52,935 nt of DNA, from contig QIAU01000143.1 in assembly GCA_003225055.1 (NCBI GenBank), forward strand, positions 76,577 to 129,511, written 5' to 3'. This DNA is from Acidobacteriota bacterium (GTDB taxonomy: Bacteria; Acidobacteriota; Terriglobia; Terriglobales; Acidobacteriaceae). This document shows positions 1 through 52,935 of the stretch, piece by piece; position 1 is the first letter of the stretch; every line of letters begins with the position of its first letter. The notes beneath the pieces are model-generated. The model worked only from the letters and a program-made list of their open reading frames with translations. It searched no databases and was not told the DNA's origin. Made by a program: the position numbers and the translations under genes.

Positions 1-1256
1 GCCTGGCCTAGCCGATAGTGAGCATCCCCGAGATCAGGATTGCGCTCCAGAGCCTTCAAGTACTCGGGGATCGCCTCGGTATACTTCTTCTGGTCCGAGT
101 ACAGATTCCCGAGCTGCTGGTGCGCCTCGGCGTAGGCCGGATGGAGTGCCACCGCCTTCCTCAGCAGATCCTCGATCTGATGGAGGTCCAGGGTCGCGTC
201 CTCGACTCGCCGCCCCTTCCACAAACTCATCGCGTAATAATAAAGAGCACGAGCATTCTCGGGCTGCAGCTGGGCAAATCGACGAAACCGCTGGATCACG
301 TCCTCGGCCTGGTTGGGCGAGCTGTCGTAAGCCTTGGATAGAAAAAGATAAGCGCGAGCATCCGCGGGGTCCAGGTCGGTCGCACGCAACAGGGATTTAA
401 CCGCCTCGTCGTAGTTGCCACGCGAATAAAGAGCCATGCCCAATCCAATCGCCAGCCGCGGCGAATTGGGGTAGCGTCCGGTGGCCTTGTGGAAAACTTC
501 GACGGCGGGATCAAGGGTGCGATGCAGAAGCAGCTCACTGCCCCAGTCAAACAAGTTACTCTCAGAGGGGTCAAGGTGCGCTGCCGCCTGAAATTCATTA
601 GCGGCTGCCACGGAATTCCCATCCTTCTCTTCGATTTGCGCCAGCAGGTTATGCAGTTCCGCCGTGTCCTTCTGCTTCAGCAGATCCGCGACTTGGCGCC
701 TGGCGTCGGCTACGCGCCCGACATGCAGACAGGCAAGCGACAAATCGTAACCGTTGTCGTAGGAGGAAGGCTTGAGCTGCTGCGCCTGCTCGAGGTAAGG
801 CAGGGCCTCCGAAATCTTCTTCGCGGTGACATAAAACTCGCCCAAGTTATGGACCGTGTCGTAACTATCCGGCTCGAGTTCGACCGCCTTCTTAAACTCC
901 GCTTCTGCGGGTCCGAGCTTGCCGAGTCGAATCAGGTTGGTCGCCAGATTGGTTCGCGCCGGGGCCGACTTCGGATTTAACTGCACGGCCTTTTCGAGAT
1001 GCGCGGTTGCCTTGGAATCCTGAGGCTGTGCAACATAGGCCATGCCGAGCAGTTCCTGGACATCGAAGCTGTCGGGGAGTTCCCGAACCAATTTCTGGAG
1101 GCGAGCAGCGGCTGCCCTGAAATGACCGGAATTATAATCCGAAACAGCGGCCTGAAATTCGCGATCCAGCTGCCGGTGATCGGTCTGAGCCTGAACGGGC
1201 GATAGCAGGGCGAGGCAAATTAGGAGGAGAAAAATAGCCCGGAATTGGAGAGTCAC
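1..1256 (-). CDS. Exported TPR-repeat protein, C-terminus cut by window edge
   Basis: The reading frame starts at a GTG at 1256 and stays open to the left edge, so the C-terminus is missing. An in-frame TAA five codons upstream of the GTG limits how far the protein could extend. The N-terminus is a clear Sec signal peptide: a hydrophobic run (RAIFLLLICLALLSP) followed by a VQAQ cleavage-like site. What follows is tetratricopeptide repeat sequence, for example HLEKAVQLNPKSAPARTN near the start and LGNLYSDQKKYTEAIPEYL near the edge. TPR arrays are protein-binding scaffolds, here in the periplasm. It lies 83 bp downstream of the TonB-dependent receptor on the same strand, so co-transcription is likely. 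The visible last residues (AHYRLGQA) match the C-terminal TPR of the 16707-18335 protein, suggesting a paralogous family. The ligand is unknown. Confidence 0.85.
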   Translation of the reverse strand, partial: MTLQFRAIFLLLICLALLSPVQAQTDHRQLDREFQAAVSDYNSGHFRAAAARLQKLVRELPDSFDVQELLGMAYVAQPQDSKATAHLEKAVQLNPKSAPARTNLATNLIRLGKLGPAEAEFKKAVELEPDSYDTVHNLGEFYVTAKKISEALPYLEQAQQLKPSSYDNGYDLSLACLHVGRVADARRQVADLLKQKDTAELHNLLAQIEEKDGNSVAAANEFQAAAHLDPSESNLFDWGSELLLHRTLDPAVEVFHKATGRYPNSPRLAIGLGMALYSRGNYDEAVKSLLRATDLDPADARAYLFLSKAYDSSPNQAEDVIQRFRRFAQLQPENARALYYYAMSLWKGRRVEDATLDLHQIEDLLRKAVALHPAYAEAHQQLGNLYSDQKKYTEAIPEYLKALERNPDLGDAHYRLGQ

Positions 1257-1291
1257 AGCAAACCTATGTTAGCACCGCATGATGATTCTGA

Positions 1292-1341
1292 AGCCGACTA
1301 ACAACCCGGCGTGGCCCAGGCCGCGCCGGTTGCTGTCGGCT
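1292..1341 (-). terminator. Long stem-loop at the receptor stop codon
   Basis: An imperfect inverted repeat pairs 1292-1298 with 1335-1341 (seven bases, AGCCGAC/GTCGGCT). An inner arm at 1303-1311 pairs with 1324-1331 with one bulged base. It overlaps the stop codon of the TonB-dependent receptor and precedes the TPR gene on the same strand. There is no T-run, so it is not a classic intrinsic terminator. It could be an attenuator or an RNA-processing hairpin that lowers expression of the downstream gene. Confidence 0.45.
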
Positions 1342-4300
1342 AGAAATACAACTTCAAAGCAAACTGGATCTGCCTCGGGTCGTAGGGAGCATCGCGCGTC
1401 GACCCGATCTCCCCAAATCTCGTACTGGTGGGGTTGGTTGAACCCGAGATGGCGACAACGCCATTCCCGCCAAATCCCGGGGCATTGAAATTGGGATGGT
1501 TGAAGATGTTGAAGAATTCCGAGCGGAGCTCAAGCCGGAAGCGCTCCGACAATAGGAAATTCTTGAACAGTGAGAAATCCAAGCGGCGGAAGCCCGGACC
1601 CGGGACCTGCGATGGTAGGCCTCCCAACGCCGCCAGTGGCGACGACAGGTTGCATCCCGCGCTCCCAATTACGCAGGGTTGAGCGAATGCGGCGGCGTTC
1701 AGCATCCTAGGGTTGCCGTTGGAGCCGATATGGATGCTAGTGTTGGGATCTTGCCCGGGGATTACGAAAGCCCAGCAGCTGGTGCCCGTACTTACGCTGT
1801 TGGGACAGGGAATGATGATTGGCTGTCCACCTTGCAGCGTCGTGCTCCAGATCAGGCTCCAGCCCCCAGCGACGGCATTGGCAAAGCCCTGCGCGTTCCC
1901 CATAAAGCGCTTGTTTTTCCCGAAGGGGAGTTCGTAGCCGCCACTAAAGTGGAAGACATTGCGAATGTCGAAGTTTGCCAGGCCGTACTCACCGCGAATA
2001 CCAACGCCGGGCACGTCTGGGGCGCGGTAACCACCAGCCGAAAACCCGTTTAGCAGATCGAAGGAATCGGACTTCACTTTCGACCAGGTGTAAGTTGCCA
2101 GGAAATTCAACCCCATTCCAAAGTGCTTCTCAGCCTTGGTTTGCAAACCATGATAGTAGCTGCTGCCCTCCGTAATGGCGTAACTGTTGCCTTGACCGAA
2201 ATCGGGGAACGGAATGAAATTCTTGGCACTCTGGCCAGTTGGCAGGTCTTTCGGCAGGATTTGGTGGACATGGTTAGAGCCAGGAAATACCTCCAAATGT
2301 CGCCCTAAGGACGTCACATAACCAGCCTGAAAAGAGAGAGTCGGTGTTAGTTGATATTGAAGTGTAAAGTTGCCGCTCATGGAATAAGGAGTCTCGTAAT
2401 CAAACTGTATGCCCCTTAACGCCAAACCACTCGCAATGAATAACGGACTGGTCGGATTGAGCGGGGTACAAGCAAATCCAGTCTCTAACGTCGCATTTCC
2501 GTTAGCGCTACCGCCAGGTCCAGGTGTTGTGCAATTCGGATAAGTAAGCGGGTGATTGTCGTCTGGCTGTGCGAATTGGAAATTGAATTGGAAGGGGTAA
2601 TTCTCCCCAAGATTCGGCGAAAACCCGCGGTTTTCGAACCCGTTATAGAATATCCCGAAGCCACCACGTGCTACGAGTTTGTCCGTAACCTGGTACGCGA
2701 AACCGAATCGCGGCGCAAAATTGGTTTTTTGCGAGTTGCCCAGTCCCTTTCCGTATGCGTTGCCTATTTTCAGCGCTATCCCATCTGTACTAAGTAAGCT
2801 CTGGAAGCTCGGGGATAAGTTGCTGGTCGAAGAGTCTGGCCCAGCTTGGATCAAGTACATGGGGGCGCCGGTAGGCGGGCCACTAGGTACGAAATTGGCC
2901 TGATGGCCGTGGTGCTCGTAAACCAATCCAAAGAAATCCCAGCGTAGCCCCAGATTGATAGTCAGTTTGGGAGAAACCTTCCAATCATCCTGGAAATAAG
3001 TCCCATAATAGTTCTTTCCATTGTCGGTTAACGAAATATTGGAGACGAAAACGCTGTTATTACTGCCCGGATTCTCATGCCCGGGGCCGCCGAGGTAGTC
3101 AACCGTTCCTACTCCAGGCTGCGCGACCATTGGTGTCAGAAGAAACTGTGCGATACCTGTATTCTCCGTTGAGTCGCTTGCTCCCGAAACGTTCGTGTAA
3201 ACGCCGTCGAAATTGAATTGTCCACGCGACCATGGTGGCTGCAACGTGGAAAACTTGACGTGCTGGGCCTCAAATCCCATCTTGAACGTGTGTTTGCCAT
3301 AGATTTTGGTGAAGTCGTCGGTTACTTGGATCGTAGAACTAACTTCATCGGAAGGTAGGAAGGCGTTACTACCAAGGGTAGCCAAACCCTGGATTCCGAA
3401 GGCGGGTAGGCCGCCATTTTCCTTCAACTGAGGGATGCCTATGATGCCGAACTGTCCGGGAATGTCGGTCAGGGTGTTGGCTTCCGGCGACACACGGGTT
3501 GTGTGCAAGTAGTTAAGACCCGCCCGCGCAACGTTGACGGTGCTAGGGGAGAACGTGTGGGTGAAAACCAGTGCTCCCTGTTGCGCCAGTGCTGTTTGAT
3601 TCCCTTCCTGGAATCCCCCGCCGTCGGCTATGCCGCCGAAAATTGCAGGAATCAGTTGAGGATCGTCCACTAAACTGAATCTGAAGAACACGCTGTCCTT
3701 CTGGCTGATGTTGACGTCCATTCGCGTGTCAAAGGACTGTCGGTCTTCCTTCAGGTTTGGCGAACTCGTAAAATTCGAAGAAATGCCGGCAGCGTTGGGG
3801 AGGGGGTACAGCTTCAGCAAACTGATAGCTTTCGGGTCTAATCTTGTTGGATCAAGGATATTCAGGTTGCACGCTGCAAGGCTATAGACCGCGGTTCCCA
3901 GCACCGGGCATGTGCTGCCAGGACCCATGAACGGGTCGCGGACAAATCCGTTAGCCGAGGGCATTAGACCCGTTACTGGATCAATCGTGCCGACTGTTAC
4001 CGCACGCGTCGTTCTCGGATCGAGAACGGTCCCGACCGGGAACGTACGGTGGGGTGCCACCTTCGGATCAGGATTGCATGGAGCAGCGCTGGCGCACAGA
4101 ATGTCGGGCTCCGTTCCCGATTGGTCGGTTATTAGTTCCTGCAGGTTCGTGAACCCACTGTTTCGTTCTTGCAGCGTGGGAACGGCACCCTGGTGCGGCA
4201 CCCCCTGGCGTCGCTTCAATCCCTCGTAGTCGCCGAAGAAAAATATCTTGTTTCTCCCGTCGAATACATGCGGAATTAGCATCGGGCCGCCGATCGTAAA

Positions 4301-5179
4301 TCCGTATTGATTCTGACGAAGTTCACCCTTCTGCCCACGCTCAAAGAAGTCTCTCGCGTCGAGTTTGTCATTACGGAAAAATTCCCAAACATCTCCACGA
4401 AAATTATTGGTTCCCGACTTGATCGTGGCATTCAGAACCGCAGCCCCTGACCGACCAAACTCAGCGCTGAAGTCGGAGGTTTGAACTTTGAATTCTTGTA
4501 CCGCATCGACGGGAGGCAAGACAACGTAGTTAGTGCCATTCAGGAAATCGACGGTATCTGAGTTGTTGTCGATGCCGTCGAGCATGTAATTGTTCTGGGC
4601 CGGGCGATTTCCGTTTGCCGCAAACGCCCCGCTGGCCGCGTTGCCGCGTGTATCAGCTTGGGGCGAATTTACTCCGGCTGCCAGTTGAGCGAGGAACGTG
4701 AAATTACGCCCGTTCAGCGGAAGATTGTTGACATTCTGCTGATTGACGACCTGACCCACCGAGGCGTCTTGCGTTTGCAAGACGGGAGCGGCTGCCGTGA
4801 CTTCTACCGTTGTCTCGGTGCTGCCGGGTTTGAGCGTGAAGTCTACCCGCACATTGGCGTTTAGGTTGACGACGGCATTGGTCTGCGTAACTTTCTGGAA
4901 GCCTTGCGCCTCGGCGTCGAGTTTGTAATTGCCAATCCTGACCGGCGAAAACGTGTAAGTTCCGTCCGATCCGGTCGTGGTGGTCAGAGTGAAGCCCGTA
5001 TCGGAATTAACGAGGCTGATTCTGGCTCCGTTGATCACCGCGCCAGAAGTATCCTTAACTGTGCCGGTGATCGAGCCGGTGTCCACCTGAGCGTAAGCGG
5101 GGGTCGTATCCGCGATGAGGCATCCAAAAGCAGCGGCTAGAAACAGCAACATGATCCAAGGACCGGGAGTTCGTCTCAT
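1340..5179 (-). CDS. TonB-dependent receptor with N-terminal carboxypeptidase-regulatory-like domain
   Basis: A 1279-residue outer-membrane receptor that would import a large substrate using energy from TonB. I chose the ATG at 5179 because AGGAGG lies just upstream; a longer frame to 5224 lacks this. The signal peptide (MLLFLAAAFGCLIADTTPAYAQ) is followed by a carboxypeptidase-regulatory-like fold (GSITGTVKDTSGAVINGA..., roughly residues 30-115). Then comes the plug, with the family-typical NNLPLNGRNF and NNYMLDGIDNN, and a long beta-barrel. It ends with an aromatic C-terminus (FALKLYF), as expected for BAM-inserted barrels. The length and organisation match the Oar-like receptors that are very numerous in Acidobacteriota. 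It is divergent from the LacI regulator, and an exported TPR gene follows. The substrate cannot be read from the sequence; the adjacent LacI-type regulator hints at a carbohydrate. Confidence 0.93.
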   Translation of the reverse strand: MRRTPGPWIMLLFLAAAFGCLIADTTPAYAQVDTGSITGTVKDTSGAVINGARISLVNSDTGFTLTTTTGSDGTYTFSPVRIGNYKLDAEAQGFQKVTQTNAVVNLNANVRVDFTLKPGSTETTVEVTAAAPVLQTQDASVGQVVNQQNVNNLPLNGRNFTFLAQLAAGVNSPQADTRGNAASGAFAANGNRPAQNNYMLDGIDNNSDTVDFLNGTNYVVLPPVDAVQEFKVQTSDFSAEFGRSGAAVLNATIKSGTNNFRGDVWEFFRNDKLDARDFFERGQKGELRQNQYGFTIGGPMLIPHVFDGRNKIFFFGDYEGLKRRQGVPHQGAVPTLQERNSGFTNLQELITDQSGTEPDILCASAAPCNPDPKVAPHRTFPVGTVLDPRTTRAVTVGTIDPVTGLMPSANGFVRDPFMGPGSTCPVLGTAVYSLAACNLNILDPTRLDPKAISLLKLYPLPNAAGISSNFTSSPNLKEDRQSFDTRMDVNISQKDSVFFRFSLVDDPQLIPAIFGGIADGGGFQEGNQTALAQQGALVFTHTFSPSTVNVARAGLNYLHTTRVSPEANTLTDIPGQFGIIGIPQLKENGGLPAFGIQGLATLGSNAFLPSDEVSSTIQVTDDFTKIYGKHTFKMGFEAQHVKFSTLQPPWSRGQFNFDGVYTNVSGASDSTENTGIAQFLLTPMVAQPGVGTVDYLGGPGHENPGSNNSVFVSNISLTDNGKNYYGTYFQDDWKVSPKLTINLGLRWDFFGLVYEHHGHQANFVPSGPPTGAPMYLIQAGPDSSTSNLSPSFQSLLSTDGIALKIGNAYGKGLGNSQKTNFAPRFGFAYQVTDKLVARGGFGIFYNGFENRGFSPNLGENYPFQFNFQFAQPDDNHPLTYPNCTTPGPGGSANGNATLETGFACTPLNPTSPLFIASGLALRGIQFDYETPYSMSGNFTLQYQLTPTLSFQAGYVTSLGRHLEVFPGSNHVHQILPKDLPTGQSAKNFIPFPDFGQGNSYAITEGSSYYHGLQTKAEKHFGMGLNFLATYTWSKVKSDSFDLLNGFSAGGYRAPDVPGVGIRGEYGLANFDIRNVFHFSGGYELPFGKNKRFMGNAQGFANAVAGGWSLIWSTTLQGGQPIIIPCPNSVSTGTSCWAFVIPGQDPNTSIHIGSNGNPRMLNAAAFAQPCVIGSAGCNLSSPLAALGGLPSQVPGPGFRRLDFSLFKNFLLSERFRLELRSEFFNIFNHPNFNAPGFGGNGVVAISGSTNPTSTRFGEIGSTRDAPYDPRQIQFALKLYF

Positions 5180-5529
5180 CACACCCTCCTTGGCGTCCCG
5201 GGGGCTCAACAGGCGGGGACGCACCGTGCACCACTCGTGGCTACAGGGGCCCAGAAATGCGTTGGCTGAAACTTGTTAACGGGTGAGCTCCATGGGTGGA
5301 CACACTGCTCCCCACCGGAGAAAACTTGCTTACCAGGACCACGCCACGCTCACTACGAAGTACCCCGCGATCCGACTTAACCGCTTAACCTTAGGGTGCC
5401 GGAATTATCACAAGGATTTAATCAAAGTCAAGTTTTTTTTGTTCGTGTTAGACTCGCGCTGCCTTGATCCAATTTTTTGCAGGCTCTTATGAAAATCTGT
5501 AGCAGGGAAATGTATTCACCACTTCGGTC
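5180..5529. promoter_or_regulatory. Divergent control region between receptor and LacI regulator
   Basis: This is 350 bp without a gene between the leftward receptor and the rightward regulator, so it must hold both promoters. The receptor ribosome-binding site (AGGAGG, read leftward) lies at its left edge. The central part is AT-richer than its surroundings and contains the repeated CTTAACC motif listed separately. I could not place -35/-10 boxes with confidence. Confidence 0.5.
5377..5388. promoter_or_regulatory. Candidate LacI-family operator
   Basis: The sequence TTAACCGCTTAA has palindromic outer arms (TTAA/TTAA) around a central CG, a layout typical of LacI/GalR-family operators. It also sits within a direct repeat of CTTAACC. 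It lies about 140 bp upstream of the LacI gene and about 200 bp upstream of the receptor, so a repressor here could control both. This is a pattern-based guess; the inner bases are not perfectly symmetric. Confidence 0.3.
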
Positions 5530-6531
5530 ATGAACGTCACCATTCGCGATGTTGCCGAGGCTGCCGGTGTTTCCACCGCGACAGTCTCCAACGTCCTCAA
5601 CAACACCGGTAAGGTCGGGCGAAGCACGCATCGCCTGGTGCTTTCCACGGTCAGAAAACTGGGCTACATCCCGAATGTGCATGCGCGTCATCTTGCGTCA
5701 CGAGACCGGCGTACACTCGGCATTATCGTGTCCGATATCGAGAATCCGTTTTTTCCCGAAGTGATCAAGAGTTTCGAGAGCCGGGCGCAGCAACTCGGCT
5801 ATGACGCGATACTCAGCGACACAAATTACGATCCTCGCCGAACCCGCGCCGCGGCGGAGCGGATGATCGAACACAAAGTGCGCGGGGTTGCGGTGCTGAC
5901 CTCGGAGATCAGCCTACGCCTGGTGGACGAACTGGCGCGTCGGAAGATCGCCGTGACCTTCCTCGACCTGGCTCCGGCTCGCGGCTACATGAGCAATCTG
6001 CGAGTGGATTACGCGGCCGGCGTAGAGCAAATCGTCCGCTATCTTCACCAGAACGGGCATCGGAATATTGGGTTTGTCTCGGGAAGGCCGGGACTGAAAT
6101 CGAACGAGGTTCGCCTGCAGGCTTACCAGAATTGCATGCTATCCTTGGGCCTCACATTCGGGCCGGTGCTGCCTGGGGATTTGCGTTTTGAAGGCGGGCT
6201 GGCGGCAGGTGTCGCGATTGCAAAATTATCTCCTCTGCCCACGGCTGTAATGGCCATCAACGACCTGACCGCGGTGGGAGTGATCAAGGGCTTGCTGAAG
6301 AGTGGATTGCGCGTGCCGCAGGACATATCGGTTACGGGATTCGACAACACGCGCCTGGCGGCCTACAGTAATCCCTCCATCACGACAGTGGATATCCACC
6401 GGCAAATCCTGGGCCAGATGGCTGCCGATGCGCTGCATGAACTCTCCAGCTCTGCCAGTCCGCAGGGCAGGGAATACCAGATCGGTGCAGAACTCGTATT
6501 GGGCGAGTCTTCGGGACCCGCACCGGCTTGA
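5530..6531 (+). CDS. LacI/GalR-family transcriptional regulator
   Basis: A 333-residue regulator of normal family length. The N-terminal helix-turn-helix is textbook (TIRDVAEAAGVSTATVSNVLN, residues 4-24), followed by the hinge region (GYIPNVHARHLAS). The rest is a periplasmic-binding-protein-like effector domain (RTLGIIVSDIENPFFPEVI, GHRNIGFVSGRPG, VTGFDNTRLAAYSNP). LacI-family proteins usually bind sugars and repress transport or catabolic genes. Its position between the leftward receptor/TPR pair and the rightward CRTAC1/TPR series suggests control of both arms. No strong Shine-Dalgarno precedes the ATG, but no better start is visible. The effector is unknown. Confidence 0.93.
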   Translation: MNVTIRDVAEAAGVSTATVSNVLNNTGKVGRSTHRLVLSTVRKLGYIPNVHARHLASRDRRTLGIIVSDIENPFFPEVIKSFESRAQQLGYDAILSDTNYDPRRTRAAAERMIEHKVRGVAVLTSEISLRLVDELARRKIAVTFLDLAPARGYMSNLRVDYAAGVEQIVRYLHQNGHRNIGFVSGRPGLKSNEVRLQAYQNCMLSLGLTFGPVLPGDLRFEGGLAAGVAIAKLSPLPTAVMAINDLTAVGVIKGLLKSGLRVPQDISVTGFDNTRLAAYSNPSITTVDIHRQILGQMAADALHELSSSASPQGREYQIGAELVLGESSGPAPA

Positions 6532-6651
6532 ACATTCCCGGTGCTGGAGCGAGGAAGCGAGGAGTCGCGCATTTGGGCCGGCTTTGCCTTGGTGTAGCAT
6601 TGACCTTCGCCTGCAGGATGTGGATCGTGTGCTGCAGGGACCAACACCCAA

Positions 6652-9600
6652 ATGGTTTCACGTCGTAGCTTTCTGAAGGCGATTCCTTGGGCTCCTCTTC
6701 TTGGTTTTCCGCGCTCGTTCCGGTTCTTGCCACTTGAATTGACAGACGCTGGCCGCGCTGCCGCGCCTTCTTTCGCCCTCACTGATTTTCGCTTGACGCC
6801 GCACTACCCGGCCAAATCGCCGCTCGACGATGTATTTCGGCATGTGCTCCCGGGCAGTGACGAGTATGTCACAGAAAAATACGCCTTAGAAATCATGCCC
6901 CTTCTCGCGGACTGGGCTCGAGAACTGAAGACGTTGCCACCGGCTCTCGAAGCAGCCGCGAAATTCCTAGGCGTGTCAGTCGAAGGCGCGGCCCTGAGGT
7001 CAACGGAGGAAATCCTGGTACGTTCGGGAAACGGAATCGAGGTAGTTCGCGGACAGTTTGCGAGTTCCGTGGTATCGGGTCGGGACAGATTTCTGGAGGA
7101 GATCAAGGCTTACTTCTCGCATATGGCACGCGTGGAAACGGCTGAGTTCGAGATCCTCGCGATAGAAGAAGCAGCGAACTCGCCGCTGACTCTCAAGGTC
7201 GAAATCCTTTATACCTTGATCGGCATGCGAACAGACACCGGGCGCGAACAGCGCATTGGAAAATGGCTCACCCAGTGGTCGCGGGACGAATCGAAATCGT
7301 GGCGAGCCATTAAGTGGAAGGCGGTTCAGGAAACAATCAGCCGCGGCCGTGGGCCAATTTTCGTCGATGTCACGGCTAACGCTCTGGGCGGAGCAGAATC
7401 CTACAGACACCAGATGCTCCGCAGCGTCGACGAATGGCGTACCGTCCTGGACAGTGCGTGTGGAATTGACATTTATGGGAATAACGGCGTCGCGGTTGGC
7501 GATTTTGACAATGACGGCCTCGATGATATCTACGTATGTCAGCCTGCGGGACTCCCGAACCGCTTGTATCGCAATCGAGGCGGCGGGACCTTCGAGGACG
7601 TGACCGAAGAAGCCGGGCTGGGAGTACTGGACGCCACAGCCTGTGCCCTCTTCGCAGATTTCGAGAACAAGGGGATCGAGGACCTGCTGGTCGTATGCAA
7701 CAGCGGCCCCCTTCTATTTCTGAACCAGGGGAATGGAAGGTTCGCCATCAAACGCGAGGCTTTTCTCTTTGAGCATCCGCCACAGGGAATCTTCACTCAC
7801 GCTGCCATTGCCGACTATGATCGCGACGGGCGGCTCGACCTCTACTTCTGTCTTTACAACTATTACCTGGGGTTGGAGCAGTATCACTATCCCGCTCCCT
7901 ATTTTGACGCGCGCAACGGACCTCCCAACTTCCTGTTCCACAACGAAGGGTCGGCAAAGTTCCGGGACAGGACCGAGGCCAGCGGGATGAACGTCGACAA
8001 CGACCGCTACAGCTTCGCTTGTGCCTGGGGCGACCATAACGGGAATGGCTGGCCGGACCTCTACGTCGCGAACGACTTTGGGCGAAACAATCTCTATCGC
8101 AACAATGGTGATGGAACCTTCACCGCGATCTCTCAGGAAGCTGGCGTAGAAGACGTTGGCGCCGGCATGGGCGCGTGCTGGTTTGATTTTGACAACGACG
8201 GGAACCAGGACATCTACGTGGCAGACATGTGGTCGGCCGCGGGTATCCGAGTTTCTCAACAGAAGGTTTTTCAGGAAAAGGAAGCGGAAAACATCCGCGC
8301 TCTTTACCGCCAACACGCGCGAGGCAATGCGCTCTATCACAATCTCGGAAATGGCCACTTTGAAAACGTCAGCTCCCCTGCCAGAGTTGACATGGGGCAC
8401 TGGGCTTGGTCGTCCGACGCGTGGGATTTCGATCATGATGGCTATCCCGACCTCTACGTCGCCAACGGATACATTTCAGGGGCCGACCATCGCGATCTGG
8501 GAAGCTTCTTCTGGCGTCATGTGGTGGGGAAGTCTCCTCAGGATGCGACACCTTCCTCAGCCTACGAACAGGGATGGAACGCGATCAATGAGCTTGTCCG
8601 GTCCGATTCGTCATGGGCCGGCTACGAGAGAAATGTCTTTTTCGTCAACAATCAGGATGGGACTTTTTCAGATATCTCCGGCATCGCTGGATTGGATTTT
8701 CCCGACGACAGCCGTTCGTTCGCCTTGGCGGATCTCGATGGCGACGGACGCCTGGAAATCGTATTGAAGAACCGCACTGCTCCGCAACTGCGTATTTTGC
8801 ATAACGTCATGAAGGATATCGGGCGCTCCATCGCGTTCCATTTGCGCGGACAAACCAGCAATCGCGATGCGATCGGTGCGGCCGTGACCGTCGAAGCCGG
8901 CGGCCATCGCCAGACGAAGTATCTGCAGGCGGGTTCCGGATTTTTGTCGCAACACACGAAAGAGCTTTTCTTTGGAGTCGGCAAGTTCGAAGGGAATATC
9001 CGTGCATCCATCCGCTGGCCCAGCGGGCTGACACAGACGTTCGAAGATTTACCCGCGGGCCATCAAATTCAGCTTGAGGAAGGCTCGGAAACGTTTCTTG
9101 CCAAATCCTTTTCGGCATCGTCCTATCTGCGCTCAGATAAGGCTGGGAGTCCTGAAACGGCGCCGTTGCCCGGTGAGACGTGGCTGATCGAGCCTTGGAG
9201 TGCCCCGGATTTTTCCTTACCTGATCTCGCCGGCAGCGTGCGGGATCTACGCTCTCTGCTGGGTGAGCTGCTGCTTCTGAATTTCTGGGACACAGCTTCC
9301 CCAGCTTCGCGCCAGCAGATGCGATTATTCGGGCAACACCGGTCAGCCCTCGATTCAAAGGGTCTTCGCGTCGTCACCGTGAACGTCGACCAACACCCCG
9401 ACACTCGGGCCCTGCGATCATTTATCGAGAGCGAGGGTATGTCGTTTCCCGTGCTGCTTCCCACCCACGAAGTCTCCGGAGTCTATAACATCCTGTACCG
9501 TTATCTTTACGATCGTCGCAGAAATCTTCCCGTTCCGAGTTCCTTCTTAGTGGATCAGCACGGCATGATCATCAAGGTCTATCAGGGGTTGGTTCTTCCC

Positions 9601-10449
9601 GACCACCTTCTCGAAGACCTGAGTTCGATTCCGGCGACGCCAGACGAGCGTATTCGAAAGGGGCTTCCATTCGACGGAACACAGTACTTCGGGAACTTTC
9701 AGCGTAACGACTTCACTTATGGCGTCGCGTTGTTCCAGCGCGGCTATTACGAGCAGGCAGCAGCATCCTTCAGACAAGTCATTGCGGAGAAGCCGGACAA
9801 CGCCGAAGCCTACTACAACCTGGGCACTCTTTATCTTCGACAGAACCACCTTCAGGAGGCCCGCCGCTATCTCGGGCAAACGGTGAAATTACGTCCAAAC
9901 TATCCCGAAGCATGGAACAACCTTGGCATGACAGCAGCACAGGAGGGGCAGACGGACCAGGCCATTCGCAACCTCCAGGAATCGCTTCGATTGAAACCCA
10001 ACTATGCAGTCGCACTGCTCAACCTGGGAAACATCTATCGGCGACAAGGAGCCGCCGCCGAAGCGGAGAAACTCCTGACCCGCGCTCTGGAGGCTGAACC
10101 TGAGAATCCCGAGGTCAACTACAGCTTAGGCATGCTTTATGGTCAACGGGACCAGACCCAGCGTGCATCGAGATTCTTTGACCAGGCATTACGTGTTCGG
10201 CCCGACTACCCGGACGCGCTGAATAATTTCGGCGTTCTGCTGATTCGTGAGCGGCGTTTCCCCGAAGCAGAACAGAAATTCAAGGCCTGCATCAATGCCG
10301 CGCCCAAGTTTGACCAGGCATATCTCAATCTCGCCAGGCTCTACGTACTGATGAATGACAAGGACAAAGCTCAAGCGGTGCTCGAGACACTGCTTCACGA
10401 AGAGCCGGAGCACAAGCTCGCGCAGCAGATGTTGGAAACGCTCCATTGA
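6652..10449 (+). CDS. Tat-exported FG-GAP/ASPIC-UnbV, degenerate thioredoxin-like and TPR fusion
   Basis: A 1265-residue multidomain protein. The N-terminus is a twin-arginine signal (SRRSFLKAIPWAPLLGF). An unassigned region runs to about residue 230. Then follow FG-GAP/VCBS propeller repeats with six calcium-type loops of the form DxDxDGxxD (DFDNDGLDD near 284, DYDRDGRLD near 388, and later DHNGNGWPD, DFDNDGNQD, DFDHDGYPD, DLDGDGRLE). An ASPIC/UnbV domain lies around 730-810 (AIGAAVTVEAGG, WPSGLTQTFEDLP). A redoxin-like domain at about 845-1000 has SPAS (883-886) where thioredoxins carry CxxC, so classical dithiol chemistry is impossible. About seven TPRs complete the C-terminus. It is first in the rightward series after the LacI gene. 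A role as an exported binding scaffold is inferred; no enzyme activity is evident. Confidence 0.85.
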   Translation: MVSRRSFLKAIPWAPLLGFPRSFRFLPLELTDAGRAAAPSFALTDFRLTPHYPAKSPLDDVFRHVLPGSDEYVTEKYALEIMPLLADWARELKTLPPALEAAAKFLGVSVEGAALRSTEEILVRSGNGIEVVRGQFASSVVSGRDRFLEEIKAYFSHMARVETAEFEILAIEEAANSPLTLKVEILYTLIGMRTDTGREQRIGKWLTQWSRDESKSWRAIKWKAVQETISRGRGPIFVDVTANALGGAESYRHQMLRSVDEWRTVLDSACGIDIYGNNGVAVGDFDNDGLDDIYVCQPAGLPNRLYRNRGGGTFEDVTEEAGLGVLDATACALFADFENKGIEDLLVVCNSGPLLFLNQGNGRFAIKREAFLFEHPPQGIFTHAAIADYDRDGRLDLYFCLYNYYLGLEQYHYPAPYFDARNGPPNFLFHNEGSAKFRDRTEASGMNVDNDRYSFACAWGDHNGNGWPDLYVANDFGRNNLYRNNGDGTFTAISQEAGVEDVGAGMGACWFDFDNDGNQDIYVADMWSAAGIRVSQQKVFQEKEAENIRALYRQHARGNALYHNLGNGHFENVSSPARVDMGHWAWSSDAWDFDHDGYPDLYVANGYISGADHRDLGSFFWRHVVGKSPQDATPSSAYEQGWNAINELVRSDSSWAGYERNVFFVNNQDGTFSDISGIAGLDFPDDSRSFALADLDGDGRLEIVLKNRTAPQLRILHNVMKDIGRSIAFHLRGQTSNRDAIGAAVTVEAGGHRQTKYLQAGSGFLSQHTKELFFGVGKFEGNIRASIRWPSGLTQTFEDLPAGHQIQLEEGSETFLAKSFSASSYLRSDKAGSPETAPLPGETWLIEPWSAPDFSLPDLAGSVRDLRSLLGELLLLNFWDTASPASRQQMRLFGQHRSALDSKGLRVVTVNVDQHPDTRALRSFIESEGMSFPVLLPTHEVSGVYNILYRYLYDRRRNLPVPSSFLVDQHGMIIKVYQGLVLPDHLLEDLSSIPATPDERIRKGLPFDGTQYFGNFQRNDFTYGVALFQRGYYEQAAASFRQVIAEKPDNAEAYYNLGTLYLRQNHLQEARRYLGQTVKLRPNYPEAWNNLGMTAAQEGQTDQAIRNLQESLRLKPNYAVALLNLGNIYRRQGAAAEAEKLLTRALEAEPENPEVNYSLGMLYGQRDQTQRASRFFDQALRVRPDYPDALNNFGVLLIRERRFPEAEQKFKACINAAPKFDQAYLNLARLYVLMNDKDKAQAVLETLLHEEPEHKLAQQMLETLH

Positions 10450-10502
10450 CGTTCTGGAGGCACACACGTTAGAGTGCACGCTGCAGCAGGATCTCTTGAG
10501 AA

Positions 10503-13052
10503 ATGGCTACCGGCGCCTCATTTCAGTATCGATCCCGCCGGGCGGACCGCCGAACAGGCTTGTTCGTAACCGTGGCTTTGATGTGTGTCTTGGCCAGGGG
10601 CCTGTTTGCCCAAACCACTGCCTCACACGACAGCAAGCCTCCAAAATCGTCGAAAATCCCGGCGGCTCTGGTTGATGCTGAAGCCCTGATGAATCAAGGC
10701 TTGCTCGACCAAGCGAAAGACAAAATCCAGGAACAGCTCAAGCTGACTCCCTCCAGCGCTGAGGCCTATAACCTCCTGGGGATTCTGTATAGCAATGAAA
10801 AAAACTATGCCAAGGCGCTGGAATCATTCCAGCATGCCTTGTCCCTTGTGCCCGGCTCCACGAAAACGCGCAACAATCTTGGGAGTCTTTACGTCGCCGA
10901 AGGAAAGCTCCAGCTCGCGGAGGAGGAGTTCAGGAAGGTGTTGCGCGCCGAGCCCGGCAACCACGATGCCAACTACAACCTCGGCCTCGTATTAATGACG
11001 AAGGGTTTGCCTTCCGCGGCGATTACGCATTTTCAGCGCGTGCGCCCGTTGAACGTCGCGACTGGCTTCAACATCGTGCGGGCATACTTTCGAGCGGGCA
11101 GGACAAAGGAGGCAATCAAAGCCGCAACCCAGCTGTCCGCGGCAAATAAGAATGATGTCCAGTTGCACTTCACGTTGGGAGCCGTGCTGGCCTCTGAAAA
11201 GCAGTATCGAGCGGCCCAAAACGAATTCGAAAAAGCCAACGCGCTACAGCCCGAGACATTCGAGATTCTATATAACCTTGGCCAGGCGTATCTGCGGGCT
11301 GGCGATTACACAAAAGCCGAAGTGGCCTTGAATCGGGCTTTACGACTGAAACCCGAATCCCCCGAGACCCTCTATCTCATCGCGCAGGTTTTTTCCGATC
11401 AGGCTCGGCCGGTTGACGCCTTGGACGTTCTGGTACGCGCCCGTAAGCTTGCGCCTAAGAACACGGACATCATCTTTCTGTTGGCTCGGGTCAGCATGTC
11501 GCAGAATTATTTCGAGGATGCGATTCCGCTCCTGGATGAGGGATTGAAGATCTCACCGGAAAGACCCGATCTCCACGCTGCCTTGGGCGAAAGCTACTTC
11601 ATGTCCGGCAAGACGGAAAAAGCGCTCGAAGAGTTCAAGAAGCTCATCGATCTCGACCCCTCGGCGCGTTCTTTCGCCTTCATGGGACTTTCGTATCGGC
11701 ACCTGGGCCGATTCGATGCGGCTAAGAAATTTTTTCAGGAGGGGCTTAAGAAAGAGCCGCGCAATGCTTCCTGCTTATTCAACATGGGCTATATAGAGGA
11801 GAGGCAGGGAAACAGGGCGAGAGCCGCGGAGTTCTTCCGGCAAGCGCTTCGTTCCAATCCCGATTTTCCTGAAGCCCTGTTCGAATTGGCTAACCTGCGA
11901 GTTCAAGACAAAGACTTCGCGCAAGCTGCAGAACTGCTGAGGAAATCTATTCACCTGAGCCGTGATCCGGCGCAGGGATATTACAAGCTTGCCATGGTGG
12001 AGCGAAGTCTCCACCAGATGGAAGCGGCACAGCGTGATTTGGAAGTGTTTCAGACGCTCGCGAAAGATTCCGCAACTGGCCCGTACCCTTATCAGCACCT
12101 TTTCGATTATTTAGACAACCGCTCCAAGCTGACACCCGAGGCTCGGGTTCAACTGGATCTAGCCGAGCTGACCGAGCAAATACACAAGCACCCGGACCAA
12201 CCCGGGAATCTCTACCTTCTTGCGGAGGCATATCTCAAACTAGGAAACACGGACGATGCAAGGAAGACAGTCGCGGAGCTTGACCGTGTTAGCGCGAACG
12301 ACTATCGAACGCAGACCGGCGTAGGCGTGCTGCTCGCGCGCTACCACTTGTATGATGAAGCGATCCAGCATTTTCAAGCCGCGTTGCACTCGAATTCTGA
12401 TTCTGACGATGTGAAGTTCGACTTGGCGGATGCTTATTTCCGCAAGGGTCTTTATGAACCGGCGCTTGAGGCCGCCCAAAAAGTTTCTGCCGGCGGACAG
12501 CGAGATGATGGGTTCCTTGCTCTGCTGGGAGACATTTATGCCCACCTTGGTGACGCTGCCCGCGCCATCGGGATTTACCAGGATGCCATAACCCGCAATC
12601 CTGATAACGACCAGTACTATCTCTCGCTGGCATTGGCGCAGCTTCGAAACCACGACTTCAGCGGCATGGAAGAAACATTGGAGAAGGGGACGGCACGAAT
12701 CCCTGGCTCCGGAAAGATTCTTTGGGGTTTGGGCCTTGTCTCGGTCCTCGACGGCCACACCGAACTGGCCGCGCAGCGATTCGAGCGCGCCGTCGATCTC
12801 TTGCCGGAATGGGCCGGGAGCTATTCGACTTTGGGGGCTTTTTATTATCAGACGGGACAGATTGCGAAGGCTCGGGAGGTCCTGAACCGCTTTAAAAGCA
12901 GTAACGCTGGCGGCTTGGACATGAAGCGTATCGAAGAGGCTCTCTCTCGGGCGCCTGCTACAGCCGCATCGTCGGTTCACGAACCGATGTCGATGGAAGG
13001 CCGGCAACAGCTGCTACAACTGGCATTGACGCTCGCCGACCGAACCCTCTGA
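10503..13052 (+). CDS. Large exported TPR-repeat protein
   Basis: An 849-residue protein made almost entirely of tetratricopeptide repeats after an N-terminal hydrophobic segment (GLFVTVALMCVLARGLFAQ) that reads as a signal peptide. The repeats are regular, e.g. AYNLLGILYSNEKNYAKALE, LYNLGQAYLRAGDYTKAE and CLFNMGYIEERQGNRARAAE, and I estimate about twenty units. Such solenoids bind other proteins or polymers. It is 53 bp downstream of the Tat-exported fusion and 9 bp upstream of the next CRTAC1 gene, so these are almost certainly one transcript. Its C-terminus (SMEGRQQLLQLALTLADRTL) lies outside the repeats. A specific partner cannot be named; the neighbouring propeller proteins are candidates. 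Confidence 0.88.
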   Translation: MATGASFQYRSRRADRRTGLFVTVALMCVLARGLFAQTTASHDSKPPKSSKIPAALVDAEALMNQGLLDQAKDKIQEQLKLTPSSAEAYNLLGILYSNEKNYAKALESFQHALSLVPGSTKTRNNLGSLYVAEGKLQLAEEEFRKVLRAEPGNHDANYNLGLVLMTKGLPSAAITHFQRVRPLNVATGFNIVRAYFRAGRTKEAIKAATQLSAANKNDVQLHFTLGAVLASEKQYRAAQNEFEKANALQPETFEILYNLGQAYLRAGDYTKAEVALNRALRLKPESPETLYLIAQVFSDQARPVDALDVLVRARKLAPKNTDIIFLLARVSMSQNYFEDAIPLLDEGLKISPERPDLHAALGESYFMSGKTEKALEEFKKLIDLDPSARSFAFMGLSYRHLGRFDAAKKFFQEGLKKEPRNASCLFNMGYIEERQGNRARAAEFFRQALRSNPDFPEALFELANLRVQDKDFAQAAELLRKSIHLSRDPAQGYYKLAMVERSLHQMEAAQRDLEVFQTLAKDSATGPYPYQHLFDYLDNRSKLTPEARVQLDLAELTEQIHKHPDQPGNLYLLAEAYLKLGNTDDARKTVAELDRVSANDYRTQTGVGVLLARYHLYDEAIQHFQAALHSNSDSDDVKFDLADAYFRKGLYEPALEAAQKVSAGGQRDDGFLALLGDIYAHLGDAARAIGIYQDAITRNPDNDQYYLSLALAQLRNHDFSGMEETLEKGTARIPGSGKILWGLGLVSVLDGHTELAAQRFERAVDLLPEWAGSYSTLGAFYYQTGQIAKAREVLNRFKSSNAGGLDMKRIEEALSRAPATAASSVHEPMSMEGRQQLLQLALTLADRTL

Positions 13053-13061
13053 TTCGGCGTA

Positions 13062-14855
13062 ATGACAGAATCAGCCGTGTACACAACCGAACAGAGTCGA
13101 ATGGAAAGAGTACTCGGTGCTGGCTGCAGGTTCAGCGTGATTCTGGCGCTAGTCGCCGGCCTCGACGGCGCCAACCTGCGTCCTCTCCCAGCACAGGCTT
13201 CCAAGACACAGAATTCTCCTGTTCCTGTCCGCTATATCGATGTTCGCGAAACCGCAGGAATCACCTTCGTTCAAGATTCCACCCAGACTGAGCAAAAGTA
13301 TTACCTGGAAACTATGGGCACGGGGGTCGCCTGGATCGACTATGACCAGGACGGGCTCATGGACCTGTTCTTCGTCCAGTCGGCCGCAACTGACATTTAC
13401 AAACCGTCGCATCCTTTGCGCTGCGCTCTTTATCACAACAACGGCGATGGCACCTTTACTGATGTTACCGAGAAAGCCGGTGTAGGCGGTGAAGGGCACT
13501 ATGGGCAGGGCGTCGCCGTCGGCGACTTCGACAACGACGGCTATCCTGATCTGTACGTGACAGGCTACGGGCGCGCCATTCTTTACCACAACAACGGCGA
13601 CGGAACGTTCACCGAGGTTACGACCAAGGCCGGAGTCGCGGACGAAGGAGGATGGTCTACCAGCGCAGGGTGGTTTGACTACGATAAGGATGGTTGGCTC
13701 GACCTGCTCGTCACGAATTACATCGAGTGGACGTCGAAAAATAATCTTTGGTGCGGTGAACGTCGGCCCGGATACCGCTCCTATTGCCATCCCGGTAATT
13801 ACAAAGGTCAAAAGACGAAGCTTTACCATAACAATCATGACGGTACCTTTACCGATGTAAGCGAAGCTTCAGGCGTCGGCAAACCAGAATCGAAGGGCAT
13901 GGGTGTGGTACTGGCGGACTTCAATAATGACGGCTGGCCCGACATTGCCATCGCTAACGATTCCTGGCCCAACTTTCTGTTTATCAATAAACACAACGGC
14001 ACGTTTGAGGACGTTTCACTAGTTTCGGGATTGGCGGCTAGCGAAGACGGCCGTTACGAGGCCGGCATGGGCATCGACGCCGCGGATGTCGATGGCGATG
14101 GCTGGCTGGACGTGTATATAACTCACCTCGATTTTGAATTGAATCGGCTCTACCGCAATAACCGGGACGGCACCTTCAGCGATGAGACATTTAATTCTGG
14201 GATCGGCAATAAGGCGATACTGTTGAGCGGCGTGTCCATGATGTTCGAGGACTACGACAACGATGGCTGGCCCGATATCCTGCAACTAAACGGCGCGATG
14301 CTGGACAATATCCAGCTCTATCACGGCGAGGTTTCCTACCAAGAACCCATGCTCATGTTTCGAAACTTAGGGGCAGGGAAGTTCGAGAAAATGTCAGAAT
14401 CCTTGGGCCCGGACTTCATGCGTCCGATCGCCGGACGCGGTCTGGCGATCGCCGATTATGATAATGACGGAGACATCGATATTGTCACCAACAACCGAGG
14501 TGATTATCCTTCGCTTTTACGCAACGAGGGCGGAAACGCTAATCACTGGCTGACCGTGAAACTGATGGGGACGCGCTCCAACCGGGACGGCATTGGATCC
14601 TCGCTGAAATTAACCGCCGAAGGCTATGTCCATGCGGAACAGGCCAAGGGCGGAATGAGCTACATGTCGGCTAGCGACCCACGGATTCACTTTGGTCTGG
14701 GAAAGCGCACGAAGATCGATTCTTTGGAGATCACCTGGCCCAGCGGGCAGGTGGACCGCCTGACTCATATGCCGATCGATCAGATCATTGCGGTAAAGGA
14801 GGGCACGGGAATAGTGCCGCGAAAATTTCCCAAGATCGTGAACCCCAGCCGATGA
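13062..14855 (+). CDS. CRTAC1-family exported protein (FG-GAP plus ASPIC/UnbV)
   Basis: A 597-residue protein with a Sec-type hydrophobic N-terminus (FSVILALVAGLDGANL, ending PAQA). An internal ATG at 13101 is an alternative start that would give a more compact signal. The body is an FG-GAP/VCBS propeller with seven calcium-type loops, e.g. DYDQDGLMD, DFDNDGYPD, DYDKDGWLD, DFNNDGWPD, DYDNDGDID. Each blade has the recurrent LYHNNGDGTFTDV signature. A C-terminal ASPIC/UnbV domain follows (GIGSSLKLTAEG, HFGLGKRTKIDSLEITWPSG). The architecture and length match CRTAC1-type proteins, whose bacterial function is unestablished. It belongs to the same series as its neighbours, with a 9-bp gap upstream and 31 bp downstream. 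Confidence 0.9.
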   Translation: MTESAVYTTEQSRMERVLGAGCRFSVILALVAGLDGANLRPLPAQASKTQNSPVPVRYIDVRETAGITFVQDSTQTEQKYYLETMGTGVAWIDYDQDGLMDLFFVQSAATDIYKPSHPLRCALYHNNGDGTFTDVTEKAGVGGEGHYGQGVAVGDFDNDGYPDLYVTGYGRAILYHNNGDGTFTEVTTKAGVADEGGWSTSAGWFDYDKDGWLDLLVTNYIEWTSKNNLWCGERRPGYRSYCHPGNYKGQKTKLYHNNHDGTFTDVSEASGVGKPESKGMGVVLADFNNDGWPDIAIANDSWPNFLFINKHNGTFEDVSLVSGLAASEDGRYEAGMGIDAADVDGDGWLDVYITHLDFELNRLYRNNRDGTFSDETFNSGIGNKAILLSGVSMMFEDYDNDGWPDILQLNGAMLDNIQLYHGEVSYQEPMLMFRNLGAGKFEKMSESLGPDFMRPIAGRGLAIADYDNDGDIDIVTNNRGDYPSLLRNEGGNANHWLTVKLMGTRSNRDGIGSSLKLTAEGYVHAEQAKGGMSYMSASDPRIHFGLGKRTKIDSLEITWPSGQVDRLTHMPIDQIIAVKEGTGIVPRKFPKIVNPSR

Positions 14856-14886
14856 GCCGGGAATTCGGTGTTCGCACTCAGGTCCT

Positions 14887-16662
14887 ATGAATCTTCCACG
14901 GCGAAATTTTCTCGGCTGTTGTGTCGCTCTTCTGGGGAGCAAGCTCTTAGAGGCGCTTACCATGCCGCTTTGGCAATGGAACAGGTCGTTGATTCTCAAC
15001 GCGGGGGGTGCTCATGCTTCTGACACTTCTCCCGTCATCTTCGTCGACGTGGCCCGGGAGGCCGGACTGAAAGCTCCCAATGTCTGGGGTGCGACCGACC
15101 ATAAGAAGTACATCATTGAGGCGAAAGGCAGCGGGATTGCCTTCTTCGACTATGATCACGACGGCTGGCTCGATATCTACCTGACCAACGGCACGCGACT
15201 TGACGCCAAGTGGCCCGCAGGTGAGGCGCCCACCTCCCATCTCTATAAGAACAATCGCGACGGAACCTTCACCGATGTGACCGCAAAATCCGGCCTGGCG
15301 CGTACCGGCTGGCAGACGGGGGTCTGTGTCGGCGACTACGACAATGATGGATGGGATGACCTGTTCTGTTGCTTCTGGGGGCACAACGTTCTATTTCACA
15401 ACAATGGCGATGGAACGTTCGCCGATGTCAGCCGCAAAGCTGGTGTTTATAACGAGCAGGTGCGTTGGGGCGCGGGATGCACCTGGCTCGATTACGATCG
15501 CAACGGCCACTTAGATCTCTTTGTGTGTAATTACATCAAGCTGGATCCTGACAAGATCTCTTCCTCTGAGAATGCTCCCGCCTGCCAATGGAAGGGGATT
15601 CCTGTGATGTGCGGCCCGCGTGGACTTCCGGGCGATACCAACGTTCTGTACCGCAACAACGGTGATGGCACCTTTACCGACGTGTCAGAGAAATCGGGGA
15701 TTCTGAAACCCGGGCCGCGGTACTCGATTACCGCCGTGTCCTACGACTTCGATAACGACGGGTGGCCCGACATTTATGTGGCGGTGGACTCAGAACCCAG
15801 CATACTACTTCGCAATAACCACGACGGGACCTTCACTGATATTGCAGTGATGGCCGGTTGCGCCTACAGCGAAAATGGCCATGAACAGGCGGGAATGGGT
15901 GTTGCTGTAGCGGATTATGATTGCGATGGCTGGTTTGATATCTTCAAGACCAACTTCGCAGATGACACCTCGAATCTCTACCGCAACAATGGAGACGGGA
16001 CGTTCACGGATGTGACGTTCTCATCAGGAATTGGGGTTAACAACCAGTATGTTGGATGGGGTTGCGGTTTTATTGACTTCGACAATGACGGTTGGCCGGA
16101 TCTCTTACAGATTAATGGGCACGTTTATCCAGAAATACAGGCCCATGATGTTGGCCAGACTTTCAAGAATCCCCGCGTCGTTTACAAAAACCTGGGCAAC
16201 GGGCGATTCAAGGATGTTTCTTCGGAGATGGGGCCGGGGATCAGTGAGCGCTTCTCCAGTCGGGGCGCCGCCTTCGGAGATTACGACAACGACGGCGACC
16301 TGGATGGGTTGGTCTTGAACATGAACGACCTACCCTCGCTTCTCCGCAACGACGGAGGCAATAAGCAGAATTGGATCAAGCTCAAGCTGATCGGCACAAA
16401 CTGCAATCGTACCGCCATTGGCGCGCGTGTGCGGGTGATCACGGGCCGCCATGTTCAGATGGATGAGGTGCACAGCGGCTCAAGCGTCATGTCACAGTGC
16501 GACCTGCGCCTGCACTTCGGATTAGGGAAAGCTCAACTTATAGATGTGATCGAAGTCACGTGGCCGACGACACAGAAAATCGAACGGTTCACACAAGTCA
16601 AAGCTAATCAGATACTCACAATTCAGGAAACTAAGGGCATTGTCGGTACAACCAGAGCCTAG
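14887..16662 (+). CDS. CRTAC1-family protein with Tat-like signal
   Basis: A 591-residue paralogue of the preceding protein. It differs in its N-terminus, which carries a twin-arginine motif (PRRNFLGCCVALLG), so it may cross the membrane folded via Tat. Seven calcium-type loops are visible (DYDHDGWLD, DYDNDGWDD, DYDRNGHLD, DFDNDGWPD twice, DYDCDGWFD, DYDNDGDLD), with blade signatures such as LYRNNGDGTFTDV. The C-terminal ASPIC/UnbV domain includes HFGLGKAQLIDVIEVTWP, but its WPSG motif has become WPTT. It follows the other CRTAC1 gene by 31 bp, pointing to tandem duplication and then divergence of the export signal. Ligand and partner are unknown. Confidence 0.9.
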   Translation: MNLPRRNFLGCCVALLGSKLLEALTMPLWQWNRSLILNAGGAHASDTSPVIFVDVAREAGLKAPNVWGATDHKKYIIEAKGSGIAFFDYDHDGWLDIYLTNGTRLDAKWPAGEAPTSHLYKNNRDGTFTDVTAKSGLARTGWQTGVCVGDYDNDGWDDLFCCFWGHNVLFHNNGDGTFADVSRKAGVYNEQVRWGAGCTWLDYDRNGHLDLFVCNYIKLDPDKISSSENAPACQWKGIPVMCGPRGLPGDTNVLYRNNGDGTFTDVSEKSGILKPGPRYSITAVSYDFDNDGWPDIYVAVDSEPSILLRNNHDGTFTDIAVMAGCAYSENGHEQAGMGVAVADYDCDGWFDIFKTNFADDTSNLYRNNGDGTFTDVTFSSGIGVNNQYVGWGCGFIDFDNDGWPDLLQINGHVYPEIQAHDVGQTFKNPRVVYKNLGNGRFKDVSSEMGPGISERFSSRGAAFGDYDNDGDLDGLVLNMNDLPSLLRNDGGNKQNWIKLKLIGTNCNRTAIGARVRVITGRHVQMDEVHSGSSVMSQCDLRLHFGLGKAQLIDVIEVTWPTTQKIERFTQVKANQILTIQETKGIVGTTRA

Positions 16663-16706
16663 GATAACGATCACCTTGCAGCAGCCAGTCACAGCGTGAA
16701 ACTCTC

Positions 16707-18335
16707 ATGGACGCGTGGCAACCTGAACGCCTAATCCGCGTTGCGACCCACTTCATTGTGACACTCGCGCTCCTCGCTCAGTCCGTTCAGGGCCAATCTC
16801 GGATCGATTCCCAATCCGGCGCATTGCAGGGGTGTATACGGGACAGAAGTGAGCGCCCCGTTACCGGTGCGACGGTTTACGTGCGCTCCAGGGCGGGAAC
16901 CAAAAGCGTAGCGGCGCCGACAGATCCGGAAGGGAGCTATCACTTTTCCGGGCTTGCTCCCGGCAGCTATACCCTGACAGCGGAGATGACAGGTTACCGA
17001 GCCGCAACGTTCGGCCCCATTGAATTGGCAGGCGGAGAGACGAAGAAAATCGATCTTGTGTTGGAATCCTCCGCGTCCCCAAGCTCAAGCCTGGGAACCC
17101 CGGAGTTGTTCGACGAACCCAGATTCACGGTGGCTGGCATCACAGATCCCACGAACCTTGGCGGACATGGTTCAAACGCAACCCTGGGAACTTCAGAATC
17201 GCTTAAGAAGGGGATTGCCTCGCTGGGCAGGGAATCGCCGGCTAGCTCAAAGTCCTCTACACTCACGACAGCCACGGAGCAGGCGCTACGCGCGCAGGCT
17301 GAACACGAGACCGGGAATTTTGACGCAAATCATAAGCTGGGGAAGGTTCTCCTTGATAACGGCAGACCTCGGGAAGCACTCTTCTACCTTGAGCATGCCG
17401 CGCGTCTCAATCCGGGCGATTACGACAACTCCTATCAACTGGCACTCGCTCATGCTGGTGCCGCAGAATACGAACGCGCACGCCAAACCGTTCAGAACCT
17501 TCTCGTGGGGCACGACAGGGCTGAACTGCATCGCTTGCTCGGTGAGATTGACGAGAAGTTAAGTGATCCTCTGGCCGCCGTTCACGAATACCAGCGCGCG
17601 GCGGAACTCGAACCGAGCGAACCCAACTTGTTCGACTGGGCAGCCGAACTCCTGATCCACCGTGCCACCGAGCCGAGCATTCAGGTATTCACGAAAGGAC
17701 ATCGTCTTTTCCCGCACTCGGTAAGGATGCTGGCCGGACTGGGCGTGGCCTGGTACGCACAAGGCGTCCCTGACGAAGCCGCCCGACGTCTTTGCGAAGC
17801 ATCCGACTTGAACCCCGGGGATCCGGGTCCGTACTTATTGTTGGGCAAAATGCTAAGTGCTGAGTCTGCCGTGTGGGATGAGGTCGGGAAGCGGCTGGAG
17901 CGATTCGCCAGGCTCGAACCAGAAAACGCACTGGCCAATTACTATTACGCTCTCAGCCTTTGGAAGGAGCGGAGGGATCTGTCGGAAAATCTGGCCAAGG
18001 TCGAGGGCCTGCTTGCGAAAGCCGTTCATCTCGATCCCAAACTCGACCTCGCCTACCTTCAACTAGGGATCCTTTACTCGGAACAAAAAGACCTTCCCAA
18101 GGCAATTTCCGCCTACCAAAAAGCGATTGAAACAAATCGCCGCATGGAAGAAGCTCACTATCGCTTAGGGCAGGCCTATGCTCAGACGGGAGAAAATCTG
18201 AAGGCACAAGGAGAGATCCAACTTTATAAAGAGTTCTCGAAGGAAGCCGCAGGTCAAGCCGAGCGCCAGCGCAGAGAAATCCGCCAATTCCTCTATACCC
18301 TGCAGGCACCGACTTTCGCCTCACCTCCGCGGTAA
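16707..18335 (+). CDS. Exported carboxypeptidase-regulatory-like/TPR protein
   Basis: A 542-residue protein starting with a signal peptide (VATHFIVTLALLAQSVQGQ). A carboxypeptidase-regulatory-like beta-sandwich occupies about residues 35-115 (GCIRDRSERPVTGATVYV, GSYHFSGLAPGSYTLTAEM), the same fold that opens the TonB-dependent receptor at 1340-5179. A low-complexity Ser/Thr linker leads to a TPR region from about 190 to 530 (LFYLEHAARLNPGDYDNSY, YLQLGILYSEQKDLPKAIS). It is the last rightward gene of the module and converges on the TonB gene. Sharing both the sandwich fold and TPRs with other members suggests a linker between receptor and scaffold, which is inference only. Confidence 0.87.
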   Translation: MDAWQPERLIRVATHFIVTLALLAQSVQGQSRIDSQSGALQGCIRDRSERPVTGATVYVRSRAGTKSVAAPTDPEGSYHFSGLAPGSYTLTAEMTGYRAATFGPIELAGGETKKIDLVLESSASPSSSLGTPELFDEPRFTVAGITDPTNLGGHGSNATLGTSESLKKGIASLGRESPASSKSSTLTTATEQALRAQAEHETGNFDANHKLGKVLLDNGRPREALFYLEHAARLNPGDYDNSYQLALAHAGAAEYERARQTVQNLLVGHDRAELHRLLGEIDEKLSDPLAAVHEYQRAAELEPSEPNLFDWAAELLIHRATEPSIQVFTKGHRLFPHSVRMLAGLGVAWYAQGVPDEAARRLCEASDLNPGDPGPYLLLGKMLSAESAVWDEVGKRLERFARLEPENALANYYYALSLWKERRDLSENLAKVEGLLAKAVHLDPKLDLAYLQLGILYSEQKDLPKAISAYQKAIETNRRMEEAHYRLGQAYAQTGENLKAQGEIQLYKEFSKEAAGQAERQRREIRQFLYTLQAPTFASPPR

Positions 18336-18389
18336 TCGTAGCTCAGCGCAATTTTCTCCATTCAATATTTCTTGGGTTGAAGCTAAGGG

Positions 18390-19940
18390 CTAGGGTTCGG
18401 CCGGAAAACTGACGGATACTGCATCACGCCCGAGGAAATTGAATGTGATCGTCGTCTTCACCTCGACCGTTTGGCCGCTAATTTTGTAGGGACGATAACG
18501 CCAATGCCGCACCGCTCGCACCGCGGCCGCTACGAGAGCGGGGTTGCCGTTGAGAATCGTAAGTTGCTTGACGTTGCCGTCGACGCCGACCACTGCTTTC
18601 AGACTGACTTTTCCCCGGGGGGCTCGATTCGGCGGAACTGGGTAGCGAAACCCGGGTTCGGGCGCTTCTGCGACTTGTAGGAGTCCTTCCGGGGTCGGGT
18701 CCATGCTCGCAACTGGCGGCCGGGTGAGGATCGCAGTCTTAGGGTGCCCCTCCGATTGTCCCAGGGAAGCCGTTGGGGAGGGTTGTGTAGGGGTTGAACT
18801 CGCGGATGGAGATGGGAGGACAGGATTCACGACCGGCGGTGTAGGGGCAGACCTCGCAGATCGAACTTCGGGAACAGGATTCGCGATAGGTGGTATGGGA
18901 GTAGAGCTCTCTGATTCAGGTTGCAGGACAGGATTCGCGACTGGCGGCGTGGAAGCCGACCTCGCAGATCGAAGTTTGGGAACAGGATTCGCGATAGCTG
19001 CTTTGGGAGTCGAACTTGCTGATTCAGGTTTGACGACAGGATTCGCGACCGGCGACTCGAGTCGCGCGGGCACAGACGGCTGAACTTTCTCCGGCTGGGC
19101 GACAGCGGCCGGGGGAATGCTCGCCGAAGCGGACTGCGGGCGCATCACGGCATCTTCCTGAACGGTGATGTCCGCCTGTTGAATGTCTCGAAAATAAAAA
19201 AAAATGGCAAGCAGCACTGCACCCAAGGCGCCAGCGAGCACCCATGCCAGGCGGTTTCGCCTCGGTCTTCTACTCCAATGCCGATATGCCTCTAGCTGGG
19301 GCGCTTCCTTGGGTTCGCTTTCTTCGGCCGCAGGCTCCTGTCTGGATGCTGAAATAGACCAAACATTGCTGCTAGGTCTGCCCAAATTCCCGAGGCTGAC
19401 ATGGTCATGGGCTCTCGGGCTCGATCTGACCGGGATCTGTTCCGAACCTGCGGCTCGGGGCAGAGCGACATCCATGCTGGCGACGCTTACCTGGGGCACC
19501 TTGGTTGTGATCGATTGGACCGCGAGTTTAGGAATTCGCATCAGGCGTACGTTTTCAATACTGCCTATGATAGAGGTCCTGATCGTCAGCTCATGTTCTC
19601 TGGTAGTCGCTGACCAACACAAGTTGTAGATCAGTTTCAGTTGTCGGCTATTCAGGACCTCCTTGGGCAGCCTGTGAAAATTGCGGAAGGTCCAGAGCAG
19701 GTAAATGCGTTGCCAAAATGACGGTCTCGCGTACGCCAGACCGATATCTGTACGTAGCTCTATGACACCACGGCGGATCTTGTGCGCTAAGGACTGCATG
19801 AATGGTTCAGAGTAGCCCAACTTCGATGCGGCCTGGCTAAGCCGGGTGGCCTCGAGGAAGAAAACTTTTTTACCATGCCAGTTTTTTGAACGGCGAAGAT
19901 CAGAAGCCCAGCTCAGGAAGGCGTGCCTCTCGGAACGCAA
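18390..19940 (-). CDS. TonB-family energy transducer with long cytoplasmic N-terminus and repetitive stalk
   Basis: Up to 516 residues. The C-terminal TonB domain is clear: RYPVPPNRAPRGKVSLKAVVGVDG, then AVRHWRYRPYKISGQTVEV. One membrane segment (LAWVLAGALGAVLLAIFFYF, about residues 229-248) separates the Pro/Ser-rich periplasmic stalk from an unusually long cytoplasmic part of about 225 residues, in which I recognise no domain. The stalk contains alternating 18-residue repeats, listed separately. The first in-frame start of this frame is a TTG at 19940; a CTG twelve bases upstream is also possible, so the start is uncertain. TonB links the inner-membrane proton motive force to TonB-dependent receptors, here plausibly the one at 1340-5179. 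No exbB or exbD is present in the window. Confidence 0.82.
   Translation of the reverse strand: MRSERHAFLSWASDLRRSKNWHGKKVFFLEATRLSQAASKLGYSEPFMQSLAHKIRRGVIELRTDIGLAYARPSFWQRIYLLWTFRNFHRLPKEVLNSRQLKLIYNLCWSATTREHELTIRTSIIGSIENVRLMRIPKLAVQSITTKVPQVSVASMDVALPRAAGSEQIPVRSSPRAHDHVSLGNLGRPSSNVWSISASRQEPAAEESEPKEAPQLEAYRHWSRRPRRNRLAWVLAGALGAVLLAIFFYFRDIQQADITVQEDAVMRPQSASASIPPAAVAQPEKVQPSVPARLESPVANPVVKPESASSTPKAAIANPVPKLRSARSASTPPVANPVLQPESESSTPIPPIANPVPEVRSARSAPTPPVVNPVLPSPSASSTPTQPSPTASLGQSEGHPKTAILTRPPVASMDPTPEGLLQVAEAPEPGFRYPVPPNRAPRGKVSLKAVVGVDGNVKQLTILNGNPALVAAAVRAVRHWRYRPYKISGQTVEVKTTITFNFLGRDAVSVSFPAEP
18778..19053 (-). repeat. In-gene tandem repeats of 54 bp, alternating A/B types
   Basis: Inside the TonB gene, five consecutive 18-residue units share an (V/I)xNPV core and alternate between two types. 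Type A continues like KPESASSTP and type B like PKLRSARSASTP, in the order A-B-A-B-A. At DNA level the same-type units are more alike than neighbours, giving a 108-bp higher-order period. This reads as duplication of an A-B pair. The number of units is likely to vary between strains and sets stalk length. Confidence 0.75.
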
Positions 19941-19970
19941 AGTCTTGAACAGAGAGGAAATCGGATAGCT

Positions 19971-21256
19971 ATGCGCGCGCTCACGGCTGCACTTCTTATC
20001 CCTCTGCTCGCCTTGCCCACCAAGCGTGGGAAACCGATCTCCACTATGGCCTTACGAAATGGCTAGCGGTCAAGGCAGGGTTTTCTGTGGACGAAGAAGA
20101 GATCATCGCTTCGGGAGCGCAAGATGAACCGGGCGCCTCCCGCTTAGTGCAACACAACCATTTCCCCTCCTATGCGCCAGTACCGGACAGGCATCTAGCT
20201 CGCAGCGGCACGCCGGGTGACGATTCGGCCACACGCTGGACGCGGATGGAACTGGCAACAGCCGCCAAAGGTGCTCCCCACGCCATCGCACTGTTTCGTT
20301 TCGGTAACTCGCTCCACCCGTTGGAAGATTCCTGGTCGCACGCGGGAGTGCCCGACATCGCAATCACCTGCGACCATAGCTTGGCATGGGGGCACCCGAA
20401 GAAACGCGGCGGGGTGCTGTCCCACGATGCCGACATCACCTACAAGCACATCCCTGACACGGAGCAGACTGCTCAGAGGGTCTACGAAAAAATATATCTG
20501 CTCGAGTACCATAAGCTCATGGGTGGCGGCTCGCAACCGGCCTCATGGGCCAGCCTTCAACCCGCCGTGTATCAGTTTGCCGAAGCAGCGACCAAATCTG
20601 GCAAGTTGGCTTGGTTCGAGTCCGATCCAGCGGTTCCATACCGCAGTTCGCAAGTGCTTTCTCAATCACATCAGCATTCCCGATGGGCCGAAATATCGCT
20701 GTCCCGAGCCCTCTCGGCCCCCGATGCTGGCCGCGGCGATGCCAGCGCCCGTCAACGACGCTGAGAGATTCCTGCGCCGGTTTCTCGAAAATTGGATTGT
20801 GGGAAGCAAACTTGATTTTGTCACCAAGCCGATCGACAGCGAAGGCGTACTGGCGAACCTTGGCCTCACTGAAGTTCGTCATCCCGCACTGCTGCGAAAC
20901 ATGCTCCTCACCTGGCTAAACCCTGATCACGGAATCGTCAAACAGACAGGACATGGAACACGTCTTGAAGTCCCCCCAGGCTAAGAGACCGACTTGAAAA
21001 GGATCTGGTGTCCTTTCCCAGTTTATCGGACGCTATTCGCGCGGGCCAAACCGATCTTCCTTATCTATTCAGCCCCGTGCCTGGCGGCGAAGATACAAAG
21101 GCTGAGCACATCGCGACATTCCAATTTGTTACTGCCCCGCGGGACGTAGTCGCAATCGGAGTGGCGCATCAGGCAACAGGATGGAAGGTGGTCTGCTTTA
21201 AACTGGGTAGCCTTCTAACATCAAGCGAGTCCAACAGGCTGAGCGCCAACCGCTGA
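19971..21256 (+). pseudogene. Exported protein of phospholipase C-like type, broken by three frameshifts
   Basis: A good GAGAGG ribosome-binding site precedes an ATG at 19971 and a signal peptide (MRALTAALLIPLLALPT). The rest of the protein continues in another frame from about 20015 (AHQAWETDLHYGLTKWLA...). It returns to the first frame near 20645 (NHISIPDGPKYRCPEP) and shifts again at a six-C run at 20972-20977 (RLRDRLEKDLVSFPSLSDA), ending at 21256. Joined, it would be about 428 residues. The stretch FRFGNSLHPLEDSWSHAG recalls the metal-binding His/Asp pattern of zinc-dependent phospholipase C/S1-P1 relatives, but the assignment is weak. It is divergent from tonB by only about 30 bp. The shifts could be real decay or sequencing errors. 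Confidence 0.6.
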
Positions 21257-21378
21257 CGGCGGTGAGCGAAGGAGGCGAGAGTCCCATCTCCAGCCCAATT
21301 GCTCCTGGAGTCCGGGAGGTGGATGTGAGGTTTCGCGTACCTCCGGACCGACGAGCGAATTCGCAGCGGTCTTGCGAT

Positions 21379-22086
21379 CTACGGCCGCCGCTCGTAGGCG
21401 GGGCTAGAAGGGCTGGGCGGCTCGTAATCTTGTCCGTATTTGTTCTTGTGAGCGTGGGTTACCGGGATTTGCATAAGACGGATGGTCCCGAGCCGGGAGG
21501 TATTCTCGGAAATCGTTATCTCGCGAGCCTGGTTTCTCAAATGATCCGGCAAGGAGGCTTCGGACCAGACGCGGAGCAGGTATCGTCCTGGGGTGACATT
21601 CTTGATTTCCACCTCGCCACGTCGATTGGAGAGTGCATAATACGGAGTTTCCACGGCAATGACCACGGCGCTCATTTCCGGGTGAATGTTACAAAAAATG
21701 TAAGAGATACCGGGGCGATCGAAGTGCACGTCTCGGGTAGTGCCTGCCTCATATAGTCCCAGGTCAAAACGCTTTCCTTCGAAGAGCGAAAACACGTTGT
21801 GGAAGAAAGGGTCACGATTGGGGAATTCTACAGAAGAACCTACCGGCACAACTATTATATGCGGCTCGAAGTGCTTGTTCCGCTGAACCAGCCGAGGTCG
21901 GGGGCGGCGAGGAGATTCGTCGGCTACACCGGCTGACAGGTTGAGCGGAGTAAGCCACATCGCGACGTTCGAAGCGCTCGTGGGATTTTCGAGTCCGCCG
22001 GACTTCTGAAATTCAACCCTGGCGGTCACGGTGGGTGCCTGTCCCCAGGCGAAACTGCCCAGCAAAAGAGACACACAAATTTCCAT
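21379..22086 (-). CDS. Exported cupredoxin-like protein
   Basis: A 235-residue exported protein. I prefer the ATG at 22086, which places the signal peptide (MEICVSLLLGSFAWGQ) at the very start; the frame is open to 22134, overlapping little or nothing. The middle part has a plastocyanin/azurin-like type-1 copper pattern: a His in FPNRDPFFHNVFS, then Cys, His and Met in YIFCNIHPEMSAVV. A carboxypeptidase-regulatory-like segment follows (YYALSNRRGEVEIKNVTPGRYLLRVW). Single-domain blue-copper proteins usually carry electrons or bind copper. It is the last gene of a leftward unit with a porin, histidine kinase and response regulator, 53 bp or less from the porin. A role in metal or redox stress at the envelope is inferred. 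Confidence 0.8.
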   Translation of the reverse strand: MEICVSLLLGSFAWGQAPTVTARVEFQKSGGLENPTSASNVAMWLTPLNLSAGVADESPRRPRPRLVQRNKHFEPHIIVVPVGSSVEFPNRDPFFHNVFSLFEGKRFDLGLYEAGTTRDVHFDRPGISYIFCNIHPEMSAVVIAVETPYYALSNRRGEVEIKNVTPGRYLLRVWSEASLPDHLRNQAREITISENTSRLGTIRLMQIPVTHAHKNKYGQDYEPPSPSSPAYERRP

Positions 22087-22138
22087 CCGGCGCCTTTTTA
22101 TAATGCATCGAATGCTGATGTTCGCGCAGAGCATGTTC

Positions 22139-23713
22139 TCAGAACAGAATACCCATTGTCAGGTTTACCTGCCCACCGGTCCGGCCCGCCAGATCAAGCG
22201 GCGAAGTTCTTAGATGATTGTATTGGGCCGATAGCAACAGGTTTTGATGGGGCCGGTAAATGACGTTGCCAAAGGCGCTGCGATTCTGTCGTAGATCGAG
22301 CGGAAGACTGCTATTGCTCTCGCCTGTCGAAAACGCCCGAACATCTTGCGCAATCGCATTATCAGTACCGAAGGCCGCGTTGAATTCCAGCTTTGCTGTG
22401 GGGCGAAACTTAAGTTGAGACCAACCTCCCAACGCATTCAGACCCCGGATTTGAACACCCCGATAAATTACCGGCCCGCTGAGAATGGCGGAGCGGCCAA
22501 TTCCGCCACCCAGCGCCCCCAGAGCCTTACCGCGGTAAAACTCGCCACTGAGGGTCCATCGCCCGCTTAGAGGAATGTCCCAATCTGCCGTACCGGCCCA
22601 GCCATCCTGATAACGGTCGAACCACCAGTCCTGACGGCCGTAATAAGCCGCCGCACCCAGCGTCAGTGGCTGATCGAACAGCGAACAGCTCCAGGCCACT
22701 CGCGCGGCATACGCTGGCTGGCCGATCCTTTCTCCGGCCTGCGGGATGTTTCCCCATTGCGATACGGGGAGATCGCCGGTGAGGTTGTCCAAAATTCCGA
22801 ATTGCATCAGGAGATTGGAGTTCGCGGTGATATCAAAACTGTGTTCCACCCGAACCTGAGGCACCCATTCCCAGAGATTGCCGGCGTAAGTGAAGGCGGG
22901 AACAGCGAGCGAACTGAATGATGTCGGCGAAAGTGGCGTGAAAAAGGCTTCGTCTTGACCAGCGATCAGGGAGGTCTTTTTCCAATCCAAGTGGAGGGTG
23001 GCTGTACGCAATCGCAATATTCCGGAGGTGACACCATTGGGAATGTTTGGAAAGCCACCCGCGAAATCCAGCTGAACGTCTCCTCGAGTGCTTGCTCCAG
23101 CCAGATGAGGCCCAAACACTTCCAGCCCGACCTCCGACTGGCGGAGCGTTGCGCCGAAGCTTCCCTGCGGGTGACCGGAGTAGGGAGCAGCCACGAGGGA
23201 AGGAAAATCCTGATTGTCGAAGATGCCGCGATCGCTGAACAGGTTCATCAACACCATGCCGGACAGGCGGACGCGATACTTCGAGGCACTTTCAATCTTG
23301 GTCTGATATTGCTCGTTGATCTTGGCACTGAGCAATTGGGAATCTTCTTCCAGCCGGCTGACCCGATCTTCGAGCGGCCAGCTGGCAGGAGACGGTGCCG
23401 GTACTTGCGGGGCTGGTTGCGCCAGGTTGCTGCCAGATCCCAATTCTGCTCTGGTTTGCTGTAATTCCTGGCGTAGCGACGCCGCTTCAGCGCGATAGTG
23501 TGCTGCTTCAGAACGGATCTCAACAACCGCCTCCCGGAGTTGCCGGACTTGCTCCTCGAGGTCGTGCATAGCTGACAATACTGCATCGTTTGGCGCTTCC
23601 CGGGGCGGTGTTCGAGGATCCTGCGCCCGGGACAGCGTGGCAAAAGCACACACAACGAACAACGGCAAGGCAAATCTTCCAAATGCAAAAACCGAAGTGG
23701 TCCTATCTAGCAC
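22139..23713 (-). CDS. Outer-membrane porin-like protein with N-terminal coiled coil
   Basis: A 524-residue protein starting at a GTG at 23713 with AGGAGG just upstream. A signal peptide (FALPLFVVCAFATLSRAQ) is followed by a heptad-rich region at about residues 45-90 (LEEQVRQLREAVVEIRSEA, YRAEAASLRQELQQTRAEL). A short linker then leads to alternating amphipathic strands typical of a beta-barrel, ending VNLTMGILF with a terminal Phe. The layout matches coiled-coil-anchored porins of the DcaP/phosphate-selective-like group, where the coil trimerises or contacts peptidoglycan. Being in a two-component operon, its expression is probably regulated by the adjacent kinase pair. Substrate unknown. 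Confidence 0.8.
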   Translation of the reverse strand: MLDRTTSVFAFGRFALPLFVVCAFATLSRAQDPRTPPREAPNDAVLSAMHDLEEQVRQLREAVVEIRSEAAHYRAEAASLRQELQQTRAELGSGSNLAQPAPQVPAPSPASWPLEDRVSRLEEDSQLLSAKINEQYQTKIESASKYRVRLSGMVLMNLFSDRGIFDNQDFPSLVAAPYSGHPQGSFGATLRQSEVGLEVFGPHLAGASTRGDVQLDFAGGFPNIPNGVTSGILRLRTATLHLDWKKTSLIAGQDEAFFTPLSPTSFSSLAVPAFTYAGNLWEWVPQVRVEHSFDITANSNLLMQFGILDNLTGDLPVSQWGNIPQAGERIGQPAYAARVAWSCSLFDQPLTLGAAAYYGRQDWWFDRYQDGWAGTADWDIPLSGRWTLSGEFYRGKALGALGGGIGRSAILSGPVIYRGVQIRGLNALGGWSQLKFRPTAKLEFNAAFGTDNAIAQDVRAFSTGESNSSLPLDLRQNRSAFGNVIYRPHQNLLLSAQYNHLRTSPLDLAGRTGGQVNLTMGILF

Positions 23714-23797
23714 AGGCGCCTCCTGAGGACGAAGACTAGAGTTCTGCTGCTACGGATTTCATCAGGTTGGCCCCTTCCGCTGCCGGAACCCGCTACT

Positions 23798-25603
23798 TCA
23801 TTGTGTGTCGGCTGAACTCGCAGGGTTGAGGGGTGGGCCAGCAACCGTGCCCACCTCAGTTCGCGGAGAACTCGACGACACAAGCGGAAGAACTACTTTG
23901 AAAACGGTACCCTGGTCGGAGGTTTTCTCAACCGTCACATCGCCGCCGTGATCTTGCACGATCTTCTGCACCACTGCCAGACCGAGACCGGTGCCGTTTT
24001 CCTTCCCGGCGCTGACAAAGGGCTGGAAGAGGCGATCTCGAATGAATTCTGGAATACCTTGGCCATTATCCGACACACGAATTTCGACGCCGCTTGCTAT
24101 GGCTCGCAAGTTGACATCGATGCGGCCGTTCGACGGTGATACCGCTTCGCACGCGTTCAACAAGAGATTGGACAGAGCGCGCTCCAGCTTTCGGGGATCA
24201 AACCAGCCTTCAATTCTGTCGTCACCAACAAAATCGAGGGCGATTTGGTGGAACTCGGGATGTGCTTTGATGGACTGCACTGCGCGCTCGACTGACTCGG
24301 TAAGGATGCCATAGGTGGGCCGGAGCGATTCGCGGGTACGGGAAAACTCCAGGAGCGAATCGATCAGATCGGTCATTTGGTTTACGGCGATGCGTACTTC
24401 CTGATACAACTCCTCGCGCTGGTCGGCAGCTAAGCCGGCTTCGCACAGAAACTCCGCATTGGCGACTATGGCCGCGAGGGAGTGACGCAGGTCGTGGGAA
24501 ATGGAACTGGCCATGCGTCCTATGGTGGCCAGGCGTTCGGATTCCAACAGACTACCTTGCGTCTTGAGCAGATTCCCTCGCATGCGGTCGAAAGCCTGGG
24601 ACACTTCTGCGACTTCGTCGCCGCCCGTCGTGGTGAGCGGGAAGGCGAAATCTCCCCTGGCCAGGGCGCGCACGCCTTGAACTAACTCTCCCAAAGGCCT
24701 GGTAAAAGTATGAGAGATGAGAAAGACTAAGGCGCTGCCACTTAACACCGCGATTATGCCGAGCAACAGGAGCAACCGGTTCAGACTGTCCAGGAACAGG
24801 GTGGCTTGATCGTAGGACTTGAGCACACTTAGGCGCACGGTGGGAGTTTTTCCGGCAGCCAGATCCAAGGTGGTAGCCAGAAATCGCTCGTCGGCCAACT
24901 GAATCGTACTTGGTTGCAGGGCATCGGAAACCGAGAGTGCGTCCACTTGCCGAACCAGGTCCGACTCCTGAAGGCTGGGCAATGTGCTTCTCACGATCGT
25001 GCTGCCGTAAGAAAAAGCAACCTGGCTGGCGGCGATCCGGCTGACTTCAGCGGTCAGGTGCTCGTCGATTTCGTAGCCTACGGCCAGAAACCCCACCACT
25101 TGATTGGCCGCTTCCGGTCCGAAGTAAATAGGCTTAAGGAAGACCTCGTAAAGGTGACCCGCGCCAAACCACCATTGACCAGAGCTGCTCTCTTCCAGAG
25201 AGTTCTGGAGAAACGTTTGCGCCAGATCGCGGCTGAATCCCGGAGTAATCGTATGGAGTGCAACCACATTCCCCGAACGATTCGAGAGCACAAACAAATC
25301 GCTGCCTGCCAGGCGCCACAGACGGCCCGAACCATCCTGAATGGTGGCCACATCGGTGGTCGTCATGAGCGCACGGAGGTCCGGAAGATCGGCCAGTAAT
25401 TCTGCTGAATGGGTGAGTGTGGCTTCGCGTTCGCGCTGGAAATTCTGAAAAGTGCCCGCGGAATTTCGCAGATCGGCAAAGATTTCTTTCCGTACCTGCG
25501 TCTGAACACTACGGCGTACAACGAGCAGGCTAGTGCACGTGAGTGCCGACGAAATCAGCAGCATGGAAAGCAGGAACTTGGTACGCAGTCGAAACCCTGT
25601 CAC
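23798..25603 (-). CDS. Membrane sensor histidine kinase
   Basis: About 601 residues from a GTG at 25603, preceded by GAGGGCGGAC. The frame extends to a TTG at 25639 without a visible ribosome-binding site. The first membrane segment (KFLLSMLLISSALTCTSLLVV) and a second near residue 290 (LLLLLGIIAVLSGSALVFLI) enclose a periplasmic sensor of about 240 residues with Cache-like features (GFLAVGYEIDEHLTAEV). Then follow HAMP (FTRPLGELVQGVRALARGDF), the dimerisation/phosphoacceptor helix with SHDLRHSL, and a complete ATP-binding domain (NLLLNACEAV, DNGQGIP, GTGLGLAVVQKI). It lies 53 bp or less downstream of its OmpR-type partner and upstream of the porin and cupredoxin genes. The signal it senses is unknown. 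Confidence 0.92.
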   Translation of the reverse strand: MTGFRLRTKFLLSMLLISSALTCTSLLVVRRSVQTQVRKEIFADLRNSAGTFQNFQREREATLTHSAELLADLPDLRALMTTTDVATIQDGSGRLWRLAGSDLFVLSNRSGNVVALHTITPGFSRDLAQTFLQNSLEESSSGQWWFGAGHLYEVFLKPIYFGPEAANQVVGFLAVGYEIDEHLTAEVSRIAASQVAFSYGSTIVRSTLPSLQESDLVRQVDALSVSDALQPSTIQLADERFLATTLDLAAGKTPTVRLSVLKSYDQATLFLDSLNRLLLLLGIIAVLSGSALVFLISHTFTRPLGELVQGVRALARGDFAFPLTTTGGDEVAEVSQAFDRMRGNLLKTQGSLLESERLATIGRMASSISHDLRHSLAAIVANAEFLCEAGLAADQREELYQEVRIAVNQMTDLIDSLLEFSRTRESLRPTYGILTESVERAVQSIKAHPEFHQIALDFVGDDRIEGWFDPRKLERALSNLLLNACEAVSPSNGRIDVNLRAIASGVEIRVSDNGQGIPEFIRDRLFQPFVSAGKENGTGLGLAVVQKIVQDHGGDVTVEKTSDQGTVFKVVLPLVSSSSPRTEVGTVAGPPLNPASSADTQ

Positions 25604-25656
25604 GTCCGCCCTCAGCCTACGCGAAGAATACAAAGCCAAATACAGAGGATCGTATT

Positions 25657-26376
25657 TCAGCGCACAAACTTATAACCCACGCCATGCACGGTGCGGAAAT
25701 GAACTGGATTCGCGGGCTCCTTTTCCAGTTTCTGCCGGATCTTCAGGATGTGGTTGTCCACCGTTCGTGTGGACGGATAATGCTGGTATCCCCACACCTC
25801 GGACAGCAATTCGTCTCGCGAGATTACCCGTTCGGCATTCAGCACCAAGAACTTCAGCGCGCTGAATTCGCGGGCGGTCATCTCGATCGGCTGCCCTCCT
25901 CGAAGCACTTCCATCTTGGCGAAGTTGATGGATATTCCATCGAAGGCGAACATCTCTCCGACTTCATGGCGAACAGTTCGCCTTATCGCAGCCCTGACGC
26001 GGGCCAGCAGCTCCCGAGGACTAAACGGCTTAGTCACGTAATCGTCTGCACCGAGTTCCAACAGCAGCACCTTGTCCGTCACGTCGGTGGTGGCGCTTAG
26101 GATAATAATGGGCAACGCGGGTACTTGTTGCTTAACTTCGCGGCATACGTCTCTGCCTGACATGGCGGGAAGGCGGAGATCCAGGACGATAGCAGAGGGT
26201 ACCGTCGCGCGGAAAGCTTCCAAGGCGGCCTTGCCGTCGCTCTCAACGTCGACCGCGAATCCCTCGGCCTCAAACAAACGTCTCAACGCCTTCTGCACAG
26301 CGCGATCATCCTCGACAACCAGAATTCTCTCCGCCGGCTTCGTTCCGGTCACGGCACGTAAGACTTGCGTCGACAT
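25657..26376 (-). CDS. OmpR/PhoB-family response regulator
   Basis: A 239-residue two-domain regulator. The receiver has the acidic pair at the start (VEDD, 21-24), the phosphoacceptor Asp66 in VLDLRLP and the conserved Lys in YVTKPFSPRE. The C-terminal winged helix is typical (EMTAREFSALKFLVLNAERVISRDELLSEVWG, seen in pieces; TRTVDNHILKIRQKLEKEP; FRTVHGVGYKF). It is the first gene of the leftward kinase/porin/cupredoxin unit. Tandem repeats 50-80 bp and about 200 bp upstream of its start have the 11-bp spacing expected for this family, suggesting autoregulation. Confidence 0.95.
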   Translation of the reverse strand: MSTQVLRAVTGTKPAERILVVEDDRAVQKALRRLFEAEGFAVDVESDGKAALEAFRATVPSAIVLDLRLPAMSGRDVCREVKQQVPALPIIILSATTDVTDKVLLLELGADDYVTKPFSPRELLARVRAAIRRTVRHEVGEMFAFDGISINFAKMEVLRGGQPIEMTAREFSALKFLVLNAERVISRDELLSEVWGYQHYPSTRTVDNHILKIRQKLEKEPANPVHFRTVHGVGYKFVR

Positions 26377-26426
26377 CCACTTAGCTTACTCCTGTTCTGA
26401 CAATTGAGCTGAGAAGAACAGAAATG

Positions 26427-26454
26427 GTGACATTCTTTTTACAATTTCTTGACA
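26427..26454. promoter_or_regulatory. Three tandem half-sites at 11-bp spacing (candidate regulator box 1)
   Basis: GTGACA at 26427, TTTACA at 26438 and TTGACA at 26449 are exactly 11 bp apart start to start, with the shared form nTkACA. OmpR/PhoB-family regulators bind direct repeats with one-helical-turn spacing. The cluster is about 50 bp upstream of the response-regulator start, so the encoded regulator may bind here. Binding itself is inference. Confidence 0.55.
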
Positions 26455-26573
26455 TGTGGGTGTCGCCGACATTGCTCTTGCATGACCTTATCCCCGACCC
26501 AATTGCGCTGAGGGGGCTTTGCGGCTGGAAATGCCCGACCAGGTTATTGCTCTCAACGCCCTGAGAACCTGGA

Positions 26574-26611
26574 ATGACAGTTACTAACAGTCTTTTTACA
26601 TCCCACTGACA
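26574..26611. promoter_or_regulatory. Second tandem half-site cluster (candidate regulator box 2)
   Basis: ATGACA at 26574, CTAACA at 26584, TTTACA at 26595 and CTGACA at 26606 repeat the motif of box 1, with spacings of 10, 11 and 11 bp. The core TCTTTTTACA, six variable bases, then TGACA is shared exactly with box 1. It lies about 80 bp upstream of a decayed rightward gene at 26690, so it may have served as that gene's activator site. Confidence 0.55.
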
Positions 26612-26689
26612 ACTTCAGCCTCTGTGCTCGCCTACTCTCGAAGCGCTGCTTGGCGGATTTCCGAAAGGTGAAATCTCCAAAGGTAAGTC

Positions 26690-26845
26690 ATGAGCGTAAA
26701 CAAAGCGGTCCGGGCGGAGGAGCGCCGTAATTCCAGCGCTTCTGTCTATTCTCATAGTGGTTTCGATTCCGGCAATTGCCGGGTCTTACGAACAGACCAA
26801 TCTCGATTCTGACATTGCAGGAGTGGCTCGGAATAGTGACGTGCG
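26690..26845 (+). pseudogene. N-terminal remnant of an exported TIGR03118-like protein
   Basis: AAAGG precedes an ATG at 26690, but after about 12 codons the plausible protein continues in the next frame. That frame gives a signal peptide (VIPALLSILIVVSIPAIAG) and SYEQTNLDSDIAGVARNSD. This resembles the start of the exported TIGR03118 family (typically an exported propeller-like protein opening with a TNLVSD-type motif). The similarity ends near 26845 and nothing recognisable follows, so the gene is truncated as well as frameshifted. The family call rests on a short match from memory. Confidence 0.4.
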
Positions 26846-27232
26846 GCCTCGCGTGCAACGTGCAAATGCCAGGAGGCTCAGCAGCAAGTCTCGTGGTCCT
26901 CTGAAGGATTTCCATCACCAGCCGATTACCAGCAACGGCCTGGGGGGTGAAGTTCGGAAGTGGAGGCAGGAGGCGGGATCCTGATTTTGGTGGTGTCGCG
27001 GCGTCCCACACTGCCCGAACGAGTGCGTGATGGGAATCGGCGCCTGCCTTTCTCGGAGCACTCGGAATCTAAGGCTTGTCTCTGGCTAGCTCTGGCTAGC
27101 AAGTCGCGGTCATCGCGGTCATCCGGTTGTTGATGTGGAGCAAAGATAAGTCTAAGATCCCGGAGTACTCTCCCGCTTTGACAGCCTCAAGCAAGGGCTT
27201 ACCTTCCCTATTCGACCGCGTTCGTTAATTCA
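26846..27232. other. Non-coding stretch with short tandem duplications
   Basis: No gene is recognisable here on either strand. Two perfect short tandem duplications occur side by side: a 10-bp unit at 27081-27100 (TCTGGCTAGC twice) and a 9-bp unit at about 27104-27122 (TCGCGGTCA twice). These look like replication-slippage scars in decaying sequence. Confidence 0.5.
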
Positions 27233-27430
27233 ATGTCGATGATTCCTCCCGACGTCCGATTCGCGTGTGTTCAGAGGTCTCCTCTCTTTCAGGCGATCTA
27301 CCGCCAGGGTGACCCGGTAAAATTCATCTTTGTCCTCGTCTCCGGCCGTCTGAAGACTACCGAAACCAGCCATGGGGGCGCCGAGGTGATCCTAAGCATA
27401 GAGGAAGCTGGAAGCGTCGTAGGCGAACTG
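27233..27430 (+). pseudogene. Crp/Fnr-type cyclic-nucleotide-binding domain fragment
   Basis: The translation SPLFQAIYRQGDPVKFIFVLVSGRLK followed by GAEVILSIEEAGSVVGEL is, apart from order of pieces, a recognisable cNMP-binding beta-roll of Crp/Fnr regulators (the two quoted pieces are separated by about eight residues). Only the first part of that domain remains; the rest of the roll and the helix-turn-helix are absent. Downstream sequence no longer fits the family. It is therefore a truncated remnant without DNA-binding capacity. Confidence 0.55.
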
Positions 27431-27643
27431 AGGGTAGAACGTTCAACAACGTCCGCACCTTCGGCGAGCACAAGCTTCCCGAATCAATGCGTCATTGCCT
27501 TCAGGCGGTCCAGCCGACCTGCCACCGATTACCCTTAGTACGGTTAACAACCGGGGTGCAATCCGATGCGATTTGGACAGATCACGGCCATGAACGGCAA
27601 CGCACACCGAGGGAATTTAAGTTCGCTCTGAAGCTGCGCTTTT
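27430..27643 (+). pseudogene. 3' remnant of a TonB-dependent receptor gene
   Basis: Immediately after the Crp-like fragment the sequence can be read as the last part of a TonB-dependent receptor. ELRVE and FNN resemble the LRSEFFNIFNH motif of the 1340-5179 receptor. RFGQITAMNGNAH then appears, and after a one-base shift REFKFALKLRF followed by TAG at 27643. The last seven residues parallel FALKLYF at the end of the intact receptor. At least one frameshift and much divergence make it non-functional. Confidence 0.45.
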
Positions 27644-27668
27644 AGGGGGCTGTCCCGGACAGCCCTCT
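27644..27668. terminator. Near-perfect stem-loop after the receptor remnant
   Basis: GGGCTGTCC at 27647-27655 pairs with GGACAGCCC at 27657-27665 around a single C. Flanking A, G and G pair with the bases beyond, giving an arm of up to twelve pairs. It begins right after the TAG of the receptor remnant. No T-run follows, so it is a terminator-like or processing hairpin rather than a classic intrinsic terminator. Confidence 0.45.
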
Positions 27669-27792
27669 GAGCCGTCGCACCCACACCGCTGGCCAGGCTT
27701 TTTAGCAATGGATGATGCTAGTCGGTTGGGCCAGCAATCTATTGGGGTTGGCGATCGGTAAAATCCCGGTGCCCTTCGCATAGGAGAGAACA

Positions 27793-29412
27793 ATGTCGCC
27801 ATTCGCTAGATTTCTCTGGATCGCGCCGTTCACTGTCATGGCTATCTTGGTTGCCAATCGATTTGCATCCGACGAAGTGAAAACCGAAGCTGGCGTGGTT
27901 GCAGGCACCACCAATGCCGATCGCACCGTGCGTATCTTCAAAGGTGTTCCCTTTGCGGCACCGCCCCTTGGCGATCTACGCTGGAAAGCCCCACAGCCTA
28001 TGCCCAAATGGAACGGCGTACGGCAAGCCGACAAATTTGGCTCAGCATGTTTGCAGACGAATGTATTCGGCGACATTTACTTCCGCGATAGTCAACCCAG
28101 TGAGGACTGCCTGACGCTTAACATCTGGATGCCGGCGAAACCCGCGAGCCCCAAGCTCCCCGTTTTTCTCTGGTTCTACGGCGGTGGATTCGTCGCGGGC
28201 AGCTCGTCGGAACCGCGCTACGATGGAGAAAACCTGGCCAAGAAAGGCATCATGGTCGTCGAACCGAATTACCGCCTCGGTGTGTTTGGGTTCTTCTCCC
28301 ATCCTGAGTTGACCAAGGAATCCGGGCACAATTCCTCAGGCAACTACGGACTGCTCGATCAGGTTGCGGCTCTAAAGTGGGTGGTCAACAACATCGCCGC
28401 GTTTGGCGGCGATCCGGGCAACATTACGATCGGCGGCGAATCGGCAGGTTCGTTTTCGGTTTGTGCGCTGATGGCCTCCCCTGTTTCCCGTGACCTCTTC
28501 CAGCGGGCCATTGGTGAGAGTGGGGCGTTTTTCCCCAGCCGCAAAGAAGGCGGCCTCACGGTTAAGCCGCTGTCTGAGAGCGAGCAGTTTGGGGTGAAGT
28601 TTGCCCGCTCGGTTGGGGCAAAGAATCTGGCCGAAATGCGAGCTAAATCCGGTGACGAACTGTTGCAGGCAGCGGCCAGGCTCAACCGCAGGTTGGCGTT
28701 TGGTCCGAATATCGACGGCTATTTCTTGCCTTCCGATGCCGCGACTATCTACGGGCGCGGTGAGCAGGCTCATGTCCCACTGCTTGCCGGTTGGAACGCG
28801 GATGAAGGCAAGATGATGGTGCTGATGTCGCCACAGAAGCCCACCTCAAGGAGCTTTGCCGAGCAGGCACAACAACGGTTCGGGAATCAGGCTGCGGAGT
28901 TCCTCAAGTTATATCCCGCCAAAACAGACGAGGAAGCGATCCTCTCCGCCGAGCAGCTGTCGAGCGATGACTTTATCGCTTACTCCACCTGGAAATGGCT
29001 CAACCTGCAGAACACGATCGGCCCCGCAACCGTCTACACCTACCACTTCGAGCAGGTGCCCGCAACCAAGCCCGGTGCGATGATTGGCCTGGTGCCGGCC
29101 AGCGAACTGGGAGCTAAACATGCCGGCGAAATTCACTACGTCTTTCAGACTCTGAAATCGGAAGACGTGCCCTGGAGCGAGAATGATTTCCAGGTTTCCG
29201 ATGCGATGTCGTCTTATTGGGCAAATTTCGTTAAGACCGGCAACCCTAATGCCAAAGGCCTGCCCGATTGGCCTCCGTACAACCAGGGCAACGGTTTCGA
29301 AGTGATGCACCTATCGGGCAAGGACATTCACGCCGCGCCCGAAACGAACCGCGCGCGCTACGAGTTCCTCGATGCACATGCGCCGAAAAGCAGCGGCGCC
29401 GACATACACTAA
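27793..29412 (+). CDS. Type-B carboxylesterase (alpha/beta hydrolase)
   Basis: A 539-residue exported esterase starting at an ATG with AGGAGAG upstream. An N-terminal hydrophobic stretch (FLWIAPFTVMAILVANRFA) is a signal peptide or anchor. Family hallmarks are the opening TEAGVVAGTTNADRTVRIFKG, the conserved EDCLTLNIWMPA, the oxyanion-hole WFYGGGFVAGS and the nucleophile elbow GGESAGS with Ser217. A later His lies in LGAKHAGEIHYVF and probably completes the triad. It would hydrolyse carboxylic esters in the periplasm or outside. The gene stands alone between a pseudogene graveyard and a damaged MFS gene, and it carries no frameshift. Natural substrate unknown. Confidence 0.92.
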   Translation: MSPFARFLWIAPFTVMAILVANRFASDEVKTEAGVVAGTTNADRTVRIFKGVPFAAPPLGDLRWKAPQPMPKWNGVRQADKFGSACLQTNVFGDIYFRDSQPSEDCLTLNIWMPAKPASPKLPVFLWFYGGGFVAGSSSEPRYDGENLAKKGIMVVEPNYRLGVFGFFSHPELTKESGHNSSGNYGLLDQVAALKWVVNNIAAFGGDPGNITIGGESAGSFSVCALMASPVSRDLFQRAIGESGAFFPSRKEGGLTVKPLSESEQFGVKFARSVGAKNLAEMRAKSGDELLQAAARLNRRLAFGPNIDGYFLPSDAATIYGRGEQAHVPLLAGWNADEGKMMVLMSPQKPTSRSFAEQAQQRFGNQAAEFLKLYPAKTDEEAILSAEQLSSDDFIAYSTWKWLNLQNTIGPATVYTYHFEQVPATKPGAMIGLVPASELGAKHAGEIHYVFQTLKSEDVPWSENDFQVSDAMSSYWANFVKTGNPNAKGLPDWPPYNQGNGFEVMHLSGKDIHAAPETNRARYEFLDAHAPKSSGADIH

Positions 29413-29719
29413 GTTAAAGAACGGTGAAGCACAACCGGAGATTGAGCCTGGTCGCTTCTGTTTCATCGGTCTGGCTCAATTTGCATTTGCCGGATGCCTG
29501 CACCGCCGGCGCCACAGGTACACGAATCACCACCAGAGTCCATTCTTGGCCTCCTGCCCGTAGTCTGGGCAAATGCACATTTGGAGTCCTTGGATGCTTG
29601 ACGGCTGAGCCTGGCTGAAAAGAAAAGTAAAGATTGATCCTGGCACTGGGTTGCTCAGGATTCTGTCTACAACTCCTCCGTCCATCGGTGCTTCAAAAAG
29701 CTGCAAGAGGTTCGAACGA
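29413..29719. other. Intergenic stretch without recognisable features
   Basis: The interval between the esterase and the MFS gene contains only short unconvincing frames. An AGAGG sequence near 29706 serves the downstream ATG at 29720. I see no clear promoter, terminator or repeat. Confidence 0.4.
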
Positions 29720-31100
29720 ATGACCTTGCCGGAAAGAGAACCGCCAACAAAACAATGGTGTCCGAGGACCGGAGGTCGAACCCAACCGCTCACCTTGGCC
29801 GCGATGAGCCTTGGCTTTGTCGTGGTGCAACTCGACGTAACCATTGTTAACGTCGCTTTGCGGCGTATCGGCGAGTCGGTGGGTGGTGGCGTGGCCGGCC
29901 TGCAGTGGGTGGTGAACGCCTACAGCGTAGTCTTTGCCTCGTTGATCCTTACGGCGGGCGCCGCAGGAGACCGTTTTGGGGCCAAGCGGGTTTTCATCGC
30001 GGGGTGCGATCTTCGTGCTTGCCTCCTTGGGTGCCGGAATAGCTCCCAATCTGAGTTTGCTGGTTTTGGCACGCGCCCTCCAGGGACTTGGCGCGGCCAT
30101 TCTAGTGCCTTGTTCTCTGGCATTACTAAATCATGCTTACGCCACGGACGAAGCACGCACGAATGCCATCGGAGTCTGGGCTGCGGGAGCCAGTGTGGCG
30201 CTGGCGGCCGGACCTGTTGTCGGCGGTTTGCTGATCGCCGCCATCGGCTGGCGTAGCATCTTCTTTATGAATGTGCCGATCGGTGTTCTCGGCATCTGGC
30301 TTACCTGGCAGTATGCGCAGGACACTACCCAGCTGCGAAATCGGGAGCTGGACCTTCCCGGGCAGGCTATTGCAATCTTCGCCCTGGCAGACCTGGCCGC
30401 GGCAACCATCGAAGGGGGAAAAGTGAGCTGGACGGATCCCTGGGTCCTGGCTGGATGCTCCCTATTCGTCGTCTCCGCGGCAGCATTTGTCATTCTTGAA
30501 TTCAGGGCTAGAAGCCCGATGCTGCCCTTGTCACTGTTCCACGATCGCACCTTCAGCGCGGCAACCCTGATCGGGTTGCTGATCAACGTTGGTTACTATG
30601 GCCTAATTTTTGTGCTGAGCCTGTTTTTCGAGCAGGTCAAGAACTACACCGCGCTGAGAACCGGTTTGGCTTTTCTCCCCATGACAGCGATTGTATTGGC
30701 TAGCAATCTTTCGGCTGGGCGCATTTCCGCGCGCTTCGGACCGCGAGTGCCGATCCTGTTCGGCCTGGCCCTTTTCATCGCCGGTTGTTTTTCTTTGTTG
30801 AGAGTGGGGCCCAGCACTCCCTATTTCAAGATGGCCTTCCAGTTGTTGGCGATGGGCGCGGGAATTGGGCTGGTCGTCCCGCCCCTGACATCGGTCCTTC
30901 TGGGCGCGGTAGAGAAGAAGCGTTCGGGCATTGCCTCGGGCGTGCTCAATTCGTCGCGTCAGGCGGGAAGCATGATGGGAGTGGCGCTGTTCGGCTCGCT
31001 GATCGCGCAAAAAGCCCGATTTCTGCACGGATTGCACGCCGCACTGTTTGTCTCCGGCCTGCTAGCGTTGGTCGGCTGCTGCCTGGGCTTGCTGATTTGA
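29720..31100 (+). pseudogene. MFS efflux transporter (DHA2/EmrB type) with one frameshift
   Basis: The N-terminal part starts at 29720 and gives MFS helices 1-2 (SLGFVVVQLDVTIVNVALR, LQWVVNAYSVVFASLIL) and the GDRFGAKRVF loop. Near 30005 the frame shifts by one base: FIAG continues as AIFVLASLGAGIAPNLSLL in the other frame, then LARALQGLGAAILVPCSL and the rest to 31100. The total of about 460 residues and the fourteen-helix pattern fit DHA2-type drug:proton antiporters. Everything else in the gene is well conserved, so this is either a recent inactivation or a sequencing error. It converges on the ABC exporter genes. Confidence 0.75.
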
Positions 31101-31177
31101 TTGCATCGCAAACGGCCAGCACGGAAGCTTTGAGGGGTGAACGTCGTGCCGCGTGACCTTCACAGAATCGAGTGGGG

Positions 31178-32233
31178 TTAGAGTTTCGGTTGACGGCCAG
31201 ACAGGAACTGGACGGTAACTCTGAGTCCGATAGGCAGTGATTTTGCGTCCTCGGTTGTGATGGCAATTACAGCCTCCAGAACATCGCGGTCGATCTTGTC
31301 CGCTGGATCGTCCGTATAGACGCTCTTTCTGCCCATGACGGCGGATATGCTCTCTACCGTCCCGGTAAGCTTTTTCCCACCAAGCCCTTCCGACTGGATG
31401 ATCACGTTTTGGCCAATCACAACCTTAGAAAGATCCCGTTCGTCGATTTCCGCCTTGACACGTCGTCCGGAAGCGTCGGCGAGACTGAATAGCGGACGCG
31501 GCATCAATGTGCTGAAGGATTCTCCAGGTCGGGCGGAGATTCGCAGAACGGTGCCATCCATTGGGGCCTGAATTGCGCACTTCCTGATTCGTTCCTGCGC
31601 AGTTCGGACGCGACCCTCGGCAGCCAGGACGTCAGCATCGGCGCGTGCCTTTTCCTCCTCCAGTGGAGGTGCGGCGAGCAATTCCTCGGCGCGAACCGAA
31701 GCCTGGAAATCAGCTTCCGCAACGCCAAAGTCACGACTGGTCTGGTCATAGGCGGCGCGGGAGATCTCTCCGCCCTCATACAAGGCGCGCTGCCTGTCCA
31801 GACGTGTCCTGGCCTCCGCCAAGGTCGCCTGAGCGGCTGCTGTTTTGTTGCCAGCTATTCTCTTCTCCTCGTCACGTGCGCCTCGCAGCAGACGTGTCCT
31901 GGCCTGACGTGCGGCGTCCGCCTCGGCCAATGAGGTTTGCAGCATGGCGCTTAAATCATCGCAGGCAATCTGTCCCAACAATGTCCCTTTTCTTACGAAC
32001 TGATGCTCGCTCACGTAGATCGCTTTCAGCACGCCATCTGCGCCGGCTCCCACCTGAATCGTGTCCGAAAGTCCTTCGACTCTCCCGGGAGAGGCGAATA
32101 CCACCTCGCCCACCCTGCCGGACGCATGAGCCTGAATTGACTGTTTTTCCCGAGAGCCCCTGTAAAACGCCGCACTGGCCAAGATGAGCATGATGGCTAG
32201 AATTCCGGCTCCGAGTTTCGTTTGTGTGCTCAA
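31178..32233 (-). CDS. HlyD/DevB-like periplasmic adaptor of an ABC exporter
   Basis: A 351-residue membrane-fusion protein. It starts at a TTG whose bases overlap the stop of the ATPase gene (TTGA), implying translational coupling. One N-terminal membrane segment (LGAGILAIMLILASAAF) is followed by a lipoyl-like half (VGAGADGVLKAIYVSEHQF). A long coiled coil follows (LAEADAARQARTRLLRGA, ARTRLDRQRALYEGGEIS), then the second half (CAIQAPMDGTVLRISARPG). Such proteins bridge an inner-membrane ABC transporter to an outer-membrane channel. No TolC homologue is present in the window. It is the last gene of the leftward series. Confidence 0.88.
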   Translation of the reverse strand: MSTQTKLGAGILAIMLILASAAFYRGSREKQSIQAHASGRVGEVVFASPGRVEGLSDTIQVGAGADGVLKAIYVSEHQFVRKGTLLGQIACDDLSAMLQTSLAEADAARQARTRLLRGARDEEKRIAGNKTAAAQATLAEARTRLDRQRALYEGGEISRAAYDQTSRDFGVAEADFQASVRAEELLAAPPLEEEKARADADVLAAEGRVRTAQERIRKCAIQAPMDGTVLRISARPGESFSTLMPRPLFSLADASGRRVKAEIDERDLSKVVIGQNVIIQSEGLGGKKLTGTVESISAVMGRKSVYTDDPADKIDRDVLEAVIAITTEDAKSLPIGLRVTVQFLSGRQPKL

Positions 32234-32928
32234 GAGTTTGTTACCTGCTCTTGGTGCTTAATTTGGCCATCGCTCAAAATGATTGTGCGGTGCGCGTATT
32301 CCTGCCATCGTGAATCGTGGCTCACGACGACAACCGTTTTCCCGTGCTGCTCAACCTGATTTCGAAGAATTTGACAGATGTTCCGGCCTGCCTCGGCATC
32401 CAAGGATGCCGTAGGCTCATCGGCCAGAAGAATCGGAGGTTTTCCCGCCAGAGCGCGCGCAATCGCCACCCGCTGCTTTTCCCCAGGACTAAGGCCGTCT
32501 GGCTCATGATTAAGCTTGTCGCCTAAGCCGAAGTGGACGAGCAATTCTCGCGCCGTTGTCATTCGCTCTGGCTGCTTGGGATCGCGAATTTCCAGTCCCA
32601 GGCAGACATTATCCAGTGCGGAGAGGGAATGCAGCAGTCGAAAACTCTGGAACACGAAGCCGATCTTGGTTCGACGGAGAGCCGCTTTCTGCTCTCCATT
32701 CAGTGCGTTCACCAGAACGCCGTCTACAAACACCGTCCCATCGTCGGGTGACAACAGGCAGCCGAGGAGAGACAACAAGGTCGTTTTTCCGCTTCCCGAT
32801 GGTCCCATGACCAAGGAGAGCGCTCCACGCTCGAATGACGCGGAAATACCGCGCAGGGCGCGAACTTGCGCGTCCCCGTTGCCGAAAGAAACGTGGGCGT
32901 CCTCGACGGCTAAGAACTTGTCAGGCAC
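32230..32928 (-). CDS. ABC transporter ATP-binding protein (LolD/MacB/DevA type)
   Basis: About 232 residues from a GTG at 32928, which overlaps the permease stop by eight bases; the frame is open further to 32955. All nucleotide-binding motifs are intact: Walker A GPSGSGKTTLLS, signature LSPGEKQRVAIARAL, Walker B ILLADEPTAS and the H-loop VVVSHD. The sequence class fits exporters of the MacB/LolD/DevA group, which work with FtsX-like permeases and often extrude lipids, peptides or glycolipids. Overlaps on both sides with permease and adaptor genes show one functional unit. Confidence 0.92.
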   Translation of the reverse strand: MPDKFLAVEDAHVSFGNGDAQVRALRGISASFERGALSLVMGPSGSGKTTLLSLLGCLLSPDDGTVFVDGVLVNALNGEQKAALRRTKIGFVFQSFRLLHSLSALDNVCLGLEIRDPKQPERMTTARELLVHFGLGDKLNHEPDGLSPGEKQRVAIARALAGKPPILLADEPTASLDAEAGRNICQILRNQVEQHGKTVVVVSHDSRWQEYAHRTIILSDGQIKHQEQVTNS

Positions 32929-34039
32929 GGAACACCCGCCCCGGGTCAACCGCAAGTGAACTGCGAACGGACGCTATAGATGCCAAAGCGCACATGAGTA
33001 AACTCAGTACCATTACGATCACCGGCAACCACGACGGAGTATGTATCCAGGGAATTAGAGACCTCGCATATCTCATCGCTGGAATAGCCGCGGCCAGTCC
33101 AAGGGCCGTCCCCCCTGCGCCGCAAATTAGAGACTCCATAATCACGACGCGCGCCACAAACCCTCGGGACGCCCCAAGAGCCTTCAAGGTCGCGTATTCT
33201 TCAATGTTCTCCATGGTGTTAGCAAAGATGGTCTGCGACACGACCACGAGCCCTATCAGGAACCCCAAAACGGCTGCCGTCAGAATCGCGCTTCCGGCAC
33301 CGGTCTTGATCACCCAATACATGCGAGACTTGTGAGCAAACTGTTCACGAGTCAGCACATCGACTTCCGGCAGGCGCTGCCTGAGGCTCTGCTGAACATC
33401 GGCAACCGAATACGGTTTGCCTACTCGGGCAACGATGTACATCCCTTCATTGGGAGGGAAACCTAAATCGTGGGCCGCGTTGCGATAGGAGGTAAAAAGA
33501 GCCGGCACACCCAGAAATCCCCCGAATCCCCGGATCTCGTGATCGATGTTGGCGCGGTGTCCGTTTATCTCGACTCTTGCCGGCAGGGATAGGGTTTCAA
33601 GGACACTTCGGTCGCTTTCATCATAGATGACCGACTCTGGAGAGATATCTTCCGGCCTCTCTGCTACCTCGGGGATAGGGAAGCGCTTTCCCAAGTTCGG
33701 GTCCGCACCGACGAGCGCTACCACTTGTTGCTTTCCGTTCGGTTTCCGGTAGACGGCAAATGCCATGCAGGCTCGACCTGTTTCCACCACACCGGGTACG
33801 CCGGAGGCTAACTCCTGCACACGGGCTTCCAGTGTTGCCCCAAATTCGAAGGCCTGCACGCCGCGAGCCGTAATCCAAATATCGAAGTCGCTCGCCTCGA
33901 TGAATCGCGAGGCGGCGCGCAAGAATCCGCCCAGGAGACTGCCTTGAAACACCATCAGGAAGGCCGCGAAGGATACCCCCAGCACGGTTGTCAGGAAGCG
34001 ACCGCGATCATGAAGTAGGTTCTGCCAAGCGAGTTTCAT
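32921..34039 (-). CDS. FtsX-like ABC transporter permease (DevC/MacB type)
   Basis: A 372-residue permease. I chose the ATG at 34039 (MKLAWQNLLHDRGRF) with AAGG upstream, as the frame continues to 34132 into the neighbouring gene without family-like sequence. The first membrane segment (FLTTVLGVSFAAFLMVFQ) is followed by a large periplasmic domain. Three C-terminal membrane segments then form the FtsX domain (AVLGFLIGLVVVSQTIF, LICGAGGTALGLAAAIP, WLPVIVMVLSLLMCALAS) with the typical EYATLKALGASRGF between them. It is 53 bp downstream of the GGDEF-EAL gene and overlaps the ATPase gene. The exported compound is unknown. Confidence 0.9.
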   Translation of the reverse strand: MKLAWQNLLHDRGRFLTTVLGVSFAAFLMVFQGSLLGGFLRAASRFIEASDFDIWITARGVQAFEFGATLEARVQELASGVPGVVETGRACMAFAVYRKPNGKQQVVALVGADPNLGKRFPIPEVAERPEDISPESVIYDESDRSVLETLSLPARVEINGHRANIDHEIRGFGGFLGVPALFTSYRNAAHDLGFPPNEGMYIVARVGKPYSVADVQQSLRQRLPEVDVLTREQFAHKSRMYWVIKTGAGSAILTAAVLGFLIGLVVVSQTIFANTMENIEEYATLKALGASRGFVARVVIMESLICGAGGTALGLAAAIPAMRYARSLIPWIHTPSWLPVIVMVLSLLMCALASIASVRSSLAVDPGRVFRA

Positions 34040-34091
34040 GTGACCTTGTGTGAACAAAAACCGTCGCTGATCAATCCCATTGAAGGCTGGG

Positions 34092-36185
34092 TTACCAGGT
34101 CGGCTGTTCAGCCAACAATAGTCCCGCCTCATCGGCTGACAACGGTTTGGAAAAGTAATATCCCTGTCCGTATTTGCAGTGCAGTTTCTTCAACATTGCA
34201 ACCTGCTCACTAGTTTCAACTCCTTCCGCAACCACGTCCAAGTGAAGGTTCGACGCCATCGGCAAGATCGTGCGCGCAATCTCTGCACCTCCATTCTCTT
34301 TGCCGTCGCCCATACCGCTGATGAAAGAACGGTCGATCTTCAGAGTATCTAGCGGGAACCGATGCAGGTAACTTAAGGAGGAATAGCCCGTACCGAAATC
34401 ATCGATGGCCAGGCTAATGCCGAAGGCTTTGATTTGCTCCAGCATTTCGATTGCCGACGACGGGTCCCCCATTACCGTACTTTCCGTCAATTCCAGCTTC
34501 AAAGCGGTCGGCGGCAGGCCGAGTTCGAGCAACAAGCTCTGGATATCTTCGAGTAGATTGGGCTGCAGAAACTGCTTCGGGGAGAGATTGACACTCATCG
34601 TGAGATCAGAATAGGCGTCGTACTTTGTTCTCCATTCGCTCATCTGCCGGCACGCTTCGCGCAAGTTCCACCAGCCCAGTTCGCGAATGAACCCGGTTTC
34701 TTCGGCCACCGAAATGAACTCTTGCGGACTAAGCTGGCCACGGGTGGGATGTTCCCAGCGCAGCAAAGCCTCGAAGCCAACGATCTCACCCGTGGCCAGT
34801 GATACGATCGGTTGGTAGAAATTGGAAAACTCTCCACGTTCCAGGGCACGGCGCAAATCCATCTCCAGTTGCAGACGGGCCATTACGCTGGCGCGCATGT
34901 CGGCATCGAATATTTCGTAGCGTGCTTTTCCCAAAGACTTCGCGCGGTACATCGCCGTATCGGCGTCGCGCAAGATCTCTTCGGGCTCGTCGTAGCTTGA
35001 GTTGCTTAGTGCGATCCCGATGCTCACCGAGGTGAATACTTCCTTGCCATCCAGAATGAATGGCGCAGTCACTGCCTTCATCAGGCGATCCGCGGCCTGC
35101 CTGGCGTCGTTTGCGTCCTTAAGATCATCCAGGAGAATCGTGAACTCGTCTCCGCCGAGGCGCGCAACGATGCAGCCTTGACCCAAACGGGCGACAGTGT
35201 CCGTGGCGCGCAAACACTTCTCTAATCGAGTAGCCACACCCATCAGCAATTGGTCCCCGACCAGGTGACCCAGGCTGTCGTTGATCATCTTGAAGCCATC
35301 AAGATCCAGGAACAAAACTGAGAACTGGTAGTCTTTGCGTCGTTTGGCGTGCTTGATCAGACGTCCGAGGCGGTCCGTAAACAGCAGGCGATTGGGCAAG
35401 CCGGTTAGCGGGTCGGACACTTTTCCTTCTGTGACGTCGGTCTGCCATCCAGCCATGCGCAGAGCTTTTCCCGAGGCGTCGTGAACAGCCAGTCCGCGGC
35501 TGAGCATCCATCGGAAGGTTCCATCTTTGTGCAGTACGCGGTGCTCGCTCTCGAAATGGAGGGTAGATGCTTTTTGGTGGGCGGCAATTTCCTCCTTCAC
35601 CCGGTCGCGATCGGCGTCATGGATGCGGCTAAGCCATTCTTCCGGTTTGTCTTGAATCTCGCCGTCCTCATAGCCGAGCATCGTCTTCCAGCGAGGAGAG
35701 AAATAGACGGTGTTCGCTTCCAGGTCCCAGTCCCAGAGTCCGTCGTTGGCGCCGCGCGCGGCCAGCGCATAGCGTTCTTCACTCTCCCGCAGCGCCTCCT
35801 GCGCGCGCTTGTGAGATAGCTGGGTGCCGATACGCGCCAGCGCGACCGCGAAGTCGATGGGCTTGGTCACATAATCGTTTGCTCCCAGATCCAATGCCTT
35901 GACGACGTCATCGCTCTGATTCTTGGCCGTCACCATGATGATGGGCAGTTCAATCGGAGAGTAGGCTTCGCGCAGTGTTTTCAGGGCATCCAGGCCGCTG
36001 ATCTCAGGCATTTCTATATCTAAGAGAACCAGATCTACAGGCGTGTCCTTGACTCGTTGCAACAACTGACGGGCGCTGTCCACGGCAACAATCTCGTAGC
36101 CCTTTCGTTCCAGACGGCGAGCAAGCATGTCCCGGTTCATTTCGTTGTCGTCGACAACCAGCAACCGACTAGTTTGCGAATTCAT
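34092..36185 (-). CDS. REC-PAS-GGDEF-EAL cyclic-di-GMP enzyme
   Basis: A 697-residue response regulator. The receiver (1-120) has Asp56 in LLDIEMP and a conserved YVTKPID. A PAS domain follows (about 140-260: YALAARGANDGLWDWDLEA). The GGDEF domain has an intact RLGGDEF, but RATD, which resembles the allosteric RxxD site, lies further upstream than usual because VARLG occurs twice 9 residues apart. The EAL domain has the key residues: EALLRW, NLSPKQF, LELTEST, IDDFGTGYSS, LKIDRSF, VAEGVET and the C-terminal GQGYYFSKPL. It may both make and degrade cyclic-di-GMP under phosphorylation control. Its start overlaps the preceding receiver gene by 4 bp (ATGA), and it belongs to the same transcript as the kinase and YfiR genes. 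Confidence 0.94.
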   Translation of the reverse strand: MNSQTSRLLVVDDNEMNRDMLARRLERKGYEIVAVDSARQLLQRVKDTPVDLVLLDIEMPEISGLDALKTLREAYSPIELPIIMVTAKNQSDDVVKALDLGANDYVTKPIDFAVALARIGTQLSHKRAQEALRESEERYALAARGANDGLWDWDLEANTVYFSPRWKTMLGYEDGEIQDKPEEWLSRIHDADRDRVKEEIAAHQKASTLHFESEHRVLHKDGTFRWMLSRGLAVHDASGKALRMAGWQTDVTEGKVSDPLTGLPNRLLFTDRLGRLIKHAKRRKDYQFSVLFLDLDGFKMINDSLGHLVGDQLLMGVATRLEKCLRATDTVARLGQGCIVARLGGDEFTILLDDLKDANDARQAADRLMKAVTAPFILDGKEVFTSVSIGIALSNSSYDEPEEILRDADTAMYRAKSLGKARYEIFDADMRASVMARLQLEMDLRRALERGEFSNFYQPIVSLATGEIVGFEALLRWEHPTRGQLSPQEFISVAEETGFIRELGWWNLREACRQMSEWRTKYDAYSDLTMSVNLSPKQFLQPNLLEDIQSLLLELGLPPTALKLELTESTVMGDPSSAIEMLEQIKAFGISLAIDDFGTGYSSLSYLHRFPLDTLKIDRSFISGMGDGKENGGAEIARTILPMASNLHLDVVAEGVETSEQVAMLKKLHCKYGQGYYFSKPLSADEAGLLLAEQPTW

Positions 36186-36559
36186 AAGGTCCTTTTATCA
36201 ACCAGAAAATTCTCGATCTTCTCGTTCAAACGAACGAAGTCGATGGGTTTGGTGTCATAGTCATCACAGCCGGCAGCAAATGCCATTTCACGATCCGTCA
36301 GCAGGGCGTGGGCGGTTAGCGCGATGACCGGGATATGGCGCGTACTCGGGTTCGCCTTTAATCTGCGGGTTACTTCGCAACCATCGATTAAGGGAAGACT
36401 GATATCCATCAGAATCAGATCAGGCATTTGCGAACATGCCAGCGAGAGTCCCTGCTCCCCATCGTGAGCGATTGTGACGGAGTACCCTTTCCGCTCGAGT
36501 CGTCGGGAAAGCATGTCCCGGTTCATTTCGTTGTCTTCGACCAGTAGAATTCTCGCCAT
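36182..36559 (-). CDS. Stand-alone receiver (single-domain response regulator)
   Basis: A 125-residue receiver domain with all key residues: acidic pair VEDN at 7-10, phosphoacceptor Asp52 in LMDISLP, the Thr switch in VIALTAHA and Lys in YDTKPID. It has no output domain, so it probably carries phosphate between the upstream hybrid kinase and another protein, or acts by binding. It starts 2 bp after the kinase stop and overlaps the next gene by 4 bp. Its N-terminus is nearly the same as that of the following REC-PAS-GGDEF-EAL protein (DNEMNRDML in both), including a 27-nt identical stretch, which points to tandem duplication. Confidence 0.93.
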   Translation of the reverse strand: MARILLVEDNEMNRDMLSRRLERKGYSVTIAHDGEQGLSLACSQMPDLILMDISLPLIDGCEVTRRLKANPSTRHIPVIALTAHALLTDREMAFAAGCDDYDTKPIDFVRLNEKIENFLVDKRTL

Positions 36560-36561
36560 GG

Positions 36562-38613
36562 TTAACGTCTCCGGACGATTTCAGCTCCGATTGGCCCCAC
36601 ATGCTTGCCATCGGGCGACATGGATACGGGTATCCTGACAGTCTGGGGGGCTGACGAGTGCATATTGCGGTGTTTTTCTACGAGCGCGGCAAGCCGTTCG
36701 CGATCAACCGGCTTGACCAGGTAGTGGGAGGCTCCCAGTTCAAGGCCCAGCCCCTGATTGTCCACAATTGTCACCATAATGACCGGAATTTCCGACAGCT
36801 CCGGCTCCGCTTTGAGCTGGTTCAGAACCGACCAACCGTCGCGGTCTGGCATGACAACGTCCAATGTGATGATCCCTGGATGGACCTGCCTGGCAAGCCG
36901 CAGGCCTTCCTCCCCACTCCCGGCAGCGAAGACATTGAAATCCAACTTAGTGAGAAAGCGCGACATCAGGTCGCGAACCGCGGCATCGTCGTCGATCACC
37001 AAGATCGTGTCCCGATCAGTTTTGACAGCGCCAGCCGGGCTCGGAACTTCACTGGTTCCCTCGGCCGGCGCAGAATCGGGCGTCTCGATCCGGACTTGTG
37101 CCGGAAGGTCAACCCTGAAAGTCGCCCCCTGGCCAGGCTCGCTCTGAACGGCGATGCGACCTTTCATCAACTGGACAAATCTGTAACTGATGGCCAGCCC
37201 CAACCCCGTGCCTCCATATTTGCGGGAGATTGAGGTGTCCGCCTGGGCGAATTCCTTGAAGAGGTTTTCCTTCTGTTTAGCGCCAATTCCAATGCCAGTG
37301 TCAACGACCTCGAAGCGAATCCAGTCCCGGCCGTCTTCCAATCTTCGGTCTACATCCACGGAGATCGAGCCGTGATCGGTAAACTTGCACGCGTTGCTGA
37401 GCAAATTAAACAGGATCTGACGGACTTTTGTGATATCAGCGCGCATCATGCCGACCTGGTCAGCTAGGCGCACATGCAAGGTGTTCCTGTTTTTCTCAAC
37501 GGCAGGCTGCAGCGTAGCGACGATTTCCTCGATCATCCCCGTTACGTCGAATGTCTCCAGATGGAGAGTCATCTTTCCTGCCTCAATTTTGGAAAGGTCA
37601 AGCACGTCGTTGATCAGGGAAAGTAAGTGTTTACCGGCGGCTTGAATCTTCTGAAGGTCCTGGATATTGCCCGAGTTCTCCGAACCGCGCGCCTCTTCCT
37701 CGAGCATTTCGCTATATCCAATGATGGCGTTGAGCGGTGTGCGCAATTCGTGGCTCATGTTGGCAAGAAACGTGCTCTTGGCGCGGCTCGCCTCCTCGGC
37801 GACGTGCTTGGCTTTGAGCAGCTCTTCCTGCGCCTGCCGGCGCTGGGTAATCTCCTCCTCCAACTCCTGCGTCCTGGTTTGCAGTTCCTCATTGGCCCCT
37901 CGCAACGCAGTGTCGCGTTGCTGGATGTCGGATAGCATGGCGTTGAATCCATCCATGAGGCTGCCGATTTCGTCGGAGTAGGATTTAACGGCTCTCACTT
38001 CATAGTTCTTGTTGGCGGAAACCATTTTCATGGTGTCCTCCAGGTGCATGATGGGTCCGGAAATCAGCTTTTGAAGTTTGGAAGACACGAGGAACGCGAG
38101 AAAGGCTGACATCAGGGCGAAGACGAAACAGATTTTGGCGTAGCGCTGGGCGCGCATGCTCCATTGCCGCATGTCCGACATTAAAAACAGCGTTCCCACG
38201 CGATCGCCATTGAGAGTTACGTCGTGACATACTTCCAGGTATTGTCCTTGGAAACGGTAGCTTTTCTTCTGCGAACAGGTTGGCTGAAGCTCCGGCAGAG
38301 TCTCTTCCCCACGAAAATAGTGGGCGAACATTTTTCCATTGGGGCCATATAAGACGGCCCCAACAATGTCCCCTTTGGCCGTAAGCGCGGACAGAGTCGC
38401 TGTGGCCGCGGTCTGATCCCTAAACGCCATAGCGGCTGCGCTGTTGTACCCAATGATCTCGGCCTGGGTGGATAGATCTTGCGTGAGCAAACTGCGAAAA
38501 GAGATAAGGTCGTAAATGAGGAAGCTGGCCCAGGAAAGGAGCAGTGCGATGCTGCTGGTCAGCATCGTCATCAGAATAAGTTTGCGCTTGATGGAAAGAT
38601 TTAGGAGATTCAT
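36562..38613 (-). CDS. Hybrid histidine kinase with YfiN-like (CHASE8) periplasmic sensor
   Basis: A 683-residue kinase. Two membrane segments (LILMTMLTSSIALLLSWASF and ICFVFALMSAFLAFLV) flank a small periplasmic domain resembling that of YfiN: AEIIGYNSAAAMAFRD, then GAVLYGPNGKMFAHY. After HAMP and a coiled coil (ALRGANEELQTRTQELEEE) come the phosphoacceptor helix (MSHELRTPLNAI), a complete ATPase domain (NLLSNACKF, DTGIGI, GTGLGLAIS) and a C-terminal receiver (TLDVVMPDRDG). YfiN itself ends in a diguanylate cyclase; here the output is a kinase. It overlaps the YfiR gene by 4 bp (ATGA). I infer that YfiR restrains this kinase through its periplasmic domain. Confidence 0.9.
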   Translation of the reverse strand: MNLLNLSIKRKLILMTMLTSSIALLLSWASFLIYDLISFRSLLTQDLSTQAEIIGYNSAAAMAFRDQTAATATLSALTAKGDIVGAVLYGPNGKMFAHYFRGEETLPELQPTCSQKKSYRFQGQYLEVCHDVTLNGDRVGTLFLMSDMRQWSMRAQRYAKICFVFALMSAFLAFLVSSKLQKLISGPIMHLEDTMKMVSANKNYEVRAVKSYSDEIGSLMDGFNAMLSDIQQRDTALRGANEELQTRTQELEEEITQRRQAQEELLKAKHVAEEASRAKSTFLANMSHELRTPLNAIIGYSEMLEEEARGSENSGNIQDLQKIQAAGKHLLSLINDVLDLSKIEAGKMTLHLETFDVTGMIEEIVATLQPAVEKNRNTLHVRLADQVGMMRADITKVRQILFNLLSNACKFTDHGSISVDVDRRLEDGRDWIRFEVVDTGIGIGAKQKENLFKEFAQADTSISRKYGGTGLGLAISYRFVQLMKGRIAVQSEPGQGATFRVDLPAQVRIETPDSAPAEGTSEVPSPAGAVKTDRDTILVIDDDAAVRDLMSRFLTKLDFNVFAAGSGEEGLRLARQVHPGIITLDVVMPDRDGWSVLNQLKAEPELSEIPVIMVTIVDNQGLGLELGASHYLVKPVDRERLAALVEKHRNMHSSAPQTVRIPVSMSPDGKHVGPIGAEIVRRR

Positions 38614-39206
38614 TCCGCTTTCCTTCCGTCAGCCGGTGCTTGCGGAACGATTCTGGCCAGGGCGAGTAGCCGGGAACTTATATTGAGGTCAGCTTCTTTC
38701 GCAGCCTCTACATTCACCTCGAAACGAACCCGGTTGTCTTCCAGGATCAGATTGATCATCCCGCCGTTCTTGGCGAAACCGGGTGTTTCCCCGATCGTGA
38801 GGACGGGGATGCCCTTCACAATCTGGATTGCCTCGGCCAGGCGGGGCATTTCTGAGGAGCTGATGAACAGGATCTGATACTCTTTGAGTTCGGCAACTGA
38901 TTTCAGGAGTTCAGGAACTGATTTGAGCCGTTTGATGAGGAAAGGCCGTCCATTTACTTTTTTGCCTTGCAGTACTCGATCGAGAGTGGTTCCGAAGTGG
39001 TCCTGTCCCAAAATGGCGATCACGATAGGCGAGTCGGGCTGAGGGAAGGTCGCAGCGGGCCACTGTACCAGGTTCGCAAAATTGTAGATAAAGCCGGCTT
39101 TGATCAGGTATTCCGACGAGGCAGACGTGTCCTGAGAGCGCGCATCAGGTGCCGCGCTTGCCGTCAGCATCGCCAGTATCGCGACCATTGATCGTAGGCG
39201 TCTCAT
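38610..39206 (-). CDS. YfiR-family periplasmic protein (DUF4154)
   Basis: About 198 residues from the ATG at 39206, which gives a clean signal peptide (RSMVAILAMLTASAAPDARSQ). The frame is open to a TTG at 39230, a possible alternative start. Family features are YLIKAGFIYNFANLVQWP, the IAILGQDHFG segment, ILFISSSEM, LTIGETPGFAKNGGMI and the closing FEVNVEAAKEADLNISSRLL. YfiR proteins are periplasmic repressors of the YfiN diguanylate cyclase, where they are tuned by an outer-membrane partner. Here the neighbours are a TonB-dependent receptor upstream (about 40 bp) and a YfiN-like-sensor kinase downstream (4-bp overlap), so the partners differ from the classical system. Confidence 0.9.
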   Translation of the reverse strand: MRRLRSMVAILAMLTASAAPDARSQDTSASSEYLIKAGFIYNFANLVQWPAATFPQPDSPIVIAILGQDHFGTTLDRVLQGKKVNGRPFLIKRLKSVPELLKSVAELKEYQILFISSSEMPRLAEAIQIVKGIPVLTIGETPGFAKNGGMINLILEDNRVRFEVNVEAAKEADLNISSRLLALARIVPQAPADGRKAE

Positions 39207-39246
39207 CGTTAGGGAGTGGTCCTTATTCAACCTCGAAACAACCGGC

Positions 39247-41301
39247 TTACTCTGGGCGCCAAGTAATACTTCCGTAGACCGTTCGTCCTACTTTGGTGGG
39301 AGAGGTATTGATGAAATCTGGAACAAACTCCAGGTGCTGCTTGTTGAGCAGATTCTGGCTGCCTATGGAGAGCTCAATTCTTGACGGCAATTTGTAGCTG
39401 AAGTGAGTATCCACAGAGTAGTAGCTGGGTATGTTGAGCCCGGGCAACTGCTCCACATAGCGAACGATCAGGTCATGCTCCAATCTGCGGAACACGTCCA
39501 GCGAAGATCTCACATAGAACTGATGACGCGGGCTTGACGGGCCGGGATTATCCGCCGTCGGGTCCAGGCTGGTCGCATCTTTGCGCAGGTTCATTTCGAG
39601 ATAGGTATAGGAGCCCGCGAGCTTCCATTTGGGAACGAGCCGCCAGTCGGCAAACAGTTCAGCGCCGTAGGTCCCGCCATGCATTTTGTTTCCAGCGACA
39701 AAGGGCGCCACCAAATGCATCGGGGCTGGATTCATCTCCAGGAACGGCGTTCCCGGCTCGGCGGTCCGGAGATGGGTGTAGTAGTTGTAGAAGGTGGCGA
39801 TATCGGCTGAAAGATTGCTGGTCACCTGTACGCGATAACCGGCTTCATACGCCAGCAGATCCTCCGATTTGAACTGGTTGCTCCCGAACACCGCAGCCTC
39901 CGCCGGCAACGGGGTGGGATTGCCCGGACCGCCTGGCGGTATGACAGCTGAAATCAGCTGCAGACCTCGCTCGGTTAAGGCAGGGGTTCTGACCGCACGC
40001 GAAACCGCGGTCCAGACCGACTGGTTGGGCGTGATGTTCCAGAGGATGCGGGCGTTGGGTTGGACTTCAAAACCTGTGAAGTCGTTGTGCTCCAGCTTGG
40101 AACCGATCGTGAGCTGAAGCCGTTTGTCAAAGAGGCTGATCTCATCCTGGCCAAATCCACTGACCTGGTTCAATCTGTTATGGTCCGGCAGCAGGGAGAC
40201 CACGAAGCTGGAATTGTTACGGTCGGCGCTGGAGCGGTAGCCAATGCCCCAGATGAATTGCTGCCATTCACTCACGTGAATTGTGTGCTGGAAGTCTATG
40301 TCAAAGATATTTTGATGGTCTGTAAATAGTGAGTTCTCGGAAATGTTGGTATTGTCGAAGTACATCTGCAACGAAGTTGAAGAAAGTCCGAAGGTGTGAG
40401 TCCAGCGACCCAGGACGTTGCCTCCGCTAATGCTGCCTCGATTGGGGAATGTGCTGGTGTAAGGGGCATCGAGGGAAGGAACAGTCAGAGTTTCTCCGTA
40501 GCGGCTGCGATAAAGGTCCCCTTGAAACGTGAGCGAGTCGGGGCCATCTGGGGTCCAGTCTCCGCGAAATCCACCGCGTAAGGCATTCCAATTGTCATCC
40601 GCAGGCCTTCCCAACGGGTCGTTGGATGCGGCGACAGTGAAGTACTTGGCATAGGCCCGGTAGGCGGTAGCTTTGTTTAGCCTGCCACCGTAGCGGAGAC
40701 TGCTGAATCCTTGCATTTCGGTTCCGCCGCCCGCAGCCACGAGCGCAGACGGGGTGGCCTTGGCGGACTTGGTGATGATGTTAATGACGCCGTTGACGGC
40801 ATTGGCGCCCCACAGCGTCGCCCCCGGACCACGGATCACTTCGATCCGGTCAATGTCCTCGAGCATCACGTCCTGTGCATCCCAGTAGACTCCAGAGAAC
40901 AAAGGTGTGTAGACGCTGCGTCCGTCAATCAGCACCAGAAGCTTGTTGGCGAAGCGTCCGTTGAAGCCGCGAGAGCTGATGGCCCACTTGTTCTCGTCGA
41001 TGCGCGCAACCTGTACGCCAGGAACCAGCCGCAGGGCTTCGGGAATGCTGGTGGCGCCCGAGCGGCGGATGTCCTCTTGCGTTATGACGAAAATGGCCGC
41101 GGCGGCGTCTGCCACCTTTTGCGTGCGCTTGGACACCGATGTGACTTGCATGTTCATCAGGTCTTCCACGCTCATGGTCGTGACATCGATTGCATTCTGC
41201 GCCGGCGCACTGGCGACAAACAGCAGTGCCACCATGGCGAGCGCAACGGCTCGCCGGACCTGCCTGGCCGAGCCGGTTTTGGTGTGGTTATTGGTCAGCA
41301 T
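39247..41301 (-). CDS. TonB-dependent receptor, classical short form
   Basis: A 684-residue receptor with AAGGA nine bases before the ATG and a signal peptide (VALAMVALLFVASAPAQ). It lacks the carboxypeptidase-regulatory domain of the 1340-5179 receptor. The plug is typical: VFVITQEDIRRSGATSIPE, then LRLVPGVQVARID, LVLIDGRSVYTPLFSG, IEVIRGPGATLWGANAVNG and VINIITKSA. The barrel ends near ELSIGSQNLLNKQHLEF and GSITWRPE. The features fit siderophore/vitamin-type receptors. It is first of the tight signalling cluster, directly ahead of the YfiR gene, suggesting a role as outer-membrane input rather than only as an importer. Confidence 0.93.
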   Translation of the reverse strand: MLTNNHTKTGSARQVRRAVALAMVALLFVASAPAQNAIDVTTMSVEDLMNMQVTSVSKRTQKVADAAAAIFVITQEDIRRSGATSIPEALRLVPGVQVARIDENKWAISSRGFNGRFANKLLVLIDGRSVYTPLFSGVYWDAQDVMLEDIDRIEVIRGPGATLWGANAVNGVINIITKSAKATPSALVAAGGGTEMQGFSSLRYGGRLNKATAYRAYAKYFTVAASNDPLGRPADDNWNALRGGFRGDWTPDGPDSLTFQGDLYRSRYGETLTVPSLDAPYTSTFPNRGSISGGNVLGRWTHTFGLSSTSLQMYFDNTNISENSLFTDHQNIFDIDFQHTIHVSEWQQFIWGIGYRSSADRNNSSFVVSLLPDHNRLNQVSGFGQDEISLFDKRLQLTIGSKLEHNDFTGFEVQPNARILWNITPNQSVWTAVSRAVRTPALTERGLQLISAVIPPGGPGNPTPLPAEAAVFGSNQFKSEDLLAYEAGYRVQVTSNLSADIATFYNYYTHLRTAEPGTPFLEMNPAPMHLVAPFVAGNKMHGGTYGAELFADWRLVPKWKLAGSYTYLEMNLRKDATSLDPTADNPGPSSPRHQFYVRSSLDVFRRLEHDLIVRYVEQLPGLNIPSYYSVDTHFSYKLPSRIELSIGSQNLLNKQHLEFVPDFINTSPTKVGRTVYGSITWRPE

Positions 41302-41430
41302 ATCTATGTTCCTTCGCGAAGGGATGAAAATGTTGGTGCCTCAACTCCACAGAACCTTTTATCTTTTTATCTTTTCGTTCAATTCGCTTTCGCATTTGAC
41401 GTCATCCGGCTGGAGTTCACGGGCTTTCGT

Positions 41431-42231
41431 TCACAAGGGTTTCTGCCCAGCTACCGTAAAAACGTTGGAGTAAGTAAGGGTGTCAGGCCGCCGCAGATAC
41501 TCAAGGAACCTCTGCGCTTGCTGCTTGGCCGCCCGCTCGTCCCCCAGGGTTTGAGAGATCATGGGAATCGCAATTTCCAGCTTCAATTCCCAGCGTTTCA
41601 GAATTGTGGGATCGATTTCTCCGACGATGAGGTGGTAACACTCAGCTTGGACCTCGATGTTGTTCAGGCCCGCCTTTTGCGCCAGCGAGAAGAGCTTGCG
41701 ACCAACAAAAGGATCGAAACCGGTTTTCGCCAAACCCGCCACCACCTTCTCGACCGTGCGTTGCACCGCAGGGTCTTCGGGATAGTTCCACAGCAGCTGT
41801 CCATCGAGGTCTTGAAAAAGAACCGTACCCCCGGGCCGGCAGACTCGAACCATTTCGGCGGCGGCCCGTTCTTTGTCGTGCAGGTATTCGAACAACATGC
41901 GGGCGTAAACCAGGTCGAAGCTGTCCGACGGGAACTGCATTGCATGTGCATCCCCGCGGACGAACTTCAGAGGGACGTTGGCGCCGTGTTTGTGGGCTGC
42001 ATCCTTTACACGCTCCGCGCTGATATCGATTCCGGTTCCTCTAATCGACGGATCTATCGCGCACAATTGCCGCAAAATCACTCCCGGCCCACACCCGACC
42101 GACAGAACCTCCGCCCGAGGTTTGAGACGACAGGCTAAGTATTTGCCAACCCAAGCCTCGGGATCGACCTTCAGCTCGAGGCGCATGGCCTCGCGCGGGT
42201 CCTCCATGATGTAGGCGACGGCTGTATTCAT
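41431..42231 (-). CDS. Class I SAM-dependent methyltransferase
   Basis: A 266-residue methyltransferase. Motif I is VLSVGCGPG (about residues 41-49), followed by the acidic ribose-binding GTGIDISAERV. Next come GDAHAMQFPSDSFDLVYARM and the CRPGGTVLFQDLD strand, which together define the UbiE/UbiG-like Methyltransf_11 type. The C-terminal half (TILKRWELKLEIAIPMI) is presumably substrate-specific. It overlaps the upstream gene by 4 bp (ATGA), so the two are coupled. A 130-bp gap separates it from the TonB-dependent receptor, where a second promoter could lie. The substrate is unknown. Confidence 0.88.
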   Translation of the reverse strand: MNTAVAYIMEDPREAMRLELKVDPEAWVGKYLACRLKPRAEVLSVGCGPGVILRQLCAIDPSIRGTGIDISAERVKDAAHKHGANVPLKFVRGDAHAMQFPSDSFDLVYARMLFEYLHDKERAAAEMVRVCRPGGTVLFQDLDGQLLWNYPEDPAVQRTVEKVVAGLAKTGFDPFVGRKLFSLAQKAGLNNIEVQAECYHLIVGEIDPTILKRWELKLEIAIPMISQTLGDERAAKQQAQRFLEYLRRPDTLTYSNVFTVAGQKPL

Positions 42232-43349
42232 CGCGACTCCGAGGCGGCACGGCTGCGTTTCATTTTCTGTTTTTCGGCGCGGGCCAAAAGTCTTGAGTAG
42301 AAGCCATTGACGTGCTGATAGAAGCCTTGATGTCCAGCCTGGAGCCAGATGCCCTGACAGTAGTGGCGCAGAAATTCCGCACCTAACTTCAGCAGGACGT
42401 CAGTCGCCATTTCATCGGCGATCAGCGGAATTTCATTGAGCTCAAAATCGCGATACGCAGCGGCCGATGCGCTCAGAAGGCAAGCCACCGTGTCGGGAAC
42501 TTCCGAAACAGGAAGCGTCGGATGAAGCAGCAAATCACAGCGATTCTCGAGGAAACTGAAATTGATTCCTAAAGGACCACGGAATGCAATAGCTGCCCCG
42601 ACTGGTTCGCTCCTCGTTCCTTTGAAGGCCAGCCATACCGAGCGGGTGCGGCGCAGACCGACCGAGCGGTATATATCGTTAACGGTACGAAGCTCAACGT
42701 CTCCCAGCAGGTCCTCGCCAGCAATGTAGACACTCCCCCGCGTCGCCGACGCTATGGCTGAAAGAGCCTGTTTGTGAGCTGGATCGTAAGGAACGGCGTG
42801 GATTTTGCTGTCCACGGACAGGTTCAAACCCTTGGGCAATGCGAAAAAGCTATGGCGCTGTACCGAGCACAGAGATTCCCCAATGGTCTGGACCATGGAT
42901 CCGAAGACCCGTGCTGGGAAGCGGTTCTCCGGCCTAAACCAATTCTGAGCGTCATCAACTCCGCGCAGCATTCTTGCCGCCGCCGCCGCCAGCATCACCG
43001 CGCGTGACGCAAAGGGGTTGTTGTCGCTAACCAGATGTTGTGGCATCCAGCCGTGGGGCGCGGCTCGCCACACGGCCAATGAGGCCATGCCTCGTCTTTC
43101 GTCACCCGCGGTCAGAATGTACAGCAAAGACTCCCCGGCGCGGAGCATCTTTCGCCAGTTGTCCCTCACCAGTCCGAGATGCGGACGGAGGCGGGCGGCT
43201 TTGTCGGGATAAAGGAAGCCGGTTCGCTCATAGAGCGCAAAAATCTGTTCGACCGACAGGGCGTTGACCTCGACTCCATATGTCGCATACAGGCTGGACA
43301 GCTCTGGCACACTGCTCAAGGTCTGTCGTTCCTGCGCGTGTGACGACAT
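42228..43349 (-). CDS. Protein of unknown function, possibly acyltransferase-like
   Basis: A 373-residue cytoplasmic protein with GGAGG seven bases before the ATG. I do not recognise the family with certainty. Visible features: no signal peptide or membrane segment, a two-halved organisation (LLYILTAGDERRGMASLAVW in the first, VWLAFKGTRSEPVGAAIAF in the second) reminiscent of the core strands of tandem GNAT-type folds, and a basic C-terminus (EKQKMKRSRAA). It is the first gene of the leftward series and is translationally coupled to the methyltransferase. A stem-loop lies in its 5' leader. An acyl-transfer role is only a structural impression. Confidence 0.6.
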   Translation of the reverse strand: MSSHAQERQTLSSVPELSSLYATYGVEVNALSVEQIFALYERTGFLYPDKAARLRPHLGLVRDNWRKMLRAGESLLYILTAGDERRGMASLAVWRAAPHGWMPQHLVSDNNPFASRAVMLAAAAARMLRGVDDAQNWFRPENRFPARVFGSMVQTIGESLCSVQRHSFFALPKGLNLSVDSKIHAVPYDPAHKQALSAIASATRGSVYIAGEDLLGDVELRTVNDIYRSVGLRRTRSVWLAFKGTRSEPVGAAIAFRGPLGINFSFLENRCDLLLHPTLPVSEVPDTVACLLSASAAAYRDFELNEIPLIADEMATDVLLKLGAEFLRHYCQGIWLQAGHQGFYQHVNGFYSRLLARAEKQKMKRSRAASESR

Positions 43350-43361
43350 CTTGCCCTCCAG

Positions 43362-43390
43362 GCATATCTCTCCCCAGGGAAGAGATATGC
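43362..43390. promoter_or_regulatory. Inverted repeat in the 5' leader of the signalling cluster
   Basis: Perfect 10-bp arms (GCATATCTCT and AGAGATATGC) flank nine bases; CCC and GGG extend the pairing inward after a one-base bulge. It lies 13 bp upstream of the start codon of the 42228-43349 gene, just before its GGAGG ribosome-binding site. It could be a regulator operator overlapping the leader or an mRNA hairpin controlling translation. I cannot tell which. Confidence 0.55.
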
Positions 43391-43785
43391 GTGTTCTTAC
43401 TGATGGGGGAGAGTCGGACGCCTTACCGGCACGGGAGGGTCAGGAACGTGAGCAGGCGGCTCGAGTCCAAAAACGGGACCGGTACCATGTTGGCAAAGAG
43501 AAGCTTGCCAGACAAGTTACGAACGTAAGTGGATTGCCGCAGGGGAAAGAAGTCAAGTGACTGATATCAGGGGATTAGCGTTCTTGTCATCTCGTTAAGG
43601 GTCATGATTCGGTGTGCTGATCTGGCGATAGTTTGGCGATAGCCTCAGGATAGTACCAGCGTTGGTTTGGAAGGACGCTTGCTTGGCAGCCAATCCCTTT
43701 ATGCTGCCGACATCATCCCGAAATTGTCCGGGCTGTGCTGGAATAACGGCGCCGGCATCACGATGCATCAAACAGAGGGCACGCC
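43391..43785. other. Intergenic stretch between divergent genes
   Basis: About 395 bp with no recognisable gene. It must hold the promoter of the leftward series and that of the rightward PPC-domain gene. A short direct repeat (TGGCGATAG, two bases, TGGCGATAG) lies near 43624-43644. No convincing -35/-10 pair was found. Confidence 0.4.
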
Positions 43786-44212
43786 ATGAAAAGCAAAAAA
43801 ATCCAGCAGGACAGCGGAGGAAAAACGTTCGTATTGGTTTTCTCCCCGGGCGACCAGGTCCCGTCGCAGTTGGTCGAGTTCGCGCGCCAGCAGCGCCTCG
43901 ATGCCAGCCGCTTCACCGGCATCGGTGGTTTCACTCAGGTCACGTTGGGCTACTTCGAACTCGGCAGAAAAGACTACAAGCGCATCGAAGTCAATGAGCA
44001 GGTAGAAGTACTAATCTCTCATGGGCAACGTTGCGATCAGCGAAAACCAGGGCGGGTCGCCGAAGGTTCATGCCCACGTGATCATCGCTAAATCGGATGG
44101 CACAACCCTTGGTGGGCATCTGCTGCAGGCCAAAGTACGGCCAACCCTGGAGATCATGCTCATCGAATCGCCCAAGCACCTGGAACGCTACAGCGATCCT
44201 CAAACGGGCTAG
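43786..44212 (+). pseudogene. PPC/DUF296-domain protein with one frameshift
   Basis: The first frame encodes FVLVFSPGDQVPSQLVEFA and RFTGIGGFTQVTLGYFELG, typical of the plant-and-prokaryote conserved (DUF296) domain. At 44014 one extra A shifts the frame. After it the domain continues as LMGNVAISENQGGSPKVHAH, then VIIAKSDGTTLGGHLLQA and TLEIMLIESPKHLERY. Without that base the protein would be about 142 residues, a normal length. Such proteins are small trimers sometimes with DNA-binding partners; function is unclear. The gene is otherwise intact. Confidence 0.75.
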
Positions 44213-44303
44213 CACTGCTGAGAATAGAATGACATGACAGGGAACGGGCACGCGATTCGATGAGCGCAACGGCGTCGTACCGAGTCCTGCGATAGGTCCG
44301 GGG

Positions 44304-45911
44304 TCAGGTCTGCATGACATTCGGAAACACCCAATAGAAGAACAACCCAACCAGGATCAGATATGCCAGGATGACCAGCGTCCACGACATGTTGTGGCGG
44401 ATAACCTGACCTTCGCTTCGCACGAAGCGACTGGTCGAGACGCCCACGCTTGCCGTCTGTGGTGCGATTGGTTTTCCTACCTCCGCGCCCACGGAGTTCA
44501 TTGAAGGCAATAGGAGAACCGGCAGGTGCAACAGCCTGCCAGTAACCGCTTGTACGGGGCCAAACATTGCGTTGGTCGAAGTGTTGCTGCCGGACAGTGC
44601 CACGCCAATCCAGCCAAGAATGGGAGCAATCGCCACAAACTCCCAGCCGACCTTCGACAGGCCATACCCTAGCGAGGTCGCCATGCCGGTGAATACGAAG
44701 ACGTAGGCGACCCCGAAGATGAAGAATGCCACCAGGAATGCACCCCACATTTGCTGGAAGGTCCGCGCAAACACTTGCTTTAGCGTACCTAAGCCGGGCC
44801 GCAGCAAAAGCACAATCAGCAGCCAAGCCGCCAAAATCGAGGTCCCGCCGTTCAACGGAGTGAAGTTAAAGGGCGATGGTTGAGATTTGTGGTTGATCGA
44901 GTCCACCGCGGCGACCGACGCTTTGTACAGCGACTTTGCCGGCAAGTGCGACCACGGTCCAGTCCACGCTACCACCACGATGAGAAGCACCACGAACGGC
45001 AGCCACCCCCTGATTGCTTCGCTCCCGAGGAGAGGTGGATCGGCAGCCTGAGCCTCTTCCGCTGTAACCACCTTTCCGCCAAAGGAACGGATAGTCTTGG
45101 GGCGCCAAATTTTGATAAAGAAGAAAAGCACCCAGAACGACAGGATTGCGCCGCTCAGGTCCGGCATGTACGGTCCGAGATAGCGCGCGACCGGCCACTG
45201 TCCCGCAATATAGGAAGCGAAGCGACGATGGCCAGAGGCCATGCCTCCGTCACACCTTCCCAACCGCTGACCAAATAGATCAGTACCCAGGGAGGCAGTA
45301 TTGCCAGCACCGCGACGATGTGACCGACCGAAGCCGACAATTGCGAAAGCGGCAGCCCCGTTACGGCAGCCAATGCCAGGATGGGGGCTCCGAGCGCACC
45401 GTAAGATACGGGCGCGTTGTTGGCCAGTGCCGCCACTCGAATCGCTTCCAGATCAGCGATGCCGAGGCCGGTCAGGATTGGCACCACGACGGCCCACGGA
45501 TATCCAAATCCCACCAGTCCTTCCAACAGCGCGCCGAATGACCACGCCAGCATCAGCGTCTGGATGCGGATGTCAACGGGTGGCGTGGTTGATCATCCAA
45601 TTCTTGAAATGATCGAAATCGCCGGTTAACACCAAGGTGTTGAAGATCACCAGTCCCCACAGCACAATCCAGTCGATAGTCCACAATCCCTGCAGCGAGC
45701 CGTACAGGTAGGCTTTCAGGGCTAACGCGGCGGGGGCCTTCCACACCAACACGCCCACGATGACCGTGACGAGGCTGGCAATGATCGTGGCCAGCCACGC
45801 TGTCATGCGCACGACTGCCAGCAGGAACAACAAGACAATCAGCGGAACCAGGGCGGCCAGAATGGTCAGCGCAAGGCTCTGGCCCGCAGGCTCAAGGATT
45901 TGGTTGAACAT
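44304..45911 (-). pseudogene. lldP: L-lactate permease, two frameshifts
   Basis: Three consecutive frames together make one lactate permease of about 535 residues. Frame one gives MFNQILEPAGQSLALTILAAL through FDHFKNWMINHAT (in pieces). A shift near 45565 leads to DIRIQTLMLAWSFGALLEG and PVSYGALGAPILALAAVTGL. A second shift near 45215 leads to ASYIAGQWPVARYLGPYMPDL, then GVALSGSNTSTNAMFG and the C-terminal helices. The conserved LLEGLVGFG and ALSGSNTSTNAMFG segments are those of the LctP family, which imports lactate or glycolate with protons. It is divergent from an intact lactate-dehydrogenase-like gene, the expected metabolic partner. The two opposite shifts could be errors or real damage. 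Confidence 0.8.
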
Positions 45912-46172
45912 AAGCCATGCACCTCTCTGCTGCGATCGGCGAGCTTGCTGCGCCCTGGGAGTTGGGATGCTCCCTTAAGACGAGAAGTTGGCGCGCGGTT
46001 AAGAGTTCCGAGACGTGAGCTGGAAGGTCGTAATACGATATGTGTGTAGCTGACTTTTGCACAAGGCTCAATGTATTGGAACCTGCTGCAAACGGGCTCA
46101 GCCTGCAGGGCAACCCGCCCATCATCGGGGGAATCCACTAACCAAAAGATTTCCTGGGTGCCGGAGCATCTC

Positions 46173-49100
46173 ATGAGCAGCAGAACCCAGCCCGTTACGC
46201 CACCGGCCTCGTCGCGTAATGCCTTGCGTGTACTGCCGGGCCGAGGGCGGGTGAATATTGCCCAACAACTGGCCGCGGAGTTGCGCCACACCATTCGCGG
46301 CGAAGTACGTTTCGATGCCGGCAGCCGTTCTCTGTACGCAACCGATCTCTCCCTTTACCGCCATGTGCCAATCGGCGTGGTGATACCCCGTGATGTCGAA
46401 GATGTGATTCAGGCGGTTGGCGCCTGCCGGAAATATGAAGTTCCGATTCTGGGACGCGGTTGCGGAACCAGCCTCGCCGGACAATGCTGCAATGTGGCGG
46501 TCGTTCTGGATTTCTCCAAGTACATGAACCGCATCCTGGAACTGGATCCGGCGAAAAGAATCGCGCGGGTCGAGCCCGGAGTGATCTGCGATCAACTCCG
46601 CGGCGCGGCCGAACAGCACCACCTGACTTTTGCGCCTGATCCTGCCACCCACAAGTACTGCACTCTCGGCGGCATGATCGGCAACAATTCCTGCGGTGTG
46701 CATACGGTGATGGGCGGCAAGACGGTCGACAACGTCGAGGAATTGGAGATCCTCTGCTACGACGGATCGCGTATGCGCGTCGGCCGTACCAGCGAAGAAG
46801 AGCTTCAGCAAATTACCCGCGCGGGCGGTCGGCGGGGCGAGATCTACAGCAGGCTCAGGAATCTTCGCGACCGCTGCGCCGAACAGGTTCGCCACACCTA
46901 TCCACAGATTCCGCGCCGCGTCTCGGGTTACAACCTTGATGAACTGCTCCCTGAACGTGGGTTCAACGTCGCGCGGGCGCTGGTCGGAACCGAGAGCACA
47001 TGCGTGCTGGTGTTGAACGCCACCGTGCGCCTGGTCCCCAGCCCGCCAAGGCGGGTTCTGCTGGTGATCAGCTATCCCGATATTTTTCTGGCGGGGGACA
47101 ACGTGGCCATGATCCGCAGCTATGGCCCAATCGGACTGGAGGCGGTCCAGCAGCACGTCATCGAAAACATGCACCGTAAGGGCAAACCCTTGCCCGGTGC
47201 CAAGCTGCTGCCCGCAGGCGACACCTGGGTCCTGGCTGAATTCGGCGGCCAGACCGAACAGGATGCCAGCGAAAAAGCCCGCCACGCCATGGAGAGGATT
47301 GACCACGAGCTCCGCGGGCATTTGGATATGAAGCTCGTGGAGGACCCGCACGAGCAGAAGTCTGTCTGGCACATACGCGAAGTGGCGATTGACGCCAGCC
47401 GCGTACCCGGAGTGGAGGACGCCTTCCCAGCATGGGAGGATGCTGCTGTTCCTCCTGAGGAAGTTGGAAACTATCTTCGCGAGTTCTACGAGATTCTCAA
47501 GCGGCACCAGTACCGCTTCACCACTTTCGGTCACTTTGGCGATGGCTGCATCCATTCTCGAATTACGGTAAACGTGAAAACTGCGGACGGGGTCAAAGAC
47601 TTTCGCCGCTTCATGAACGAGGCTGCCGACCTCGTGGTGCGCTACGGCGGATCGCTCTCGGGCGAACACGGCGATGGCCAGCTGCGCGCGGAGCTGCTGC
47701 CGAAGATGTACGGCCCTGAACTCATCCAGGCGTTTCGCGAGTTCAAGTCGATATGGGATCCGAACTGGCGCATGAACCCGGGCAAAGTGGTTGATCCGTA
47801 CCGGCTGGATGAAAACCTGCGAACGGGGCCCGACTACCGCCCCCAGCGGCCGCACACCCATTTCCACTTTCCCGAAGATCACGGCAGTCTAGCCGAAGCC
47901 ACCGAGCGCTGCTTCGGTGTCGGCCGCTGCCGTGGTCTCGATGGCGGGACCATGTGCCCCAGCTACATGGTCACGCGCGAGGAAGGTTACACGACGCGTG
48001 GCCGCGCCCACCTGCTGTTTGAAATGCTGCGCGGTGATTCCATCCTTGACGGCTGGCGCGATGACCACGTCAAGGAGGCGCTGGACCTCTGCCTATCCTG
48101 CAAAGGCTGCAAAGGCGATTGCCCCGTCTCGGTGGACATCGCGACCTACAAGGCCGAATTTCTTTCGCACTACTGGGAAGGACGGCTGCGGCCGCGCACG
48201 GCTTACGCACTCGGCATGGTAAATGTGTGGATGCGAGCCGCTTCGCTGGCGCCTGGGTTGGCAAACCTCATTACCCAGACGCCGCTGCTGCGCGATCTCG
48301 CCAAGGCTGCTGCCGGTATCGCACCGCAGCGTGCGATTCCGGCCTTTGCTCCGCAATCGTTCCGGCAATGGTTTCGTAGCCGAGCTCGCGAAAATGGCAG
48401 ATCGAAGGTGATCTTGTGGCCCGACACGTTCAATAATTATTTTCATCCGGATATTGCGCAAGCTGCGGTAGCCGTGCTGGATGCGGCAGGATTTGACGTC
48501 GCGCTACCACAACAGAACTTATGTTGCGGGCGGCCGCTCTACGATTTCGGCATGCTGGACCGGGCCGAGCGTTATCTGCGTCAGATATTGGCTGCCCTGC
48601 GGGATGACATCGCGGCAGGCGTGCCCGTGATCGTGTTGGAGCCGAGTTGCGCGGCGGTGTTCCGCGACGAAATGCCGAACTTGCTACCCAACGACGAAGA
48701 CGCAAGGCGGTTATCCCGGCAGACACTCCTGCTCGGCGAATTCCTGGAGCAGAGAGCGCCACAATTCCAACCTCCGAAGCTCAACCGCAAGGCCCTGGTT
48801 CACGGGCACTGCCATCAGAAGGCCGTGCTCACCACCGACAACGAAATCTCCACGCTGAAGAAACTTGGGCTTGATTGCGAGGTGCTGGAGTCGGGCTGTT
48901 GCGGCATGGCGGGCTCGTTTGGATTTGAAAAAGAGAAATATGACGTCTCTGTGGCCTGCGGCGAGCGCGTGCTTCTGCCGGCAGTACGGGAAGCGGATGC
49001 GAAGACTCTGATTATCGCCAATGGCTTCAGCTGCCAGGAGCAGATTGCGCAATTGACAGAACGCCGCGCTCTGCATTTGGCACAGGTGCTTTACCTGGCG

Positions 49101-49274
49101 CTCGATCAGAGCTCCGGAAAGGAGCCGGATCGGCACCGTTACCCAGAGACAGAACTGCTTGGGACTCGCGAAAACGAAGTTCGCTCCTCCAAACGTCATG
49201 CCGCTCTGACGCTGGCCGGAAGCACTGCTCTAGCAGCAGCAATCTGGTTTTGGCGAAAGCGAAGGGCGGCATAA
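46173..49274 (+). CDS. FAD- and Fe-S-containing D-lactate/glycolate dehydrogenase-type oxidoreductase
   Basis: About 1033 residues from the ATG at 46173 (GGAG upstream); the frame extends to 46071 without support. The N-terminal FAD-linked oxidase domain has the nucleotide-binding ILGRGCGTSLAGQC and GGMIGNNSCGVHTVMGG. The oxidase C-terminal domain has FTTFGHFGDGCIHSRI and GGSLSGEHGDGQLRAELL. Then come ferredoxin-type clusters: Cys580 region (CFGVGRCRGLDGGTMCPSY) and Cys640 region (CLSCKGCKGDCP). Two CCG modules (Cys784 NLCCGRP; Cys909 GCCGMAGSFG) follow, as in heterodisulfide reductase/GlpC. This fusion matches the large D-lactate dehydrogenases that feed electrons to the quinone pool. The extreme C-terminus (LTLAGSTALAAAIWFWRKRR) reads as a membrane tail. 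Divergent lldP supports lactate as substrate. Confidence 0.88.
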   Translation: MSSRTQPVTPPASSRNALRVLPGRGRVNIAQQLAAELRHTIRGEVRFDAGSRSLYATDLSLYRHVPIGVVIPRDVEDVIQAVGACRKYEVPILGRGCGTSLAGQCCNVAVVLDFSKYMNRILELDPAKRIARVEPGVICDQLRGAAEQHHLTFAPDPATHKYCTLGGMIGNNSCGVHTVMGGKTVDNVEELEILCYDGSRMRVGRTSEEELQQITRAGGRRGEIYSRLRNLRDRCAEQVRHTYPQIPRRVSGYNLDELLPERGFNVARALVGTESTCVLVLNATVRLVPSPPRRVLLVISYPDIFLAGDNVAMIRSYGPIGLEAVQQHVIENMHRKGKPLPGAKLLPAGDTWVLAEFGGQTEQDASEKARHAMERIDHELRGHLDMKLVEDPHEQKSVWHIREVAIDASRVPGVEDAFPAWEDAAVPPEEVGNYLREFYEILKRHQYRFTTFGHFGDGCIHSRITVNVKTADGVKDFRRFMNEAADLVVRYGGSLSGEHGDGQLRAELLPKMYGPELIQAFREFKSIWDPNWRMNPGKVVDPYRLDENLRTGPDYRPQRPHTHFHFPEDHGSLAEATERCFGVGRCRGLDGGTMCPSYMVTREEGYTTRGRAHLLFEMLRGDSILDGWRDDHVKEALDLCLSCKGCKGDCPVSVDIATYKAEFLSHYWEGRLRPRTAYALGMVNVWMRAASLAPGLANLITQTPLLRDLAKAAAGIAPQRAIPAFAPQSFRQWFRSRARENGRSKVILWPDTFNNYFHPDIAQAAVAVLDAAGFDVALPQQNLCCGRPLYDFGMLDRAERYLRQILAALRDDIAAGVPVIVLEPSCAAVFRDEMPNLLPNDEDARRLSRQTLLLGEFLEQRAPQFQPPKLNRKALVHGHCHQKAVLTTDNEISTLKKLGLDCEVLESGCCGMAGSFGFEKEKYDVSVACGERVLLPAVREADAKTLIIANGFSCQEQIAQLTERRALHLAQVLYLALDQSSGKEPDRHRYPETELLGTRENEVRSSKRHAALTLAGSTALAAAIWFWRKRRAA

Positions 49275-49440
49275 AGACGACAAAGACTTGGTGCTGACGA
49301 GCAGAATACGTAACACCTCCTTCGGCGCGTTTCAAAGAACGAGTGCCGATGCGAGGGTTGGGCGAGAGAAAAACGCTCGATCAAGTATTTGCATCCCAAT
49401 TAATAGGAAGTGCTGGGTCGCCGGAAAGGGGCGTGTAGCT

Positions 49441-49618
49441 GTGACCCTGACCGATGGATCGAGTAGGCCTCGCATCGTCAATCGCTCGATCCAATTGATC
49501 GCAGTGATCATTGCGATGCTGGCGATCTCGAACCTGCAGTACGCCTGGACTCTGTTCACTGCTCCATTAAGGGCAAGCCTGCACGCCACCTTGCCCGAAA
49601 TCCAGGTAGCGTTCTCAA
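49441..49618 (+). pseudogene. N-terminal remnant of an OFA-type (oxalate/formate) MFS transporter
   Basis: A GTG at 49441 begins about 59 codons. [22 protein letters not shown] in sequence, then [12 protein letters not shown], corresponds to the first membrane segment and loop of OFA-family MFS transporters. The similarity stops abruptly near 49618, where an oxalate-decarboxylase-like sequence begins in another frame. All remaining membrane segments are missing, so this is a dead fragment. Confidence 0.5.
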
Positions 49619-50259
49619 CATTCACTTTGTGGCCGATACCGGCGTGGGCGATATGTGGTATTTCCCCACTGGAATTCCGCATTCCATCCAAGGGCTGAAA
49701 CCCGACGGCGCCAAGTTTCTCCTGGTATTCGACGAAGGCAACTTCTCCGAGCATGAGACGGTACTGCTCAGCGACTGGATGGCTCATACGCCTCGAGACG
49801 TGCTGGCAATGTCCGGCGCACCCAGGGCGGCGAGGTACGAATTGTAGACTCCAGCACCTTCAAAGTGTCCACCACGGTTGCCGCGGCGGTTGTGACTGTC
49901 CATCCGGGAGGAATTCGCGAACTACACTGGCATCCGAATGCAGACGAATGGCAGTTTTATATGGCCGGTCAAGGAAGGATGAACATATTTGCAACTGGCG
50001 GCCGAGCCCGCACCTTGGATTTCGAAACGGGAGACGTGGGGTACGTCCAGAAGACTCTGCCGCACTACATTGAGAACACCGGCAAGACGGACCTGAAATT
50101 CCTCGAGATGTTTAAGAGCAGCCACTTTCATGACTTATCGCTTTCCGAGTGGCTGACTCACACGCCTCCGGAACTGGTCATGGCGCACTTCAACCTACTG
50201 TAGATGAGGCGACGCTGGGCGCGATTCCCAAGGAATTCCATGCGGTCGTGCCCGCGTAA
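49619..50259 (+). pseudogene. oxdC: Oxalate decarboxylase (bicupin) remnant
   Basis: From 49619 one frame gives [22 protein letters not shown] and [21 protein letters not shown], the end of the first cupin of OxdC. After [11 protein letters not shown] about 60 residues are absent. In another frame the second cupin is complete: [18 protein letters not shown], the metal-site ELHWHPNADEWQFY, and PHYIENTG. A further shift after VMAHFN leads to DEATLGAIPKEFHAVVPA and the stop at 50259. The first metal site is gone, so the bicupin cannot be functional as a whole. Together with the upstream transporter remnant this was probably an oxalate uptake and decarboxylation pair. Confidence 0.65.
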
Positions 50260-50271
50260 AACATCGGCATT

Positions 50272-51417
50272 TTACTTTTTCGGACGAGGCCGCGGCATGT
50301 GGTAAAGGTCCAGAATCGGACCGGTCACGTCGAAGGGTTCAGCATCTTCGTCGTCGGCCAGCACGGCGACCGCGAAGCGTTTGCCGGGAATGAACTCCAT
50401 ATCTGTGCTCGTCCCTTGCTGGCCGCCCGTGTGTGCAATGTACTTTTCTCCATCAATCGTCCGCACGCCGAAGCCGATTCCGTACGTTGACGGTTTTCCA
50501 TTCTCGAGCTGCGGAAGATTGGTGGGAGTCCATATCGCAGCCAGCGTTTCTGGTTTTAGGATCTTGCCGTCCATGAGGGCCGTGCCGAAACGCACCAGAT
50601 CTTCGGCGTTGGTGACGAGTCCGCCGCCAGGAATCTTGTAGCTGGAATCCATCAGCCCGGCATTCCGTACCTTGCCCTGCTTGACCTGATAACCTCGTGC
50701 GCGATGCGGCACAATGGCGAAGACGTCGTCCACGAAAGTGTGGGTCATCCGGGCGGGCACCAGCACGTGCTCGCGGACGTAATCGAAATACTTCTCCCCG
50801 GAAGCGCCTTCGATGACGCATCCCGCGACTGTGTAAGCGTAGGTGCTGTAGCTGAACTTCGTCCCCGGCTCGAACAATAGCGGATCGGCGGCGAAGATGG
50901 CGAAGCCGTCGCTCATGTTCTGATAGTGCTTGGTGCTGTCCATCTCGCCTTCTTTGTAATGGCGGATTCCGGAGCTGTGGGTGAGCAGCTCTCGCGTGGT
51001 TACGGTCCATTGCTTCTCTGGGAACGCGGGGCAATACCTCTGGACCGGTGCGTCGAGGTCGAGCTTGCCAGCTTCGACAAGCGTCATCGCGGCCACCGCG
51101 GTGATCGGTTTGGAAATCGAACCGGTTCGAATCACTGTCTCCGCGGTGGCCGGAACGGCGTTCTCCAAATCAGCCGTTCCGAATCCCTTGGAGTAGACGA
51201 CGCGTCCCTCCAGCGCGATTGCAACGGTCATCGCAGGTATCTGCTGTTTCTCGATCTGGCCAATCACGATGCGATCGACCTGCGAATTGAGATCCGGGGT
51301 TGAATCCCGCTGGGCTAGGCCGGTTCCCACGACCAGGTAGAGTGTGATTGTTACGGCCGGGCAGGAGAATGTTTTGAGAAGATTCGGCGGCCTGGATTTC
51401 ACGCGGACATTGTACAT
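50272..51417 (-). CDS. Exported beta-lactamase-related serine hydrolase (class C-like)
   Basis: A 381-residue enzyme. The frame extends upstream to 51876 but that part is low-complexity, so I start at the ATG at 51417, which puts a signal peptide at the N-terminus (LKTFSCPAVTITLYLVVGTGLAQ, in pieces). The catalytic Ser-x-x-Lys is SISK at residues 100-103 (RTGSISKPIT). A Tyr motif lies in KFSYSTYAYTVAG, and the third motif is HTGGQQG in place of KTG. Conserved LLTHSSGIRHY and GGGLVTNAEDLVRFG are typical. Members hydrolyse peptides, esters or amides; beta-lactam resistance should not be assumed. It converges on the dead oxalate decarboxylase with 12 bp between them. Confidence 0.88.
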   Translation of the reverse strand: MYNVRVKSRPPNLLKTFSCPAVTITLYLVVGTGLAQRDSTPDLNSQVDRIVIGQIEKQQIPAMTVAIALEGRVVYSKGFGTADLENAVPATAETVIRTGSISKPITAVAAMTLVEAGKLDLDAPVQRYCPAFPEKQWTVTTRELLTHSSGIRHYKEGEMDSTKHYQNMSDGFAIFAADPLLFEPGTKFSYSTYAYTVAGCVIEGASGEKYFDYVREHVLVPARMTHTFVDDVFAIVPHRARGYQVKQGKVRNAGLMDSSYKIPGGGLVTNAEDLVRFGTALMDGKILKPETLAAIWTPTNLPQLENGKPSTYGIGFGVRTIDGEKYIAHTGGQQGTSTDMEFIPGKRFAVAVLADDEDAEPFDVTGPILDLYHMPRPRPKK

Positions 51418-51738
51418 GCGCCTCGCAACGCGCAGTGTAGTCGAACTCGAGTTACTGCTCGCCGGTTGAACCGTCTTTCCGGCACCATGTCGGCGCCGGA
51501 TGGAAGCTGGTCGTGGACCGGAAGACGAGCTCCCTCCCCCAAAAGAACCAAAGCTCCGAGACTGGGGGGAGAGCCAATGGCAGGGATCTGACCGGATGGA
51601 AGATGGACAAACCGAATACGGAAAAACCACGGAAGGTTGTGGACGGAACTCTGGTAAGCCCCGGGGCGTGGTCCGGAACTTTGACCGTTGCGGGGCTGCC
51701 TTGTAAGATTCGCGGCGATTCACGAAAAGGAGAAATTC
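51418..51738. other. Intergenic stretch between divergent genes
   Basis: About 320 bp between the leftward hydrolase and the rightward small exported protein. The open frames seen here are shadows. AAGGAG at about 51727 serves the ATG at 51739. Nothing else stands out. Confidence 0.4.
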
Positions 51739-52230
51739 ATGCGGAAGTGCCGTCGAGGCGCTGGTTTGGTCCTGTTGCTGGCCTCTTTGAATTTCGCGCA
51801 GCAACCCTCCAATCATAGCAAGGCTGCACAACGTAGCCCGTCCGGCCAGCCATCTGCCCCATCCGATCTGCAGCATGTCTTGGAGTCGAAGGTTAAGGCG
51901 GAATGGGAAGCGCTAAAAGCCAGGAACAAGAAGGCGTATGGCGATCTCTTAGCTGATGATTACGTGGCAGTAGAAGACGACGGCAACGGCGAACGCAACA
52001 AGATTCAGGAGATAGCCGAGCTCGATCACTCAAATATCTTTAATTACTCAATATCCGTTTTTAATTCGTTCTCGCTCGCGCCTGACGCGGCTTTCGTCAG
52101 GTACGAAATCACCATGGAGTTCCCTCCCAAGGCGGCATTCCGTTACAAGAGGGTCTACGTCACGGAGATTTGGTTAAAGCGGGAGGGGCAATGGAAGGCC
52201 CGCCACTATCAGGAGACCCGCGTCAGGTAG
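51739..52230 (+). CDS. Small exported NTF2/SnoaL-like protein
   Basis: 163 residues from the ATG at 51739, with AAGGAG seven bases upstream. A signal peptide (RGAGLVLLLASLNFAQQ) is followed by a Ser/Pro-rich linker. The DUF4440/SnoaL-like fold then runs from AEWEALKARNKKAYGDLLADDY through WLKREGQWKARHYQET (the first quoted in part). This cone-shaped fold occurs in many small enzymes and binding proteins; the active residues cannot be assigned. It stands alone, with a group II intron remnant inserted just after it. Confidence 0.75.
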   Translation: MRKCRRGAGLVLLLASLNFAQQPSNHSKAAQRSPSGQPSAPSDLQHVLESKVKAEWEALKARNKKAYGDLLADDYVAVEDDGNGERNKIQEIAELDHSNIFNYSISVFNSFSLAPDAAFVRYEITMEFPPKAAFRYKRVYVTEIWLKREGQWKARHYQETRVR

Positions 52231-52259
52231 CCTGCCGCCTGGGTCCTGTGCCGAGAATC

Positions 52260-52786
52260 GGATTCGGGAGCAGACCCGGAGAACCCGCGGCATCAGCCTG
52301 CGGCAGATAGTCAAGGGGAGTCCGGGAGTAGACGGGATGACCGTCGACGAACTTCCGGAATACCTGAAGCAACATGGGCTGGAAATCGGGGAACAGCTTC
52401 GTAACGGAACCTATCAACCGCAACCGGTAAGGCGGGTGGAGATCCCCAAGCCGGACGGCAACGGAGTGCGCAGGTTAGGAGATCGCGACTTATCTGCGAG
52501 GATGGCTCGGATACTTCGGCGACTGTCAAACGCCTTCGGTGTTGCTCGACCTTGAAGCGTGGCTACGCCGCCGGCTCCGGTCGGTGGTGTGGAAGCAATG
52601 GAAGCGCGGGCGGACCGGGTTCCGCGAGCTTCGCAAACGGGGCGTCAGTAAGGACCTGGCAGCACAAACTGCCGGGAGCCCTCACGGGTCCCTGGCGCAT
52701 CGCGAAATCGCCCGCTCTGAACCTGCGTTGCCAAACGCCTACTTTGCCACGCTCGGGCTGCCCGCCATGGTCGTGAGGTCCTAGCT
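52260..52786 (+). pseudogene. Group II intron reverse transcriptase/maturase remnant, internally deleted
   Basis: The N-terminal part reads KGSPGVDGMTVDELPEYLK and QPVRRVEIPKPDGNGVRRLG, typical of the first reverse-transcriptase blocks. It then jumps, near 52485, to YLRGWLGYFGDCQTPSVLLDL, WKQWKRGRTGFRELRKRGV and LPNAYFATLGLPAM (the last after two compensating shifts), which belong to the maturase/thumb and C-terminal end. The catalytic YADD block and everything between are missing. The protein cannot be a functional transcriptase. Confidence 0.8.
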
Positions 52787-52863
52787 CAATCCGCCGAATC
52801 GCTGGATGCGGACCCGCACGTACGGTGGTGTTTCTATGGGCCGTTAACGGCCCACCAATAGCA
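52787..52863 (+). ncRNA. Group II intron 3' RNA domains V and VI (remnant)
   Basis: Directly after the maturase end, GATGCGGACCCGCACGTACG resembles the domain V hairpin of bacterial group II introns. It is followed by a second stem, GGGCCG-TTAA-CGGCCC at 52838-52853, with CTAT/ATAG extending it and an asymmetric ACCA bulge that could carry the branch-point A of domain VI. The intron 3' end therefore probably lies near 52863. The last 72 bases of the window beyond it contain no recognisable feature. Confidence 0.5.
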
Positions 52864-52935
52864 ATGAAAATGGACTCGAGCAACGGTATGATGACGGCCA
52901 GGCTTGGAGCGGTAAGAGGTCGTTGTCACACTGGA

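Follow-up and report, generated by a model that had tools for sequence, protein, structure and literature searches.

Tandem half-site arrays beside an OmpR/PhoB-type regulator gene of Terriglobales: probable operators with two promoter geometries, and a candidate RNA element in relatives

Two clusters of short tandem half-sites lie upstream of a response regulator gene in the window, the whole 52,935-nt stretch of acidobacterial DNA that was analyzed. Does this regulator bind them and, if so, which genes would it control? The regulator (25657..26376, minus strand, 239 aa), the presumed binder of both clusters, consists of a receiver and a winged helix; its matches to PF00072 (3e-29) and PF00486 (4.6e-26) are both above cut-off, placing it in the OmpR/PhoB family. 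The same strand encodes a sensor histidine kinase with HAMP, HisKA and HATPase domain matches (23798..25639), an outer-membrane porin-like protein (22139..23713, named by eye, with a sub-threshold Pfam match only) and a cupredoxin-like exported protein (21379..22134, also named by eye, with no match in Pfam or NCBIfam). The order regulator-kinase-porin, with the kinase adjoining the regulator, is kept in all 20 relatives compared (two porins are cut by the contig end), and the cupredoxin-like gene is found in 18 of them, the remaining two contigs stopping before that point. By title, all 40 named loci carrying the regulator at 61-84% identity belong to Acidobacteria, Acidobacteriota, Acidobacteriaceae, Acidobacteriales, Terriglobia or Terriglobales. 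The recognition-helix region of the regulator is nearly constant across 30 loci, the window's own included. The genome encodes about ten full-length OmpR-type regulators, so that another of them could have the same motif.

Box 1 (26428-26454) reads TGACA-N6-TTACA-N6-TGACA on the plus strand, that is, TGTCA-N6-TGTAA-N6-TGTCA on the sense strand of the regulator. Its half-sites (26428-26432, 26439-26443 and 26450-26454) follow each other at exact 11-bp steps, as an earlier note on this DNA had claimed. Box 2 (26575-26611, plus strand) reads TGACA-N5-TAACA-N6-TTACA-N6-TGACA, with half-sites at 26575-26579, 26585-26589, 26596-26600 and 26607-26611. The positions and the steps of 10, 11 and 11 bp given for it were right, and its description as four TKACA half-sites was too strict, one of them being TAACA. 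The core that the two boxes were said to share is there as TCTTTTTACA-N6-TGACA (26434-26454 in box 1 and 26591-26611 in box 2). The boxes are separated by 157 bp, about 15 helical turns, and by sequence are in phase.

Such arrays are rare. With up to one mismatch allowed, the window contains two triple half-sites, which are the two boxes, against 0.02 per shuffle, and none of 100 shuffles had two. The long common core (up to two mismatches) was likewise found twice, against 0.04 per shuffle, as was TKACA-N6-TGACA, against 0.11. Across the 7.41-Mb genome the triple array (up to one mismatch) gave 13 matches versus two for the reversed control. The two-half-site composite TTTACA-N6-TGACA gave five exact matches, two of them in the boxes, and none when reversed; by our own estimate, five per genome is not far above chance for 11 fixed bases. 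The evidence rests on the arrays because an 11-base composite is expected a few times per genome by chance. In the family, triple arrays occur in 199 of 398 genomes, with at least 150 matches versus at least 12 control matches by our own count.

To which gene does box 1 belong? Its conservation was followed in three sets of loci that overlap in part. In a family set of 30 loci (one with just 187 bp upstream), the exact pair TGTMA-N6-TGTCA is present upstream of the regulator in 22, including the window's own. In a set of 21 loci that also includes the window, TGTMA-N6-TGTMA stands within 250 bp upstream in 18, and any other spacing from 0 to 24 is seen in two at most. For the set of named Acidobacteriota, 39 of 56 loci were used, omitting one partial match (L207) and those of other taxa with at most 40% identity (L209-L224), and one more (L173) was dropped for its short upstream sequence. 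Among the resulting 38, TGTMA-N6-TGTMA is found upstream of the regulator in 31. The half-site spacing of 17 implied by a triple array occurs in 16 of the 38, and no other spacing between 0 and 19 in more than one locus. The phylogenetic footprinting proposed in the earlier note thus recovers the array pair upstream of the orthologous regulator gene.

The pair also keeps its distance to a -10-like word. Of the 31 footprinted orthologs, 26 have a TAnnnT 39 or 40 nt past its last half-site; the exceptions are the five that have the pair without this word and the seven of 38 in which the pair is missing. In the window the corresponding putative -10, TAAGCT (26383..26388, minus strand), lies 39 nt downstream of box 1. 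The ATG of the regulator is 6 nt beyond it, and the nearest relative (L169) is alike, suggesting that the regulator transcript may be leaderless or nearly so; many other relatives have a longer stretch ahead of the matched regulator start. A rightward TAnnnT 20 nt past the regulator's own box was present in 1 of 23 orthologs. Box 1 is best read as an operator at the regulator's own promoter.

A second geometry was uncovered away from the regulator gene. From the family search we took, without selection of our own, 30 triple-site loci from as many genomes and read them on the strand that carries TKACA. In 17 of them TAnnnT comes exactly 20 nt past the last TGACA and in three it comes at 21 nt, where 0.65% per position is the background; for the 17 the binomial value is 8e-30, a figure overstated by the relatedness of the genomes. 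Among the sites listed, 26 distinct ones with the 20-nt distance have diverged spacers. Six of the remaining 10 loci (L123, L126, L128, L131, L140 and L142) carry a sequence that also occurs on the regulator's own promoter, which points in the opposite direction, and on the opposite strand of the 30 loci TAnnnT is found at 39 nt in six. In these forward sites the array ends at about the position of a -35, from which we infer activation, with the array probably standing in for the -35. The genome scan that had been proposed showed the array to be enriched in genome and family, often at a fixed distance to a -10-like word.

The arrays also go with the regulator. Of 100 family genomes, 55 have the regulator, and 36 of these also have triple sites, versus 2 of the 45 without it (Fisher 7e-11); a perfect triple site is missing in the other 19 regulator-bearing genomes. 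For this comparison, with lists compiled by hand, the regulator was scored as present from about 250 bits upward and as absent when full-length matches reached at most 228 bits, and partial matches in three genomes (G048, G024 and G093) were scored as present.

Array enrichment and ortholog footprint support the claim that the boxes resemble operators of the OmpR/PhoB type and belong to the neighboring regulator. We consider it highly probable that both are tandem operators of this regulator, in two geometries, with box 1 serving autoregulation. The earlier reading missed the different promoter geometries of the two boxes, as well as the RNA element of relatives described below. Phosphorylated regulator subunits would line up head to tail on the DNA, each taking one 11-bp step, in the manner of PhoB and of PhoP of Mycobacterium. 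At the regulator's own promoter, where the array is reversed and its near end lies 39 nt upstream of the -10, binding would lead to autoregulation, probably positive. At other targets a forward array whose last TGACA is 20-21 nt upstream of the -10 would replace the -35 and recruit RNA polymerase.

This genome has 13 array sites: three with TAnnnT at 20 nt, two with it at 21 nt and eight that fit neither distance. These eight are without TAnnnT at 19-22 nt; one of them is box 1, which has its own geometry. The 20-nt sites precede a gene for a TIGR03118 protein (TAAAGT, contig C123), a cupredoxin-like exported protein 2.3 kb off, in which Pfam finds a carboxypeptidase regulatory-like domain (TACGCT), and a lipoprotein (TAGCCT, contig C23), the site lying within the longest reading of that last ORF. 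The 21-nt sites are box 2 (TACTCT) and one ahead of a TPR protein on contig C158; in one relative (L161) a TPR protein is divergent from a 20-nt site. A pattern search of the genome for two half-sites followed by the word at 20 nt gave two matches, and none with 17 nt. Elsewhere, a TIGR03118 gene is present in six of 78 loci, and four of the six have TGACA-N20/21-TAnnnT within 300 bp upstream. Some of the target names were given by eye, and by eye most targets look exported. In two other genomes a 20-nt site past the cupredoxin-like gene (L147:5615 and L151:2931, both minus strand) precedes a gene that, by eye, is ribB-like (riboflavin synthesis).

In relatives, a further array on the sense strand stands right behind the cupredoxin-like gene; next come TANNCT and, after it, two hairpins, GAACGGGC..CCGCTGCTG..GCCCGTTC and GRTCCCGGGAYC. 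Among ten loci aligned, nine have the loop word CGCTGCT and seven the entire CCGCTGCTG. The RNA structure was derived from the same alignment (A1) as the covariation counts; a second alignment (A2), with partial and antisense hits, was excluded from the pair counts. In A1, 95% of cells are paired, versus at most 64% in slid-partner controls. Changes on both sides of a pair were counted in 8 cells versus 2.4 in shuffles (reached in 0 of 500), and changed pairs numbered 4 versus 1.7 (18 of 500); the number of pair types was not above shuffles (486 of 500). The element thus appears to have a conserved structure with compensatory changes, as expected of a structured RNA.

A covariance model (R1) was built from ten loci picked by eye after the cupredoxin-like gene, and at E 1.7e-16 or better it finds these and four more, which makes 14 of 100 family genomes. 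The four independent matches (G057, G053, G048 and G037) all lie 66-102 bp past the cupredoxin-like gene, with TGACA 20 nt before TANNNT. In all 14 the element lies 65-203 bp past that gene, and the distance from TGACA to TAnnnT is 20 nt (21 in one). Diverged copies exist in two further loci (L051, with TGACA at 20 nt, and L179). Run on 26 named loci, the model found the element in two, L179 and L171, the latter being G069 again. When 120 genomes of the order were searched, many of which are also in the family set, the only matches that passed 1e-5 were two known copies and a doubtful one in G066 (E 2.3e-8), which was not counted as the element. At E 0.1 the model matched 47 of the 100 family genomes, including the 14 strong ones. 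None of the weaker matches was counted: in the 15 loci of theirs that were inspected (L102-L116), TKACA is missing from the 50 nt upstream, and 12 of the 15 are within ORFs. For the genome of the window itself, the best match (E 7e-4, window 1066-1136, minus strand) falls within a 453-codon ORF and the next five loci (L082-L086) are also inside ORFs; these six of the seven leading loci were rejected, and the search yielded no acceptable copy among them. Rfam 15 gave no match to the element at gathering score in 12 loci, and none at E 1 in window 20000-29000; its only hits in the 12 loci were parts of a group II intron, domains RF02001 and RF02003, which follow soon after the element in L057:8189-8475 (G009). 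In genus g29 (L133, L134 and L135), a conserved stretch, TTGCTGGCCCTGCGCC..., comes after the array and is possibly a functional counterpart of the element.

Behind the element, the next ORF is a TIGR03118 gene on the same strand in four of the 14 loci (L091, L092, L099 and L100), another ORF on the same strand in two and an opposing one in eight. It is possible, if rather doubtful, that the element is the 5' leader of the TIGR03118 mRNA rather than a free small RNA, and that it was retained, or stayed on as a remnant in loci that have lost the gene. The four loci would fit this, as would L179, where a TIGR03118 gene also follows on the same strand. However, where the next ORF is opposing the element is as strong as anywhere (84.7 bits in L088 and 84.5 in L089), and the TIGR03118 gene of the window's genome has a 20-nt promoter without a match to the element. 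In L091 the order is element, TIGR03118 gene, opposing gene, and the same opposing gene directly follows the element in six other loci. This order suggests either that a gene was lost from behind the element or that the element stood free until the gene arrived. A small RNA is somewhat favored over a leader. A search for pairing of the RNA with the starts of the cassette genes at 10 loci gave no consistent signal.

In enterobacteria, the EnvZ/OmpR two-component system is tied to outer-membrane proteins and also drives the small RNAs OmrA and OmrB. The system described here might be an analogue that arose independently: a conserved Terriglobales circuit in which a two-component system in a fixed cassette controls its own gene through the reverse 39-nt geometry, scattered exported proteins through the forward 20-nt geometry and, in part of the family, an undescribed family of small RNAs with a CGCUGCU loop encoded after the cassette. 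We see the case for this entire circuit as evenly balanced; it is weakened by the gene that stands behind the RNA in four of 14 loci. Unlike OmrA and OmrB, the RNA is without an Rfam match, adjoins the cassette, is known from sequence alone and, in some genomes, could be a leader.

We now return to box 2. A putative -10, TACTCT (26633..26638, plus strand), lies 21 nt past it and would make a promoter facing right; it fits the 20/21-nt rule, as do four other array sites of the genome. Box 2 is best read as a rightward promoter of the forward type with a predicted start near 26645 (plus strand), whose product would be unconserved. None of the 99 other family genomes matches box 2 or the flank to its right, and in structure the predicted transcript does not exceed its shuffles (fold z-score 0.01). 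The region past box 2 was rejected as a homolog of the RNA element, with which it has only CGCTGCT in common and, by the same z-score, no excess of structure; the R1 search found no element there either. Box 2 could instead assist box 1 from 157 bp away. To its right lies a short ORF for a cNMP-binding protein (27233-27538, PF00027, 101 aa) with no DNA-binding match, perhaps a decayed Crp-type gene.

Box 1 might also be a repressor site, with box 2 as a second operator of the regulator promoter acting by a loop. The reversal of box 1 relative to the forward sites and the phasing of the boxes over the 157 bp between them would suit such an arrangement. We nevertheless find it unlikely: box 1 is upstream of any -35, its distance of 39-40 nt to TAnnnT in 26 of 31 orthologs would suit an activator, and box 2 is absent from relatives and has a TAnnnT of its own at 21 nt. 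Autoregulation from box 1, probably positive, with box 2 as a separate promoter, is the reading that we prefer.

The hairpin element could be a mere terminator of the cassette operon, an explanation that we judge improbable. It does have two hairpins and lies 65-203 bp past the cupredoxin-like gene in 14 of 14 loci, but TGACA with TAnnnT at 20-21 nt stands between gene and hairpins in all 14. The loop word is kept in nine of ten, and T-runs past the second hairpin are weak or missing in most of the ten loci.

How does this regulator relate to known systems? Head-to-tail binding to repeats with an 11-bp step is established for PhoB and PhoP (PMC4832192 and PMC4415409). For E. coli PhoB and its Pho box, these papers give the likenesses to our case, namely tandem TGTCA cores 11 bp apart, a winged helix of the OmpR/PhoB type and head-to-tail binding. 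M. tuberculosis PhoP requires 7-bp motifs with a 4-bp spacer, and tandem trimers and tetramers are treated as well (PMC4832192). By protein sequence, the full-length solved chains closest to our regulator are those of M. tuberculosis MtrA and RegX3. The regulator scores 212.3 of 300 bits on the MtrA equivalog, which does not reach the cut-off, and is below the curated cut-off of RpaB. Its closest DNA-binding domain is that of the response regulator in PDB 7e1b/7e1d, with a recognition region of PTTRTVDTHVLQLRQKL against PSTRTVDNHILKIRQKL, compared by sequence.

The likeness to the Pho box raises the question of whether the boxes are Pho boxes of the genome's true PhoB rather than sites of the cassette regulator, which we hold to be very improbable. 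In spacing and core, TGTCA-N6-TGTCA equals the Pho box of E. coli, CTGTCAT(A/T)4CTGTCAT (PMC4832192). However, a PhoU gene is about 2 kb away from the best match to the PhoB model (C44:61230-61904, 241 bits, itself under the cut-off), and all 13 array sites are on contigs other than those with PhoU genes (C44, C216 and C220). Across genomes the arrays track the cassette regulator, and they occur on its own promoter. The cassette regulator reaches 201.3 of 296.2 bits on the PhoB equivalog, below the cut-off; three other regulators of the genome outscore it on this model, none reaching the cut-off. It is located on contig C20, without linkage to PhoU, which has matches on the three contigs named only; the regulator near PhoU is a different one of this genome. 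The forward arrays also differ from the Pho box in that they read TKACA towards the gene, whereas the direction is the opposite in the Pho box at pstS, and in that their end is 20 nt short of the -10-like word. The array layout is PhoB-like, but the cassette regulator is not PhoB. Finally, the probability that AT-rich words between two genes merely fell into this pattern by chance is negligible: the two-half-site composite does occur near expectation, five times in the genome, but shuffle counts, fixed -10 distance and above all the ortholog footprint contradict it.

Operators of the OmpR/PhoB type are of a known kind; the pair of regulator and site, the two geometries and the linked RNA appear undescribed. 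In the literature searched, with its incomplete journal coverage, no Acidobacteriota regulon motif, promoter rule, small RNA or cassette of this sort is described. Sequence alone here proposes a binder, its site, two promoter geometries and targets, all of which can be checked in cultured Terriglobales. With the 20-nt rule, target prediction for a widespread regulator would become a pattern search, and the RNA element, whether free or a leader, would offer a way into the control of the envelope by RNA in this phylum.

Two minor observations concern other sites. In the window's genome, two sites upstream of exported proteins (L074:5498-5524 and L075:5763-5789, both minus strand) have in common TTACAAc...CTTGCAA.AAATTTACA and then AACATCATA.TTGCGCC, perhaps the motif of another regulator. 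At L072:5403-5440, four TTACA follow each other at 11-bp steps ahead of an ORF of 910 residues that resembles a response regulator/kinase; this array has no TAnnnT at 19-22 nt.
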